64,000 bases of DNA. It comes from Echinicola sp. 20G. GTDB taxonomy: Bacteria; Bacteroidota; Bacteroidia; Cytophagales; Cyclobacteriaceae. The notes below the pieces were generated by a model. That model had not been told where the DNA came from. It was given only the letters and a program-made list of their open reading frames with translations, and searched no databases. A program made the translations under genes and the position numbers. Location: contig NZ_AP024154.1 of assembly GCF_015533855.1 (NCBI RefSeq), forward strand, positions 4,098,501 through 4,162,500, given 5' to 3'. This document shows positions 1 through 64,000 of this stretch, piece by piece; the stretch's first letter is position 1; each line of letters opens with the position of its first letter.

Positions 1-1
1 A

Positions 2-2515
2 ATGACCTTGGAGGAGAAGGTAAGTCAAATGATGAATGCCTCTCCGGCCATTTCCCGTCTAAAAGTCCCAGAATACAATTGGTGGAATGAATGCTTGCAT
101 GGTGTAGCTAGAGCAGGCTATGCCACCGTTTTCCCCCAGTCCATTTCCGTTGCGGCTTCTTTTGATAAAGGCCTTATGAAGGAAATAGGCACAGTGATTT
201 CCGATGAGGCCAGGGCCAAGCACCATGAGTTTATCAGAAATGGCAAAAGGGGGATTTATACCGGACTGGATTTTTGGTCACCCAATATCAATATATTTCG
301 GGATCCACGATGGGGAAGAGGCCATGAAACTTATGGCGAAGATCCTTATCTCACCGGAGAGCTGGCTTCCCAATTTATAGAGGGCTTGCAAGAGTATGAT
401 GGAAAATACCTGAAGACGATTGCCACTTCCAAACACTTTGCCGTCCATTCCGGACCAGAGCCACTTCGACATTCTTTTGATGTGGATGTGAGTGACAGGG
501 ACTTGTATGAAACCTATCTTCCTGCATTCCGAAAAACAGTTAAAGAGGCAAAGGTGTATTCTATCATGGGGGCGTACAATCGTTTTAGAGGGGAGTCCTG
601 CAGTGGTCATGACTTTTTGCTGAATAAGGTTTTGAGGGAGCAGTGGGGATTTGAAGGTTATGTTGTTTCAGACTGTGGTGCCATCCAAGATATTCATACG
701 GGCCATAAGATTGCATCAACAGCAGCGGAAGCTGCGGCAATTGGAGTTTCTGGTGGTTGTGATTTGAATTGTGGAAATTATTATGTTCACCTTACTGATG
801 CCGTGGCGCAAGGTTTGGTAAGCGAGGAAGAGATTGATGTTGCGGTAAAGCGACTGTTTTTGGCCAGGTTTAAATTGGGAATGTTTGATCCTGAGGAAGC
901 GGTTTCTTATGCCCAAATTCCTTTCGGAATCGTCTGCTCCGAGGCCCACAATACCTTGGCAAGACAGGCAGCCCAAAAAAGCATGGTGCTGCTGAAAAAT
1001 CAGAATGATTTACTGCCACTATCGGTGGACAAGGTCAAAAAAATAGCGGTAATAGGCCCCAATGCGGACAATGTGGAATCGCTTTTGGGCAACTATCATG
1101 GCATACCCAAAAAGCCGGTCACTTTTCTGGAGGGAATAAAGCACAAGGTGGGGCCAAAGGCTGAAGTAGTGCATTCAGAAGGCGTACATCCTGCCGAAGG
1201 GTTTTATAACCTGAAGCCCATTCCTTCTGCTTATTTTGAAACGGAAGATGGACGTCAGGGACTCAAAGGGTCTTATTATAATAACCTCAACTGGGAAGGT
1301 GAGCCGGTCTTGGAACGGATAGATGACCAAATTGATTTTTCTTGGGAACACCAGCCCATTTCGAAAGAGCTGATCGATAATTTCTCTGTAAAATGGGAGG
1401 GTTATCTGGTTCCTCCGGAAAGTGGACGTTATGAATTCGGTGTGTTTTCAAAAAGAGGTATGAAAATACGTATTGACGGGAAAGAAATATCCAATGGGTC
1501 GGGTACCATTCACCGGGGAAGATATGCCACCGATATTGTTTCCTTGAAAGAAGGGAGAAGGTATAAGGTGGAAGTCACTTTTTTCAGTGATGAGACCAAT
1601 GCCATCTCCCAAATGCTGTGGGCAAGGCCGGATGTCAGCAAGATAGATGAGGCGGTTGCACTGGCCAAAAGTGCGGACTTGGCCGTGGTGGTGCTGGGAT
1701 TGTCCCAAAGACTGGAAGGGGAAAGCATGGATGTGGTCACCCCAGGATTTGATGGAGGAGACCGTACCGCGATCACTTTGCCGGCACAGCAGGAAGCTTT
1801 GCTCAAAGCCGTCAAAGCTACGGGAAAACCGGTGATTTTGGTGCTGAATGCGGGCAGTGCCATGGCGATCAACTGGGCCAAAGAAAATGTGGATGCCATT
1901 ATTAGTGCTGGTTATCCGGGAGAAGAAGGTGGTAATGCGCTTGCAGATGTGGTCTTTGGAGACTATAATCCTGCGGGCAGGCTGCCAATCACCTACTACC
2001 AATCGGTGGAGGATTTGCCACCATTTGAAGATTATGATATGAAAGGCAGGACCTACCGTTATTTTGAAGGTACTCCGCTTTATCCATTTGGCTACGGTCT
2101 CAGTTATACCCAATTTGAATATACCGAGCTGACAATTCCTACTCAGGTAAAAGCTGGAGAAGCTGTATCCCTAAGCGTGAAAGTGACCAATACTGGGGAG
2201 AGGGCAGGTGATGAGGTAGTCCAGTTATACCTGACAGACCAAGAAGCATCTACTTTTCGGCCAATTCGGCAACTGGAAGCTTTTGAACGGATACACCTTG
2301 AACCTGGAGAAAGTAAAGAAGTGAGTTTTACCTTATCTTCCAGACAGCTTTCCATGATCAATGCCCAATCCAAAAGGGTCATTGAAGAAGGAAGTTTTAC
2401 GGTGCATGTGGGTGGAAAGCAGCCTGGCTTTGAGGGTGATTTGGATGTGGAAACTACCATGGTGGTAAAAGGTGAATTTCAGGTCAAGGGCAGTCAGGAG
2501 CTAGCTGATCTTTAA
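2..2515 (+). CDS. GH3 beta-xylosidase/beta-glucosidase with PA14 insert (5' end off window)
   Basis: Family GH3 enzyme removing terminal beta-linked sugars; the neighbouring GH10 and GH43 genes suggest xylo-oligosaccharides. The N-terminal barrel begins with NWWNECLHGVARAG, common in Bacteroidota xylosidase-like GH3 proteins. The nucleophile is Asp224 in GYVVSDCGAI. A PA14 domain (about residues 420-550) is inserted in the C-terminal alpha/beta domain, and a fibronectin-III-like domain ends the protein (about 735-830). Reading is open to the left edge and the usual signal peptide and first strand are missing, so the first ATG is probably internal and the gene starts outside the window. Family sure; substrate inferred. 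Confidence 0.93.
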   Translation: MTLEEKVSQMMNASPAISRLKVPEYNWWNECLHGVARAGYATVFPQSISVAASFDKGLMKEIGTVISDEARAKHHEFIRNGKRGIYTGLDFWSPNINIFRDPRWGRGHETYGEDPYLTGELASQFIEGLQEYDGKYLKTIATSKHFAVHSGPEPLRHSFDVDVSDRDLYETYLPAFRKTVKEAKVYSIMGAYNRFRGESCSGHDFLLNKVLREQWGFEGYVVSDCGAIQDIHTGHKIASTAAEAAAIGVSGGCDLNCGNYYVHLTDAVAQGLVSEEEIDVAVKRLFLARFKLGMFDPEEAVSYAQIPFGIVCSEAHNTLARQAAQKSMVLLKNQNDLLPLSVDKVKKIAVIGPNADNVESLLGNYHGIPKKPVTFLEGIKHKVGPKAEVVHSEGVHPAEGFYNLKPIPSAYFETEDGRQGLKGSYYNNLNWEGEPVLERIDDQIDFSWEHQPISKELIDNFSVKWEGYLVPPESGRYEFGVFSKRGMKIRIDGKEISNGSGTIHRGRYATDIVSLKEGRRYKVEVTFFSDETNAISQMLWARPDVSKIDEAVALAKSADLAVVVLGLSQRLEGESMDVVTPGFDGGDRTAITLPAQQEALLKAVKATGKPVILVLNAGSAMAINWAKENVDAIISAGYPGEEGGNALADVVFGDYNPAGRLPITYYQSVEDLPPFEDYDMKGRTYRYFEGTPLYPFGYGLSYTQFEYTELTIPTQVKAGEAVSLSVKVTNTGERAGDEVVQLYLTDQEASTFRPIRQLEAFERIHLEPGESKEVSFTLSSRQLSMINAQSKRVIEEGSFTVHVGGKQPGFEGDLDVETTMVVKGEFQVKGSQELADL

Positions 2516-2836
2516 ATTTTTGTTTTATATTCCAATGGTAAGACTTGCTCAAAAACCTTTCTTTTAAAATAATTTACCTCATAGTGAGTGACTAAAATTG
2601 GAAATATTTAATAGAAATAGTAATGCCTTTTCAATGTCGGCCTGAGTGGTATCGAAGGCTGACATTGAGTAATGGAAATAACCTTTCTTTCTGACACGCT
2701 AAATAGTAAAAAGCTACTTTTGTTTATTATTGGACATCCGTGCAAGGGAAATTTAACCTTATAAATAATTTCAGGAAATGAAGTGAAGTACCTTGGATTC
2801 AATTCAATCACATTTTCCGAAATGTTATAAATTTGT
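2516..2836. other. Intergenic region between convergent genes
   Basis: About 320 AT-rich bases between the convergent GH3 and receptor genes. Apart from the hairpin at 2631-2668, no coding or RNA signal was seen. Confidence 0.6.
2631..2668. terminator. Hairpin, probable bidirectional terminator
   Basis: TCAATGTCGGCCT and AGGCTGACATTGA form a 13-bp stem with one G-T wobble and a 12-base loop. It lies between convergent genes, as a shared terminator would, but no long T-run follows, so the role is inferred. Confidence 0.5.
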
Positions 2837-4747
2837 TCATTCCAAATGGACAAGCGCTAGTGTTTCCCAACCGCTGAGATCCTTATTGTGCCCCACCTTT
2901 TCCATTGCTTGGGAAATTTTATTTTTGAAGGCCCAGCAAGTTTCTCTCCTGAGATCCAAAATTTCAGAAAGTTCATTTAGTGTAAGCTCTACATCTTTCC
3001 GGTTGGACAGGTACAATATATAGAAAGCTTTTTCAATGGGAAATTTCAATTTGTGAAATAATGTATCCACTGTCGGTGACTCGAAGTAATTGCAATTTTT
3101 ACATCTTCTTCCATGATTAGGCGCCTCAGCGTATTTGTTGTAGCCACACTTTTTACAGATATACTTATGCTTCCACTTCAGTTCTGATAGAAATTGCAGG
3201 CAACTATCTTTGTCGGGGAAGACATTTTTGAAACTTTCAAAATCCAAACCTTTCATCAAAGCCAGGTTCTTGGTAACTTCTTCCATGTTGGTCCGAAGTT
3301 GCTCATTATTTTTCCTGAGATAGTCATTGATTTGATTGACTTGAATGTTCAACTCTTGCAACTTTAAATTAGTGGTCTGAAGCTGTACATTTTTATTGGC
3401 CAAGTCTGTTGCCATATTTTCAATCTTCTCGGTCCTTTCCTTGACTTTTTGCTGGAGTTTATTGTTAAGTTCATCGGCTAGTCTGTTTTTCTCCTCCAAT
3501 GCCAATGTCCTTTCCTCACTGACAGTTTGATATTGATCTTGAAGAAATTTGATTTGATTGAATATGGAAAGAGAAAAGAGTACCACTTCCATAAAGATTA
3601 CAGGATGAACAAAATACCAATTGATAACTTGATCCTCAAACAACGCGAAGACTATTGTATGGCTGTTGATTATGATCAAAAATAAACAGGCATTTGCAAA
3701 AATATATGACCAGGAATAGATCTTAGACCTTAGCAGCAGTCTTAACCCTATACAAAATGGGACCAGCATGATAAATATCGTTAGACCTATATACAAACGA
3801 CCCTCTATATGAAAAAAGGAGTCTTGGGTAAAAAAAAGTAAGCCTTTTAGGATAATAGCAATGATAGTTGCCTTTAACATCAATTGGCTCGCGGAATATT
3901 TTTGGACAAACCTGTTCGAAAAAAGTAAAGTTGCTATGACCACTGCAAATTGGGTGATATTTCCCTTGGTCCAGTAGTTGAGGTTAGGATAGTTAGGCCA
4001 TAAATACTGGAAGCCCAAGCCATCCCTTCCAAATGAAAACCAGATACAGGCCAATATTAGCCCGGCAAAATATAAGTATAAAGTATCCTTAAGTTTATAG
4101 ACGAGATATAAATTGAATACAAGGATAAGTGCTAGTACACCGTAGTAAATTCCTAGAAAATAATATTCATTGAGCGTGTGTTCTATAAATTTCTCATTCG
4201 TTCGTAAATGTAAATTAAAGGCAAGTGGATAACTTCTTCTTACTTTGAAGTAATAAGTTTTTTGTTCTCCCGGCCTGAGGTCAAGCAGGTAATTAAAATT
4301 TTTATGTTTAATGTTTCTTTGGCCGAAAGGAAAATCATACCCTGATGTATTGACTGCATATGTACCATCAGGGTTGGGAAAATAAAAAGTGAATTGGTTA
4401 ATATCAAAGCCCCATGATTCAAAATACCAGGAATGATCTTGGACTATGTCATTGTTTTTGACGATAAGCCTAAGCCATACATCATGCTCTAAATTGTCAT
4501 ATAATATATTATTATATAGTATAGGCCGGAATGCACCATTAAAATTATTTTCAGCTATTTGGTTTACAGTCAAATCGTTGTTGGGATCGACTAAAAAATC
4601 CATATACTCAATAATATTATCATAATCTTCTCCTCCTTTAATTACAAAAGTTTTTTCTCCCATGGCAAAGCACGGAGAGGAAATGAATAGCATTGATTTT
4701 ATCAAGAACAGATAGATGAAACTGGCTCTTAAAGTTCCTTTTTTCAC
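2837..4747 (-). CDS. 7TMR-DISM membrane receptor with IS1595-transposase-like zinc-ribbon output domain
   Basis: Predicted inner-membrane receptor. A signal peptide (1-27, GTG start) precedes an extracellular 7TMR-DISM ligand domain (about 30-185). Seven membrane spans follow (about 190-400), then a long coiled coil rich in E, K, Q and N (about 405-495). The C-terminus (500-620) has no histidine kinase, GGDEF or LuxR domain. It has a zinc ribbon with Cys531, Cys534, Cys549 and Cys552, then a helical segment aligning with residues 10-120 of the IS1595 transposase at 11619-12539: FPD...SC start, CxxC pairs, then LELQ/LNEL and a K/R-rich helix. No DDE-type catalytic domain remains. The gene is divergent from the GH10 xylanase. 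DNA binding and control of the xylan genes are inferences. Confidence 0.85.
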   Translation of the reverse strand: MKKGTLRASFIYLFLIKSMLFISSPCFAMGEKTFVIKGGEDYDNIIEYMDFLVDPNNDLTVNQIAENNFNGAFRPILYNNILYDNLEHDVWLRLIVKNNDIVQDHSWYFESWGFDINQFTFYFPNPDGTYAVNTSGYDFPFGQRNIKHKNFNYLLDLRPGEQKTYYFKVRRSYPLAFNLHLRTNEKFIEHTLNEYYFLGIYYGVLALILVFNLYLVYKLKDTLYLYFAGLILACIWFSFGRDGLGFQYLWPNYPNLNYWTKGNITQFAVVIATLLFSNRFVQKYSASQLMLKATIIAIILKGLLFFTQDSFFHIEGRLYIGLTIFIMLVPFCIGLRLLLRSKIYSWSYIFANACLFLIIINSHTIVFALFEDQVINWYFVHPVIFMEVVLFSLSIFNQIKFLQDQYQTVSEERTLALEEKNRLADELNNKLQQKVKERTEKIENMATDLANKNVQLQTTNLKLQELNIQVNQINDYLRKNNEQLRTNMEEVTKNLALMKGLDFESFKNVFPDKDSCLQFLSELKWKHKYICKKCGYNKYAEAPNHGRRCKNCNYFESPTVDTLFHKLKFPIEKAFYILYLSNRKDVELTLNELSEILDLRRETCWAFKNKISQAMEKVGHNKDLSGWETLALVHLE

Positions 4748-5241
4748 AGTAGGTATATAATCGGTTATTTTAAAGCTTTATTGCTAGGTCAATTAAATAG
4801 TATTTGAATATATAAAATTATATGTTCTCGTCTCGAAATTACCAAAGCCCAAACTGAAAATAACTTGTTTTTAAGTCAAAACAAAAAGATTAAAACTATC
4901 ACAAATTAAAACTTTTTTAATTTTAATTAACTGAATATCAGGTGTTTTATTTAAGTGCAATTAAATTTACGCTTAAGTAAATGCTAACAGAATAAATATC
5001 AAGCCATATCTTCACTTTTGGTGGTGCTAAATGGAATTTGCAATTGAAATTCAAATATGGATAATTGTTATTTAACCGAATAAATAATTGTAATTACCTG
5101 ATTTTCAGTGTTTTGTAGTTTATGTTGATACTTTTTAATTAAATATTCACTCTTTACATTTGTTTTGTCAGATGTGTTTAATTCGATTATTCATATTGGC
5201 AAATTAATAATACCCGAAACATAATCTAACTTTTGATTAGG
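4748..5241. other. Divergent intergenic region (receptor / GH10)
   Basis: About 490 very AT-rich bases separating the receptor and xylanase genes. No gene seen. It must hold both promoters and is the natural place for a cis-acting site of the receptor's zinc-ribbon domain. Confidence 0.6.
5155..5162 (+). promoter_or_regulatory. Candidate Bacteroidota -7 box (TACATTTG)
   Basis: TACATTTG matches the Bacteroidota sigma-ABfr -7 consensus TAnnTTTG, about 80 bases before the xylanase start. The best upstream TTG is 27 bases away, longer than the usual spacing, so the -33 match is poor. Candidate only. Confidence 0.3.
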
Positions 5242-6369
5242 ATGCATACTTTCCTATTGACATATGTCCTCGCTTTCATATCCATACTGGATATGGATTT
5301 TTATGAACATTCAGACAGTTCATTTTCTATTTGGCAAACCTTTGCACATGATTTTAAAATTGGTGCCGCTTTGAATGGAAGAGATGTTATGGGGAATGAC
5401 CCCATCGTAAAGAATACACTCTTAAAACATTTCAACAGTATTAGTCCCGAAAATCTATTGAAGTGGCAATCTGTTCACCCTGCCCCTGGAAACTATAATT
5501 TCAACCCTTCTGATGCCTTTGTAAATTTAGGTAAGGAGCTTAATGCCTTTATTATTGGTCATACGTTGGTTTGGCACAATCAAACACCAAGCTGGGTATT
5601 TATAAATGAATCAGGTGAATTTTTGGATAGGGAAGGACTTACCAAACGCATGGAGGACCATATCAGCACTGTTTTGGGCAGGTACAAAGGGAGCATAAAC
5701 GGTTGGGATGTAGTCAATGAAGCTTTTACCGATAATGGGACATATAGAAAATCACATTGGTATAACATTATAGGCCAAGATTTTATACCAAAAGCTTTTA
5801 AAAAGGCTCATGAGGTAGATCCTGATGCTGAGCTTTATTATAATGATTATAACCTGTGGAAGCCAGAAAAAATCGATGCTGCAGTGGCAATGGCCGCTTC
5901 TTTAAAGGAACAGGGAATACGCATTGATGGAATTGGAATGCAAGGACATTATGGACTAACATCTCCTTCATTGGAGCAGATTGAGGCTTCTATCTTAAAA
6001 ATTGCTGATCTGGGCCTTAAAGTAATGATAACAGAATTGGATATCGATGTGTTGCCTAATCCAACCAATAGGCGGGGGGCCGATATCGATGATAATTTCG
6101 AATACGAAAAGCAATATGATCCCTATCAAGAGGGTTTCCCAGAAGAAATACGTGAAGCACTGGCTCAACGATATTACGATCTTTTTGCCTTATTCGAAAA
6201 GCATAAAGAGGTGGTAACAAGAGTGACGCTTTGGGGGATCAGGGATCAAGACAGTTGGTTGAATAACTGGCCCATTCGAGGAAGAACTGCCTATCCTTTG
6301 CTTTTTGAAAATGATTATAGACTTAAATCAGAAATAGAGTTGCAGTTTAGAAAATTCGATGATAAGTGA
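5242..6369 (+). CDS. GH10 endo-1,4-beta-xylanase
   Basis: Secreted endo-xylanase cutting internal xylan bonds. The GH10 barrel is complete: acid/base Glu160 in WDVVNEAF and nucleophile Glu265 in ITELDID (numbered from the ATG), plus the substrate-binding GHTLVWH motif. A short hydrophobic N-terminus looks like a signal peptide. ATG at 5242 was chosen over an in-frame TTG three codons upstream. The next lipoprotein gene starts 53 bases downstream, so the genes are probably co-transcribed. About 375 residues, a single-domain GH10 without a carbohydrate-binding module. Confidence 0.95.
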   Translation: MHTFLLTYVLAFISILDMDFYEHSDSSFSIWQTFAHDFKIGAALNGRDVMGNDPIVKNTLLKHFNSISPENLLKWQSVHPAPGNYNFNPSDAFVNLGKELNAFIIGHTLVWHNQTPSWVFINESGEFLDREGLTKRMEDHISTVLGRYKGSINGWDVVNEAFTDNGTYRKSHWYNIIGQDFIPKAFKKAHEVDPDAELYYNDYNLWKPEKIDAAVAMAASLKEQGIRIDGIGMQGHYGLTSPSLEQIEASILKIADLGLKVMITELDIDVLPNPTNRRGADIDDNFEYEKQYDPYQEGFPEEIREALAQRYYDLFALFEKHKEVVTRVTLWGIRDQDSWLNNWPIRGRTAYPLLFENDYRLKSEIELQFRKFDDK

Positions 6370-6422
6370 TCAGTTCGTGCTCAAATAATAATTTATTGTC
6401 AATTATAAACCCTATCACCCTA

Positions 6423-7526
6423 ATGAAATACAACATCGTAATTACCGTGTTTATGGCAAATTTCCTGTTAATGGCTTGTAATTCTAGCCGTCAAGAAAAT
6501 GATCAACAGGAAAGTGACAGTACAGAAACTGATACCATTAGTTATCTAAACCAACCCTTGGTTGAAGGTTTGTACAGCGCTGATCCCTCAGCACATGTTT
6601 TTAATGGAAAAATCTATATTTATCCCTCACATGATGTAGAATCAGATACAAAAGAAGATGATTCCGGGGCACAATATGACATGAAAGATTATCATGTTTT
6701 TTCCATGTCCAACCCGGGGAGTACAGTGACTGACCATGGCCTTGCATTGGACATTGAGGATGTGAAATGGGCCAAAAGACAAATGTGGGCACCAGATGCA
6801 GCCCAGAAAAATGACAGATATTTCCTTTACTTTCCGGCCAAGGATGAGGATGATATTTTCAGGCTTGGAGTAGCCGTATCAGAAAGCCCAGAAGGACCTT
6901 TCAAAGCAGAACCGGAACCAATTTCCGGGAGTTTTAGTATGGATCCTGCCGTATTCGAAGATACAGACGGGAAGCACTATATATATTGGGGCGGTATTTG
7001 GGGAGGCCAATTGCAAAAATGGAGAACTGGTGAATACCTATCAACAGGAGATAGCCCATATGATGATGAGCCCTCTGATGAAGAGCCAGCAATTTCACCT
7101 CGAGTAGCTATCTTAAAAGACAACATGTTGGAGTTTGGTGAAAGTCCAAGAAAAGTATTGATTCTTGACGAGTCTGGGGAGCCTATAAAGGCCGGAAATC
7201 ATGATAAAAGGTTTTTTGAAGCCTCTTGGGTCCACAAAAATAATGGAACCTATTATTTCTCCTATTCCACTGGCGATACCCATAAAATAGTTTATGCTAC
7301 CGGGGATAACCCTTATGGTCCATTTACTTACCGTGGAGTGATTCTTCATCCGGTTCAGGGCTGGACCAACCATCATTCCATTGTGAAATTTGAGGAGGAA
7401 TGGTATTTATTTTACCATGATACACAGCTATCTGGAAAGAACTACCTAAGAAATATAAAAATGACCAAATTAGTTCATAATCCTGATGGTTCTATACAAG
7501 AAATCAAACCTTACACTTTAAAATAA
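6423..7526 (+). CDS. GH43 family lipoprotein (xylosidase/arabinofuranosidase type)
   Basis: Surface or periplasmic lipoprotein with a GH43 five-bladed propeller, probably releasing xylose or arabinose from xylan fragments. The start at MKYNIV gives a proper lipoprotein signal with lipobox LLMAC (Cys19); an upstream in-frame ATG at 6366 would spoil it. Catalytic residues visible: base Asp54 (SADPSAHV), pKa modulator Asp174 (SMDPAVF) and the acid Glu in FFEASWVH. Family sure; alpha-arabinosidase versus beta-xylosidase activity cannot be settled from sequence reading alone. Confidence 0.92.
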   Translation: MKYNIVITVFMANFLLMACNSSRQENDQQESDSTETDTISYLNQPLVEGLYSADPSAHVFNGKIYIYPSHDVESDTKEDDSGAQYDMKDYHVFSMSNPGSTVTDHGLALDIEDVKWAKRQMWAPDAAQKNDRYFLYFPAKDEDDIFRLGVAVSESPEGPFKAEPEPISGSFSMDPAVFEDTDGKHYIYWGGIWGGQLQKWRTGEYLSTGDSPYDDEPSDEEPAISPRVAILKDNMLEFGESPRKVLILDESGEPIKAGNHDKRFFEASWVHKNNGTYYFSYSTGDTHKIVYATGDNPYGPFTYRGVILHPVQGWTNHHSIVKFEEEWYLFYHDTQLSGKNYLRNIKMTKLVHNPDGSIQEIKPYTLK

Positions 7527-7611
7527 ATAGTAGTTTCATGATAAGGTGTTTGGTGATGGAAGTACGGTTCCAGTATGATAGAACCTTTATTGCTTAGTCA
7601 ATTATAGTTAA

Positions 7612-8466
<855 letters not shown>

Positions 8467-8593
8467 TACATAAAATATTAAAGTCTGCATAATCTTGTAA
8501 GGTATATAATAAGGATTTAAGAATCCCTACAGGGTTTAATGGTTTTATAAAATGCTATAATTTATTTCATAATTTATAGGGGTTTACTAATCT

Positions 8594-8629
8594 AAAAAAG
8601 CCGGAAGGGATTCTTTTCCGGTTTTTTTT
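8594..8629 (+). terminator. Intrinsic terminator
   Basis: AAAAAAGCCGGAA, a short loop and TTCCGGTTTTTTTT form a stem with a T-run, about 130 bases after the esterase stop. Probably ends the xylan transcript; the A-run before the stem would let it work both ways. Confidence 0.75.
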
Positions 8630-8741
8630 AATCTTCATTACGCCGTAGGGTCAAATGAAATATCTTCTATTGAGTTTGAAATAGTATATATAGTATGTTA
8701 GTTTATTGAGGTCAATTAAGGTTAACTAAAAAATTCAGATT

Positions 8742-9125
8742 ATGGATAGCCAAATTTTTGGAGGGTTAAAAATTCTTAAAGAGAATGGTGTAAAAACTAG
8801 ATGGTTTAACAGTAGATTTCAGCTAAATGAAGAAATAAATAAAGGAGAAGAAGAATTGTATTTCTCATTCCCTGAAAATTCAGGTGCACCTATTATTGAA
8901 GTTTACTTTTCCAAAGAGTCTTCCTTGCTAGTAGTTCAAAAGAATTCTAATGAGATCAAGGTATTATTTAAGCTAGTTAAAGGAAAGGATTTGGTTGATG
9001 TGAATTTTTCCATTTTACGGCTTATTGATGAAGCAGACAGAAAATTGGAAAAACCATTAAATGGAGTAATGGATTGGGAAAGGAAAGTGATTACAGAAAT
9101 AATTGAATTTAATAAGGACAGCTAG
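8742..9125 (+). CDS. Hypothetical protein, 127 aa
   Basis: Not recognised. A soluble, acidic, mixed alpha/beta protein without signal peptide, membrane span or Cys pair. It has a clear ATG after an AT-rich leader and its own terminator, the stop codon lying in the hairpin loop. Monocistronic between the xylan cluster and the mobile region. The terminator and normal codon use support a real gene. Confidence 0.6.
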   Translation: MDSQIFGGLKILKENGVKTRWFNSRFQLNEEINKGEEELYFSFPENSGAPIIEVYFSKESSLLVVQKNSNEIKVLFKLVKGKDLVDVNFSILRLIDEADRKLEKPLNGVMDWERKVITEIIEFNKDS

Positions 9126-9140
9126 AAGGCTGTCTTTTTT
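9116..9140 (+). terminator. Intrinsic terminator overlapping a stop codon
   Basis: GGACAGC, a 6-base loop containing the TAG stop, GCTGTC and a T-run. A compact 6-7 bp stem that directly ends the 127-aa gene. Confidence 0.8.
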
Positions 9141-9534
9141 ATTTTAAAGGAAGTGTCAATATTAAAATAGTACAATAAATATATAGGTATTTAGTGTGGG
9201 AACTTGAGTTTTATTCATCCATAAAATGGCCAAGAATTTTGGTGTCAAAATGAGAAATGTACAATTTAAATAAGTTGGATTTTTGAGGATATGATGGGAA
9301 GAAATTGGCGAATTTTGAGTAAAATTATAGAGACGAGAAAAATTTTTTTAAAGAAAAATAAACTTTGTGACTTATTTGTGAATAGAAAAATAAAACTCCT
9401 TGTAGACAGTTGTAAATCACTGGTTTGTAAGTGGTTAAGTGGGGCTGGCGGTACGTGGATCGAACTCTTTTTTGGATGAGATGGAAATAATAGAGAAGCT
9501 TGTGGTTTTGGGGGAGTTTGGAGAGGAGTCACTA
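9141..9534. other. Non-coding stretch before mobile remnants
   Basis: AT-rich DNA with open frames of low coding character on both strands. A segment at 9443-9468 looks faintly like a tRNA 3' end on the minus strand but its T-stem does not pair. No gene supported. Confidence 0.5.
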
Positions 9535-9691
9535 TAGTTTGTAAGTAAGTGGCTCTCCCTTTGCCCTATTTTTTGATAAGATTTTGGTTCTCCATTTCAG
9601 TGATAGTTTCGTAAGTTTTGGTGTTTTTCAATCCTAATAAGTTATCAGCCTCTTTCTTTGAGATTTTTCCTTTTTCAAGTAAATATATAGG
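9535..9691 (-). pseudogene. C-terminal winged-helix remnant
   Basis: The minus strand encodes 41 residues including GKISKKEADNLLGL and ETITEMENQNLIKK. A TAG stop (9566-9568) is followed in frame by GKGRATYL. Together these match the C-terminal winged helix of AlbA/RecG-like ATP-binding or Fic-type proteins (..KISRKEA..LLGLS...LV..GLI..GKGRATYY). The frame is truncated upstream exactly where a tRNA-like 3' end begins at 9691 and carries a nonsense codon, so it is a dead fragment left by an insertion or deletion. Parent family uncertain. Confidence 0.55.
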
Positions 9692-9745
9692 GTGGCTCAG
9701 TTGGGCTCGAACTAAGTACCTTCTGATTAACAGTCTGATCTTGGC
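9691..9745 (-). other. tRNA-Asn-like 3' fragment, possible ancient att site
   Basis: On the minus strand GACTGTTAATC resembles the tRNA-Asn(GTT) anticodon loop. The order anticodon arm, short variable loop, TTCGAGC T-loop, CCAAC, TGAGCCACC follows a tRNA 3' half. The anticodon stem has an A-A mismatch, the T-stem is imperfect (CTTAG against CCAAC) and no D-arm or 5' acceptor is present, so it is not functional. It lies 130 bases from an integrase start, as expected for an integration site. Interpretation moderate. Confidence 0.4.
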
Positions 9746-9877
9746 ATCTTTTATGTTTATTGTTTATTTTTAAATCATTGTATTTCAGTGATTTAAATAA
9801 ATTAAATCACTAGTTTATTTACGTATTTTAGTACTTAATTTTGTAGTTTTTTTGCAAATATTTTGCAAATTTTAAAA

Positions 9878-11143
9878 ATGTATATGTCAGACAGTAAGAG
9901 AGTTAAATCAGAAAAGCAGGTTATTTTGTCTCTGGATTTAGATAATAGGCGAAAAAAATCCAATGGATTATACCCCTTAAAGATTCGAATTTATAATACC
10001 GCTACCCAAAAGAACAGGTACTATAGCACAGGGTATGATATGGATTTATTGACCTATAAGAAGGTTTTTGAATCTTCTAAGCCCAAAAGAAGGGAGCGAG
10101 AGATAAGGGAAGAAGTAGAAGCCCTTCTATTAGAATACAAGGCCATTGCTCAAGATATTGATGATTTTACCTTTGATACTTTTGAAGAAAAACTGTTTAA
10201 GCCTAAAGGGGAGTCTCAGGATATCTTTTATCAATATAAAATGAAAATTGAGGAACTGGACGCCCAGAAAAAGATTGGCACCAAGTCCAATTATAACTGC
10301 AGCTTAAAATCTATAAAGCAATTTTTATCAGAGAACAAGTCACGTGTGCCAAAGCGATTGTACTTTTCTGAAGTTACACCAAGGTTTCTAAAACGCTATG
10401 AACAATGGATGATCGATAAAGGAAATTCAAGATCAACCGTCGGCATTTATCTTAGACCATTAAGGCATCTTTTCAATATAGCAAAACCATCTAATTATCC
10501 ATTCGGCAAAGATGGGTATAGCATCCCAAAAGGTAGAAACAAGAAAAAGGCTATCAATAAGGAGGGGCTAAAGATCCTATTTGAGACACCGCCTGAGAAC
10601 GAGTTCCAAGAAAAAGCCAAGGACTTTTGGTTCTTCTCCTATCTCTGTAAAGGGATGAATATGAAGGATATTCTGTATTTAAAATGGAGCCAAGTCAAAC
10701 CCAAATGTCTGGAATTTATCCGGGAAAAGACGAAAGATACTACTGATGCCCAAATTGTTATCCGTGTTCCACTATCAACAGTTTCTAAGCATGTGATCAA
10801 TAAATATGGAAGTGAGCAAAAAGGCAAAGACGATTTTGTATTTCCTGTTCTCAATCATACTATGAACGAGGAAGAAAAATTTAAAGCCAAGCAAAATTTT
10901 ACAAGGTTGATCAACCAGCATATGAGGCGGTTTGCCAATCATGCGGGTTTCGAATAGGAAATAAGTACCTATTGGGCCAGACACAGTTTTGCAACCATGG
11001 CAATCAGAAAAAATGCCTCTATTGAATATGTTGGAGAATCCTTAGGGCATTCCGATATTCGAACTACAAAATCATATATTGATAGTATTATGGACGAAGA
11101 AAGTGATCAGAAAATGATAGACGGGATGATGGATTTTGACTGA
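9878..11143 (+). pseudogene. Tyrosine recombinase/integrase interrupted by an amber codon
   Basis: Bacteroidota-type site-specific integrase with an N-terminal arm domain (about 1-95), a SAM-like core-binding domain (about 100-205) and a catalytic domain. TAG at 10955-10957 interrupts the frame. The same frame continues to TGA at 11141 with the missing catalytic part: ISTYWARHSFATMA, ESLGHSDIRTTKSYID and its tyrosine nucleophile. The first catalytic Arg position reads KGMNMKD, a variation common in this Bacteroidota clade. One nonsense change therefore separates it from a complete 421-residue integrase (numbered from the ATG at 9878). Without readthrough the protein lacks the nucleophile. Confidence 0.85.
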
Positions 11144-11230
11144 TCTAGATTTCTACTATATATAGTGTTTTAGAAGGCCCACCTGAACTATTAAATAACA
11201 CTGGAAAACAGCGATTTACGAAAAAAGGAG
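11144..11230. other. Short non-coding spacer after the integrase
   Basis: Contains nothing recognisable. It joins the broken integrase to the structured repeat. Confidence 0.5.
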
Positions 11231-11527
11231 GAACAAATAGGGGACAGGTTCATTTTGGTTTTAAAGCTCCAAATTTATTTGAATCGTATTATTTAAAATC
11301 GTATCTAATTGCCAAATAAACCCATTTTTCGATTTGAATTTTTGAATAATCTTTTTTCTTTTTGATGCAAAAAGCAGAAAATCGACCTATTTGAAGGTGG
11401 ACAAATTTTAGAAAACGAACCTTTGATTTAGAATTGAATTTATTTGCATGTTTTAGAATATAATTTCCACCTCGTATAATTCGTACAGTACGAGAGGGGT
11501 ACGAGCCGTACGAGGTGTACGAATTTA
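11231..11527. repeat. Structured dispersed repeat, copy 1
   Basis: About 295 bases matching 20200-20497 along the whole length with scattered differences. Both copies start with GGGGACAGGTTCATTTTGG and end with a hairpin array of GTACGAG units. In copy 1 the outer arms AATTCGTAC (11479-11487) and GTACGAATT (11517-11525) enclose further GTACGAG/CTCGTAC units. No ORF is conserved between copies, so the unit behaves as a non-coding or MITE-like element. Its left-end motif resembles sequences beside REP-associated transposases (inference). Confidence 0.75.
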
Positions 11528-11618
11528 GGCCTGTTCTTAGGGACTTCTTTTAAAGAAACTACCAAATAATTTTAGTTTAAAACAAAGGCCTCTATGTTCT
11601 TCATTTTTGTTAATATGA

Positions 11619-12539
11619 TTATCCGCAATGATGCCAGTAAGGATAAATAGCAGCAATGATGAGTCTGTCAAATAGTTTTTGACCGAAATATCTTCTGTTG
11701 AGCTTATAACAAAACTCATCAAGATAGTTTTGCATCATTCTTTCACTTATCATATGGTATGTCTGCAGGTGTTTTTTTAAGTTACTAATAGCAATGTGTA
11801 CCCATTTGAGGTTGAAGAGCCCCTTTTCGGTTCCCGAGATCTCCTTGACATGCACATCTATACAATCACTCAGGTCTGAGAAGGTGGTGCTCATATCTGT
11901 TTGAAGCACGGAGTTTGGATCAATAAATTCCTTGACCAAATTCTGGGCTGTTTTCGCCTCCAGGTTCTTTATCTTCTTCATCTTAAAATATCTACAGCTT
12001 TTGTCGGACTTGCCCGTTTCAAGGTCTTCCAAAACCGTTGATTCGGCCATTACGGACACAATCGACCGTTTTTGGCTGCCCCTGCCTCTTTTGAGTTTGC
12101 GTGGGTTTTTCGTTGCTTTGCCCACAAAGGCCTCGTCATACTCCACCATGTCCGCAAGACTGTAAAGATCATCGCGTTTCCCCATGACCTTGCGGAGTTT
12201 ATGGTACATCCTGAAAACCGGTTCATATCGTTTCTGGCCCAACAGTCTTTGCAGTTCCAAAGCGCTGAACCCCTTCTTGGTGGCTGTGAGGAAGGTCATG
12301 GCCAACAACCAGGTCCTTATCGGAAGGTTGCTGCATTCCATGACAGTACCGCTTTTGATACTTGTTCGGAAGCTGCAGCAAGAACATTGAAAGGACTTCT
12401 TGTTTGCCAACCAATAATGCTTGGTAACTTTGCATCTTTTGCAGATGATACCTGCTTGGCTCCTTTTATGCATAATAAACTCGATACAGGAAGATTCGTC
12501 AGGAAACCGATTGATGAAGTTGATAATGTTCATGGTCAA
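11619..12539 (-). CDS. IS1595-family (ISXO2-like) transposase
   Basis: DDE-type transposase, 306 residues. An N-terminal zinc ribbon (CKRC and CSCC) and a helical segment (..FSALELQRLLGQKR..) are followed by the ISXO2-like catalytic domain. That domain has an Asp in the EYDEAFVGK block, an Asp in LQTDMSTTFSDL, and a C-terminal HIAISNLKKHLQTYHMIS / NYLDEFCYKLNRR block typical of the family. The frame is intact and flanked by inverted repeats, so it may be active. Its N-terminal region is the closest relative in this window of the receptor's output domain at 2837-4747. Confidence 0.92.
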   Translation of the reverse strand: MTMNIINFINRFPDESSCIEFIMHKRSQAGIICKRCKVTKHYWLANKKSFQCSCCSFRTSIKSGTVMECSNLPIRTWLLAMTFLTATKKGFSALELQRLLGQKRYEPVFRMYHKLRKVMGKRDDLYSLADMVEYDEAFVGKATKNPRKLKRGRGSQKRSIVSVMAESTVLEDLETGKSDKSCRYFKMKKIKNLEAKTAQNLVKEFIDPNSVLQTDMSTTFSDLSDCIDVHVKEISGTEKGLFNLKWVHIAISNLKKHLQTYHMISERMMQNYLDEFCYKLNRRYFGQKLFDRLIIAAIYPYWHHCG

Positions 12540-12643
12540 AACCGTTTGTCTTGACCTAATTTATTGAGAGTAATAACTCAACTGAAGCAATTGACACCAA
12601 CTGTCAATATTAATTTATTTGGCTACTGGTGCTATTGCGGATA
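11619..12643 (-). mobile_element. IS1595-family insertion sequence
   Basis: A transposase gene bounded by imperfect inverted repeats: ATCCGCAATGATGCCAGTA at the left (11621-11639) and, reverse-complemented, ATCCGCAATAGCACCAGTA at the right (12624-12642). The left repeat overlaps the transposase stop codon. A clean target duplication was not found. Element length about 1.02 kb, normal for a minimal IS1595 member. Confidence 0.75.
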
Positions 12644-12863
12644 TACATAATAGATTAAATCATTTATCTTTAAAAGATATAATAGTAGGCTAAACCTTCA
12701 AATTTATGGTCGATTTTCAGATTATTTTGAAATAGGCAAAACTCTTACTACCCACTATTATTTGTCAGATATTCAACTTCGCTAATTTCTTTTTTTGCTA
12801 TGCTCAATCGAGAAATACAGGATTGTTTCCCAATTTCACACCGGAACTTTCCTCATCAATTAT

Positions 12864-14255
12864 TCACTTCACCTCAACGATGATTCTTTTGTAACTAGTT
12901 AATTTTGGTGAGCCATTATCAGTCACTTCGCAGATGATATGGGTGGTCTTGCCGGAGGAATCACTTGGAAGATCAATTTTAATATGATTGGAGTCACTAT
13001 TCTGGATCTTTATCTCACCTTTATAAGTACTTGCCTCAGGGATAATCCACCATTTGAAACTCAGTTCATCGCCTTCTGGATCGTAAGATCTGGATGCATC
13101 TAAATTTATAGTTTGGCGTTTCTTTGCCTTCACTCTTAGCAACTCTATGCCCTCCATTTTATTTATTACCACAATTGGGTTGCGGTTTCCTTTCCCTTCA
13201 CTTGCCCAGTCCATTCTGGCAGCGAAATTGTTATAGATTGCAGGGTAGAAGTAGCTTTCGTATTTCCTGGATATATCAACTTCCGGTGCTTGAAAGTTAG
13301 TAAAAGCTTGTGTTTCCTGATCTTCACTAATTCCCTTTTCGAAATATCCTCCCCAACCTACTTGGGAAGGAACCATTGGGTCGTTCAAACCATTTGGCAT
13401 CAGATGTAAAAAAGCAGGTGTATCACCTTCTACGCCGTATTTATATTTGGGATAGACTTTACCCAGATTTCCATGAGACTGTATATCCACTTCATATTTT
13501 TCCCAATTACTTTTACCTGTTCCATTCTGATATTTCCAAGCAGATTCATCCCAGATAAAGAGTAAATCATCAGAAAACTCCCTTCTCATCCATTGGTGTG
13601 AGCTAATCGCAAAATCAGTTTTTTGATCTCTATCCTGATCGGTGATCGCATAGGTTGGGATTTTTTGAAGAAATGTCCTCAGTTCTGATTCTGATCTTGT
13701 TTGCTGCACTTTCCAGATAGCTTGGGCTAAGGTATTTCCTCCACCCCAAACAGTAATCCAAAGAGGGCGCTGATCCGACTCATCTGCAAGTTCGATGATC
13801 AATTCACTTCCTTCTGAATTGTTGTCCGCTCCAATAAATTGCTGACCTCGGTTTTTGCTGCCAAATACAGTAATGCTTCGCAAATAGTCCGGACTTGGCC
13901 AGTAACCTATGCTTTGATTTGATTCATCGGCAAGAAAGCCTTGTTGATTTGATCGCTTCATCAAGTTTGGAAGATCCTTTTCATAAGCGTCTATTGCATC
14001 ATGGATCAAGTCCATGAAATCATCCCGGGTTTTATCGAGACTCCAACCTGTAGTGAAAATCAAGCCCTCGATTTCATATAAATCTGCGTGGACAAGCAAT
14101 CTGACTAAAGATTCACTATCATCGGTTTCCCAAGTGGAAACATCCGTCAATACAACAATTCTCGGCTTTGGTATAGCTTTCTTTTGATCTTGCTGGGCAA
14201 AAGCATAGCAGGAAATAATAGACGCAAAGAAAAGAGCGAGAATTGATTTTTTCAT
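12864..14255 (-). CDS. DUF1593 / Sde182-like nucleoside-hydrolase-fold protein A
   Basis: Secreted protein with signal peptide MKKSILALFFASIISCYAFA; this ATG was chosen over one 12 codons upstream because it starts the signal. The DUF1593 domain (about 30-330) has the nucleoside-hydrolase-like acidic motif VLTDVSTWETDDSES. An Ig-like beta domain follows (about 375-460; VKAKKRQTINLDASRSYDPEGDE). Such proteins occur in polysaccharide loci and the founding member bound cellulose; the reaction is unknown. Downstream of the pectate lyase on the same strand and probably co-transcribed. It is a distant paralogue of the protein at 15765-17060. Confidence 0.85.
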   Translation of the reverse strand: MKKSILALFFASIISCYAFAQQDQKKAIPKPRIVVLTDVSTWETDDSESLVRLLVHADLYEIEGLIFTTGWSLDKTRDDFMDLIHDAIDAYEKDLPNLMKRSNQQGFLADESNQSIGYWPSPDYLRSITVFGSKNRGQQFIGADNNSEGSELIIELADESDQRPLWITVWGGGNTLAQAIWKVQQTRSESELRTFLQKIPTYAITDQDRDQKTDFAISSHQWMRREFSDDLLFIWDESAWKYQNGTGKSNWEKYEVDIQSHGNLGKVYPKYKYGVEGDTPAFLHLMPNGLNDPMVPSQVGWGGYFEKGISEDQETQAFTNFQAPEVDISRKYESYFYPAIYNNFAARMDWASEGKGNRNPIVVINKMEGIELLRVKAKKRQTINLDASRSYDPEGDELSFKWWIIPEASTYKGEIKIQNSDSNHIKIDLPSDSSGKTTHIICEVTDNGSPKLTSYKRIIVEVK

Positions 14256-14332
14256 TAAACTAAGGGTATGACTCAACGAGCTAAGGCGCATTATAAATAA
14301 TTTTGGGGTTTGATTTATATGGTCCGGATTTT

Positions 14333-15721
14333 TTACTTGATTGAATTCAAATAATCCTCCAACATGGTAAAACCTCCTTTAATAAGATTTCTATCAGCAG
14401 GATCTGAAGGATTAAGACCATTTGCTATTTCCCATTGATCTGGCATCCCATCATGATCGGAGTCTTTAGGAGCCGGTAAACTCTTGAGTTCAGGCCATCC
14501 TCCTACATCGTTTTGGGAATCAATGATTCCTGATTTCTTTAAAGGATCGATCAAGGAGTGATCCTTTTTATAAGTTGCTCCTTCATACGTCGTAGATCCT
14601 CCTTTTGTCTCGTTGACAATCCTGATATCCACTTCATCTCGTTTTGGCAGGATAGCGCCGGCGTTTGCTAATACCAATTCAAAAGCTTCTTCGGCCTTTT
14701 GTTGGTTTATGGGCATGGCATCCCACGGTTCATTTAGCTTCACAAATTTTAAGTTTTCTTCCCCTCCTTGAGGCTGCACTCCGCCTTCCCAATTGTTGGC
14801 AGTCACTTTCTCATTGCCCATCATGACATTCTCAGCAATATACCATTTTCCAAAATCACTCGTAGTATCCCGCATATTAGGGTTGGCAAGTCTATATCGA
14901 ACTTCTCCCGTCTCGGTAGCGGGCCCTGGTTTATAGTAGTTTGCGACCATATTGATCGTCGAAAATGCATACTTCGGATTATTTACCTGTTGGTTTTCTC
15001 CTCCATAAGTGCTGTTGTATCCCCAGTTATAGACCACATTATTTCTATAATCTGTAAAGCCAGACCCTGATGCCATTCTAGGGTTACGACTACCATGATG
15101 AGCGAAAAGATTATGGTGATAGCTACCGTAGTTGGATCCCCAAATTCCACCAAAACCATGAGCTCCTTTGATATGGTTGGAATCATGCATGCTCTCCGAA
15201 ATTATACTCCATTGTACAGTAATACTGTCGCAATGGTATATGGACATAGTTTCATCCACACTCCAGCTTGCAGAAATATGGTCTAAAATAATGTGTTTGG
15301 TATATCTACTTGAAACAGCATCTGTGTCCTCTCCGGATTCGTTACCGAGTCTTACTCTTATATACCGAATGATCACATGATCGGCATCGATCATCAGAGG
15401 AAATTTTTTGAGGCAAACCCCATCTCCAGGAGCTGTTTGACCAGCTATGGTGATATAGGGATTTTTGATTCGAAGTGGACTTTCCAATTCTATCGTGCCT
15501 GAAACTCTAAAGACGATTGTTCTGGGTCCATTAGCATCAACCGCAGCTCTCAAGCTCCCTTCACCGCTATCATTCAAATTTGTAACTTCATAAACCGCTC
15601 CTCCACGGCCACCTTTGGAAAATTTCCCATAGCCTTCTGCTGTAGGAAAGGCTAGTTGCTGAGATAATGCTGAGGTAAAAGCTAACACGCTTAATACCGC
15701 TAGTAAAATGGTAGTTTTCAT
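14333..15721 (-). CDS. Pectate lyase (PL1-type), secreted
   Basis: Right-handed beta-helix lyase predicted to cleave polygalacturonate by beta-elimination. A signal peptide (1-20) precedes AFPTAEGYGKFSKGGRGG, typical of Bacteroidota PL1 enzymes. The helix carries the usual calcium/catalytic-face motifs: DHVIIRYIRVRLG, DTDAVS, ILDHISASWSVDE and HHGSRNPR. A short C-terminal DSDHDGMPDQWE segment is a thrombospondin-3/dockerin-like calcium motif. It lies between two DUF1593 genes on the same strand with gaps of 77 and 43 bases, so a three-gene operon is likely. Confidence 0.9.
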   Translation of the reverse strand: MKTTILLAVLSVLAFTSALSQQLAFPTAEGYGKFSKGGRGGAVYEVTNLNDSGEGSLRAAVDANGPRTIVFRVSGTIELESPLRIKNPYITIAGQTAPGDGVCLKKFPLMIDADHVIIRYIRVRLGNESGEDTDAVSSRYTKHIILDHISASWSVDETMSIYHCDSITVQWSIISESMHDSNHIKGAHGFGGIWGSNYGSYHHNLFAHHGSRNPRMASGSGFTDYRNNVVYNWGYNSTYGGENQQVNNPKYAFSTINMVANYYKPGPATETGEVRYRLANPNMRDTTSDFGKWYIAENVMMGNEKVTANNWEGGVQPQGGEENLKFVKLNEPWDAMPINQQKAEEAFELVLANAGAILPKRDEVDIRIVNETKGGSTTYEGATYKKDHSLIDPLKKSGIIDSQNDVGGWPELKSLPAPKDSDHDGMPDQWEIANGLNPSDPADRNLIKGGFTMLEDYLNSIK

Positions 15722-15764
15722 TTGTTGGGTCTAATGTTAATTTCTTGATTTGAACTAGTTAGGA

Positions 15765-17060
15765 TTATTTCGTTAGCCATTTCCACCTTTCTGCCCAGTC
15801 CGTTAAAAACTCCTTCCTGAATTTTGAGATGGTCTTGGCGCCTTGCTGATCTTCGATAAAAAGAGCTTTATCTACTTTGTCACTATACCAATTTGCACCT
15901 ACTTGGTAATCATCTGATGAAGTTTTTCCCGGCCAAGGAAAAGTGCTGATGTAATTTCCTTCCAAACCGTCCAATTCAGCTATAGCGCTACTGGATTTAT
16001 AATACCCTTTTTCGGGTTTTTTAGATGAATATTTAATTCCATAAATACCATTACCTAAATAATATCCAGGCCAAGTCTGATTTTGAATTTCCATTTCGAA
16101 CACGACAGAATCCTCGCGAATCTTCAGTTCAGGCCCTTCAAATCTCCACTCAATAGTTCCATAGGCTGCCACAGTATCTTCTAATGAACTTCCTCCTAGA
16201 AATACATTTCTTGAACTGCGATTGATCTTTTCAAAACTTCCACCCCAGCTTTTTCCGGTAGGTTCGTTTGGGTCACCGTTCATAAGATAAACCAGTGAAG
16301 GAGTGTCGCCCATTTTGATATTTCCATCATAATACTTGATAAAATCCTGGCCCATGGCTCCTCGACCATCAATGTAGTTTTTGTAAAAGGCGTCTCCTTT
16401 TAGATCCTCTGGCGAATCCTCATCCATAAACCATCCTCTGTAGGTGGAATTTGCCTCTATCATCCAAAGGTCAGGATGATATTCAGCTATATAGGAATAG
16501 GCATTGATACTCCACTTTTTATTGGGGCCGCCTATCCAATACACTCTGATATTTTCTTTGATTTCGGGAGCATCATGAAGTGCCTGTGCAAGATCTTCAA
16601 TCCCTCCCCAAACAAGTACCCATAGCGGTTGCTCACTTTCTTTTTTTGCACATTTTATAATCCATTCTGAACCTTCCGTAGGAGTAGTATAACCTCTAAA
16701 AGGTGCGGCATCTTTTCCCCCTTGCTTGGTAATGGATCTTAGGGATATTGGAGTTGGAAATTCTGGAGAATGTCTTTGGAGTTGAGTATAATCTATTTCA
16801 TATAGATCTATCATATTCTGAAAATCCTTGGTGCTGCCTTCTCCATAAGGTGATGAAATCAAGCCTTCGATCTGGAATTGATCTGCATACATCAATAGGT
16901 GAATCATCGATTGAAAATCATCGGGATCTGTTCCACCTATATCTGAGCTGATCAATACCCTTGGCCTAAGAACTTTTTTCTCATGCTCCTTGCAGCCAAA
17001 TAAGGAAGCAAAAAACAGGATCACTATTAAACCTGATATACTTCGACTTTTCAATTTCAT
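15765..17060 (-). CDS. DUF1593 / Sde182-like lipoprotein B
   Basis: Lipoprotein (lipobox FASLFGC, Cys23) with a DUF1593 nucleoside-hydrolase-like domain: VLISSDIGGTDPDDFQS, SSPYGEG and VLVWGGIEDLAQAL. A beta-rich tail lacks the long Ig-like extension seen in paralogue A. First gene of the presumed pectin operon, divergent from an AraC regulator 121 bases away. Reaction unknown; membership of a pectin-degradation locus suggests action on a side chain or exposed sugar. Confidence 0.85.
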   Translation of the reverse strand: MKLKSRSISGLIVILFFASLFGCKEHEKKVLRPRVLISSDIGGTDPDDFQSMIHLLMYADQFQIEGLISSPYGEGSTKDFQNMIDLYEIDYTQLQRHSPEFPTPISLRSITKQGGKDAAPFRGYTTPTEGSEWIIKCAKKESEQPLWVLVWGGIEDLAQALHDAPEIKENIRVYWIGGPNKKWSINAYSYIAEYHPDLWMIEANSTYRGWFMDEDSPEDLKGDAFYKNYIDGRGAMGQDFIKYYDGNIKMGDTPSLVYLMNGDPNEPTGKSWGGSFEKINRSSRNVFLGGSSLEDTVAAYGTIEWRFEGPELKIREDSVVFEMEIQNQTWPGYYLGNGIYGIKYSSKKPEKGYYKSSSAIAELDGLEGNYISTFPWPGKTSSDDYQVGANWYSDKVDKALFIEDQQGAKTISKFRKEFLTDWAERWKWLTK

Positions 17061-17181
17061 TCTTTGGGTTTACCTATTGACTCTTTGGTTGATATTTTAA
17101 CCTAACTCATGAAATGTAAAATTATTCTCGTATTTACAGAAAAACTACCTACATTTCTGTACAAACCTATCAAAATCCTAG

Positions 17182-18024
17182 ATGATAAATACTTTCGATG
17201 AAAGCCGAAATGAGTTTAAACCTTATGGATTGACTTGTGAGCTATGGTCTCCAAGCATAATGAGAAAGCCTGATAGGCACAATGAAATTGAAATAAACTA
17301 TTTCCCGGAAATTGGCATTACTTATCTTATTCAAGGAAATAAAGTAGTTGTTCCACCTAAAAAACTGACTGTTTTTTGGGGGCTTATTCCCCATCAAATT
17401 ATTGATTTCACTAATGATAAGCCATATTACGTCTGCACGGTACCATTCTCACTTTTTTTGGAATGGAAGCTTTCTGTTCCTTTTGTGGATAAGCTGCTGA
17501 AAGGTGACGTGCTATTTGAAGCTTCAAAGGAGCGTTCGAAGTACGATGAGTATCTTTTCAAAAACTGGCTGGCAGATATCAATGTAAATGAAGCTGCAGA
17601 AGTTGCGTTGCTCGAAATACATGCAAGATTGAGAAGAATGTCTATAGGCAATTTCTCCTCTGAAAAAAAGGAATACACATCACTTCAATCCAATGAAATC
17701 AGTCAGGTTGAACGGATTGCTATTTTTATTGCTCAAAATTATTCGGATCCTATCAAAGTATCTTCAATTGGTCAGGCTGTGGGTTTGCATCCTGACCATG
17801 CTAATTCGATTTTCAAGAGGACATTTGGAAGTACGCTAAGCGAATACATCACCGAGGAAAGAATCTCTCATGCGCAGAGGAAGTTGGTAGCGACAGACAA
17901 AAGCATCACAGATATCGCTTTTGATTGTGGTTTCAATTCTATCAGTCGCTTTAATGCAGCTTTTCTGAAAATCAATGGGTGTACACCAAGAGAATTTAGG
18001 AAGAGGTATTTATTGAACAGATAA
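17182..18024 (+). CDS. AraC-family transcriptional regulator
   Basis: A cupin-like sensory N-domain (about 1-160; INYFPEIGITYLIQGNKVVV) and a C-terminal double helix-turn-helix (about 180-277; ISEYITEERISHAQRKL-type region, ITDIAFDCGFNSISRFNAAF) make this a sugar-responsive AraC regulator. Divergent from the DUF1593/pectate lyase operon with 121 bases between starts, so control of that operon is the simplest hypothesis. Ends beside a partial third copy of the structured repeat. Confidence 0.9.
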   Translation: MINTFDESRNEFKPYGLTCELWSPSIMRKPDRHNEIEINYFPEIGITYLIQGNKVVVPPKKLTVFWGLIPHQIIDFTNDKPYYVCTVPFSLFLEWKLSVPFVDKLLKGDVLFEASKERSKYDEYLFKNWLADINVNEAAEVALLEIHARLRRMSIGNFSSEKKEYTSLQSNEISQVERIAIFIAQNYSDPIKVSSIGQAVGLHPDHANSIFKRTFGSTLSEYITEERISHAQRKLVATDKSITDIAFDCGFNSISRFNAAFLKINGCTPREFRKRYLLNR

Positions 18025-18052
18025 CAATAAATCTTCCTATTAAAAAAAAAGT

Positions 18053-18150
18053 AAGATGGGGACAAATAGATGAACAGGTTTAATTTGCTTTTACAATTTT
18101 AAATTGATTTGATACTCTTGATTTTGAACTTCTTCAATGTGGTTTTAAAC
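18053..18150. repeat. Partial third copy (left end) of the structured repeat
   Basis: GGGGACAAATAGATGAACAGGTTTAATTTGCTTTT, which continues for about 60 more alignable bases, resembles the first 90 bases of the repeats at 11231 and 20200. The GTACGAG hairpin end is absent. Truncated and diverged. Confidence 0.45.
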
Positions 18151-18283
18151 TCCGCATAATCTTTTTTTGTATTTCTCTTTTTTTAAACGATCTTTTTCCA
18201 AGTAACTCCTTAGTCTCCAAATCTGATCTAGGCGGAAGAAGAGGTAGATTGTTATTAGCTTGATATTTATTGAAGTCGTTCAT
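18134..18283 (-). pseudogene. Fic-family N-terminal remnant
   Basis: A 49-residue frame starting MNDFNKYQANNNLPLLPP and continuing RSDLETKELLGKR matches the conserved opening of DUF4172/Fic-family proteins (..LPLLPPK.DLETK.VL..). It then diverges into a lysine-rich tail and stops where over 300 residues, including the Fic motif, should follow. It lies upstream, on the same strand sense, of nothing recognisable. A dead relic in a region that also holds a complete Fic gene. Confidence 0.5.
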
Positions 18284-18806
18284 AACGAGAGTAACTTTTA
18301 CACTTGAGTTTTATTCGGAGGTAAAAACACTGATTATTTACCCTTGTTTTGACATGAAAGGTAAGTTTTACTCTTGTTTTTGGTAACCGCAACACAGGCT
18401 CCAATACTTGTTTATGAATCTGGATGTTTTGGTAAAACACTGTCAGGTTTTTGATTGCAACAATGTTTCTCAAAGCTTATTGATCAATGGACGCTTAAAA
18501 ATATTGATGAGTTTTCATTTTGAAAACTCATCTTAGCCATTTTGTCTCACTTGCTTCAAATGACATCAGCAATTGAATTGTGCACACAGTGTGCGCATTT
18601 TTCCGTCTACTATTTTTCGTAAGGTACGAGGGAAATGGTTCCTGCAATGCTTTCAAGAAAATTTAAACGCTTGTTCATGCTTTTAACTCCATTCGCAAAG
18701 TAGTCTACCCTGCTGGACTATTAACCGACTGCATAATATGCGCCGAATTAACCAAGAGGTTCACAGCCTGTCAAACATACTTGCAGGAAATTGTCCTGTG
18801 TTAGGT
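18284..18806. other. Non-coding accessory stretch
   Basis: AT-rich with repeated GTTTTAC/GTAAAAC-like words. No gene longer than 25 codons with coding character was recognised. Confidence 0.5.
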
Positions 18807-19949
18807 TTAGGAGTGGGATTCTCCTTTGCCTACCCGATTACCAGCTGGCATTCCTATCAATTCATAATTGGTGCTTCTTCCTCCTGCTGCTTCTTTTTGC
18901 AAGATCCCTTTCTCAATAAGGTCGTTGATATCCCTAACTGCTGAATCTTTAGAGCACTTTGCAATCTTTGCCCATTTGGACGAGGTTAATTTCCCGTCAA
19001 AACCATCCATTAGCCTATTCAATAATTTCCTTTGTCGGTCGTTTATTGGAGTATCTATGTGCTTCCGCCAAAAATCCGCTTTGAACAGAACTTTTGAAAG
19101 TATTAAATCCGTGGACCTTAAAGCGTTGATCAAACAGTTTAAAAACCAAACCATCCAATCAGTTATATCCAAATTCCCCTTTTGCGTTTTTTCCAATATC
19201 TCATAATACTGCTTTCTTTCCAACCGGACCTGGGCAGACATACTGTAAAAACGTTGGTTACTTTTGTCAGCTTGCGCCAACAGCATATCCGTCAATGCTC
19301 TGGTAATTCTTCCATTTCCATCTTCAAAAGGGTGGATGGTTACAAACCATAAATGGGCGATTGCTGCTTTCATTACCAAGTCCATTTTACTGTTATTGAA
19401 CCAATCTAGAAATCGGGTCATTTCTTTTTCAACCAGGTTGGAATCAGGCGCTTGAAAGTGAACCCTTTCTTTCCCCATTGCCCCGGATACTACCTGCATA
19501 GGCCCAGTAGTATCTTTTCTCCAATCTGCTACGGTAATTTTGTACATCCCACTTCTTCCTGTGGGAAACAATGCAGCATGCCAGTCAAAAAGCCTGTCAG
19601 CCGTTAATGGGTCAAAGCATCTCTGGGTAGCGTCAAGCATCATTTCTACTACTCCTTCTACACTTCTGTCAGCATCCACCGCTCCTGCTATTTCCATTCC
19701 CAATCTACGGGCAATTGATGAACGCACTTGGTCAGGGTCAAGGAATTCGCCTTCTATCTCCGATGATTTTAATACATCAAGGGTCAATGTATCAAGTAGC
19801 GCCTCATTTCTCAAATCGAAGCCTAATGTTTCCATTTTCCCAATAAGTCTACCCTGTAAATTTCTTGCCTCACTTAACAGGTCCAGGAAGTCATTACTGT
19901 TCCAGGTAAATTCCGGCCAATTATCTTTTTGATGTATAAAAGCTTTCAT
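18807..19949 (-). CDS. Class II Fic protein (AMPylator/deAMPylator) with winged helix
   Basis: Fic/DOC-family enzyme that transfers AMP (or a related group) to a protein target. The catalytic loop HPFEDGNGRITRAL (206-219) is complete. An N-terminal inhibitory helix with the S/TxxxEG motif (SSEIEG, 62-67) marks class II self-inhibition. A C-terminal winged helix (about 300-365; SKWAKIAKCSKDSAVRDI) could bind DNA. No separate antitoxin gene adjoins it. An array of 11-base repeats lies 15-95 bases upstream of the start, suggesting autoregulation. Target unknown. Confidence 0.92.
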   Translation of the reverse strand: MKAFIHQKDNWPEFTWNSNDFLDLLSEARNLQGRLIGKMETLGFDLRNEALLDTLTLDVLKSSEIEGEFLDPDQVRSSIARRLGMEIAGAVDADRSVEGVVEMMLDATQRCFDPLTADRLFDWHAALFPTGRSGMYKITVADWRKDTTGPMQVVSGAMGKERVHFQAPDSNLVEKEMTRFLDWFNNSKMDLVMKAAIAHLWFVTIHPFEDGNGRITRALTDMLLAQADKSNQRFYSMSAQVRLERKQYYEILEKTQKGNLDITDWMVWFLNCLINALRSTDLILSKVLFKADFWRKHIDTPINDRQRKLLNRLMDGFDGKLTSSKWAKIAKCSKDSAVRDINDLIEKGILQKEAAGGRSTNYELIGMPAGNRVGKGESHS

Positions 19950-19963
19950 TCAATGCACTGTTT

Positions 19964-20044
19964 GCAACGAAAATAACCTTTATTCGACGCAAACCAAAAT
20001 TAATCGTTGCTTATTTTGCATCAAATAGCATCCTTATTCGTTGC
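19964..20044 (-). promoter_or_regulatory. Operator-like repeat array upstream of fic
   Basis: Three direct 11-base words (TTATTCGACGC 19980-19990, TTAATCGTTGC 20000-20010, TTATTCGTTGC 20034-20044) and one inverted copy (GCAACGAAAATAA 19964-19976) sit just upstream of the Fic start. Spacing of 20 and 34 bases. Such an array fits a binding site for the Fic winged helix; binding is inferred. Confidence 0.5.
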
Positions 20045-20199
20045 AGGGTCGTCTCTTTTGCTATTGACTGATGTTTTTTATGGTTGACCAAAAAGAAAAA
20101 CTAGGCCTGAAATAGCAGTTTACAAATAATAGAACATTAACATTTGAAAAACTCATGCTAAAATTCTTGTTCTATTCATATGGATTTGGAATCCAGGTG

Positions 20200-20497
20200 A
20201 AAAAAGGGACAAAAAAGGGGACAGGTTCATTTTGGTTTTATGGCTCTAAATTTATTTGAATCGTATTATTTAAAATCGGCTCCAATTGTCAAATAAATCC
20301 ATTTTTCAATTCGAATTTTTGAATGGTCTTTTTTTTTGATGTAAAAAGCAGAAAATCGACCTACTTGAAGATGGACAAATTTCAGGAAACGAACCTTTGA
20401 TTTAGAATTGAATTCATTTGCATGTTTTTGAATATTATTTCCACCTCGTAAAATTCGTACTGTACGAGGGGTACGAGCCGTGCGAAGTGTACGAATC
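20200..20497. repeat. Structured dispersed repeat, copy 2
   Basis: Matches 11231-11527 end to end with scattered substitutions. The terminal hairpin arms AATTCGTAC (20452-20460) and GTACGAAT (20489-20496) are kept although inner bases changed, which suggests the fold matters. Lies upstream of fic in a gene-poor stretch. Confidence 0.75.
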
Positions 20498-21280
20498 ATA
20501 GATTGTGTTAAAGAAAATTTTAATATGCATTTTTTCATGGTTACCATCCAGTTCCTAATAGAGACCATAATGGTCAACAGGATTTGAGCTTCGTAAACCT
20601 AAAGAGTTCTCACATATTGAAAAAGGGGTGAACGTATTATGATGTGGAAACTGGAAGACGAGAAAAAGACTGGAGACATTGTTCTCCCAACTCTGTGACC
20701 AGTTTATGATCCTAAGAAATTAAGCCCAATCATTCCTCGGCTTCAAAACCAGAATCCTTGTCAAAATACCTGCCTAACCTTGAAGAGTATTCCGAGCCAT
20801 AGTATACCAGTGTTTCAAGGCACTGTAACATACTGGTAGATTATGGATTTCATATTCCTGAAAAGTATAGAAGTATAGATACTCTCTCAACTACTGTACT
20901 TGACTAAGCTTATCCCATTCAAGATTCGTTTCTTATGGGAGGATATTTTATTAAATTCAATATTTATATCATAAAATTTGTTTTATAAGACACATTAAAA
21001 GCTCTATATACTGACAAGGCAGCTTAATTCAGAACCTTTTACGGTTTCTTAACGAATATAATACGCCATTAACTAGAAGATTTGATACTTATGTAATGTT
21101 TAGGTTTTCTGGCACTATCCATGTTATAATTAGTCAATCAAGTTTGAGTAGATTTCAGATAATATAAGAAAAAAAATAGGAGAAAGTGGAGCCAGATTTA
21201 ATTGAAACCACTCTTAAATTCTACAGGGAACAATGCAATTATAATAGAATAAATATGCTAAATAAATTTAATAAAGGACC
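20498..21280. other. Non-coding stretch between repeat and Cap15 relic
   Basis: About 780 bases with no convincing gene. The minus strand near 20735-20835 has a short frame (ETLVYYGSEYSSRLGRYF, ending FEAEE) that reads like a protein C-terminus, but there is no upstream body. Probably a decayed accessory gene. Confidence 0.4.
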
Positions 21281-21770
21281 ATGAACAACGGATACTTCAA
21301 ATACTATAAATCAAGTGTTCTAGTAAGTTTACTAGTGATACTTGGAATCAGTCTATTCTTGGCAAAAGATTATTGGGGTTTGTCATTTTCAATAATTTCT
21401 GTGATCACGAGTCTTTTATTTTTCATTGACAAGTGGTTATGGAAAACTAGATTATTCTCTTGGATGTTTTGGATTGAAGACTTTTCAGGACGGTACGAGG
21501 GCCATCTTGAATATGAGTAAAGAGATGATAAATGTGTAGTAAAAAAAGGGGAAACTGAAACATGTTAAAATAATTCACCAAACTGGGAGCAAAATCACTG
21601 TTTTTTCATTCACTCAAAAACCAGATGGTACTCCATCTTCAGTTTCTGAAAGTTTAGGTTTGCATGTAGATAAACAAATGGAGATAAACATTTTGAATTA
21701 ATTTACTCCTATTTAAACCAAGGTAGTACAGAGCAAAATTTTTCACCGCATTATGGTGTAAGTCTTCAGA
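21281..21770 (+). pseudogene. Decayed Cap15-like CBASS effector (2TM + beta barrel)
   Basis: The first frame encodes two membrane helices and the start of a beta-barrel (WMFWIEDFSGRYEGHLEYE), then stops at 21518. Downstream the barrel continues in pieces in other frames: VKIIHQTGSKITVFSF, TPSSVSESLGLHVDK, then TNGDKHFELIYSYLNQ and FSPHYG. This order (G.Y.G, I.QTgSkI.V, SSxSES, L.YxYxN, HyG) fits the Cap15/S-2TMbeta family of cyclic-nucleotide-activated membrane effectors. At least one stop and two frameshifts make it non-functional. No CD-NTase gene is seen nearby. Confidence 0.6.
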
Positions 21771-22006
21771 CCAAAATGAACTGTTTACTTTTAAAACAAT
21801 CCATTTAACAGGGAGAGTGTCCCAATTTGAATGATTTATAAGATAAAAATGAATAAAAGCATTCTTTTTTGCCCAATGCCTTGTAAAGGTGTCTATGAGG
21901 TTTTGTTATAAATTTACCTACCTTGTTAGGGAAGGTGTTATATGCTCTAAAATCTTTATAATGTATTTTGTTTTAAACATGGAATATTAAGTATAAGTAC
22001 CGTCGC

Positions 22007-22990
22007 ATGAACGAGATTGAGAAGAATATACAAGAATTCAAAATTTGGCATGAAACACAATTACCGTATCATAATGCCGCAGTTAACTTCTTTTGCCAAC
22101 TAATTGATGCTATACCTAAAGTTCAGTTGGTCAAAGGAAGAACAAAAAGTTACGAGGAATGCATAAGTAAATTCACAAGGAAGTATTTGCCATATATTGA
22201 CAAAAAGGAAAAAGACGTAAAAATCAGTTATTACCTAACAGATTTAATTGGTATTCGTGCTGTTTGTTTTTATGCCGAAGAAGTGTATGAAATAAGGCGT
22301 GACCTTAGAAAGTACTTCAAAGAGCTAGAAATAACTGATAAGTCAAGCCAATTAGAAAAGACTGAGGATAAATTTGGTTACAAAAGTTTGCACCTTCAAT
22401 TGGTATTGAAGCGAGGACTGAAAGGTATTGATGATGTGGATAGGTTTAAAAATATTCAAATTGAGCTTCAAATTCGAACAGTTATACAGGACGCTTGGAG
22501 TGTATTGGATCATAAAATTAAATACAAAAAAAGCATACCACAGAGTTTGAAAAGAAGAATTAATAGGCTTTCAGCACTTTTTGAAATCGCAGATGAAGAA
22601 TTTTCAAATATTCAAAAAGAAATTTCGAAAGAAGAAAATAAAATAAACAATAGGCTGAAAAAAGGAGGGCGTATAGAAACGCTTAAAGTGCTGGATGTAT
22701 TTAGGTTCTTATTTGTTGCATTGAAATATTTTCCTCATTATGATTTTGCAGAATACAAGGTTGATAGTTTTGTCCAAGAAATCCTATTATTGAAAAGTGA
22801 TTTTACAGAAGGTGCCTTAAATGAAGCCTTGAAAGAAAACCTTTTGTATGTTGATACGATCGAAAAAAGGATAAATCAGCATTTGAACCCATATACTAAA
22901 ATTCGCTACTGTTTGTATAAGTCCAATATTGAAAGCTTTAAACCAATTTTATCAGTGCACCAACAAGGTATATTTAATGCCTTAGGTTAA
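22007..22990 (+). CDS. RelA/SpoT synthetase-domain protein
   Basis: Stand-alone (p)ppGpp-synthetase-fold protein, 327 residues. The RelA/SpoT domain (about 25-180) keeps the expected residues: K/R-rich KFTRKY, Asp79 in YLTDLIGIRAV, GYKSLHL (125-130) and Glu153 in IELQIRTVIQDAW. The hydrolase, TGS and ACT domains of long RSH enzymes are absent. Instead a helical C-terminal region of about 145 residues follows, larger than in housekeeping small alarmone synthetases. It follows a decayed CBASS effector, so a defence or toxin role (toxSAS or CapRel-like) is possible; no antitoxin gene is adjacent. Alarmone synthesis is otherwise the default. Confidence 0.85.
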   Translation: MNEIEKNIQEFKIWHETQLPYHNAAVNFFCQLIDAIPKVQLVKGRTKSYEECISKFTRKYLPYIDKKEKDVKISYYLTDLIGIRAVCFYAEEVYEIRRDLRKYFKELEITDKSSQLEKTEDKFGYKSLHLQLVLKRGLKGIDDVDRFKNIQIELQIRTVIQDAWSVLDHKIKYKKSIPQSLKRRINRLSALFEIADEEFSNIQKEISKEENKINNRLKKGGRIETLKVLDVFRFLFVALKYFPHYDFAEYKVDSFVQEILLLKSDFTEGALNEALKENLLYVDTIEKRINQHLNPYTKIRYCLYKSNIESFKPILSVHQQGIFNALG

Positions 22991-23180
22991 GAAGTTGATA
23001 TAAGAGATAATTGAAACTTAAATTTGGTTAAAGAAGTTTTCTCCCTGTAAGATTGGAGTGATTCTTTTTCAAGCAGCATTGATAATACCTTATTTACGAA
23101 ATTCTTGTTATTAATAATACTAGACAAGAACCTATAAGGTTTATTGAAAGGAAATTTCAGGCGCTTGTCAATATGTATTG

Positions 23181-23399
23181 TTATTTCTCCCGCATTTTTT
23201 TATTTTTTTCCACCAGAACACTATTAGGGACGAATTCTCTCTCGAAATAAACTAACTCTTTTTTTTCTGGAAATTCAACTATTTTACAATAATAGATCTG
23301 GTCAATATATCTTCTTATAATCAGTTTTAAACTAGGATTGACCTTAGCGTATACTATATCGCCTGGATTATAACTGTTTTGTACGAATTGTTTACTCAT
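23181..23399 (-). CDS. Small conserved hypothetical protein, 72 aa
   Basis: Small basic beta-rich protein with an SH3-like look: NPGDIVYAKVNPSLKLIIRRY, YYCKIVEFPEKKELVYFERE. I recall similar small proteins in Bacteroidota but know no function. No membrane span. Monocistronic, opposite in strand to its neighbours. Confidence 0.6.
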   Translation of the reverse strand: MSKQFVQNSYNPGDIVYAKVNPSLKLIIRRYIDQIYYCKIVEFPEKKELVYFEREFVPNSVLVEKNKKMREK

Positions 23400-23880
23400 G
23401 ATTCATTTTTTTATTATTACTAAAGTTTAGGCTTTTAAATATAAATCTGTTATAAAGTGATTGGTTAATCTTACATGAATCACACATTTAGAATATATGA
23501 GAATTTCTGATATTCTTTTTGGGTAATGCTTCAGTTAAAGATATTTATTGACTGATTTGAAAATAATAGGAACCTCTTTTTAGAAACAAAAGATAGTAAT
23601 TCAATATATTTCACTATCTTTACTGAATAAGATAAAAGGCAAATTTCAAAAATATTTTTGATCGCCTTGATTAGTGATGGCAATATAAGTGCCTGAGTAG
23701 CATTTCAAGAGTTTTCCCCTTCAATCGGCTTTAATTCTTTTCTCTACTTTTAATTCATAGTTGGCATTAGGTTGCAATTTGAATTAAGTCTGCAAATCGT
23801 ATTTTACTAGGAAGCCGAAATTTCATAATTATTACCTAAATACTCTTTATATCAAAAACATTAGATTTTCGGAATCAGTA
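23400..23880. other. Intergenic stretch
   Basis: About 480 AT-rich bases between divergent genes. No ORF, RNA or repeat recognised; presumably promoters. Confidence 0.5.
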
Positions 23881-24930
23881 TTGTCTGATTTCTCCATTAC
23901 CCTTCGTGGCCGCGTTAATTCCTATTTTAAAACAGCCAAAAAATCCAGGTTTGGAAATCTGGAAATGGTCCTCAAAACCTTCTTTATGTTAGGGTTTTAT
24001 TTTACCCCTATCCTAATAGTGATTTTGGGATTGGTTAATGAAAGCTGGCAGTTGATCCTGTGTTTCGTCTTAAGTGGTTTTGGAATGGCCGGTATTGGCA
24101 TGGGAGTTATGCATGATGCTATCCATGGGACCTATTCAAAAAACAGAAAAATAAATAAATTATTGAGTTATAGTCTGAATATGGTTGGGGCAAACGCAAC
24201 CGTGTGGAAGATTCAACATAATGTTCTTCATCATTCATATACCAATATTGATGAAGGAGATGATGACCTCAATGTTCCGTTATTCCTTCGATTTTCACCC
24301 CATGCAAAGAAAAATTGCTTCCATGCCTATCAGCATTGGTACACTTGGTTTTTTTATTGTTTGTCTACTTTATCATGGGTAACATCAAAGGATTTTATAA
24401 GGCTTGATAGGTATTATAAAATGGGCTTGCTGAAAGGAAAGCATATTTATCTCAATACTTTGTTTAAGATGGTGGCCTGGAAAATGGTTTATTATACATT
24501 CATTCTCCTTCTACCCATTCTGTTTTCACCTTTTGGCGCAGGAGAAATCCTGCTGGCATTCTTGCTGCTTCATTTTGTAACTGGATTATGCATTTCATTG
24601 GTGTTTCAGACAGCCCATATTATGCCCGAAGTATCATTTCCAATAATGAATAAAGATGGGGAGGTAAAAGGAGAAAGGATAATCCACCAATTGCTGACGA
24701 CCTGCAATTATTCAGAAAAGAACCGAGTGTTTTCTTGGCTAATTGGGGGGCTGAATTACCAAGTAGAGCATCATTTGTTTCCGGATGTTTGTCATGTACA
24801 CTATCATAAAATAGCTCCTATAGTGAGGGAAACAGCAGCAGAATATCAGTTGCCCTATTATTCAAAGGTGTCATTTTGGGATGCCTTAAAGTCCCATTTC
24901 AAAATGCTCCGTTGGCTGGGAAATAGTTAG
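23881..24930 (+). CDS. Membrane fatty acid desaturase (FADS type), paralogue A
   Basis: Integral-membrane di-iron desaturase (linoleoyl-CoA desaturase-like) inserting a double bond in acyl chains for membrane fluidity. All three histidine boxes are visible: HDAIH, HNVLHH and QVEHH. Four or more hydrophobic spans. Start TTG is the only start codon giving the N-terminus matching paralogue B (LRGRVNSYFK versus LRTRVNDYFK); no ATG exists upstream in the open frame, and a GGA lies at about -10. Close relative at 40549-41628. A cold-shock gene follows 178 bases downstream, fitting a cold or membrane-stress role. Confidence 0.93.
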   Translation: MSDFSITLRGRVNSYFKTAKKSRFGNLEMVLKTFFMLGFYFTPILIVILGLVNESWQLILCFVLSGFGMAGIGMGVMHDAIHGTYSKNRKINKLLSYSLNMVGANATVWKIQHNVLHHSYTNIDEGDDDLNVPLFLRFSPHAKKNCFHAYQHWYTWFFYCLSTLSWVTSKDFIRLDRYYKMGLLKGKHIYLNTLFKMVAWKMVYYTFILLLPILFSPFGAGEILLAFLLLHFVTGLCISLVFQTAHIMPEVSFPIMNKDGEVKGERIIHQLLTTCNYSEKNRVFSWLIGGLNYQVEHHLFPDVCHVHYHKIAPIVRETAAEYQLPYYSKVSFWDALKSHFKMLRWLGNS

Positions 24931-25108
24931 TACGATAAGAATGAAAACATGAAATTAAATTTTATCAAAATATCATAAGGGTGGAATTTTGTAAATATGA
25001 TTACCTACGAGTATAAGCTGATGTATATCATCTGAGTATGCACTATTTGGTTTTCACGAAACCCTTTGACTAAAACTAAATTAATAACAAATCAAAATTC
25101 AACAAAAC

Positions 25109-25300
25109 ATGAATGAAGGAACAGTAAAATTCTATAACGATTCCAAAGGCTACGGCTTTATTACCTCGACTGATAATGGAGAGGATATTTTCGTCCACCA
25201 AAGTGGATTGATAGATGAGATACAGGAAAATGATGAGGTAAAATTTGAGGTAGAACAAGGTAGAAAGGGCTTGAATGCGGTCAGGGTTGAACGAATTTAA
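25109..25300 (+). CDS. Cold-shock domain protein (CspA family)
   Basis: 63-residue RNA-chaperone-type OB fold with both RNA-binding motifs: KGYGFITS (RNP1) and DIFVHQ (RNP2). Typical length for a Csp. It has a long leader (from about 24950) and its own terminator. Confidence 0.95.
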   Translation: MNEGTVKFYNDSKGYGFITSTDNGEDIFVHQSGLIDEIQENDEVKFEVEQGRKGLNAVRVERI

Positions 25301-25342
25301 ATGACCAATTATCGCGGTTATCGTCCTTGATGATAAATAATT

Positions 25343-25388
25343 AAAGGTCTTGCTTACTTGAACTATTCAAGGGTGCATGACCTTTTTT
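25343..25388 (+). terminator. Intrinsic terminator after csp
   Basis: AAAGGTC and GACCTTTTTT form the outer stem; CTTGAA/TTCAAG nests inside. T-run at the end. Ends the cold-shock transcript. Confidence 0.7.
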
Positions 25389-25535
25389 ATATGGAAGTCC
25401 AGAATAAAAAGTAGAGGCATCTTGAAAAATGAGATAAGGCAAGACCGGCATCATTTTGAAGTGCAAAGTTTTAATCTTCATTTATAACCAGTCAATTTCA
25501 GTATCCGTTACTTAAAAGGAAACAATTGAAAAAAA

Positions 25536-26096
25536 ATGAAACTCTATATCAAATATATGGTTAGCCTCAGATGCAAAATGATGGTTAAAGAAGAACTTAA
25601 AAAATTAGGGTTTCAATATTTTTCTGTCGAATTGGGTACGGTAGATCTTCGTGAGGAAATTTCAGAGGAGCAACGAAAGGAATTTGCCAAGAATTTGTTG
25701 AGATCCGGCTTGGAGTTGTTGGAGGATAAAAGGAGTATACTTATCGGAAAAATAAAGAATTTAATAATTGAAATGGTCCATTATGAAGATGAATTGCCTA
25801 AAACTAATTATTCAGATTATATAAGTGAGAAACTGGGCTATGATTATACCTACTTGGCAAATACTTTTTCAGAGGTAAAAGGAGTAACCATACAGCAGTT
25901 TATTATTCTTCATAAGATCGAAAGGGTCAAGGAATTGCTATTGTATGACGAGCTAAGTCTTTCGGAAATTTCATATAAACTACATTATAGTAGTGCCGCC
26001 CATCTTTCCAATCAATTTAAAAAAGTTACAGGTCTTACTCCTTCTTATTACAAAAAGTTGAAGAAGAAACGGAATCAGAACTTGGAGAATTTGTAA
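25536..26096 (+). CDS. Short AraC-family regulator, 186 aa
   Basis: Bacteroidota-specific short AraC regulator. It has an N-terminal alpha/beta segment (YMVSLRCKMMVKEELKKLG) without the usual cupin, then helices and an AraC helix-turn-helix (about 85-180; LSLSEISYKLHYSSAAHL, KVTGLTPSYYK). Ligand unknown. It lies between the cold-shock gene and a tiny basic protein in a stress-type neighbourhood. Confidence 0.88.
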   Translation: MKLYIKYMVSLRCKMMVKEELKKLGFQYFSVELGTVDLREEISEEQRKEFAKNLLRSGLELLEDKRSILIGKIKNLIIEMVHYEDELPKTNYSDYISEKLGYDYTYLANTFSEVKGVTIQQFIILHKIERVKELLLYDELSLSEISYKLHYSSAAHLSNQFKKVTGLTPSYYKKLKKKRNQNLENL

Positions 26097-26771
26097 ATCT
26101 GTATATCCGCTATTTCACCAGTATATTTTACCCTTCAAAACATTCTCTCAAAAACAGCACAGATCTCACAGAAATGATTGTTTAAACCTTTCTACTGGCC
26201 CAGATAGGACCATGGAGGACAGGCAGTGGGAAATCAGGTTACTGGTGTGAAAATGGTCCATATTAATGAATATAACATTTTTAATATTGCTCCTTTAACC
26301 CGTATTTACCCCCTAGTTTAGCCGTGTTTATCCCGTGTTTTAGCCGTGTTGCTCTTATCAGAGGCTTAGGCTAGTCTACACCTTAAGTCCTAGAAAAGCA
26401 TGGGGACATACCTTTCAATATTTTGGTTGTAAGAAGCTTAGGAATCCTTCTATACCTCATCGCGATAAGCCAATATTTTTACAACTATTAAGGAGCTTGA
26501 TGGCATTTTCCATTCCGAAGAGAGATGATCCCCCCTTATCTTTTAACAGATTATGAGTCCATAAAATGTTTTTAAATTTTAGAGGGTTCGATTATTTGTT
26601 GTTTATAAAATGAATTTATCCACTTAGATCTGTCAAACTATTTTAATCAATGAAGATAAATGGGAAGGATGTGTGATATGTGTAAGTTTATTTTTTTTAC
26701 TGTAAGGTTTATTTTGTGAGATATCTTTAGATTTCTTGGTAAGATATTCTTATCTACTAAAATCAAATAAG
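26097..26771. other. Intergenic stretch with a short tandem repeat
   Basis: No gene seen. TTTAGCCGTGTT occurs at 26317-26328 and 26339-26350 (period 22) amid related CCCGT words. Otherwise AT-rich. Confidence 0.5.
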
Positions 26772-26888
26772 ATGACTAAGGAAAAAAATAGTAAATCGAA
26801 ATCAGACAAAAAGCAGCCGGTGAGAAATTTAAAAGAAAAGCGGGCCGCTAAGGAAGCAAAAAGAAGGGAAAAAGAGAAAAAAGATTAG
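26772..26888 (+). CDS. Tiny lysine-rich protein, 38 aa
   Basis: MTKEKNSKSKSDKKQPVRNL opens a 38-residue, extremely basic, helical peptide ending KRREKEKKD. Similar Lys-rich mini-proteins are widespread in Bacteroidota. It may bind nucleic acid or ribosomes; function unknown. AT-rich leader and stop are clean. Confidence 0.55.
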   Translation: MTKEKNSKSKSDKKQPVRNLKEKRAAKEAKRREKEKKD

Positions 26889-27203
26889 TTTGCCTCATCT
26901 CCTATAAATCAAGCCTTGTGAATGACAAGTGCTTATGGGTGCACAATAACAGGTCACTGCCCTGCTACTGTGCATGCCTTTCTATCTCTCTTCTGTTTTA
27001 TTAAGTACTCAAAACAGCTCTTTAAGGGATATTAGTGAGTAAAAAAGGTTGACCAAATAGAGCTTTTTATTAACCCTACCATCTCTTTCTTTCTGGTGGA
27101 CTGGATGATTTGGTATGAATATCATTTGTTCTTAATAAAAGGTTTCGTCGTTACAATGGTCTTATAATCGAGCGAATTATAAACCTATCATAATAGCAGG
27201 GAA
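26889..27203. other. Intergenic stretch
   Basis: About 315 bases upstream of the glycan operon. No gene or repeat recognised; presumably the operon promoter. Confidence 0.5.
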
Positions 27204-27857
27204 ATGCATGAAGAAATAAACAATCCAAAAGAAATAAATGCAACTGTCCTGGTGGCTCACCCTGATGATGAGACCATTTGGGCAGGAGGATTAATTTTAG
27301 AAAATCCTGATTGGAACTGGACCATCATTTGTCTTTGTAGGGCAAATGATGGAGATAGAGCTCCTAAGTTTTATCGAGCTCTGGAAATGTTTGGAGCCAA
27401 GGGCATAATGGCTGACCTTGACGATGGACCTGAACAAAATCCTTTAGATTTAAATATACTTGAAGACACTATAGTGGACTTATTGTCTTGTAGACCAGTG
27501 AATTTGATTTTTTCCCATAGTCCTTATGGTGAATATACCCGACATCTCAGGCATGAAGAAATCGGTAAATCAGTTATAAAATTATGGGAAGAGAAGCGTA
27601 TCAAGACTGATGAATTATGGCTTTTTGCCTATCGCGACAACAACATGCGCCATGTGCCCAAACCTATTCCTGATGCCCACTTTCATTTACCACTTGTAGG
27701 GAATGTTTTTAAAGAAAAGCGGGCATTAATCAGCAGCGTATATGGTTTTTCCAATGAGAGCTGGGAATTTAAGGCGTGCAATTGGACGGAAGCTTTTTGG
27801 TGTTTTCTAAATGCTGAGGATGCCTCTAAATGGTTTAAAAAACATTCAAGGAAATGA
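27204..27857 (+). CDS. PIG-L/LmbE-family deacetylase
   Basis: Zinc-dependent N-acetyl-sugar deacetylase fold. The AHPDDE motif (18-23) and a second metal/His segment (SHSPYGEYTRHLRHEE) are present. Cytoplasmic, about 217 residues. Its stop overlaps the next glycosyltransferase start (ATGA), so the two are translationally coupled and deacetylation probably acts on the same glycan or glycoside. Exact substrate unknown. Confidence 0.9.
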   Translation: MHEEINNPKEINATVLVAHPDDETIWAGGLILENPDWNWTIICLCRANDGDRAPKFYRALEMFGAKGIMADLDDGPEQNPLDLNILEDTIVDLLSCRPVNLIFSHSPYGEYTRHLRHEEIGKSVIKLWEEKRIKTDELWLFAYRDNNMRHVPKPIPDAHFHLPLVGNVFKEKRALISSVYGFSNESWEFKACNWTEAFWCFLNAEDASKWFKKHSRK

Positions 27858-28996
27858 AGGTATTGGTATTATATGACTATCCCCCTTCTCCTGGAGGACT
27901 TTCTACCCAGGGTGATTTGTTGTATCAAGGCCTGTTGGAGATAGGGGTTGATGCCTATGCAGTTCATTTTCAATCTTCACAAGAGAAAGAGTGGTATTAC
28001 CGTTGGTTTAGGCCTGATATAGTGGTAGGTATTGGGTATTGGGGACATATTCAGGATATAGTTATTCATCCAAATAGACACGGAGTAGTGGCCGTTCCCT
28101 GGCTTGTTGCTGACGGATTTGTCGGTAATTTCCGCGAGGTTTTAAATAAGCTTCCTCTTATTTTGGTTACTTCAAACTGGGTGAAACAAATGTATATTCG
28201 TGATGGTATAATGGGCGAGAATATCGAAGTTTTGCCTGTGGGATGCAAAACTGATATATTTTGTCCAGTCTCGGCGGAGGACGAAAAAGTTTTGGCCATA
28301 AGATCCGCCCTTGAAATTTCTTCCGATCAGCTGATGATCCTTACAGTTGGAGGGGATGCCACTTCAAAAGGAGCCCAGGAGGTGATGAAAGCACTGGCCA
28401 TTATTGAAAATAAAGTATCAGACTGGAAATATATATGTAAAGTATGGCCTCAGGAAAGGACTAATCTTCAAAATGTAGTTGATCGAGAGCTTTCGGGATT
28501 ATTAGGGATTGAAAAGAGGGTTCAATATGTTACCAATACAGTTTCTCGGAATTTTATGCCCTATCTGATTGCAGCATGTGATATTTATGCTGCCCCCTCG
28601 AGATTGGAGGGGTTTGGTATGCCACAAATTGAAGCCGGAGCGTGCGAAAAGCCTGTCATAGGTATTAAAGCTATGGGCATGTTGGATACCATTGTGCACA
28701 ATGAAACGGGTTTTTTGGCAAGAGTGGCTCAACAAATCGAAATAAATGAGGCTGAGCTGGGTATCGAGGCAGGTTATGATGCGCCTCATATAGTGGTCTT
28801 TGAAAGCCCGAGAGTCGTAGATTATAGAGCAGATGTGAATGACATTGCTAAATATTTATTGAAACTAATGAATAATAAGGGTTTACGAGATAAAATAGGA
28901 GAAAGCGCGAGGAAGTATATAGTCACTAATTTTGACTACCGTGTAGTAGCCCGAAAATTTGTAAGCATTGTTCAAGATAGGCTAGGAATTAATTAG
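27854..28996 (+). CDS. GT4-type glycosyltransferase
   Basis: GT-B retaining glycosyltransferase. The N-domain starts VLVLYDYPPSPGGLSTQGD. The C-domain donor site is SRLEGFGMPQIEAGACEKPV with the E(x7)E pattern. About 380 residues, no membrane span. Overlaps the deacetylase by 4 bases. The next start follows after 8 bases, with the Shine-Dalgarno overlapping this stop codon, so it is the middle gene of a tight operon. Acceptor and donor unknown. Confidence 0.9.
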   Translation: MKVLVLYDYPPSPGGLSTQGDLLYQGLLEIGVDAYAVHFQSSQEKEWYYRWFRPDIVVGIGYWGHIQDIVIHPNRHGVVAVPWLVADGFVGNFREVLNKLPLILVTSNWVKQMYIRDGIMGENIEVLPVGCKTDIFCPVSAEDEKVLAIRSALEISSDQLMILTVGGDATSKGAQEVMKALAIIENKVSDWKYICKVWPQERTNLQNVVDRELSGLLGIEKRVQYVTNTVSRNFMPYLIAACDIYAAPSRLEGFGMPQIEAGACEKPVIGIKAMGMLDTIVHNETGFLARVAQQIEINEAELGIEAGYDAPHIVVFESPRVVDYRADVNDIAKYLLKLMNNKGLRDKIGESARKYIVTNFDYRVVARKFVSIVQDRLGIN

Positions 28997-29004
28997 GAGG
29001 AGAC

Positions 29005-30204
29005 GTGGATTCTGAAAACAAAAGATTAATTGAGGAAGCCAAGAAAGCAGCTTTGAGTGTTTTAATTTATAATGCTGACGGTCCTTTTGAGGGATTGCCC
29101 AGGACAGCTGGATTTGGATATCCAGAGCCCTATACCAGGGATCTTATGTTTTCAATTTTAGGGGTGGCGGTTTCCGGAAATGAAAAGTTGATAAAGAGTA
29201 CCCGAAAGGTACTGGAAATGCTTGCTCAAAACCAATCTCCCAAAGGTCATATTTCTTCTTTGGTTCACGAAGTGGATAATAGAGGGGCAAGTGATACGAC
29301 TCCGTTATTTTTATTGGGAGTAAGTGTTTTCAGAAGAATAGTAGGAGAACCTCTGTTTTTAGAACAGGCGGTTAAAAAATCATTGACATGGATGGAATAC
29401 CAGAGTCCCAGTGATGAATACCTTGTTGCCCAACTGCCCACCAGTGATTGGCGTGATGAACAATGGGTAATTGGTTATGGCTTGTTTGTAAATACCCTGG
29501 TATTTAGTTTTCTGATGCTTTTGGGTTGTAGAAAAAGGGCTTCGAAACTTTTTAAGGAGATAAGGTTTCTTAATCTGGACAAAAATAAAGAATTGAGAGG
29601 TGATCATGAAGGATTAATATGGGAGAATCCTCCTTACTATTCATTGTGGAGATATAAAGTTTTTCGTAGTGACCGATTTGATCTATTGGGTAACAGCCTG
29701 GCCATTTTATCAGGAATAGCCTCCTTAAAAAGGGCTGAAGCCATCATTGAATGGATTGAAAAATGGTGCCAAAAGCAAAAGAATGAAGGAAAACAAACAT
29801 CAGACCTGCCTCCTAATTTCTTTCCTTTTATTGAACCGGGAGATCCGGACTGGCACTCTAGATACAGAAAATTTAACATGCCTGGCGAGTACCATAATGG
29901 AGGGATTTGGCCTTTTATATGTAGTATCTATATATGTTCACTTGTAGCAGCACATAAATATGACCTAGCCGAAATGAAACTGGTAAGCCTTACTTATCTT
30001 GTAAAAAAGTCAAAGGACCGTAAATTATCTTTTGGATTTAATGAATGGTTAAGGCCAAAGGATGGTCTCCCCTGTGGGCAAGATTGGCAAAGTTGGAGTG
30101 CAGCCCTTTACCTGTATGCTGCTAAGTGTGTTCAAGAACGTAAAACTCCATTTTTCGATGGAATCAGAGAAGAGGTTGCTAAAAGATTTCAATATGAAGG
30201 GTAG
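29005..30204 (+). CDS. GH100/amylo-alpha-1,6-glucosidase-like glycosidase
   Basis: Alpha/alpha-toroid glycosidase-like protein, about 399 residues. Conserved blocks: FGYPEPYTRDLMFSILG, LPTSDWRDEQW (Asp candidate acid), NMPGEYHNGGIWPF and GQDWQSWSAALYLYAAKC. These resemble GH100 neutral/alkaline invertases and related debranching-type enzymes. GTG start chosen because a strong AGGAGG lies 5 bases before it, an unusually good Shine-Dalgarno for this organism. Third gene of the operon; its activity on sucrose or an operon-made glycan is open. Confidence 0.82.
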   Translation: MDSENKRLIEEAKKAALSVLIYNADGPFEGLPRTAGFGYPEPYTRDLMFSILGVAVSGNEKLIKSTRKVLEMLAQNQSPKGHISSLVHEVDNRGASDTTPLFLLGVSVFRRIVGEPLFLEQAVKKSLTWMEYQSPSDEYLVAQLPTSDWRDEQWVIGYGLFVNTLVFSFLMLLGCRKRASKLFKEIRFLNLDKNKELRGDHEGLIWENPPYYSLWRYKVFRSDRFDLLGNSLAILSGIASLKRAEAIIEWIEKWCQKQKNEGKQTSDLPPNFFPFIEPGDPDWHSRYRKFNMPGEYHNGGIWPFICSIYICSLVAAHKYDLAEMKLVSLTYLVKKSKDRKLSFGFNEWLRPKDGLPCGQDWQSWSAALYLYAAKCVQERKTPFFDGIREEVAKRFQYEG

Positions 30205-31132
30205 ATATGGGGCTTGAAAGCGGATTATATTAGTGGGATTTTAGGACTAAGAGATTGGTTGATCTATTTTATGAGTTTTCGTTTTACTCCTAGTAGCCAA
30301 ATTCACATAGGTTCTAGCTTATTTTCAAACCTTCCTGCCTTTTATTTAGGGGCATGTATATTCTTGAGGGTCCTTATGAATGCTTTGCATTTTTTTCCAA
30401 AGCTTTGGGGAAAGGCCATTGATAAAAAAGTAGTCAAACTTCGCCTAGGGTAGGTAGTAAATCCAGACAATTGGAGTCATCCGCTTAAGGCGGACAAGAT
30501 ATTCAAATTGGGTTGATTCAGGGGCCTTTTACTCAATTTGATTTTGTAATAATTCCTAATTCCTACAAATGAGTGATCTCGTTGTTCCAATAACCGAGCT
30601 AATCCATTTCCTTAATGCCCTCCGCAAAAGCTCCAAAATCGAATGTTCAAAGGTACTGTTTCACGGTTTTCATTTATTATTTTGGATTTCCCTAGCTAGG
30701 TACACTCTTACGGATACCCATACCTATTTAATTATGAAATTGATAAATATTCGGATCGGGAAATCTTCTTAAGCTTTGTTGCGTATGGCTAATTTTTTTG
30801 CCAATTAACATACTGTTTGATACACTAGTCACTTTTAGTGATCAAACTTGTTTTAAGATAACTATTGCCCATTGAAGTCTTTTAAACCTGTGATATATAT
30901 AAATGTACACTTGTTTAATGTAAGCTATTTAAAACCAGTGAAATATAACTTTGGAGTTCAAGAAGTATTAAAGGGGACTCTATGTTTAGTGCTTTCTGAA
31001 AAATGCTTCAGGTCTTGTTCAGTTACTTGTAAGAAGGTTGTCTATATGTGAGTTAAAACATCAAAATCCCTCTCAAAATACAAAGAAGAATGATATTACT
31101 CAAATGATTTTATTATTACTAGTTGGAAAACC
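30205..31132. other. Long intergenic stretch
   Basis: About 930 bases. Two open frames (79 and 67 codons) lack family resemblance and good starts. A small palindrome TCCGC-TTAAG-GCGGA lies at 30478-30494. No gene supported. Confidence 0.5.
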
Positions 31133-33421
31133 ATGAAAATCGGATATATAAGTACTTACCCTCCAAGAGAATGTGGAATCGGCACCTTCACCCAAAATCT
31201 TCAACAAAATATAAGAAAAGCGTTTGAAGATGATGACATAAAATATGAAGGCAATGTCATAGCACTCGGTGATAATGATGGCCAATATATCTACCCAAAA
31301 GAGGTGAGAATGAGTTTGCAGCAGGACCAGCAATCAGATTATCTTGAAGCAGCTGATTTTATAAATTTAAGTGGTTTGGATCTTTGTATTCTTGAGCACG
31401 AGTTTGGAATATTTGGAGGAGAAAGCGGGGTGTATATTCTTCCTCTACTGCATAAGCTCGAAATGCCATTTATTGTTACGCTTCATACAGTTCTTGACAC
31501 CCCTTCATATAATCAAAAGATTATCTTTAAAGAGGTATGCAGGATGGCCAAAGCGATCGTGGTGATGAGTAATAAGGCCGTTAACTTGCTCGAAGAAATA
31601 TACCTTGTGCCAGAAGAAAAGATAAATTTAATAGAACATGGGGTCCCTGATATCCACTATGACGCTTCTGAAGTGAGAAAAACTTTTCGCTTTGATGGTA
31701 AAAAGGTATTGTTAACCTTTGGCTTTATCAGCCGCAATAAAGGCATCGAAACGGTAATCAAATCGCTTCCTGAAGTCATAAAAAAATATCCCAATACCAT
31801 TTATTTAATATTGGGAAAAACACATCCTAATGTAGTCAAATATGCTGGAGAAGAGTACCGAAATTATCTTCATCGTCTTGCGAAAAATTTGGATATGCAA
31901 GACCATGTATTGTTTATAAATGAGTTTATTGATGAAAATGAACTGATAAGATATCTCACTGCGTGCGATGTTTATATCACCCCCTATCTGTCCAAAGCCC
32001 AAATAACCAGTGGAACCCTTAGTTATGCCTTTGGGGTAGGCTGCGCGGTAGCGTCTACACCCTATTGGCATGCCGAAGAACTCTTAGCAAATGGTAAAGG
32101 GAAAATTTTCGATTTTAAGAACCATGAAGAACTTTCATTGCTCTTAAACAGCTTATTCGACAATCCTGACCAGTTAAAAGAGATCAAAGAAAAGGCACTT
32201 GAATATGGAAAGACCATAACCTGGCCCGAGATAGGGAGAAAGTATAAGCATCTTTTAAATTCTGTTCTAAAACAAGTTCCAATCAATACAGAAAAAAGGA
32301 AAATCATTTTGAATATTCAATTAATGCCCAAGTTTTCATTAGTGCATATCAAGCGACTGACCGATGATACTGGGATTATTCAACATGCAAAATATGGGAT
32401 TCCCAATCTCAAGGAAGGGTACTGCTTGGATGATAATGCTAGGGCACTTTTTATGGTACTAATGGCTTATAAGCAGAAACGTGATCCACTGGCATTAGAG
32501 TATATGCCTATTTACCTGAGTTATATTCATTATATGCAAAATCCAAATGGCACATTTAAGAACTTTCTGGGATTTAACAGAATGTTCAAGGATGAGGTAG
32601 GTTCTGAAGATTCGTTTGGAAGAACCATTTGGGCATTAGGTTACCTTTTGGGAAATGCCCCAAACGATGCCTATTTCCAAACAGGTCGATTATTGTTTTT
32701 TGATGCGGTACCAAATTTTGAAAACCTAAGATCAATTAGAAGCATCGCCAATACGATAATTGGGATAAGTTATTACTTAAAAACCAATATGCTTGATGAA
32801 AAAATGATTGAATTGCTAAGGGTACTGACAAATAAGCTGGTCTTACAATATAAAAGACAATCCTCTTCAGATTGGCAATGGTTTGAGTCTCTTTTGGCCT
32901 ATGATAATGGAATCCTTCCACTAGCCTTGATGCAGTCTGCTGAAATATTGGAAGATGATGAGGTGCTGGGAATTGCCATGGAAACCATGGATTTTCTGAC
33001 CTTGCATATCATGAAAGATGGTTTTTTATCAATTATTGGGAATAAAGAGTGGTATGTCAAAAATGGGCATCGATCAGTTTATGCCCAACAACCCATCGAT
33101 GCCTTATCAATGGTGTTAATGTACTATCAAGCATTTCTGCTTACAAGGAAAAATGAATATCTACAAAAACTATTTACTTCATTTATGTGGTTTTTAGGAG
33201 AAAATGATCTTAGAATGAGCCTGTATGATTTTGAGACAAAAGGCTGCTGTGACGGTTTTGAAAGTTATGGAGTGAATAGAAACCAGGGAGCGGAGAGTTC
33301 CCTTGCCTATCTAATATCCCATTTGATTGTGCTGCAAGCCCATGAGGAATTTTATAAAATCGAAGAGTCAGAAATATCCAAAAACAAAACTAATCGTTTA
33401 AATAAAGAATTATATCATTGA
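31133..33421 (+). CDS. GT4 glycosyltransferase fused to helical-toroid domain
   Basis: 762-residue fusion. Residues about 1-375 are a GT-B/GT4 transferase (CGIGTFTQNL opening, HGVPD, SRNKGIETVI and a C-domain donor site). Residues about 385-750 are a mostly helical domain (TGIIQHAKYGIPNLKEGYCL, DDNARALFMVLMAY, GVNRNQGAESSLAYLI) that looks like an alpha/alpha-toroid glycosidase or epimerase fold. Such fusions suggest synthesis and trimming, or a glycan-binding scaffold, in one polypeptide. The stop overlaps the next GT start (TTGA). The C-terminal function is not known to me. Confidence 0.83.
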   Translation: MKIGYISTYPPRECGIGTFTQNLQQNIRKAFEDDDIKYEGNVIALGDNDGQYIYPKEVRMSLQQDQQSDYLEAADFINLSGLDLCILEHEFGIFGGESGVYILPLLHKLEMPFIVTLHTVLDTPSYNQKIIFKEVCRMAKAIVVMSNKAVNLLEEIYLVPEEKINLIEHGVPDIHYDASEVRKTFRFDGKKVLLTFGFISRNKGIETVIKSLPEVIKKYPNTIYLILGKTHPNVVKYAGEEYRNYLHRLAKNLDMQDHVLFINEFIDENELIRYLTACDVYITPYLSKAQITSGTLSYAFGVGCAVASTPYWHAEELLANGKGKIFDFKNHEELSLLLNSLFDNPDQLKEIKEKALEYGKTITWPEIGRKYKHLLNSVLKQVPINTEKRKIILNIQLMPKFSLVHIKRLTDDTGIIQHAKYGIPNLKEGYCLDDNARALFMVLMAYKQKRDPLALEYMPIYLSYIHYMQNPNGTFKNFLGFNRMFKDEVGSEDSFGRTIWALGYLLGNAPNDAYFQTGRLLFFDAVPNFENLRSIRSIANTIIGISYYLKTNMLDEKMIELLRVLTNKLVLQYKRQSSSDWQWFESLLAYDNGILPLALMQSAEILEDDEVLGIAMETMDFLTLHIMKDGFLSIIGNKEWYVKNGHRSVYAQQPIDALSMVLMYYQAFLLTRKNEYLQKLFTSFMWFLGENDLRMSLYDFETKGCCDGFESYGVNRNQGAESSLAYLISHLIVLQAHEEFYKIEESEISKNKTNRLNKELYH

Positions 33422-34440
33422 AAATAGCCATACTCTCTTCTATTGCCTGGAGCACACCTCCTAAAAAATATGGGCCATGGGAACAAGTGGCTTCCAATAT
33501 CTGTGAAGGACTTTTGGAGAAAGGTATGGATGTAACCCTTTTTGCAACTGCCGACTCCCTTACTAAAGGGAGATTAGAATCAGCATGTGTGTTTCCTTAT
33601 GAAGAAGATAGGGCTGTGGATCCCAAAGTAGCAGAGTGTTTGCATATCAGTAACCTAATGGAGCAAGCCCATCAGTTTGATATCATTCATAATCATTTCG
33701 ATTTTCTCCCGCTTACCTACTCTGCATTGGTTAAAACACCCATGATTACAACCATACATGGTTTTTCATCCCCTAAAATCATTCCTGTTTATAAGAAATA
33801 TAACGCAAAGACTGCTTATGTATCCATTTCCGATGCTGATAGGTCAAAAGAACTGGATTATATTGCCACTGTTTATCACGGGATTGATCCCTTGATTTAT
33901 AACTTTCAAGCGGTTAAAGAGGATTATCTCTTGTTTTTTGGTAGGATTCATCCGGAGAAAGGTACTCATGTGGCGATTGAAATAGCCAAAAGGTCAAACC
34001 ATCGTTTGATTATAGCAGGTTTGATCCAAGATCAAGTCTATTTTAAAGAAAAGGTCAAGCCTTTTATCGACGATGATTTGGTAAGTTATTTGGGAAATCT
34101 TGAACCAGATAGAGGAAAAAAACTACTTGGAGGGAGTAAGGCTTTACTTCATCCTATCAATTTTGAGGAACCATTCGGATTAAGTGTGATAGAGGCAATG
34201 ATGTGTGGGACGCCAGTTATTGCTTTTGATAGAGGGAGCATGCGAGAGCTTATTAAGGATGGGAAAACGGGTTATTTAGTGCAAAATGTGGGGGATGCCG
34301 TAGAAAAGGTTGGGCTCATAGGAAATATGTCCCCGGAGTTTTGCCGAGCACATGCGATAGAAAAATTCAGTATAAATGAAATGGTCGAAAATTATATTTT
34401 GGCCTATAGGAAAGTACTTCAAGGTACAAATAAAGCCTAA
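33418..34440 (+). CDS. GT4-type glycosyltransferase
   Basis: GT-B transferase opening KIAILSSIAWSTPPKKYGPWE, with HNHFDFLPL and the donor-site block NFEEPFGLSVIEAMMCGTPV. TTG start overlaps the previous stop by four bases, matching family length (340). Its stop overlaps the stop of the convergent GH130 gene by four bases (CTAA). Works with its upstream fused GT; product unknown. Confidence 0.9.
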   Translation: MKIAILSSIAWSTPPKKYGPWEQVASNICEGLLEKGMDVTLFATADSLTKGRLESACVFPYEEDRAVDPKVAECLHISNLMEQAHQFDIIHNHFDFLPLTYSALVKTPMITTIHGFSSPKIIPVYKKYNAKTAYVSISDADRSKELDYIATVYHGIDPLIYNFQAVKEDYLLFFGRIHPEKGTHVAIEIAKRSNHRLIIAGLIQDQVYFKEKVKPFIDDDLVSYLGNLEPDRGKKLLGGSKALLHPINFEEPFGLSVIEAMMCGTPVIAFDRGSMRELIKDGKTGYLVQNVGDAVEKVGLIGNMSPEFCRAHAIEKFSINEMVENYILAYRKVLQGTNKA

Positions 34441-35957
34441 TTTTTTTTAAGCGCTTCTAAGAGCTCATTCATAGATATGACAGCATAAGTTGAGGAATAA
34501 TCGGATACGGCGTAGGGCAAAATTAAATTGTTATTGTGAATGATGGAACCACAAGAATAGACTACGTTCGGGACATAGCCATCTCTTTCCTTTTCCAGAG
34601 GTGTAAGCAGAGGCTCTTTTAGTCTTCCAATTTCTTTGGTAGGATCTTCCAGATCAAGAAGGGATGCCCCTATGCTATACCGTCTCATCGGTCCAACACC
34701 ATGCGTTATTACTAACCAACCTTCATTTGTCCAGATTGGTGATCCACAATTCCCAATTTGGGTATATTCCCAAGGGAATTTAGGTTCCTGAATCTTGATA
34801 GGGTCATTCCATAGCGTGCTTTTGTCAGAAAACATAATGTAATTATTTACACCATCAATCCTTGCGAGCATCGCATATTGGCCATTTATTTTTTTTGGGA
34901 ATAAAGCAAGGTTTTTGTTTTGTGCACCTTCCCCGTGAAGGGGCATTACCCTGAAAGTATAAAAATCTTCTGTTGAGAGTAGTTTTGGTAAGGTCGTGTG
35001 GCCATTATAGGCTGAATATGTAGCATACACCTTCTCTGTTCCATCGCTCTCAATAAAATTCACAAATCGCGCATCTTCAATCCCTTTGCTTTCTGAATTT
35101 GATATGGGAAAAAGTACCCTTTCTGTTAGATCTGAGTCCAACTGGAATTGGACATCATAAAATGAGTCTACCAACCAGGTTATCTCGTTCAAAGCCATTC
35201 TTCTTTCAAGGCTGATGGATTTGTCATTTAAAATTTTTGCAACTGCAGTGGTTAATGCATAATATTCGAAGTTTGCAGGAAGATCTTCCATGATAGATTT
35301 AGAATATTTCTTAGGAATATTCATTTCAGTAAGCTTTTTAATAAATCGCTTTTTATCATACAACCTTTTATGCGTTACTTCAGCCAAGTCGATTTGATCT
35401 CCTGATTTCATAACATGCAGGTCATTGTTTTTGTCGATGATTCCTCTTCGGAAGACAATGGAAGAAATATGTCCTTCTCCTGTAGCCCTAAAAGATAGTA
35501 TCACTCTAACTTCGCCCTCCTCAAGGTACGATTGATCGAAATCCTTGATGATAGATGGGTTGAATATTGCGGCTGATTCAATAGAATATTCCATCGTACA
35601 ATAAGAACCAATCAACATTTTTTGGGAATCAGTAAGGGTCTCATAATGGCCATTCATCTTACCGATCAAGTCCAGAATTTTTTCAAAATGCTTGAAGAAT
35701 ATCTTTGAAATATTTCGATGGCGACTTGCAAATTCCCGCAGTGTCTGTTCCAAAGTTAATTTGACCTGCTCTTCGTCCATTAAAAGCACCTTATCGATCA
35801 TTTTTTCAGTCCGTTCTTGTCCATTCCAGAAAAATCTGGCTACGACTCTACTAGAATCTGGCGAAAATTTGAACTCTTTTCTTTTTGCTGTAACCTTCAT
35901 TATTTCAGCGGGGTATGATGGGTGCCTTCTACTAAATATAGCCTTTATATTTATCAT
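34437..35957 (-). CDS. GH130-family beta-mannoside phosphorylase/hydrolase
   Basis: GH130 five-bladed propeller, 506 residues with an extra helical N-terminal region (about 1-150). Signature blocks: EGHISSIVFRRGIID, SKGIEDARFVNF, GHTTLPKLLST, GAQNKNLALFPKKI, NCGSPIWTNEGWLVITHGVG and GYVPNVVYSCGSI. GH130 enzymes are mainly inverting phosphorylases of beta-mannosides, some hydrolases. Cytoplasmic. Convergent with the GT pair, sharing the last bases. The long N-terminal region and pairing with GT4 genes suggest turnover of a beta-mannan-like or related reserve/osmolyte glycan; inferred. Confidence 0.9.
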   Translation of the reverse strand: MINIKAIFSRRHPSYPAEIMKVTAKRKEFKFSPDSSRVVARFFWNGQERTEKMIDKVLLMDEEQVKLTLEQTLREFASRHRNISKIFFKHFEKILDLIGKMNGHYETLTDSQKMLIGSYCTMEYSIESAAIFNPSIIKDFDQSYLEEGEVRVILSFRATGEGHISSIVFRRGIIDKNNDLHVMKSGDQIDLAEVTHKRLYDKKRFIKKLTEMNIPKKYSKSIMEDLPANFEYYALTTAVAKILNDKSISLERRMALNEITWLVDSFYDVQFQLDSDLTERVLFPISNSESKGIEDARFVNFIESDGTEKVYATYSAYNGHTTLPKLLSTEDFYTFRVMPLHGEGAQNKNLALFPKKINGQYAMLARIDGVNNYIMFSDKSTLWNDPIKIQEPKFPWEYTQIGNCGSPIWTNEGWLVITHGVGPMRRYSIGASLLDLEDPTKEIGRLKEPLLTPLEKERDGYVPNVVYSCGSIIHNNNLILPYAVSDYSSTYAVISMNELLEALKKN

Positions 35958-36413
35958 AAAGCATTTCTGCTGTGTATATTTAATATAATAAGGATAAAAA
36001 ACTATTTCCTTTACTTTTGGTCAGCAAGGATTCTTTCAAATTGGCTTTTAAGCTATAAATTATTGGGTTTAAGTTTTTATAGTAGGTATTTGACATGTCA
36101 TAAGTGTCCCCAAAAAAAGATTAAGCGTATTCTGAGGGAAAAAGGTATGATGATGAAATCTGGACCTTATTATTTGGAAACAGGGCAATATTATGGTTTG
36201 TTTTTATTCTCATCTTTCAAGCGAGTAAAAGTTGATTTTTGATTTTTTGTCACAATTTCAATCGAAAGAAGGGACAATAAAAAACCTAAAAGGTGAGAAA
36301 TATACAAGAAAAGATATTTCAACTGTAACACTATACAGGTGGATTTTGATCATCTTTATCTTTGGAGCCAAGAAGAAGTTATTTCTTTTGAGCTTCTTGT
36401 GGAAGGATGAATT
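35958..36413. other. Intergenic stretch
   Basis: About 455 AT-rich bases with several short open frames lacking family or start support. No gene called. Confidence 0.45.
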
Positions 36414-36560
36414 ATGAAAGGATTTGTTGATAATTTGATTGGTGTAGGACTTGTTGTTGGGGCACTTACTGAATCTGATGGTAAAGAAAGCTATAAGATT
36501 TATTTGAATTTAGCATGTGCAGTCCTTGTGTGTCTTTGGGTTCTTAAAAGGATTAAATAA
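36414..36560 (+). CDS. Tiny membrane protein, 48 aa
   Basis: MKGFVDNLIGVGLVVGALTE opens a 48-residue peptide with two hydrophobic stretches (about 7-17 and 28-44) and a KRIK tail. It precedes the cupin gene closely and belongs to a row of tiny genes. Function unknown. Confidence 0.45.
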   Translation: MKGFVDNLIGVGLVVGALTESDGKESYKIYLNLACAVLVCLWVLKRIK

Positions 36561-36581
36561 AAACTCATGGGGCATTTTGAT

Positions 36582-36923
36582 ATGCGAAAATCAGAAATAT
36601 TAATTACCGTGGATTTGATCGATTATCTTCCAAATTCGATTCTTAGTAAAACCATTATTAAAAAGGCAACAGGAAACATCATTGTTCTTTCATTTGATTC
36701 GGGTGAGATACTGTCAGATAATAAATCTCCTTACGATAACTTCATTCAGGTGATTGAGGGAAAAGCGGAAGTCATCATTGATGGTAGTCATAAAATTATA
36801 AACTCAGGACAGTCTATTATTATTCCTGCTCATTTATCCAGTAGTATTAAAGCAAATATAAGGTTCAAAATGATCTCTACCATTATCAAAAGTGGATATG
36901 AAGAAGTAGAGTTAGGTCAGTAA
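36582..36923 (+). CDS. Small cupin-domain protein
   Basis: Single-domain cupin of about 113 residues (start MRKSEILITVD preferred; an ATG five codons upstream is possible). The beta-barrel core FDSGE, IQVIEGKAEVIIDG and GQSIIIPAH follows the cupin pattern, though the metal-binding His residues are sparse. Small cupins of this type occur in Bacteroidota stress clusters. Function unknown. Confidence 0.7.
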   Translation: MRKSEILITVDLIDYLPNSILSKTIIKKATGNIIVLSFDSGEILSDNKSPYDNFIQVIEGKAEVIIDGSHKIINSGQSIIIPAHLSSSIKANIRFKMISTIIKSGYEEVELGQ

Positions 36924-36935
36924 ATTAATATTAAA

Positions 36936-37157
36936 ATGGAGTCCGAGGAGAAAATAAACAGAGCTATTATAAAGTTGATTTTAAATATTGACAGAAACTA
37001 TCCGGAGCTTCTAAAGTACTTGGACGAAATGACTGTTGATATAGCTCCTGGTCCAGCGTCATTGGTATCGCAAAAAAATCTCAAGGCGTATTACAAGTCT
37101 TTGAAAAATCTATTAAAAGGATATTTGTCCAATAAAAGAAGATTGGGCAAAATATAA
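36936..37157 (+). CDS. Small hypothetical protein, 73 aa
   Basis: Helical, soluble, basic at the C-terminus: IDRNYPELLKYLDEMTV, then QKNLKAYYKSLKNLLKGY. Not recognised. 12 bases after the cupin gene, so probably co-transcribed. Confidence 0.6.
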   Translation: MESEEKINRAIIKLILNIDRNYPELLKYLDEMTVDIAPGPASLVSQKNLKAYYKSLKNLLKGYLSNKRRLGKI

Positions 37158-37188
37158 TTTTATTAAAAGTTAAATCGATTGAAAGTAT

Positions 37189-37374
37189 ATGAAAATAGTA
37201 AGGAGTTGGAGAGAGCAGAAGATTTTGCTTAAAAGAATGTTTCCTTTTCTTAGCGATGATGATTTTATTATTGATAGAGAAGACAGGAATAGTATGCTTG
37301 ATCGATTATCCAAAAAGCTAAAGAAATCCCGGGATGAATTGGAGTTGTTATTTGCAGAACTTCAGCGTTATTGA
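37189..37374 (+). CDS. CsbD-like small stress protein, 61 aa
   Basis: The pattern SWREQKILLKRMFPFLSDDD, then LDRLSKKLKKSRDELE matches the Bacteroidota CsbD-like family (..W.E.K..LK..FP.LTDDDL...E.L..KLGK..DEL). The family is linked to general stress; molecular role unknown. Last of the tiny-gene row. Confidence 0.65.
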   Translation: MKIVRSWREQKILLKRMFPFLSDDDFIIDREDRNSMLDRLSKKLKKSRDELELLFAELQRY

Positions 37375-37577
37375 CTACTGTATGTTCTATAGGATGAATA
37401 AGGTTGTCAGTTATATAAGGGGAAGCTGTAATAAGGATTCTTTGTAAATAGAATACATTATAAGTTATAAGCATAATAATCCCAAGTTAATCGTTTTACG
37501 CATCTCCGGTTTAGTGAAAGCTGTTGTTTATAGATAGGGGAGGACTATTTTTAGGTGAAACAAAAAACGCCAATCAA
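37375..37577. other. Spacer before the MITE-like element
   Basis: Nothing coding recognised. Confidence 0.4.
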
Positions 37578-37755
37578 TTAAACCCGGATTATGCATTAGC
37601 AATCGTAGTGAGGGCTGAAAATGCAAGAAAATCAGGCTGTTTGGAGACTGAGGCATCCGCCGCGGCGGATGGTGAAGTCGAAAACAGCAGCAAAGCGTCT
37701 GATTTTAAAGCATTTTCAGTCCGTAATAGATAACTAATGCGTATTTCGGGTTAAA
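37578..37755. mobile_element. MITE-like hairpin element
   Basis: A 178-bp unit whose ends are inverted repeats: TTAAACCCGGATTATGCATTA on the left against, reverse-complemented, TTTAACCCGAAATACGCATTA on the right. Inner arms (GGGCTGAAAATGCAAGAAAATCAGG and its diverged complement) carry the symmetry inwards to a perfect central palindrome CATCCGCCGCGGCGGATG (37654-37671). Open frames across it are artefacts of the symmetry. The GC-rich core contrasts with the AT-rich flanks. A non-autonomous element or large regulatory hairpin. Confidence 0.7.
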
Positions 37756-37820
37756 TTAGGATGGATTTTCAAATTTGGCGGATTTATGTTTTAAAGAATA
37801 AATAAACAATAGGATCCGGT

Positions 37821-39032
37821 ATGGAAAAAATCAATTTTAATAGTGTTCTAACTGTAGCACAAGTAGATCCTATACTTTCTATATTGGTTTTGCTCTCCAT
37901 TGGGATTATTGTTGTCAGTTTTATTTTTAAAATTTTGGGTCAACCTTATTTAACAGCCTATATTTTAGTAGGTGTGGTGTTTGGTCCCTATGGGATGCAA
38001 CTTGTAACTGATGAATTACTCATTTCCAATTTGGGTTCTTTTGGGCTAGTCCTATTACTTTTCTTCATTGGAATGGAAATTTCCCTTCCAAAAATAATTG
38101 CCAATTGGCGCATACCTGTAATAGGTACTTTTTTTCAAGTAATTTTTAGCTTGGCCACTATATGGGGGATTGGAGCTATTTTTCAGTGGCAGCTAACTCA
38201 AATTATAGTTCTTGGCCTGGTTATTAGTTTAAGCAGTTCCGCCATAGTTATCAGTTATTTACAAGATAAGGGTTTGATTGCATCGCATTTAGGTCAAAAC
38301 GTTATAGGAATCTTATTGGTGCAGGATATTTTAGTAGTGCCAATGTTAATATTGCTTAACTACCTATCTGGATCAATTCCTGTTGCTATTGATATTATCA
38401 AACAAATTACGGGAGGATTGCTAATCCTTGGAATATCTATATGGGTATTGAAAAAAAAGGAGGTGAGTCTACCATTTGGAGATTTGATTAGAAAAGATCA
38501 TGAAATACAAGTGTTTATTGCTTTCGCATTTTGTTTTGGTTTTTCTATACTTACTGCTTTTTTTGGGATTTCTTCAGCATTAGGGGCTTTTGTGGCGGGT
38601 ATCATCGTTTCGAAGGCCAAAGAAACAACATGGGTCCATACTAGCCTTCATGCGTTTAGAATCGTTTTTGTGGCATTGTTTTTTGTGTCAATAGGAATGC
38701 TGATTGACCTGGATTTCTTAATTTCCAACTCCGGCTTAATCTTCATTATGGTCTTATTGGCTTTTATGACTAATAATTTTATTAATGCCATAATTGTTCG
38801 TTTTTTGGGTGAATCTTGGAAAAACAGTTTGCTTACAGGGGCTATCTTGGCTCAGATTGGGGAGTTTAGCTTTATCCTGGGAGCAACAGGTTTTTACATT
38901 GGCCTTATTTCGGAACACACCTATCAATTAGTGATTTCAACTATTTCAGCCTCGCTTATTATAAGTCCTGTTTGGATTTTTTTGATAAGGAAAATCATTG
39001 GTCTACGATATGGTAAAAGCAAAAGTCATTAA
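37821..39032 (+). CDS. Kef-type cation:proton antiporter
   Basis: CPA2 monovalent cation/proton antiporter of about 12 membrane helices (403 residues), no C-terminal RCK domain. Conserved pieces: LGQPYLTAYILVGVVFGP, SSSAIVISYLQDKG and ISSALGAFVAGIIVS. Exports or exchanges K+ or Na+ for H+, so pH or osmotic stress. ATG at 37821, 65 bases after the hairpin element, which may affect its promoter. Confidence 0.9.
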   Translation: MEKINFNSVLTVAQVDPILSILVLLSIGIIVVSFIFKILGQPYLTAYILVGVVFGPYGMQLVTDELLISNLGSFGLVLLLFFIGMEISLPKIIANWRIPVIGTFFQVIFSLATIWGIGAIFQWQLTQIIVLGLVISLSSSAIVISYLQDKGLIASHLGQNVIGILLVQDILVVPMLILLNYLSGSIPVAIDIIKQITGGLLILGISIWVLKKKEVSLPFGDLIRKDHEIQVFIAFAFCFGFSILTAFFGISSALGAFVAGIIVSKAKETTWVHTSLHAFRIVFVALFFVSIGMLIDLDFLISNSGLIFIMVLLAFMTNNFINAIIVRFLGESWKNSLLTGAILAQIGEFSFILGATGFYIGLISEHTYQLVISTISASLIISPVWIFLIRKIIGLRYGKSKSH

Positions 39033-39350
39033 GCGAATAGACAAAATTACAAAGATATCTGTAATATTTTTTCAATTAGGTGTAAGTTATATACGAGGAA
39101 TATATATGATCTTTTGGAAGTATATGCTAATAATAATTATAGCCAAACTGGACTTGAATTTTATTGAGATAAATCAATGAGATTATTGGGCCACTAATAA
39201 AGTTAAAAGTCACTATTCTACCCTCATTAGGATAGATTTCTCAAAAATATAGGATAGAAAATGGGACTTTATCTTAGTTAATTCAAATCAAATAACCATA
39301 CTTATTGTAAAAATTGGATATGAAAAAAGATTAGCCAAATACCTATATAA
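39033..39350. other. Intergenic stretch
   Basis: About 318 AT-rich bases without a recognisable gene. Confidence 0.5.
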
Positions 39351-40202
39351 ATGGAGAAGAAAATAAAGATTGTTCATAAAACGGAATATAATTTCGATGA
39401 AGAGGTATTCATAGAACCGCATTACCTAAGGTTTAAACCTCGTAATACTCCTTTTAATATTGTTGAGAGTAACCAGTTTACTGTTTTTCCAAAACCTACT
39501 GGTTTATCTGAGCAATGGGATCCAGAAAACAATCAGATTTACTTTTGCTGGTTTGATGGCAAGCACCATTTACTAAATATTCTGTGGGAATCTATTGTGA
39601 GACTGGAGGAATATAATCCCTTCAATTATATCATTTTTCCAACAGGGTATTATAACCTACCAATTAATTATTCATTAGAGTTAAAAGATTTACTTTTTGC
39701 CTCTTTAGTGGTTGATCATATTAACAGTCCATTAATTGAATATGGAAATCAAATTTTGGAGAAATCAGTATTTAAAACACTCCATTTCATTTCCGAATTG
39801 ACCAAGAAAATTCATTCAGATTTTAATTTAGTATCTCGAATGGAAGGAGAGCCTTACGCTGCAGACAAGACTTTCAACCTTAAAAAAGGCTCCTGTAGAG
39901 ACTTATCGTGGATGGAAATCCAATTGCTAAGGCATTCTGGAATTGCGGCGAGATTTGTAAGCGGGTATTATTTTATTGAGTCAGAAAACTTAGAACATGA
40001 ACTACATGCTTGGGTGGAAGTGTTTCTTCCTGGAGCGGGTTGGGTTGGGTTTGATCCTAGTCACGGAACAGCGGTTGGAAGCTCCCATATACCAATTTGT
40101 TCAAGTGCACATTATAGGAATACCATGCCGGTAATTGGATCATTTCGAGGAAATGCCCAAGCATCATTGGAAACTAAATTGATTATAGAGAAAATGAATT
40201 AA
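39351..40202 (+). CDS. Transglutaminase-like protein
   Basis: Cytoplasmic transglutaminase/cysteine-protease-fold protein with the bacterial N-terminal beta domain (about 1-110) and the core. The triad is Cys182 (KKGSCRDLSWME), His219 (HELHAWVEVF) and Asp235 (GFDPSHG). No signal peptide. In many bacteria this family sits with circularly permuted ATP-grasp/alpha-E genes, which are absent here. Role uncertain; peptidase or amidase activity likely. Confidence 0.88.
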   Translation: MEKKIKIVHKTEYNFDEEVFIEPHYLRFKPRNTPFNIVESNQFTVFPKPTGLSEQWDPENNQIYFCWFDGKHHLLNILWESIVRLEEYNPFNYIIFPTGYYNLPINYSLELKDLLFASLVVDHINSPLIEYGNQILEKSVFKTLHFISELTKKIHSDFNLVSRMEGEPYAADKTFNLKKGSCRDLSWMEIQLLRHSGIAARFVSGYYFIESENLEHELHAWVEVFLPGAGWVGFDPSHGTAVGSSHIPICSSAHYRNTMPVIGSFRGNAQASLETKLIIEKMN

Positions 40203-40548
40203 TCTTGGGACTCATGCATATTGAATGCGAAAAGAGGTATCTAATTCAAAAATCTTAGAAATAATTCCAGGGTTAAATTAACCTAGTAATACAGTTCACT
40301 TTTTAATAGATTCAGATTTTCCAATCCATCAAAATTGATCTCATGTCTCTTGCCAAGAGATAAATAAGAAAAATTGATTTCATTAAAAAAAATATCCATA
40401 TAGTACCATATGTGTGATATTTACAAGCTCTATCTATCATTATGTAAGGCATTATAAGTAAATAAGCTTCAATTTTACAAATGAAATATATTAAATGCAG
40501 AATTGTATAAGATGCTAATTGAGGTGAAAGCATCATAAATTATGTCTA
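40203..40548. other. Intergenic stretch
   Basis: About 345 AT-rich bases before the second desaturase; no gene recognised. Confidence 0.5.
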
Positions 40549-41628
40549 ATGAAAAGTTTAAAATTTACAAATGGCAATAAATCTGGATTCGCCAAAACAT
40601 TAAGAACTAGAGTGAATGACTATTTTAAAAACAGTGGGACTAGCCAATATGGAAATAAAAATATGGTAGTAAAAACTATTTTTATGCTATCCATCTTCTT
40701 TATTCCCCTAGTTTTTATTGGTTCTGGAATAATACAGCACACTATTCCGCTTTTTGCTTTATATATTGTTAGCGGTTTTGGCATGGCAGGAGTAGGAATG
40801 GGGATAATGCATGACGCTATTCATGGTTCATATTCTAAGAATCATATTATCAATAGGTATTTGGGCTATACTATGAATTTAATAGGGGCAAATTCAGTCG
40901 TTTGGAAAATCCAACATAATGTCCTTCATCATACTTACACAAACATAGAAAAAGGAGACGATGATATTAACGTGCCATTTTTCTTACGATTTTCGCCTAA
41001 TGCCAAGAGATATTGGATACACCGTTTTCAGTACCTATATATTTGGCTGTTTTATGGACTTTCCACTATTTCATGGATTACAATGAAAGATTTTGTCAGA
41101 GCTTTTCGATATAAAAAGATGGGTTTTTTTAACAAATCACGTAGTTTTGGAGAAGAGCTTTTTAAAATTGCAGGTTGGAAAATCCTTTATTATTCTTATG
41201 CCCTTATCTTGCCATTAATAATGGTGCAACTACCTGCATATGTTGTTGTTTTGGCTTTTTTAAGTATGCACTTTGTTACCGGAATTTGCATAAGTCTTGT
41301 TTTTCAAACTGCTCATATAGTTCCGGACACTAAGTTTATTCAGGCTGATGAATCAGGAGAAATTCATAATGAATGGACATTGCATCAATTGGCCACTACT
41401 AGTAACTATGCACCAAAAAGTAAGTTTTTCTCATGGTTAATTGGAGGTCTTAATTTTCAGGTAGAGCATCATTTGTTTCCCAATATTTGTCATGTTCATT
41501 ATCGAAAACTGTCGAAGATTGTTTCACAAACGGCAAAGGAGTTTGGTTATCCTTATTTAATGAAAAGGTCTTTTCTTGCGGCACTTTTAGATCATATAAA
41601 AATGCTTCGGAGGTTAGGCAGGGCATAA
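40549..41628 (+). CDS. Membrane fatty acid desaturase (FADS type), paralogue B
   Basis: Second desaturase, strongly similar to 23881-24930 throughout: shared HDAIHG, KIQHNVLHHTYTN, QVEHHLFPNICHVHY and a hydrophobic four-span layout. All three His boxes intact. ATG start with a 10-residue longer N-terminus than paralogue A. Two intact copies 16 kb apart suggest either different acyl substrates or positions, or different temperature control. Confidence 0.93.
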   Translation: MKSLKFTNGNKSGFAKTLRTRVNDYFKNSGTSQYGNKNMVVKTIFMLSIFFIPLVFIGSGIIQHTIPLFALYIVSGFGMAGVGMGIMHDAIHGSYSKNHIINRYLGYTMNLIGANSVVWKIQHNVLHHTYTNIEKGDDDINVPFFLRFSPNAKRYWIHRFQYLYIWLFYGLSTISWITMKDFVRAFRYKKMGFFNKSRSFGEELFKIAGWKILYYSYALILPLIMVQLPAYVVVLAFLSMHFVTGICISLVFQTAHIVPDTKFIQADESGEIHNEWTLHQLATTSNYAPKSKFFSWLIGGLNFQVEHHLFPNICHVHYRKLSKIVSQTAKEFGYPYLMKRSFLAALLDHIKMLRRLGRA

Positions 41629-42022
41629 TACGATAGCTTGAATTATGTTAGACTTATTCTAACGTCTTAAGCATCTTTTTCTTCCCTGCCAAATGTTGAC
41701 TGAAAGCATAGTTTTGATTGGCTGCCTACTTTTAAATTCCCGATGCAGTAATAGTTGTGTCTTTTAGAACTATCCGGATTTTGGGGAAGCTTAATTTGTT
41801 TTTTACTTAGGTAAGGTGATTTGGTTTATGTTGGGTCAAAAATAGAACTGTGAATTATATAATTCCAATCTAGATTTCTGTAATAAAAAGGGTGAAAATT
41901 TGGGCATTTTTGAAAAGGATTCAATTTTATCCTCTGAACTAGAAAATAAAATTCAATCCAATCAATAAGAAATTTGATAAGGCTCGAATGTGGCTTTGTC
42001 AGTGTAGGAGGGCTTATTCAAT
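41629..42022. other. Intergenic stretch
   Basis: About 390 bases. Contains a near-perfect inverted pair GGATTCAATTTT / AAAATTCAATCC around 41920-41962. No gene. Confidence 0.45.
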
Positions 42023-42295
42023 ATGAAGACTTTTCTCGAAATTACGAGGCAGATTTATGATGAACGTTTGGATAAAAGGTTTACTCAAAAGAATTATTAT
42101 CTAAACAATGAGGAACTGGATGTGGTTGTCTATGACAAAATGATTCAAAATAGCCAAAAGGCAAAGGAAACCTTTACTGTTGTAAAAGAGAAAACAATGG
42201 AACATACCATGGATGGGAAAATTCATGTTGTTAAAAATGAGCTTCGAAGGGAGTTTTACGAAAATGGCTATCAAAAGCGGTTTAGTAGTTTCTAA
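42023..42295 (+). CDS. Hypothetical protein, 90 aa
   Basis: Charged, helical, soluble protein (EITRQIYDERLDKRFTQKNY) with no recognised domain. Clean ATG and stop, normal codon use. Function unknown. Confidence 0.55.
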   Translation: MKTFLEITRQIYDERLDKRFTQKNYYLNNEELDVVVYDKMIQNSQKAKETFTVVKEKTMEHTMDGKIHVVKNELRREFYENGYQKRFSSF

Positions 42296-43666
42296 TAATC
42301 CTATAGAGTGTTTTATATCGGTAAAAAGTGGGCAGTTTAAGCTATGAAATTAAGATAAAGGATTACTAAGTTTTTACCTTTATTCTTTGAACTTTGGCAA
42401 TCTCTAGATTATAGCAAGATGTAGTTTTGTATACAAAACCATCTTTTCAGCCTCCGCAGTCGGGAGGAAGGTGCTCGGGACTCGCAGCCTTTTGATGAGA
42501 GAAATTTGTAGTTATAATGGTTGATATGTGTTGTTGCCGCTCATTGTAAATAGTCAACTTACCCATTTAACCGGGGAGCAGAAATTGGAGCCATCTGTTA
42601 TTCCTTATGTAAATTTCATCGGTATCCACTCCACCTTTCTGCAAAACTATTCCGGTCAGGAAAACAGTCAAGGGCAAGTGAATGCTTCCTGTGGTCAGCA
42701 CCCTTGGCCTTTATTCCTTCCCGTTATAAGGTGGCATCCAAGAGGAGTGAATGGGGAGGTTTGATCGAACGATCTTTTTTAAGATGGTTGGTTTATTATA
42801 CTTATATGTTTACTTGAGAAGTAGTCTTGTGTTTTAATTTTGTTTTTCTACACTCTACCATTTAAATCGTAAGATGTGCCTGAAGTAGGTTATTTGTTTT
42901 AAGATTGGAACAATAAAAAATTCATTAAACGAAATGGCCAAAATACGGGTAATATTAATTGGAATGTTAATTTTAATGCTTATTACCTTGATTGGATGGA
43001 CTTAATGCTAGTGCTCCGATGATTTTTTCTGAAGTTGGTAAAATAAATATTTTGACTTATATGCAATGGCCTTTGGTTGCATCGATAAATATAGATTTTC
43101 TGGCATTCGGGTAAATTGGATATTGAAGTAGTGAGACTCCGTATTTTAATTAATATTGTTTCAAGGTCTTGTCCACTATTAGGGTTTTTTCGGTTGTGGA
43201 GATATTTATAGAAAAACATATTTAAATGTTTTGCTTGTTATCTGTTTTGAGCTGTTTCAAATTCATGCAAATGACCATACCATTTGTATGATAGCAAATC
43301 CTAGCGTAAGGTGCGCAGCATATAAGTACATAGTAGCAAGAAGGTCATAGTTTCTCATTATCCAAGTGGTGATTGATTTCCATTGGAACCTTAACCTGCG
43401 CTTGTTGAGGGAACTCTTTTAGGGAGAGGATCAGTAATTCACCAAATCTTCATAATAGGATGCTTTTTGGTTTCTGAATAAAAAGCTGGATTAAAGCTGA
43501 CATGAATTATTTAAAAAAGGGGGGAGTGAAACAAATCATATTATACAAAGACAAAGTACTCGGCAATTTATAAAGTCATCCAAATTACCACCCCCATCAA
43601 AAATATCATTTTTATTAATTGGGATACCGGCCACACTTAATGATTTGTTCCCATATAAGTTGAAAA
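42296..43666. other. Long gene-poor stretch
   Basis: About 1.37 kb. Only a 23-codon hydrophobic frame (42934-43005, MAKIRVILIGMLILMLITLI) could be a tiny membrane peptide. GC-rich patches near 42444-42490 and 42640-42760 look foreign to the AT-rich surroundings. No homologous protein recognised. Confidence 0.4.
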
Positions 43667-43984
43667 TTATCGACTTTTACCCCAGGCTTCTAAAATTTGT
43701 AGTGCGGGTCCCAAATATTCGGCATCCTTGTGAAGCCGGTAATATACCTGTGGTGGAAAATCATTTCGCTCAATTCTCTCCACAACATGGTGTTTTTGCA
43801 TTTGTTTTAGTTGGTCCAGGAGAACTTTCTTGGAAACCCGAGGCATTTTGCGCCATAATTCAATAAATCGTATTTCTTGCTCGTGAAACAGATGGTATAA
43901 AATCAAGGGTTTCCATTTTCCCGATAATATATCCAAACTGCGCTTCAGTCCACATTCTTCAAACACTGTATAATTCATATTCAA
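43667..43984 (-). CDS. HxlR-family transcriptional regulator
   Basis: Winged-helix HxlR regulator, 105 residues: CGLKRSLDILSGKWKPLILY near the N-terminus with the conserved Cys, RVSKKVLLDQLKQMQ recognition region and the VYYRLH wing. HxlR proteins often respond to aldehyde, redox or small electrophile signals. Divergent from the MBL-fold gene 127 bases away, which is its probable target. Confidence 0.92.
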   Translation of the reverse strand: MNMNYTVFEECGLKRSLDILSGKWKPLILYHLFHEQEIRFIELWRKMPRVSKKVLLDQLKQMQKHHVVERIERNDFPPQVYYRLHKDAEYLGPALQILEAWGKSR

Positions 43985-44111
43985 TATTTAATTGGGTTAC
44001 CTGGAAGTAAACTTCTTTAAGATCTGCCAGTAGAGTTATAATTTGGGGACAATCCAATCATTGCTATAAACTGGTGCTTAGGTTTTACAGATCGATATTA
44101 AATCCATTATT

Positions 44112-44876
44112 ATGGAATTTCATTTATGGCGCAATGCCACCGTTTTACTAACAATTGATGATCAAAAGTTTTTAATAGATCCTATGTTAGGGGAAAAAGG
44201 ATCCTTTGGGCCTTTTCCTTGGACCGAAGATACGCGGTCAAATCCTTTGGTAAATTTATCTTTTTCAGGTGAAGAATTAGAGAAACAGCTCGAAGAAATA
44301 GATGCGGTAGTAGTTACACACCTTCATCCGGATCACTGGGATGCCGAAGCCGTTAAAATTTTGGATAAGAATCTTCCAATAATTTGCCCTAAAATAATTG
44401 CTGAAACAATTGCCGAAAATGGTTTTATCAATGTGATCCCCATAACTTCATCAGTCAGTTTCAATGGTGTTAAGTTAGTACTCACTCAAGGCAAACACGG
44501 TAGCGGAGAAATCGAAGAAAAAATGGGTACGGTCAACGGATTTGTGTTTTGTACCGAGAAAGAAAGTATCTATTTTACTGGAGATACCATCTGGTGCGAT
44601 GCCGTCAAATTGGCCATTACCAAACACCGGCCATCCTATGTGGTTGTAGCCGCAGGTGCTGCAACCTTTGCCCTTGGAGAACCGGTGACAATGTCAGTTG
44701 ACCAAATAAAGTCTTTAGGAGATACCTTTCCAGAAGTAAGTCTCATCATAACTCATTTGGAAGCGGTAAGCCCCTGTACCGAAACCAGAAATTTTATCCG
44801 CAAAGAAATGGTAAGCAATAGTTCATTTGTTCATTATTACATCCCTGAGGATGGTGAACGTCTTTTTCTGGAATAG
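44112..44876 (+). CDS. MBL-fold metal-dependent hydrolase
   Basis: Metallo-beta-lactamase-fold protein similar to UlaG/L-ascorbate-6-phosphate-lactonase-like hydrolases. The metal motif is THLHPDHWD (His70, His72, Asp74, His75), with further ligands near YFTGDT and THLEA. 254 residues, cytoplasmic. Regulator and enzyme form a divergent pair with HxlR. Substrate unknown. Confidence 0.88.
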   Translation: MEFHLWRNATVLLTIDDQKFLIDPMLGEKGSFGPFPWTEDTRSNPLVNLSFSGEELEKQLEEIDAVVVTHLHPDHWDAEAVKILDKNLPIICPKIIAETIAENGFINVIPITSSVSFNGVKLVLTQGKHGSGEIEEKMGTVNGFVFCTEKESIYFTGDTIWCDAVKLAITKHRPSYVVVAAGAATFALGEPVTMSVDQIKSLGDTFPEVSLIITHLEAVSPCTETRNFIRKEMVSNSSFVHYYIPEDGERLFLE

Positions 44877-45061
44877 ACTTACGCTTCATCAGCCCCATTG
44901 GGTCATTCAATTGTCATAATCCAAATTGATGATAAAACACAAAATTCAAAAGGATTTACTAAGTCATTATATAATTCTTGAATCCACTGTCCATTTGCCA
45001 AATATCCCAGAACAATAAAATGTTTGATCTACTAATATTCTGTTCATTATGCTCTGTATTA

Positions 45062-45727
45062 TTAGCCATTTCCTTCATCTTTGATTTCTGCTTGTTTAAA
45101 AGCATTCAGGATTTTTTCAAATGTCATTTTCTTATCATCACTTTCATTGAGCAATGAAGCAATGGCAATTCCATATACCCCTATCGATAGTAAGGGGGGG
45201 ATATCGGTGATTTTAACCCCACCTATAACCAATAATGGTATTGGTTTGTCATAGTTTTGCTTTTGTTTGTCGATCAAGGCTTTGATTTCCAACAGGGAAA
45301 GAAATTCCTTGATCTCGGGTTTGGTAGCTGTTTTTCTAAAGGTTCCTAGCCCAATATAATCAGCATAGCCCCTTTGCTGATGGTATATCATGTCTTTTTC
45401 ATTGTAAGCTGTGGCGCCAATAATTTTATTTTGACCTAATTCCTTTCTGGCTACTTCATGATCGGTATCCTCATTTCCAAGGTGCACACCGTCGGCATCA
45501 ATGGATATGGCAAGGTCAAGGTGATCGTTAATTATCAATTTAGCCTCAAACCTATTGCATATCTTTTGCGTCTCTAAGGCGATTTCAAACATTTCTTTTG
45601 CTTCCGTATCTTTTAATCGAAGCTGCACCAATTTTACCCCTGCCTGACAGGCATCCAAGGCCAATTGTTGGTGGCTCTTATTAGGCATACTCTGGGTAAT
45701 GTAATGGATTCTGGATGATTTTATCAT
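45062..45727 (-). CDS. thiE: Thiamine phosphate synthase
   Basis: ThiE TIM barrel coupling HMP-PP with thiazole phosphate to thiamine phosphate. Motifs: GVKLVQLRLKDT, LIINDHLDLA, DGVHLGNED, GATAYNEKD, YIGLGTFRKTATK and a terminal GGV loop. 221 residues, full length. It stands alone here, without other thi genes and without a recognisable TPP riboswitch upstream. Confidence 0.92.
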   Translation of the reverse strand: MIKSSRIHYITQSMPNKSHQQLALDACQAGVKLVQLRLKDTEAKEMFEIALETQKICNRFEAKLIINDHLDLAISIDADGVHLGNEDTDHEVARKELGQNKIIGATAYNEKDMIYHQQRGYADYIGLGTFRKTATKPEIKEFLSLLEIKALIDKQKQNYDKPIPLLVIGGVKITDIPPLLSIGVYGIAIASLLNESDDKKMTFEKILNAFKQAEIKDEGNG

Positions 45728-45921
45728 ATGGCTATTATATTGAACATTTTAAAGTCATGTTGAAAAGTAAAAAGGAGTTCCTTCCTTACTTTTACAAATT
45801 TGATCTTATGTTCATAAAAAGTATAGTAAAAGATGGACATTCAGGCCCAATGTCCACCTTTTACTATTTTAAAAATTTGGTTTTACCGAAGTTTGATAGT
45901 GACATGAAATAAATTACGAGT

Positions 45922-46836
45922 ATGAAGATTTATATAATTGGTGCCGGTGCCATTGGTAAAACCTTGGCTGTTTGTTTGTCCTTAAACGGCAGTGACGTTC
46001 AGGTAATTCGTGGCAGCGTGGATGAAGGATCAGAGTATGTTGAGAAATTTACCTTGTACCTAAAATCAGGAGAAGTATTGACTTCAGATATAAAAATCAA
46101 TTATCTAAATAGTTGTTCTACTTTCGATGGTTTGATAATCCTTGCCAACAAATCTTTTGGTAACAGGGAGCTGGCTAAAAAACTGAAGGATAAAGCAAAA
46201 AATACTCCCTTGGTTATTTTGCAGAACGGGTTGAACATAGAACAGTCATTTTTAAATAGGGATTTTCAGGAGATCTATCGATGTGTACTCTTTGCCACTT
46301 GCCAAAATATTACTCCCAATGAAATTAGCTATAAACCTGTTGCGCCTTCTCCAATAGGAATCATAAAACAACACAGCTCTTTGTTAAAGCCAATTGTGGA
46401 TATATTGAATACTCCTAATTTCGGGTTTGTTTCAGAAGATAATATAGAAAAAATCATATGGAAAAAGGCCATTGCAAATTGTGTGTTCAATTCCATCTGT
46501 CCATTGTTGGAAGTGGATAACGGGATATTTTACAGGGATGCCCATGCCTTTGAAATTGCTAAAAGTATAATCAGAGAATGTACATTAATAGCCAATAATA
46601 ATGGCATAGGCTTAACCGTTAAAGAAGTTGAGGAACAGGTAATTTCAATCAGCAAAATGTCGGAAGGACAATTTATTTCTACCTTACAGGATATCAGAAA
46701 TAATCGAAAAACAGAGATCGAAAGCTTAAACTTGGAAGTTTATCGTATGGCCAAGCAGATGAACTTGGAATCTAAGGTCCAACAAACAAAACTTTTAGGA
46801 GATTTGGTCATGATTAAGTCTGAATTAAACCAATAA
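45922..46836 (+). CDS. panE: Ketopantoate reductase (2-dehydropantoate 2-reductase)
   Basis: NADPH-dependent PanE/ApbA family protein of pantothenate synthesis. N-terminal Rossmann motif IIGAGAIGKTLA; helical C-domain with IWKKAIANCVFNSICPLLEV carrying the family Lys and Asn. 304 residues. The next AraC gene starts one base after its stop, so the two are co-transcribed. Paralogues exist in the family, so the exact substrate is slightly uncertain. Confidence 0.85.
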   Translation: MKIYIIGAGAIGKTLAVCLSLNGSDVQVIRGSVDEGSEYVEKFTLYLKSGEVLTSDIKINYLNSCSTFDGLIILANKSFGNRELAKKLKDKAKNTPLVILQNGLNIEQSFLNRDFQEIYRCVLFATCQNITPNEISYKPVAPSPIGIIKQHSSLLKPIVDILNTPNFGFVSEDNIEKIIWKKAIANCVFNSICPLLEVDNGIFYRDAHAFEIAKSIIRECTLIANNNGIGLTVKEVEEQVISISKMSEGQFISTLQDIRNNRKTEIESLNLEVYRMAKQMNLESKVQQTKLLGDLVMIKSELNQ

Positions 46837-46837
46837 A

Positions 46838-47614
46838 ATGTACCAACTTTTCTCACCACCCGTTCATTTACAAAATATAGTCAGGTATTATTGGCTTTTG
46901 GATTTAACAGCTGATAGGAAAAAAATAACAGAGTATATTTTTGCCTACCCGTACGTAAACTGGGTTTTTACCATGGGAAGGCCATATACCGTCAAGGATA
47001 ATTTTTCAGGCCCCTTGGTGATAAAAAACACAAGTATCCTAGGGCCCAGAACAAATTTTGCAGAATATTTACATCCTGAAGGTAATTTGGCTTTTGGAGT
47101 TACTTTTCAATTAGGAAGCACACCATCCATCCTTAAGGAGGATACCCAATTAATTACCAATAAAATTATCCTCCAGGAAGATATTTTACCTTCTTCCAGA
47201 TGGTTAACCCCATTTTTTAATGATGTTGCCCTAGAAGATTTTGTCCCTGCTCTGAATGGTGAAATAGCGAAGCTCACTAATAACATGCAACAAAATGGAT
47301 ATTTCATATGGTCTCAGTTTCTTGATCTCATTACCGTCCACAAACATTATAATACCTCGGCAAGTTATTTGGCCAAAGAATTGAAAATTAGCCAGAGACA
47401 CCTCCAGAGGATTACAAATCATTTTGCTGGACTTCCACCAAAGCATATTCAATCTATGATTCGCTGTAGACAGGCCATCAAGCATATTCAAAGAACAGGT
47501 CGAGTGACTGACTTTTTCCACTATGGCTATTATGATCAGAATCACTTTATCAAGGAGGTGAAAAGATGGACCGGTCATACACCTAAAGCACTTTTTTTAA
47601 TTCTTGGGGCCTAA
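46838..47614 (+). CDS. AraC-family regulator
   Basis: 258 residues. The N-domain (PPVHLQNIVRYYWLLDL) is of the type often preceding AraC domains in Bacteroidota, followed by an AraC helix-turn-helix (LAKELKISQRHLQRI, HYGYYDQNHFIKEVKRWTG). Coupled to panE (1-base gap). Target unknown. Confidence 0.88.
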   Translation: MYQLFSPPVHLQNIVRYYWLLDLTADRKKITEYIFAYPYVNWVFTMGRPYTVKDNFSGPLVIKNTSILGPRTNFAEYLHPEGNLAFGVTFQLGSTPSILKEDTQLITNKIILQEDILPSSRWLTPFFNDVALEDFVPALNGEIAKLTNNMQQNGYFIWSQFLDLITVHKHYNTSASYLAKELKISQRHLQRITNHFAGLPPKHIQSMIRCRQAIKHIQRTGRVTDFFHYGYYDQNHFIKEVKRWTGHTPKALFLILGA

Positions 47615-47842
47615 AAATCTGACCTATTAATATTTCAGCGTACTCATGAGGCCTCTAGGTTTCGGAAATGAAAAATGAACAATGGGCATACTCACCGGAA
47701 GGGTAGAGTTTCTCTATAAGAAAATGATAAAGCCCAATATCCACCATTCCTGTTGTTCTTTTATTTGAAGTAGCTTAATTGGGGATGCTCAATATTAATA
47801 AATTTAAACCGTTTCAGGTGAGTTTTGACTAATCCTTCGGCA

Positions 47843-49060
47843 TTAATGATTGGCTGTTAATAAAGTTTTTGGAAGGGGTTTGGTAGTTGAGCGTTTGGTT
47901 CTTTTTTTCTGAGCCCTTCCGTACCAAATCATAAAGCCTGTCACAGGAAGGCTAGCGGATATTAAGCTTACAAAGAAAGCAAGGAACTTTCCTGGAATGC
48001 CTAAAATACTGCCTACATGGATTGGGTAATTCAAAGCTATAGCTTTTTCACCGTTATTGAGATCATCAAAGCCTGACTCCTCAATGATTTCAGCTGAGTA
48101 AGGGTTGATCTGATATCGTATATAGTTTCCATATCCGTGATGGCCCATGGTTGCGTTAATGGACATTGGGCTTTCAGGTTTTCTTGGAAACCTGATATAA
48201 AAGTAGCGTGCATCCGGGTGCCTAATGAACATGGTGTTCATCACGCTGTCTACCCTATGGGCTTGGCCTGACTCGGTGAGGGGTATAGTTGGGACAGAAT
48301 GGTTGGTTTTTAGGTTTTTGCCTCCATTTGCCAACCATTGTACACTGTCTGCAACCCAATCAAATGACCAAACAAGTCCTGTTGTGGCAATTACAAGGGC
48401 GAAAACCATGGCATAATAGCCCAGAATATTATGGAGGTCATAGTTCTTTCTTTTCCATCTAGTAGTCTGTTTCCATTTGAACCAGAACCTTTGCTTGGCG
48501 GCGGAACGGTTTTTAGGCCACCACAGGACCAGTCCAGTAATGAGCATGATTACAAAAATCAGAATTCCATATCCTACTATTTCATGTCCGATGGAGTAGG
48601 GCAGCAGAAGGGTGAAGTGTGTCCAGATAACTACATTGAAAAACTCCCACTTGGTGTCTTCTATTTTGAGTACTTCTCCGGTAAAAGGATTTAAGTAAAC
48701 CTTGTAAAAATAGTCGATATAGTCCCCATACCAATATATTGTCTTATCATCTCCTTCATTGAATTTTCTGAACTGGATGTAAACAGTCTCATTGGCAGCA
48801 GTGGGATAATATGCTCTTTCTAGGTCGTATTGTTCGCCCAGTTTTTCTTGGGCGTCTTTTATCAATGAAGTCAACGGCAATCGGACGGCATCCTGCGGAG
48901 GGTCGATATACATCCTATCCTTATAAACCCATGTCCTGATTTCGTCTTGGAACACCCATAGGCAACCCGTTATGGCAACAATGAACACCACTAGCCCGGA
49001 AGTTAATCCGAGCCAGAGGTGAACCTTTCCTATGATCTTTTTGATATTCACGGTGGACAT
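47843..49060 (-). CDS. PepSY-associated TM protein (putative siderophore-iron reductase)
   Basis: Inner-membrane protein with four predicted helices and two PepSY-type periplasmic regions: KVHLWLGLTSGLVVFIVAITG at the N-terminus, WTHFTLLLPYSIGHEIVGYG, HNILGYYAMVFALVIATTGL and a C-terminal helix before KKRTKR. Heme-linked His residues (HLWLG, HNILGY, HVGSILG) are kept. The family is iron-regulated and placed with TonB receptors, where it probably reduces ferric siderophores. Last gene of the iron operon; starts 9 bases after the DUF4374 stop. Confidence 0.88.
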   Translation of the reverse strand: MSTVNIKKIIGKVHLWLGLTSGLVVFIVAITGCLWVFQDEIRTWVYKDRMYIDPPQDAVRLPLTSLIKDAQEKLGEQYDLERAYYPTAANETVYIQFRKFNEGDDKTIYWYGDYIDYFYKVYLNPFTGEVLKIEDTKWEFFNVVIWTHFTLLLPYSIGHEIVGYGILIFVIMLITGLVLWWPKNRSAAKQRFWFKWKQTTRWKRKNYDLHNILGYYAMVFALVIATTGLVWSFDWVADSVQWLANGGKNLKTNHSVPTIPLTESGQAHRVDSVMNTMFIRHPDARYFYIRFPRKPESPMSINATMGHHGYGNYIRYQINPYSAEIIEESGFDDLNNGEKAIALNYPIHVGSILGIPGKFLAFFVSLISASLPVTGFMIWYGRAQKKRTKRSTTKPLPKTLLTANH

Positions 49061-49069
49061 TAAAGCAGC

Positions 49070-50344
49070 TTACCTTACTTTTTGTATTCCCATCAATGAG
49101 CCCGGTAACGTAATACCCTCTGTATATGACCCATCAGGAGCAAAGCGGATTATAGTAGAGTTTCCATCTTCATCCGAAATGCTACCATAGTTTTTTCCGT
49201 CAATATAATATGGTGACCCTACATAGGATCCAGCGTAGGGAAGGTTGGTCTTGCCGACGACAGTTTGTTCGGGTAAGTTGATTTCATAAGTCATCCAACT
49301 TAAACTATAATAATCGCTTCCATCCATTTCTGGGGACCATGCTAATTTCTCAGTATCCAAGACCCTTACATAGCCATGGTTTTCCTTAGGTGACTTTCCA
49401 AGTGAAATCCCTACACGATATCCTTCGATCTGGTCCATGTAATAAGGATCATAATCCTGATCAAATCCATCTGCTCCTGCTTCTACTTTCAAAATACAAC
49501 CGCAATCTTCTTTTTGCCTGGAAGTTGTCGCATAGGGTAGGTAATAGCTGGTGCCATAATAGGCATCTCCATTTTCCATTATGGCTGGCATGACCGCCAA
49601 AGGACATCTGTCATCCTCCGAATAGGAAATAACAGCATCGTTTTCGATGTCGACAATGGCAAGCCCTGTCCTGTCTACGTAGGTCTCGTTTTCCCAATTC
49701 ATCCAGCCAGCAGGTATGTATAATCGGTTGCCGACGATTTGAAAATCGTAAAATGGCATGGTTACCCAATTGCCTTGATATCCGTCCCGCAATTGTTCTG
49801 GAAGGTTGAATGATTTGGTAATAGCCATCGTTTCTGGATTCCAAACGATGATTTGACCCTGGGTATAATCAATGTAATAAGCTTTGGTTTGGCTTAAAAA
49901 GATATTTCGGTTCTGAAGATCAGTCACTCCTTCATTGGCCATGGAAAATTTTTCACCTTCCCAAATTTTATTATCCTCAGTGATATTGTACCGGGTAAAA
50001 CTGTAGTCGGCAGGATCTGCAATCGTAAAGTACTCCTCGGAGTCAGGAGCAAAAAAACGTGCATTTCCTGATGTTTCAATAGCATTAGATGGATCAATTG
50101 ATCCAGTCATTAGGTCGTTTATCAGTGTGGTATAGTGCAAACGGCCATCGGGAGTACTTACGCGGTAAAATATGGCGTAAAGGTCACCGCCTTCTTCGGT
50201 GTTATCATCAATGGTTTCGGTTTCATCGTCATTACATGAAAATGCTGCTACTGAGAATAGTAACACAAAGAGATAGATAAACCGATTTTTGTAGTAGTTG
50301 TTCGTTTTTCTTTTACTTTCCATGGATAAATGCTTCTTGTTCAT
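49070..50344 (-). CDS. DUF4374 lipoprotein
   Basis: Surface or periplasmic beta-propeller-like lipoprotein: lipobox FSVAAFSC after a basic start, then DUF4374 with WxxY-type propeller repeats. DUF4374 proteins are regularly encoded beside TonB siderophore receptors and PepSY proteins in Bacteroidota; proposed accessory iron-siderophore binding. The N-terminus has two candidate Met codons; the first is used here. Confidence 0.87.
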   Translation of the reverse strand: MNKKHLSMESKRKTNNYYKNRFIYLFVLLFSVAAFSCNDDETETIDDNTEEGGDLYAIFYRVSTPDGRLHYTTLINDLMTGSIDPSNAIETSGNARFFAPDSEEYFTIADPADYSFTRYNITEDNKIWEGEKFSMANEGVTDLQNRNIFLSQTKAYYIDYTQGQIIVWNPETMAITKSFNLPEQLRDGYQGNWVTMPFYDFQIVGNRLYIPAGWMNWENETYVDRTGLAIVDIENDAVISYSEDDRCPLAVMPAIMENGDAYYGTSYYLPYATTSRQKEDCGCILKVEAGADGFDQDYDPYYMDQIEGYRVGISLGKSPKENHGYVRVLDTEKLAWSPEMDGSDYYSLSWMTYEINLPEQTVVGKTNLPYAGSYVGSPYYIDGKNYGSISDEDGNSTIIRFAPDGSYTEGITLPGSLMGIQKVR

Positions 50345-50364
50345 ATGGATTTAACTTTTATAAT

Positions 50365-52743
50365 TTAAAATGAAATGGTAATCTTGATATAGTAGGCCCT
50401 GCCCGGTTTTTGGACACCGAAGAAGTCGTATACTTTTGAATTGGTAAGGTTGCTGACTTCAGCGGTAAGCGAGGTTTTGAGGCCCATGACGGGTTTCTGG
50501 TAGGTAGCTCCTACGTGCTGGGTAAATTGAGAAGGAATTATGGCCTTGAACTTTTTCAGGCCAACACTTTCCCAACCTTTAAAGAATTCGTGTACATAGC
50601 GGTTTTTCAGGAATAAGTGTAGGTTGTCATTGGCCCTAAAAAGGTCCGGAAGATTATATCCTATGCTATTATTGATAAAGAAGTATGGCCTGTTCGGAAT
50701 CCGGTCACCAGCATACGGAGCAAAATCACCACCGGAGGATTTGTTTCTAAAATCCTGCAAGGTGGTGTTGGCCGAAATCTGGATTCGTTCATTAGTGGAT
50801 TGCCATAAGGCATCAATTTCTAAACCCAATGAATGGGCAGCGAATACATTCTGGTAGCTGAACACTTCATTATTCCCCAACAGCAAGATCAAATGGTCTG
50901 TAGCTCTCAAAAAGCCATTTACAGAAAACTTCCATGAACTTGGGGAGCTTGAAGGGCTTGAAAAATGAACAGCTAAATTGGCGTTATGGCTCCTTTCCGG
51001 ATTGAGGGAGAGATTGGGCAGAATCAGTCTTCCGTTACCAAATATTTCCTCGGGCCGTGGCAGGCGAGTTGCCCATTCATAGGACGCTTTAAACATCCAC
51101 TGTTCATTCAAGAGATAACGTAAACTGTTGCCAATACCGAAATTGTTCGACTCCCTGTCTTTATTTCTTGTCACTCCAAGTGTACTGGTAGGTTCCTCGG
51201 CTCGTACACGCTGGAGGTAATGCTTGGCGAAGAAATTGTTTTCCAACTTATCATTTTCTGAATGAAAACGATATTCCAAACCGTTTACCCAGGTAAACAG
51301 CGTACTTACCTCACTCAAAGGATCAATCGTTTCGTTTTCTTCATCCCATCTTTCATCTCCTGACCGGGAAACATAGGTAGGCGCTGATGATACGCGCAAA
51401 AGGTGGTGGGCATTCAAGGGATACTCCATTCGGAGACGGGCGTAGGTATTGTGGTTCCAAACCAACCTATCGGTAGCTTGACCAAGCTCTCCAGGTGATC
51501 GTTCCCTAGGTTCGCCATTTGATTTTCTTACCATATCCCCATGCCATGTATAGATATAGCGGCTTGTATCTTGGAAGGACACTTGGTCATGGCTATATCC
51601 ACTGGCGAAATTGACGGAGATCCCTTTTTTTCGATCTTTTCGGTATCGAAGCAAAGCTCCATTAGTGGTGTTTTGGCTGGTCACCTTTCCGTATACAATC
51701 GACATGACATTGTTGTTTTGGATATCTCGAAAGGTCTTGTTGGTGAACAATTCCAAAGAGAATTCATCTGTCCAGCTTTGGTTTGCCCATCCAACTGTAC
51801 CTCTTATTCCATAATTTTCGTAGGAATCATGAAATCTTGGCACTGTGGCATTTGAAAGTTTGCCACCATCCCCTGCGACCTCAACATCTACCAAATAGTT
51901 GTTTTTGGCATAATCATAATATCCACTGCCCCGGACAAATATTCCTTTGTCGTTCATATTGCTTTGACCTTCAATGGAAATTCGCTGGGTACCAAACGAA
52001 CCAGTTTGGTAGGACAGGGCTCCTTTGCCTCCATCGTTAATGGAGCTTGACACAAGATTTACCGCCCCGCCCAGAGCATCTGTACCGAGGTCAACAGGTA
52101 CCACTCCTTTATAGATTTCAATGCGCTCTACCAAATTGACTGGCACATTGGCAATACCAGAGCTATAACCCATCATGTCAAGAGGTATTCCGTCCAACAT
52201 AAAACGGATTTGGTCATCTGTGAGGCCATTTAATGAAAATCGATTTTGGGATCCCAGGCCACCAGATTTTTGGACATTTACGCCTGAGACAGTACCCAAC
52301 ACTTCCCCCAAATCTGCTGTTTGTAGTTTGGCTTCTTTGGTGTCGACCACTGTAACCGCTTTTGCCGATTCCCTAAGCAGGGTAGATTCTGTTTTTCCGA
52401 TTACGGTTATTTCATTGAGCTCTTGACCGTTTTCCTTCATTTGAAAGTCGATAATAAGAGGTTGACCGGCTTGTATGTTTACCTCCTTGGTTTGTGGTAT
52501 ATACCCCATTGAAGTGCAAGAGACTATGTATTTCCCTGGTACAAGGTTGTTTATTCCAAAATGGCCATTTTCATCGGAAACTGTGCCCCATTGGGTTCCC
52601 TCGATCTTTATGATCATCCCGGGGAGGGGAGTACCATTCTCAAGGTAGACTGTCCCTGTTAATTTAATGGTGCTGTCCTGGGTTTTGCCTTGATAGGATA
52701 CTTGACAGAAAAATAGAATTAATAGCAAAGAGCGATAGGTCAT
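50365..52743 (-). CDS. TonB-dependent siderophore-type outer-membrane receptor
   Basis: 792 residues: signal peptide, carboxypeptidase-D regulatory-like beta-sandwich (about 25-110), plug (AKLQTADLGEVLGTVSGVNV, LVERIEIYKGVVPVDLGTDA) and a C-terminal 22-strand barrel ending in an aromatic ITISF. It lacks the SusC-specific extra elements and no SusD follows, so siderophore or heme uptake fits better than glycan uptake. Start overlaps the anti-sigma stop by one base (TAATG). Confidence 0.93.
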   Translation of the reverse strand: MTYRSLLLILFFCQVSYQGKTQDSTIKLTGTVYLENGTPLPGMIIKIEGTQWGTVSDENGHFGINNLVPGKYIVSCTSMGYIPQTKEVNIQAGQPLIIDFQMKENGQELNEITVIGKTESTLLRESAKAVTVVDTKEAKLQTADLGEVLGTVSGVNVQKSGGLGSQNRFSLNGLTDDQIRFMLDGIPLDMMGYSSGIANVPVNLVERIEIYKGVVPVDLGTDALGGAVNLVSSSINDGGKGALSYQTGSFGTQRISIEGQSNMNDKGIFVRGSGYYDYAKNNYLVDVEVAGDGGKLSNATVPRFHDSYENYGIRGTVGWANQSWTDEFSLELFTNKTFRDIQNNNVMSIVYGKVTSQNTTNGALLRYRKDRKKGISVNFASGYSHDQVSFQDTSRYIYTWHGDMVRKSNGEPRERSPGELGQATDRLVWNHNTYARLRMEYPLNAHHLLRVSSAPTYVSRSGDERWDEENETIDPLSEVSTLFTWVNGLEYRFHSENDKLENNFFAKHYLQRVRAEEPTSTLGVTRNKDRESNNFGIGNSLRYLLNEQWMFKASYEWATRLPRPEEIFGNGRLILPNLSLNPERSHNANLAVHFSSPSSSPSSWKFSVNGFLRATDHLILLLGNNEVFSYQNVFAAHSLGLEIDALWQSTNERIQISANTTLQDFRNKSSGGDFAPYAGDRIPNRPYFFINNSIGYNLPDLFRANDNLHLFLKNRYVHEFFKGWESVGLKKFKAIIPSQFTQHVGATYQKPVMGLKTSLTAEVSNLTNSKVYDFFGVQKPGRAYYIKITISF

Positions 52744-53360
52744 TATACACAGATGCTTATTGGTGATTTTTGAATGTTGTTATCGTAGAATAGCATTTCG
52801 CCTGACTGAAAAGAAATTTTGCGAAACCCCTTGATTTTGGTATTCAGAAAATAGGATACTTTTCCCGGTGGTAAGGTCACGGTCTGGCCTTCACATATTA
52901 AATGTTTTGGCCTGTGGGAGTTATTGTAAACCCTTAACACCCCATTAAAGCTCAATTCACAAATTTCAGCCGAGATCTTTTTGAATTTTCTTGGGCTACC
53001 GCTGAGGTATAACAGATCATCTAGAGCTGTATCGGTACTGGCTTCCGTAGTCAAGTTTGTGGTAAAGGGAAAAGTGCCGATATTGAATCCGGCCATAAAG
53101 GAAACTATCGCAAAACAAGCCGCTATGGATACCCCTGCTGCATACCGATGGATTGTTCTTTTCAGCTGCATTGAACGATTGGTTTGTATTTGTTGGCTTA
53201 AGCCGTTCCATACTTCAGTGGACATGTTTTTTAATTCAATAGGTCCAAGGAACCATTCCTCATCTTCCCCCGATTTTAGCCAGGCCTCTATTTCTTTTTG
53301 TTCGTGTGAAGTACACTTGTCTTGGATATACCTCTTTAAAATTTCAGGCGTAATTTTCAT
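52743..53360 (-). CDS. Short FecR-like anti-sigma factor
   Basis: 205 residues. An N-terminal sigma-binding-type helical region (MKITPEILKRYIQDKCTSHE, EIEAWL), one membrane helix (about 72-92, GVSIAACFAIVSFMAGFNIG) and a short periplasmic beta domain. It is far shorter than usual FecR (300+) and lacks the full C-terminal DUF4974 part, so signal reception from the receptor may differ. One-base overlap with the receptor gene. Confidence 0.72.
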   Translation of the reverse strand: MKITPEILKRYIQDKCTSHEQKEIEAWLKSGEDEEWFLGPIELKNMSTEVWNGLSQQIQTNRSMQLKRTIHRYAAGVSIAACFAIVSFMAGFNIGTFPFTTNLTTEASTDTALDDLLYLSGSPRKFKKISAEICELSFNGVLRVYNNSHRPKHLICEGQTVTLPPGKVSYFLNTKIKGFRKISFQSGEMLFYDNNIQKSPISICV

Positions 53361-53575
53361 AATTTTTCAATGGTAGTTTGGCACCTTTGGTATCATAGCC
53401 GTGCAAATCAGTGATAACCCTGAGTGGTTAAGAAAAAAAGTATTTTATTTGGTGCCGATGGTTCCTAAACCAGCCAATGTTATGGGGCTTAAATTGTTGT
53501 GGTATTCTAGCGGAAAAAGTTGATTTTATCGACTCAGACCTATTTGTCAGAGGAAAAGATGATGGTTTTCCTCAC

Positions 53576-54124
53576 TTAGGATGTTGATATTTTATGACGG
53601 ATAAATTTCAATGCTTTAGTCAAGTGGGACTCTACGGTTTTTTCTGATATCAATAATGTCTTGGCAATTTCCTTGTTTTTCAGGCCTTTTTTCCTGCTTA
53701 AAATATATACCTCACGGCATTGGCATGGAAGCCTATCTACCAAATAACTTATTTGGTTGGACAGCTCATTATAGAGCACTGTCTCTTCAGTTGATTCTGG
53801 AGCGGTACAATATTCTTCAAAAGCACATGTGAGGTGTTTCTCATCGCGGGCTTTTTGGCGATAGTGGTCGATTACCTCTAATTTTACAGCCCTTAAAAGG
53901 TAATTTTTTATTGGCCCTTTTATCGATAAGTTTTTTCTACGCTCCCATATCGACAAAAAGATATCCTGTACAATTTCCTTCGCCAATTCTATATCATAAG
54001 TATGGTTGTAGGCCAGGGAAAGCATTTGGGTAGCGTATTCGGAATAGATACTTTCAAAATCTTTTTCATTACGGATTTTCAAAGTATTGGCAGCTGTGTG
54101 GTTATTTGGTTTCTTAAAAATCAA
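53576..54124 (-). CDS. ECF sigma factor (FecI-like)
   Basis: 182 residues with sigma region 2 (YNHTYDIELAKEIVQDIFLSI, NYLLRAVKLEVIDHYR) and region 4 (KKGLKNKEIAKTLLISEKTV). Drives the downstream anti-sigma, receptor, DUF4374 and PepSY genes, presumably under iron limitation. The anti-sigma gene follows after 215 bases, so it may have its own promoter. Confidence 0.93.
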   Translation of the reverse strand: MIFKKPNNHTAANTLKIRNEKDFESIYSEYATQMLSLAYNHTYDIELAKEIVQDIFLSIWERRKNLSIKGPIKNYLLRAVKLEVIDHYRQKARDEKHLTCAFEEYCTAPESTEETVLYNELSNQISYLVDRLPCQCREVYILSRKKGLKNKEIAKTLLISEKTVESHLTKALKFIRHKISTS

Positions 54125-54581
54125 GGGTTAAGGAGCTTTAAGTAAATATTTTATACAGGCAAAAGTAGGAGCGATATGTTATGATCACAATTTTTATTTA
54201 AAATAAATCTAAATAAAAATATGATAGAAAAAATCAATGTTTTCTTTAGCGACATGCGTTAGTCCATTATATTCAATCTTTGATTTTGTTTATATGTAAA
54301 TTGTCTAATTGAAGAACAATTCTATACTCAGGACGATAGCAACGTCCTGTTTTTGGCAAGCCTTGCAACAGGAATAAAATCATCCTCGAGCCCACAACAG
54401 ACAAAATTTTTAATACACTGTACTGTCATTGATTGAAATAGCCAACCAATTGTATATATGACCATCCTAATTGTAGGTTTAAACAAGGGGAGCTTGTCAA
54501 ATGCAAACGGTGAGTCTAAAAAAGCAATGGCTGAATTTCTAAAAGAGGCAAAGAAGTGGCTCCCGGGGAATATTGAATTAG
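54125..54581. other. Spacer between iron operon and mobile element
   Basis: No secure gene. A frame starting at 54458 (MTILIVGLNKGSLSNANGES) runs into the microsatellite in a different frame from the ParE relic; I do not recognise it, and it could be the remains of the partner antitoxin. Confidence 0.4.
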
Positions 54582-54871
54582 AAGCTTACCAGTCAAGCAG
54601 CAGCAGAAGAAGAAGAAGAAGAAGAAGAAGATATCATTCAAATTTACCTTTATGGGGTGAAAACTTTTGGTCCCTCACAGGCTGAAAAATACCATCATTC
54701 CTTAGAGGATTCTTTTGAGAGGATTGCCCAAAACCCTGAAATGTTTACTTTAGCTGAAAAAATCATGCCCGGTATAAGGTATTGTGTCCATATTTCACCC
54801 TCCATTTTTTCACTGTTGGAGGGGAAATAAATATAACCAAGATCATAGGAAGACAAAAGGTTCCCTCTTAG
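54582..54871 (+). pseudogene. ParE-type toxin relic with GAA microsatellite
   Basis: The frame KLTSQAAA, eight Glu, then DIIQIYLYGVKTFGPSQAEK matches the N-terminus of RelE/ParE toxins (Y.LT..A..DI..IY.YG...FG..QA..Y). The tail IRYCVHISPSIF continues, after a one-base slip in a T-run, as INITKIIGRQKVPS, the usual ParE C-terminus. No start codon precedes it (TAG at 54579), eight GAA codons (54606-54629) swell the first helix and the frame is broken, so it is dead. Confidence 0.65.
54606..54629 (+). repeat. (GAA)8 trinucleotide microsatellite
   Basis: Eight perfect GAA units preceded by three GCA units, inside the ParE-like frame. Trinucleotide slippage leaves the frame unchanged while adding Glu residues. 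Confidence 0.9.
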
Positions 54872-55044
54872 TACAATTGTAATTTTTTAGGTCTTTACCT
54901 CATTTCAATAACATAAGAATAAATTGGTTATGCCGGTACGGTAATTAAAAATGAAACCAAGAATTAAGCCCCTACTGGGGTAACACTGGTGAATATTTTT
55001 TGGAGTGGTTTTTCAATTTGGCCATACATCAAATTGGAAATATC

Positions 55045-55260
55045 ATGAATGAGCCACAGACCATTTATAGTTTTGGAAGAGTCGTCCCGCCAAAGCTTGA
55101 ACAGATCATATCCTTCTTCAATGAACAGGCTGTGCCAATAGCAGAAGCAGAAGAATTCTTTTTCTATTATCAATCCATGAGATGGCATAACGAAAACGGT
55201 ATACCCATCCACAATTGGAAGGAAGCAGCAAAGGACTGGCTGTATAACCTGGAAAACTGA
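55045..55260 (+). CDS. Small mobilization-associated protein, 71 aa
   Basis: Start MNEPQTIYSFGRVVPP preferred over an earlier ATG. The motif AEEFFFYYQSMRW...NWKEAAKDWLYN resembles small Bacteroidota proteins encoded just upstream of mobilization or replication genes (FYxYYxxxxW...dWkxAxxxW). Six bases before mobC, so co-transcribed. Confidence 0.7.
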   Translation: MNEPQTIYSFGRVVPPKLEQIISFFNEQAVPIAEAEEFFFYYQSMRWHNENGIPIHNWKEAAKDWLYNLEN

Positions 55261-55266
55261 AGGGAT

Positions 55267-55638
55267 ATGGCCAAGAAGAAAAACCTTAAGCAGGTGGAGT
55301 CAAGGATCAGCATGGAACGGTACCAATACCTGTTGGACTTGCTGTCAAAATCCCAAAACGCTACCATGAGCTCCCTGGTCAGGGACATCCTGTCAAACAA
55401 AACCATTGTTTGCAAAACCCATGATGAAACCTTTGACCTCTTGCTGGACCGCATGAATTCCATACAGATGGAAATCCATGCCATTGGGGTCAATATCAAT
55501 CAGGTGACCCGCTATTTCAACAGTCTGGAAGATCCGCTTAGAAAGAAGGGATTGGTCAGAAAATTGGAGAAACTGTTGGCAGAAGCAGGGGTGAAGGTGG
55601 ACGGCTTGGAAAAACTGATCAAAAAAAGCCTTTTCTGA
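55267..55638 (+). CDS. mobC: MobC-like relaxosome accessory protein
   Basis: 123 residues, basic ribbon-helix-helix-like N-terminus (QVESRISMERYQYLLDLLSK) and C-terminal helix (IGVNINQVTRYFNSLEDPL) typical of MobC. Assists relaxase at oriT. Overlaps the relaxase start by one base. Confidence 0.85.
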   Translation: MAKKKNLKQVESRISMERYQYLLDLLSKSQNATMSSLVRDILSNKTIVCKTHDETFDLLLDRMNSIQMEIHAIGVNINQVTRYFNSLEDPLRKKGLVRKLEKLLAEAGVKVDGLEKLIKKSLF

Positions 55639-56924
55639 TGGTAGCGAAAATAAGACTGGGCAAGAACACCCTCGGTCTGCTCCACTACAATGAGGACAAA
55701 ATAAAGGAAGGTAAGGCATGCCTGCTATATGCCCACGGTTTTGGTGCAAATGGAAAGGAGGGAACCATTGCTGAAAAAAACCGGAGGTTCCAGTTCTTCA
55801 ACGATAAAAACCAAAAGGCCAAGCTGAACACCTTTCATGCCTCCCTTAACTTTTCTCCAAAGGACCAGTTGGATGACACGCAGAAGTGCTTTATCGCACA
55901 GGAATATATGAACCGCATCGGTTATGGAGGTCAGCCCTACTTGGTGTATGAACATACCGACTCTGGGCATCCCCACCTGCATATTGTCAGTACCAATATC
56001 ACTAGGGAAGGAAGGCGAATAGAAACGCATAACCTGGGCAAGATGCAATCCGAAAAAGCCAGGAAGGAACTTGAAAAGGAGCTGGGTCTGGTGGTAGCCG
56101 AAAACCAAAAGGAACAGGTGCCGATAATGCAGCCTCTGGAAAGCCTGGAATATGGAAATAAGGAAAGCAAAGCAGCAATGGGCAATATTATCACGGAGGT
56201 AATGAGGGCATATTCCTATGGCTCCATTGGGGAGTTTGCATCTATTTTAAGGAAGTTCAATATCGAATTGATCCAAGGGGATAAAGGAACCAAAATGCAT
56301 GAAAACAATGGGCTGGCCTATAGCATATTGGATAGTAAGGGCAAACGTATAGGGGTGCCCATCAAGGCAAGTGCCTTTTATAGCCGGCCAATATTTTCTA
56401 GGCTTGGAAAGAGGATGAAGCGCAGTAAAAGGGTAAAGGATGGGGTGGTATCAGCAACCCGAAACAGGGTTATGGAAGCCCTGGAGCTTTCCCATGGAAA
56501 GGGGATAGCGGTGTTTGAGGAAAACTTAAAAAAGAAAGGGCTGGCAGCAGATTTTCATTATTCCAAGGAAGGGAAAGTATTTGGCCTGACCATCATTGAC
56601 CATATCAACAGGACCGCTTTCAAGGCATCGGAACTGTCCAGGTCGCTAAGCGGTCAAAAGGTGTTCGTCCAACTTGATTCAAGCCTTAAGAGCAAAGGAC
56701 ATGACAAATCGGAGAAACATGCTTTTCAATATAAAAAAGGATCCAGAGCATCTGACAGGTTTATGGATGGACAAAAATCCGATGGTCCTTTATGGAAAGT
56801 AAAGGATAACAGCTTATTGGGAACCTTTATTGGTTTGGTTGAAGCAATTGCCCGACCGGAATGGGAGGAACTAGCCGATCCCTTTGAGAAGAAGCAAAGG
56901 AAGAAACGAAGAAAGAAAACTTAG
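55638..56924 (+). CDS. Relaxase/mobilization nuclease (MobB type)
   Basis: 428-residue relaxase nicking oriT and covalently leading the strand into the recipient. The metal-binding HUH motif is GHPHLHIVSTNI, the N-terminal Tyr candidates lie in LLHYNEDK. The C-terminal part is basic. Intact. The T4CP gene starts 1 base after the stop. Confidence 0.92.
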   Translation: MVAKIRLGKNTLGLLHYNEDKIKEGKACLLYAHGFGANGKEGTIAEKNRRFQFFNDKNQKAKLNTFHASLNFSPKDQLDDTQKCFIAQEYMNRIGYGGQPYLVYEHTDSGHPHLHIVSTNITREGRRIETHNLGKMQSEKARKELEKELGLVVAENQKEQVPIMQPLESLEYGNKESKAAMGNIITEVMRAYSYGSIGEFASILRKFNIELIQGDKGTKMHENNGLAYSILDSKGKRIGVPIKASAFYSRPIFSRLGKRMKRSKRVKDGVVSATRNRVMEALELSHGKGIAVFEENLKKKGLAADFHYSKEGKVFGLTIIDHINRTAFKASELSRSLSGQKVFVQLDSSLKSKGHDKSEKHAFQYKKGSRASDRFMDGQKSDGPLWKVKDNSLLGTFIGLVEAIARPEWEELADPFEKKQRKKRRKKT

Positions 56925-56925
56925 G

Positions 56926-58908
56926 ATGGCAACAGGTGAAAACGTACAGGCACTCAGAAAAATCCTGGACCTTACACGCAAGGCCAGCATTGCTGTGCTA
57001 TTGGTCCATTTATATTTAGAGCTTCCCATCCTCTTTGACCGATGGGGATTGGTAAAACCACTTTGGGATAACTTTATCCAGGAAATGGGCAACCTGCCAT
57101 TTTTAGGGCAGGCCCTTTATGCCAGGTCCCTGTCACTGGGCCTGCTGCTTATCAGTCTTATGGGAGCCAAGGGGAAAAAAGATGTAAAGGTAAAATGGCC
57201 TTTTCCCTTGCTATGCCTTGTCCTCGGGGGCAGTATCTTTATGTTTTCAAATTATTGGAACAAACTGATCAAGGATACTTTACTCCTAAGTGTGTGTTAT
57301 GGCATTTCCATGGTCATGGGCTATCTGATGGTGCTATGGGGAGGAGGGAGGCTGTCCCGGTTCCTGAAAGACCAAGACAACAAAGGAGTGTTCAACTACG
57401 AAAATGAGACCTTTCCACAAGAGGAAAGAAAATTGGTCAATGAATATTCGGTAAACCTCCCTGCCAAATACCAACTGAAAAACAAGGTTCGAAATAGCTG
57501 GATCAACATCATCAACCCTTTTCGGGCACTGCTGGTGCTGGGAACTCCGGGATCGGGGAAAAGTTACTTTGTGATCCGGCATGTGATCACCCAACATATC
57601 GCCAAGGGGTTTTCCATGTTCGTCTATGATTTTAAATATGATGACCTGTCACGTATTGCCTATAATGCACTGTTGAAAAACAAAAAGGCATACGAAATCC
57701 CTCCCGAGTTTTATACCATCAATTTTGACGACCTTTCCCATAGCCATCGGTGTAACCCATTGGAACCATCCACCATGCTGGACATTACCGATGCCAGCGA
57801 ATCCTCCCGTACCATTATGATGGGACTTAACCGTGAATGGATCAAGAAGCAGGGTGACTTTTTCGTGGAATCCCCCATCAATTTTTTAACTGCCGTCATC
57901 TGGTTTTTGAAACGTTACCAAAAAGGAAAATACTGTACCCTGCCCCATGTCATTGAAATGATGCAGACCGACTATGACAAACTCTTTTCCGTGCTGCGTT
58001 GCGAACCGGAAATAGAGGTGCTGATCAACCCTTTTGTTTCTGCTTACCTCCAAGGTGCTGCCGAACAGTTGGAAGGACAGATTGCCAGTGCCAAGATTAC
58101 CATGGCCAGGCTTTCTTCCCCGCAGCTTTATTATGTGCTTTCTGAAAGTGAATTTACCCTGGATGTCAATAATCCCCAGAAACCCAAAATCGTCTGCATG
58201 GGCAACAATCCCCAAAAACAACAGGTATATGGGGCAGTACTTTCCTTGTATATTTCCAGGATAACCAAATTGGTCAACCAAAAAGGAAAACTCAAATCCA
58301 GCTTGATATTTGACGAGTTTCCTACCATCTATTTCAATGGGATCGATAACCTGATTGCCACTGCCCGTAGCAATAAGGTAGCTACCTGTCTGGGGGTACA
58401 GGACTACAGCCAACTTAAAAAGGACTATGGCCGTGAACAGGCAGAAGTGATCATGAACACGGTAGGCAATATTGTTTCAGGACAGGTATTGGGGGATACG
58501 GCCAAGCAGCTATCGGACCGTTTTGGAAAGATTCGCCAGAGCAGGCAAAGCCGATCGATCAACTCCAACGATACCTCGGTCAGCCATTCCACGCAACTGG
58601 ACCTGGCCGTCCCTCAATCTACTATTGCCTCTTTGTCATCAGGGGAATTCGTGGGGCTGGTAGCGGATACTCCCGATCAGCCCATAGAGCTAAAAGGCTT
58701 CCACTCTAAGATCATCAATGACCATGGGTCAATTAAAAGGGAAGAAGATGGCTATCAGGAAATCCCTGCCTGTAGGACACTGGGCGATAGGGAAGTGATG
58801 GACAACTACAAAAGGATTAAGGCTGAGGTCAATGAACTGGTCGAATCGGAACTGGAACGGATGATGGATAGCCCCGGACTGGCCGGAATGATTATACAGA
58901 AGCGTTGA
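56926..58908 (+). CDS. VirD4/TraG-type coupling protein
   Basis: 660 residues. Two to four N-terminal membrane helices (within about 15-130), then a cytoplasmic P-loop ATPase: Walker A GTPGSGKS (206-213), Walker B LIFDEF (about 460). It moves relaxase-bound DNA to a type IV channel. In mobilizable elements of Bacteroidota the coupling protein follows the relaxase, as here; the channel genes are not in this window. Confidence 0.92.
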   Translation: MATGENVQALRKILDLTRKASIAVLLVHLYLELPILFDRWGLVKPLWDNFIQEMGNLPFLGQALYARSLSLGLLLISLMGAKGKKDVKVKWPFPLLCLVLGGSIFMFSNYWNKLIKDTLLLSVCYGISMVMGYLMVLWGGGRLSRFLKDQDNKGVFNYENETFPQEERKLVNEYSVNLPAKYQLKNKVRNSWINIINPFRALLVLGTPGSGKSYFVIRHVITQHIAKGFSMFVYDFKYDDLSRIAYNALLKNKKAYEIPPEFYTINFDDLSHSHRCNPLEPSTMLDITDASESSRTIMMGLNREWIKKQGDFFVESPINFLTAVIWFLKRYQKGKYCTLPHVIEMMQTDYDKLFSVLRCEPEIEVLINPFVSAYLQGAAEQLEGQIASAKITMARLSSPQLYYVLSESEFTLDVNNPQKPKIVCMGNNPQKQQVYGAVLSLYISRITKLVNQKGKLKSSLIFDEFPTIYFNGIDNLIATARSNKVATCLGVQDYSQLKKDYGREQAEVIMNTVGNIVSGQVLGDTAKQLSDRFGKIRQSRQSRSINSNDTSVSHSTQLDLAVPQSTIASLSSGEFVGLVADTPDQPIELKGFHSKIINDHGSIKREEDGYQEIPACRTLGDREVMDNYKRIKAEVNELVESELERMMDSPGLAGMIIQKR

Positions 58909-58937
58909 ATTGACCGTGACCATGGGGGATGGATATA

Positions 58938-59183
58938 TTACCACGGACACTCCAATAGGGATTCCAGAAGTGGGTTGTCGGAAGAAGAAAAGGTAATGCT
59001 CTCCTCTAGTTTTTCCTGTATGATATAAAATTCCCACAAACCGGATTGAATGCCCTCTTGTGCTTCTTCAATGGAAATATTCCACTTTTCACCATTTTCA
59101 TTTAAGCCACCAATTCTATCTATGGATCCTTTTAAAGGTCCTTTCTCAACCTTATTCACACATTGGATTCTGAGTCTGCGCAT
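58938..59183 (-). CDS. DUF3892-family small protein, 81 aa
   Basis: Short beta-rich protein: LRIQCVNKVEKGPLKGSIDR, IGGLNENGEKWNISIEEAQE, GIQSGLWEFYI matches DUF3892 (..I..IGG....W..s..eA...I..G...fyv). Often carried on mobile elements; role unknown. Opposite strand to the mob genes. Confidence 0.7.
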   Translation of the reverse strand: MRRLRIQCVNKVEKGPLKGSIDRIGGLNENGEKWNISIEEAQEGIQSGLWEFYIIQEKLEESITFSSSDNPLLESLLECPW

Positions 59184-59485
59184 ACTGGAAAAAAGTTTGA
59201 TGGGGCAATATCCGTATGGATTTTAAAACCTCAAAACTTGCCCAGTTAAAATTTTATAAGAAGGGTTTAAGGTTTTGACTCCCAGTTGCAATAATTGATT
59301 TGTATTAATTTCTTATTCAATTCACCAGCTAAGTTAGCCAGTCATGACCCATACTGGACAAGGAACTTCGGCATAAAGCCAACGCCGTATTCCTTGCTGG
59401 TTTATTCCGATCCTCCTTGCCTTTAATGTGCCCTGCTGCCTGGGGATGCTTCATAATCAAAATCATTTACCAAATCGATGTAATT
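59184..59485. other. Leader/intergenic stretch before ardC
   Basis: About 300 bases without a gene but with a hairpin at 59359-59396. Confidence 0.5.
59359..59396 (+). promoter_or_regulatory. Hairpin upstream of ardC
   Basis: CAAGGAA (59359-59365) pairs with TTCCTTG (59390-59396), and inner CGGC (59369-59372) with GCCG (59384-59387). It lies about 90 bases before the ArdC start on the mobile element. A single-strand promoter, an oriT-type fold or an RNA leader are all possible; role inferred. Confidence 0.4.
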
Positions 59486-60391
59486 ATGAAGCGTTCAAAA
59501 AGGAATTCCGGAAAAGATGTTTACCAGATCGTCAATGAAAGGATCATGGCCAGTTTGGAAAAGGGAACTATCCCTTGGAAGAGGCCTTGGTCTATTATGG
59601 GACTGCCCAAGAATTACCTGTCAGGAAAAGTGTATAAAGGGATCAACCTTTGGCTCCTACTAAGCTGTAGCTATGGCAACCCCTATTACCTGACCTTCAA
59701 GCAAGCGGAAAGTCTGGGAGGAAAGGTAAGAAAGGGTACCAAGTCCATTCCAGTAGTATATTGGAACTTTGTCTTTAAACATAAGGAAACTGGAAAAAAA
59801 CTTACTGAACAGGAAGCCAGAAAATTGCCCAAAGGACTGGTAGACAGACGGGCCTTTCTTAAATATTATAATGTGTTCAATATCTCCGATGTGGAAGGGG
59901 TGGATTGGAAACTTCCTGAAACGAGTTCCAAACCGTCTTTCAAGCCGATCAAAGCTTGTGAGGATATATTGAAAAATGCCCCTGATCTTCCGGAGATTAA
60001 ATATGGTGAGGCACAGGCCTATTATTATCCTGCAAAAGACTATATCAACATGCCTGCTAAAGAGCTGTTCAAAAGTGAAGGACACTATTACCAAACGCTC
60101 TTCCACGAATTGGTGCATTCGACTGGCCATCAGAAAAGATTGGATCGTAAAGAGCTATGGGACACAAACGGAAATGATGAAAGTTCCTACAGTAGGGAAG
60201 AACTGACCGCAGAGATGGGCGCCAGCTATTTGAGCAATCTATGCGGGATATGGGAAGAAGCGCAACAGGAAAATTCATCAGCCTACATTCAGCATTGGTT
60301 GGGACAGCTGAAAAAGGACAAACGCCTATTGGTGGAATCAGCTGCCAAAGCCCAGAAAGCGGTGGATTACCTGACCAACAGAACGGATTAA
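59486..60391 (+). CDS. ArdC-like antirestriction / zincin protein
   Basis: 301 residues. N-terminal ssDNA-binding DUF1738-type domain (DVYQIVNERIMASLEKGTIP, PWKRPWSIMGLPKNYLSGK) and a C-terminal zincin with HELVHSTGHQKRLDR (207-221) and downstream EMGASY. ArdC coats incoming single strands and hinders host restriction during conjugation. Start MKRSKRNSG chosen; an upstream in-frame ATG would add an unlikely 23-residue leader. Confidence 0.9.
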   Translation: MKRSKRNSGKDVYQIVNERIMASLEKGTIPWKRPWSIMGLPKNYLSGKVYKGINLWLLLSCSYGNPYYLTFKQAESLGGKVRKGTKSIPVVYWNFVFKHKETGKKLTEQEARKLPKGLVDRRAFLKYYNVFNISDVEGVDWKLPETSSKPSFKPIKACEDILKNAPDLPEIKYGEAQAYYYPAKDYINMPAKELFKSEGHYYQTLFHELVHSTGHQKRLDRKELWDTNGNDESSYSREELTAEMGASYLSNLCGIWEEAQQENSSAYIQHWLGQLKKDKRLLVESAAKAQKAVDYLTNRTD

Positions 60392-60394
60392 AAC

Positions 60395-60419
60395 AAAAAA
60401 GGGGAAATTCCCCTTTTTT
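60395..60419 (+). terminator. Intrinsic terminator after ardC
   Basis: AAAAAAGGGGAA-ATTCCCCTTTTTT, strong GC stem with T-run directly after the ArdC stop; symmetrical, so could serve the convergent H1-like gene too. Confidence 0.85.
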
Positions 60420-60429
60420 GCTCATGAGA

Positions 60430-60609
60430 CTATTTCTCCTTGTTCTTGATTTCCTGTACTTCGGTACGGATCTCCTGGGCCATGGTCTTTAAGGACTGCA
60501 TGCCATTTCTGACCCTGGTTCCGGCAGCCTTGTTGCCCTGATCATAAAACTTGGTGAAATCGGACTCCAAAGAATCCACGAGTGCTTTTAATTCTGAAAA
60601 TTTACTCAT
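60430..60609 (-). CDS. Histone H1-like small protein, 59 aa
   Basis: MSKFSELKALVDSLESDFTK opens a 59-residue helical protein with FYDQGNKAAGTRVRNGMQSL and a lysine-rich end. It matches the Bacteroidota protein commonly annotated as histone H1 (FTKFYEQGN.AAGTRVRKGMQ.LK.LAQ.IR). Possible nucleoid or accessory DNA-binding factor of the mobile element. Convergent with ardC across the terminator. Confidence 0.8.
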   Translation of the reverse strand: MSKFSELKALVDSLESDFTKFYDQGNKAAGTRVRNGMQSLKTMAQEIRTEVQEIKNKEK

Positions 60610-60693
60610 CTTTAAAGTGTTTGTAGTATAAATAAGTTGATGGTTCCAAAAGTACCCAAAGGGAATGCCAAATTACTTCAATAGCTTAAGTTT

Positions 60694-60936
60694 CTAGGCT
60701 GTTTTTTGCTTGGCCATGCTCCATGAGACAATAAGAGAAGCCTTTTTATTGAGGTGCTTTGAAAAATCAATGAATATTGGATTGTCTTTAGATGTTCTCA
60801 GTACAATCCAATCACTTCCCTCAGCCTCAATAATACTTCCTGATAGATCCTCTTTGGTGTTGCCAAATCCATTGCAATAATGGTCTTGAATAATTATTCC
60901 AACGTGGGTCATATTGTTATCGTATGGTTCAAACAT
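60694..60936 (-). CDS. Hypothetical protein, 80 aa
   Basis: Soluble beta-rich protein (IIEAEGSDWIVLRTSKDNP) without a recognised family. Accessory position in the mobile element. Function unknown. Confidence 0.5.
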   Translation of the reverse strand: MFEPYDNNMTHVGIIIQDHYCNGFGNTKEDLSGSIIEAEGSDWIVLRTSKDNPIFIDFSKHLNKKASLIVSWSMAKQKTA

Positions 60937-61167
60937 ATGAAAAGTTGACTTATCATCATAAAGATAATTGATAACAAATTGGGCACAAGCACTATTATCA
61001 TTAGTGTTATTGATGATATCTTATTAATTATACTGTAACCCTGTGCTTTTATATGTTTACCTTGTTATTGTTTCATTGATGATTTGGACTTATGGAAGGC
61101 TAAGTAATAGATTTACAATTTATAATTTAAATAAGTCATATAATTGAAACCTTTAGCGCAAGCAAGA

Positions 61168-61623
61168 ATGAGGAGGAAGGACATAAAGAATAAGCTTGCA
61201 TCTAATTTTACGGAGCTTAAAAGAAGAGCTCCGACAGGAGTGGAAAATAAAGATTTGAATATTTTGGTAAGTATATTAACGCAACCAAAACAATCTATTA
61301 TTGTAAAAATCCCCGAAAATTACCAAACAGTACATTCAGCTTTGGGGCAGGGAGACTTTTATTTTGGATATTCTACTATGGAATCAAAGCAATTTTATTG
61401 GGCGGCTATCTATCAATTTTTAGATCGGTATATTTTGGTTTTTTCCAGTTCGGATAAAGAAAAAATAAACATTCATTTTTTTCAGGATTGGGAGCTTCAG
61501 TGGCCGTTTGTTAAATCCGGCCTTGAACATTTAAACTTTTGGCAGCTCTTTGAGAAAGAACTCATTAGTTATAAAAACACCCTGCAAAACAATAGTAAGG
61601 TTAAAAAAGACCATAGATTATAA
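61168..61623 (+). CDS. Hypothetical protein, about 151 aa
   Basis: MRRKDIKNKLASNFTELKRR start preferred (a TTG start eight codons earlier is possible). A basic N-terminus is followed by an aromatic-rich middle (GQGDFYFGYSTMESKQFYWA). Not recognised. Overlaps the convergent membrane gene tail to tail by 23 bases. Confidence 0.5.
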   Translation: MRRKDIKNKLASNFTELKRRAPTGVENKDLNILVSILTQPKQSIIVKIPENYQTVHSALGQGDFYFGYSTMESKQFYWAAIYQFLDRYILVFSSSDKEKINIHFFQDWELQWPFVKSGLEHLNFWQLFEKELISYKNTLQNNSKVKKDHRL

Positions 61624-61972
61624 AAAAATAAAGAAGTAATAGGGATATGGATATGAAGCCATAAAATGCTGATGAAAAAGAGAATATAAAATTCTTCAAC
61701 CAAGAGTTATACTTAAATTCTTTTACGTTAAAGGCATATCGAGATAAATTGGTTTTTGAATGGTTATTGTAAGAATAAAGATTATGTCTTTCAATAAATA
61801 ACACCTCCAATCCCCATGCAATAAAAGTAAACAGCACTGCAGCTAATAGGTTGTTGGGATTAAAATTATAAGAGGTTATAAGAATGGAAAAGACGACAAT
61901 TCCTAAAATGGTTGTTTTTATTATTGTCGATGTAGGTTTGTCTCTCAATATAACTTCTTTCTTAGGTTTCAT
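61601..61972 (-). CDS. Hypothetical membrane protein, 123 aa
   Basis: About three hydrophobic segments (TTILGIVVFSILITSYNF, LLAAVLFTFIAWGLEVLFI, FYGFISISLLLLYFFIIYG). No family recognised. Tail-to-tail overlap with the previous gene. Confidence 0.5.
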   Translation of the reverse strand: MKPKKEVILRDKPTSTIIKTTILGIVVFSILITSYNFNPNNLLAAVLFTFIAWGLEVLFIERHNLYSYNNHSKTNLSRYAFNVKEFKYNSWLKNFIFSFSSAFYGFISISLLLLYFFIIYGLF

Positions 61973-62155
61973 CGTGGTTATTTTGCAGGATATTATACAA
62001 CCACAATTTAGTTTAAGGAAACAATTGATGAAATACCCCTTTTGGGGTATTTTAATATGTAAAGAATAAATATTCGCTGTTACATCCTGTCTTTTTCTTA
62101 ACGGTTGATATAGGTTGATAAAATGTGTAGGGCTAAAATCAATGGAAAAAACCCT

Positions 62156-62908
62156 TTATACATATAGCTCTTCACTTAGTTCAGGGTATTCCACAGGTTC
62201 CATCACCTCTTCTACATTGGGATTTTCATTTCTGGAAGTGATCAGCTTACTGATGGTATGGAAGGCCATTTTTTTCTGGTCATAGGGACTCATCAATGCG
62301 GCGATATCCTCTTCCTTGAGTTCGGGAGAAATCCAGTCCAGCGCGATGTCATCCTGAAGGATCAGGGGCATGCGTTTTTTGCTGTTGTGGATCTTGGCCA
62401 TGATGGGATTGGCCGCAGTGGTAATGATCGAGGCGGTATTCCTGATCTCTCCGGTCTCCTTGTCAGTCCATTCTTCCCAAATGCCTCCCAACGAAAAGAA
62501 GGGCCTGACCTTTGGATAAATATAATGGGGGTATTTCTTGCCCTTATGGTCCATCCATTCATAAAAACCGGCAACAGGGATCAGGCACCGCTTTTTCTTG
62601 ATCGGGCTCCTGAAAGAAGGCAGTTTGAAGATGGTTTCGGATTTGGCATTGAGGGTTTTCTTGGCTATGTCATCGGCCTGTTCGGAGGTTTTGGTCCAGA
62701 ATGGGATCAGCCCCCAGTTGAATTCCTGCAACTTTGATGGCTCGCTATCTGCCAGCACAATGAGCTTGGGGTGGGCAAAGCCCTTGAGCAGGTACCGATG
62801 GACATGTGGGGAACTCCCTCTACTGATGTATTTGGCATCCACTCCATATTCCTCTTCCAGAGCTTTGGCCTCTTCCTCACTGAATTCCTGGTTGACATTG
62901 TAACACAT
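62156..62908 (-). CDS. SOS response-associated peptidase (SRAP/YedK/HMCES)
   Basis: SRAP protein that crosslinks through Cys2 to abasic sites in single-stranded DNA to shield them. MCYNV start, Cys2 exposed after Met removal, PVAGFYEW with the catalytic Glu and the MAKIHNSKKRMPLIL His segment. 250 residues, complete. Its place beside a LexA/CI-like regulator suggests damage control during transfer. Confidence 0.92.
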   Translation of the reverse strand: MCYNVNQEFSEEEAKALEEEYGVDAKYISRGSSPHVHRYLLKGFAHPKLIVLADSEPSKLQEFNWGLIPFWTKTSEQADDIAKKTLNAKSETIFKLPSFRSPIKKKRCLIPVAGFYEWMDHKGKKYPHYIYPKVRPFFSLGGIWEEWTDKETGEIRNTASIITTAANPIMAKIHNSKKRMPLILQDDIALDWISPELKEEDIAALMSPYDQKKMAFHTISKLITSRNENPNVEEVMEPVEYPELSEELYV

Positions 62909-63004
62909 GGCAAGAACATTTGTTTTGACCTATTTAATTTAATAAATTAAGTCATCACTTAAAGTCTTTGAAGCCAATTATTTAAGGAACTTAAGCGATG
63001 CCCA

Positions 63005-63820
63005 TCAATTTTTGACGTTGTTCAACGCATGGAGCGTTGCTTTGATTTCCCTGACATCCCTGCCCACCTGTTCCAAAGAACTCATTGGGCCGGGGATGTC
63101 CTCTGTAAAATAGCTGTGGAATTTCCATACCTCCAGCACTTCCATCACATCCACTTCATAGGGTTCATATAGGGTGTTGAGCGATTCCAACAACAGGCTT
63201 TTGCTTTCCTTGATCCTGTAGCTGGCCAGCTTGAAGCTGATGCCTTCCTCCTTGGTCACCACAATGCATGGTGTCCTTTCCTTGATATGGGTCCAGTCCT
63301 GTAAAAACTCCCCGATCACCAGTGCCCCTTCCGGTACAGGCAACATGGAATCGCCCTCGGTGGGAAACATCCTGTATTTTCGGTTGGGGTCCAGCTGGGG
63401 AAGGTGGAACACGGGCAGCCTGCTGATAAAGCCCGGATCACTGTATCCTGCCAAATATCCTGCCTTCGCCTTTACGGGTACCAGTTCCACATTCTCCCTG
63501 TTGTCGGAATCCACCGTGGTGGCAAGGATACGGATACTGCCCCCTTTAAGGTACACGTCATTGCCTGCCTCCAGGTCCCTTATTTTTAACTCGGAAAGCT
63601 TGGAGAGGTCCACCTTGACCAAGCTGTCTATGCTCATCCTGAAGAAGTCTGCAAACAGGACCATGTCGGCCATGGGAGGGTTCTTGACATGCCCATTTTC
63701 ATGGGTGTTTACTTTCGGCCGGGAAATGTTTAACTTTTCGGCCAGTTCCATCTGGCTCATTTTCTTTCGCTTACGCAGGAATTTTATATTGGAAGACCAA
63801 AAAAGGATTGGGTTGCTCAT
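63005..63820 (-). CDS. LexA/CI-like regulator (XRE HTH + S24 peptidase)
   Basis: An N-terminal XRE helix-turn-helix (about 10-65; MSQMELAEKLNISRPKVNTH) joined to an S24/LexA-type self-cleaving domain: cleavage site Ala120-Gly121 (VKAKAGYLAGY), nucleophile Ser158 (PTEGDSMLPVPEGAL) and Lys197 (GISFKL). Probably holds the mobile element's genes silent until damage triggers self-cleavage. The SRAP gene is 96 bases downstream on the same strand. Confidence 0.88.
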   Translation of the reverse strand: MSNPILFWSSNIKFLRKRKKMSQMELAEKLNISRPKVNTHENGHVKNPPMADMVLFADFFRMSIDSLVKVDLSKLSELKIRDLEAGNDVYLKGGSIRILATTVDSDNRENVELVPVKAKAGYLAGYSDPGFISRLPVFHLPQLDPNRKYRMFPTEGDSMLPVPEGALVIGEFLQDWTHIKERTPCIVVTKEEGISFKLASYRIKESKSLLLESLNTLYEPYEVDVMEVLEVWKFHSYFTEDIPGPMSSLEQVGRDVREIKATLHALNNVKN

Positions 63821-64000
63821 AATTAATTAACTTAACTGCAATTATTGTCAGCGCTTACGCTAAACATAGTGCCAAATTTTGATTAGTAATTGGGTTAATG
63901 AATTTTATTGTTTTAATCAGGCTTTATCAAATGATTTTTTAAATTTCCTTATAATGATTATTGTCAAAATTATCTTCATCAATTACGGCGTTGGCCTTGT

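Follow-up and report, generated by a model that had tools for sequence, protein, structure and literature searches.

7TMR-DISM receptors ending in an IS1595 transposase-type head: a candidate class of kinase-free regulators at glycan loci of Bacteroidota

A gene of Echinicola sp. 20G encodes a 7TMR-DISM membrane receptor that ends in a zinc ribbon and helix-turn-helix (HTH) tail homologous to the N-terminal head of IS1595-type transposases. From its sequence and setting, we consider it very probable that this receptor acts as a regulator made of a single membrane protein, with no kinase, which detects a glycan and itself controls the degradation genes next to it; in this case these would be the genes for xylan. 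With rather less assurance, we think it likely to represent an unrecognised class of regulators of polysaccharide-utilisation loci (PULs) in Bacteroidota, in which a transposase head was captured once, fused to the 7TMR-DISM receptor and later shuffled onto Reg_prop/Y_Y_Y sensors. The operators of this class would be clade-specific and in many cases paired, would have diverged together with the tail, and would point to the glycan locus that each receptor targets. The gene lies in a window of 64,000 nt (NZ_AP024154.1, positions 4,098,501 to 4,162,500), which is the whole stretch of DNA analysed and to which the coordinates in Table 1 refer.

Table 1. Features of the receptor gene and its surroundings in the window
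Feature	Coordinates	Strand	Remarks
GH3 glycosidase	2..2515	+	convergent with the receptor gene
Receptor-regulator gene	2837..4747	-	636 aa; GTG start at 4747
HTH region matching the IS1595 transposase model	2870..3046	-	residues 568-626
IS1595-type zinc ribbon	3086..3214	-	residues 512-554; Cys 531, 534, 549, 552
Cytoplasmic coiled coil	3314..3547	-	residues 401-478; S-helix ERT signature 437-439
Seven-transmembrane domain	3563..4168	-	residues 194-395
Periplasmic 7TMR-DISMED2 sensor domain	4202..4606	-	residues 48-182; RetS-like jelly roll
Divergent intergenic region, receptor/GH10 xylanase	4748..5232	.
Candidate operator	4950..4977	.	TTTAAGTGCAA and inverted CTTAAGCGTAA, short spacer
Second conserved block	5070..5082	+	ATTTAACCGAATA
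GH10 xylanase	5233..6369	+	predicted likely target
GH43	6366..7526	+	predicted likely target
Esterase	7630..8466	+	predicted likely target

Architecture of the receptor and homology of its tail

Pfam profiles recover the periplasmic 7TMR-DISMED2 domain (E = 3.6e-25) and, over its cut-off, the 7TMR-DISM_7TM domain (PF07695; E = 7.2e-24), and the seven-TM region forms a helix bundle in the predicted model of the receptor. The coiled coil that follows carries the signature of the S-helix, which is defined as a coiled coil with an ERT signature situated between receptor and output (PMC1592074). In an alignment of 48 sequences, i.e. the window protein and 47 others, T439 of this signature is invariant and R438 nearly so. 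At the C-terminus the Zn_ribbon_IS1595 model of Pfam matches with E = 0.0049 in the whole protein and 0.00043 in the tail alone, both under the cut-off, and the NCBIfam model transpos_IS1595 matches the HTH region with E = 3.9e-5, also under the cut-off. The original prediction, which placed a zinc ribbon with CxxC pairs at 531/534 and 549/552 at the end of the receptor, is confirmed, and these four cysteines are invariant in all 48 aligned sequences. Scans with Pfam and NCBIfam detected no histidine kinase, receiver, GGDEF or phosphatase output domain in the receptor, and the sole match to a kinase model is weak and falls inside the coiled coil. The DDE catalytic domain (PF12762) gave no Pfam match in the receptor and a strong one in the IS1595 transposase encoded in the window (11619-12539).

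The resemblance of the tail to the N-terminus of this transposase, also part of the original prediction, is seen both in direct comparison (24% identity over 119 residues, E = 5e-9) and in a profile-profile comparison, which gives a collinear match of 122 columns (probability 98.6, E = 5.4e-16) with a register that starts at the FPD/SC lead and is kept across the zinc ribbon and the HTH. Nine transposase heads, three of them apparently without catalytic activity as judged by eye, share residues with 51 tails; among these residues are the four cysteines, the E, S and T that come after them, and a T and a W in the last helix of the HTH. The tail is also the best conserved part of the receptor, with a median identity to the window protein of 83% in 18 close homologues, against 48% for the periplasmic part, 59% for the 7TM region and 64% for the coiled coil in the same set. 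The proposed correspondence of residues 500-636 to the IS1595 ribbon domain stands at the level of sequence profiles, whereas on the structural side, where the comparison was with PDB structures only, the tail yields a weak match to an HTH-like fold, and its Foldseek search returned no significant match.

Glycan loci and candidate operators

In the window the receptor gene is divergent from the GH10-GH43-esterase genes, so that CAZymes adjoin it while SusC/SusD do not; no SusD match occurs between positions 4,072,202 and 4,177,194 of the genome. The 18 kb preceding the window look by eye to hold more glycosidases and esterases. On the far side of the xylan genes a tyrosine-recombinase-like protein (9863-10957), with SAM-like and weak arm domains and no catalytic-domain match in Pfam at 0.001, and the IS1595 copy part them from an Sde182 gene. 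Two Sde182-like genes (12864-14291, recognised by Pfam, and 15765-17060, by eye) flank a lyase-like gene (14333-15721) that has no Pfam match at 0.001. Beside these genes lies an AraC-family regulator (17182-18024), which may be another carbohydrate regulator besides the receptor; the earlier remark that no other xylan regulator is seen thus needs correcting, though this gene is ~12 kb off and beside other genes.

Across the family, gene neighbourhoods were counted in 79 loci, with L087 left out. Of the 75 loci that have a next gene, 44 have SusC as the immediate downstream neighbour of the receptor gene on the same strand, although the loci are not independent, since Pedobacter supplies 20 of these 44, among which nine named genera occur. 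The gap between receptor and SusC measures 194-421 bases. SusD is the second gene in 45/73 loci, with every other position accounting for 4 or fewer; as the 5.8 Mb window genome has 77 SusD matches, we estimate chance SusD adjacency to be of the order of a per cent. Cluster representatives near the receptors are TonB/SusC, SusD, GH30, PF10091 (which we take to be the GH144 label), GH3 and LamG, and near the subfamily of the window they are GH10, GH43, GH67 and esterase. The named clusters are absent within six genes in 16/79 loci (17/80 with L087, which is near a contig end). A second receptor of the same kind, encoded in the window genome itself, heads a SusC-SusD-LamG-PF10091-GH3 cluster. 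Taken with conserved elements upstream of the genes, these neighbourhoods support the regulatory role at glycan loci that had been proposed.

We read the clade-specific elements of the receptor-SusC gap as candidate operators. A motif search in 37 non-redundant gaps recovered gATACGCTTgAAtACC with a score of 178.6 versus 46-53 for two simple shuffles; in a control, 36 regions upstream of the receptor reached 81.7 (without a shuffle comparison) versus 174.0 for 36 gaps, and at equal width non-palindromic motif models outscored palindromic ones. The pattern GGTANNNAAGCGTATC, the first element, has 20 matches in 12 whole Pedobacter/Chitinophaga genomes, at least one of them in 11 of the 12, versus 1 for the reversed pattern. 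By coordinate comparison 18 of the 20 lie inside a receptor-SusC gap and the other two, both in genome G483, outside and not at loci of this kind. A relaxed version of the pattern, itself derived from the receptor-SusC gaps of 22 Pedobacter/Chitinophaga loci, gives 42 matches, all within the 6,339 bases of these gaps; the remaining 459,529 bases of the 22 loci contain none. In 20 of the 22 (e.g. L051 and L064) two same-strand copies of the first element stand 90-92 bp apart, which suggests two bound dimers or looping; such a spacing of direct copies is unexplained by one dimer.

A different element, CGTTTGAAATCNATGTTTTT, marks the Cyclobacteriaceae-type loci (177.4 versus 70-84 for dinucleotide shuffles, 23 regions). 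It has 17 matches in 13 genomes versus 1 control match, and 11 of these, among them all nine that have no more than one mismatch, fall in the receptor-SusC gap by coordinate comparison, so that this second-clade element is found in the gap in 11/13 genomes. In the window subfamily the motif signal is weaker than that of the elements of the related clades (57.9 versus 42-43). The candidate operator listed in Table 1 is the only perfect TTTAAGYGCAATTNA in the window genome, where the pattern search returned, besides this one perfect match, nine that deviate at one position; the reversed control gave six. The block TTTAAGYGCAATT, at 4950 in the window, is well conserved in an alignment of five intergenic regions, part of the first arm being conserved there, and the inverted CTTAAGCGTAA lies beside it. 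The idea of a core TTNAAGCGYA shared by every clade was rejected, as it is present in parts of each set and missing from many loci, and is retained as a lead only.

Among the other loci examined (1.52 Mb) the first element occurs only at L105/L170, at L123/L162/L169 and in two G483 stretches. At L105/L170 (genome G139) it lies in the gap before SusC-SusD, and at L123/L162/L169 (genome G436) once before GH2-GH5 and twice before SusC-SusD. The receptors of G139 and G436 share a tail clade with those of Pedobacter in a 79-row tree (see below), which indicates that the element tends to follow the receptor and not one gene pair. It is unlikely, in our estimate, that the gap elements are instead promoter, RNA-leader or other-factor sites and that the receptor has its targets elsewhere. 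Such a reading draws on the manner of their discovery, by position beside the gene and not by binding, on the difference of the element between clades, on the own-genome paralogue, at which neither strong element has a clear copy, and on L163, L077 and L085, which belong to the same tail clade and have no match to the first element. It fits less well with the recurrence of the first element at receptors such as L170 and L169, which belong to other groups and have other neighbour genes, and with its near absence from the rest of the 12 genomes. We keep to the reading of these elements as putative operators of the receptor.

Distribution, neighbouring kinases and origin of the tail

In a protein search with precomputed Pfam lists, the first 99 of the 113 relatives listed have no kinase, cyclase or phosphatase domain, whereas those after rank 99 mostly have one. 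A genome scan confirmed at least 529 relatives, some of which may have other outputs; the best 80 of these were kept, and the zinc-ribbon motif is present in 80/80, L087 included. The genera in which the scan found the receptor include Echinicola, Belliella, Cyclobacterium, Pedobacter, Mucilaginibacter, Chitinophaga, Fulvivirga and Chryseolinea among others. Matches to the tail profile, transposases included, occur in 79/194 genomes of the window's order, and among the matches listed at least 58 genomes have one in an open frame of at least 580 residues; across the phylum 39/296 genomes have a match, 9 of them with an open frame of that length.

The same tail, again with no kinase, also terminates three Reg_prop/Y_Y_Y sensors of ~1000 residues each (L150:1903-4896, L151:1506-4712 and L160:2875-5910, the Pfam ribbon model not being reached at 0.001 in the last), which presumably resemble HTCS sensors. 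Genes of the SusC and SusD families follow the one in L151. In the tree the three tails occupy two separate positions within the receptor clade, which suggests transfer of the tail between sensor types. The tail profile has 14 matches in genome G350, for the most part IS1595-like proteins of ~310 aa. Judged by eye, three of them (L156:4841-5839, L158:4608-5531 and L157:5662-6591) seem to have lost the first two of the catalytic Asp positions, and a search for terminal repeats at these three genes turned up no strong ones. These proteins are possibly domesticated soluble regulators.

In 12 of the 22 Pedobacter/Chitinophaga loci (L051, L064, L065, L073, L075, L076, L081, L083, L084, L086, L089 and L090) a histidine kinase gene lies 25-92 bases upstream of the receptor on the same strand, and an OmpR-type response regulator precedes that kinase (by gene order, with the domain seen on one representative). 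Of the other ten loci, nine have no kinase gene at this place, and the tenth gives no clear reading. At L087 a 799-aa 7TM-type histidine kinase adjoins a zinc-ribbon receptor of the same cluster (2475-4874 and 5445-7346). Zinc ribbons often bind protein, and the two-component pair, as a possible partner, together with the weak PDB match of the tail, would be in keeping with a tail that no longer binds DNA and serves as a protein-interaction or zinc module signalling to a separate regulator. We hold this to be improbable, given that the tails keep the residues of the transposase heads listed above, that only some of the loci have the pair (9/22 are without the kinase), that no other regulator gene adjoins the receptor throughout the loci, and that near-unique elements adjoin the genes. 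Direct action of the tail on DNA remains the preferred reading.

Ordinary IS1595 transposases are also found by the tail profile, the window copy with 47.7 bits, L133 with 92 bits and others mostly with 134-156. The tree comprises 79 heads (77 different), including 51 receptor tails (49 distinct) that were called receptor by the long stretch preceding the tail, the 7TM domain scan not having been made on each row. All 51 form one clade (support 100/99), which adjoins the high-scoring transposases, the 61 rows together receiving 100/100; owing to the few alignment columns the inner branching order is uncertain. Given a single clade of receptor tails adjacent to a transposase lineage, the simplest reading is that the tail was captured once from an IS1595-type lineage other than that of the window copy. 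The exaptation of a transposase head as receptor output is thus supported by profile homology, the tree, wide conservation and shared residues, whereas the implied source, the IS1595 next door, is wrong: the tree places it far from the receptor tails, as only a distant cousin, and rules it out as donor. That a receptor was joined, by chance or recently, to a piece of this neighbouring IS1595 and that the product has no function is barely credible, for although an integrase-like gene and the IS1595 copy lie ~5 kb and ~7 kb from the receptor gene, this gene is found in relatives, with the tail and its cysteines conserved as described and distant from the window copy. A further idea, that the operators are relics of transposon ends, was unsupported: with the operator matrix applied to inverted-repeat ends from related transposases (n = 5), 9.95% of shuffles attained the sum of the scores, and one of the five ends fell short of its shuffle mean.

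Proposed mechanism and relation to known systems

In the mechanism that we propose, the periplasmic DISMED2 jelly roll would sense a glycan fragment, probably a xylan-derived one in Echinicola, and the signal would pass through the seven TM helices to the S-helix coiled coil, which presumably dimerises. By altering the S-helix dimer, ligand binding may change how tightly the tail holds the element sites. The zinc ribbon and HTH are predicted to bind operators upstream of the neighbouring glycan genes and, when bound, would most likely activate these genes rather than repress them. The pathway would involve no kinase or phosphorelay of the receptor's own.

The combination of a DISMED2 periplasmic domain, 7TM region and helical linker is like that of the RetS and LadS histidine kinases and of diguanylate cyclases, from which the present receptors differ in having a zinc ribbon-HTH output. 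The ChiS-family DNA-binding domain also occurs on 7TMR-DISM proteins, making for a possible membrane one-protein regulator; it differs from the tail described here in being a cryptic HTH variant of proteobacterial genomes, and a transposase origin is not mentioned in the accessible part of that account (PMC8092284). Reviews name HTCS and ECF-sigma systems as regulators of glycan genes. Both share with the receptor a membrane sensor that controls such genes, whereas the receptor is without a kinase, receiver, AraC domain or sigma factor. We know of no link between SusR and transposases. SusR is described as an inner-membrane-spanning regulator of the sus operon and, like the proposed receptor, is a one-protein membrane regulator of a PUL (PMC11216935). 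The IS1595-family transposases have the zinc ribbon and HTH head in common with the tail, but the receptor lacks their DDE domain and bears the head at its C-terminus. TldR repressors, reportedly of TnpB origin, differ from the receptor in being RNA-guided and in not being membrane receptors. They are bacterial regulators made from a transposon protein (PMC13418256).

A search of the titles and abstract starts of the open-access literature, a scope outside which most subscription journals fall, returned no description of such a 7TMR-DISM/transposase-head protein. 7TMR-DISM proteins, membrane one-protein regulators and transposon-derived regulators are already known separately, and it is their combination that appears new. 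If the proposal is true, it would add a kinase-free class of regulators for glycan loci, account for the "transposase" and "signal transduction protein" labels next to SusC genes, and offer a bacterial example in which the head of a DDE transposase has become the output of a receptor. The family is widespread and immediately testable, and would provide predicted operators and substrates that are open to test at once.
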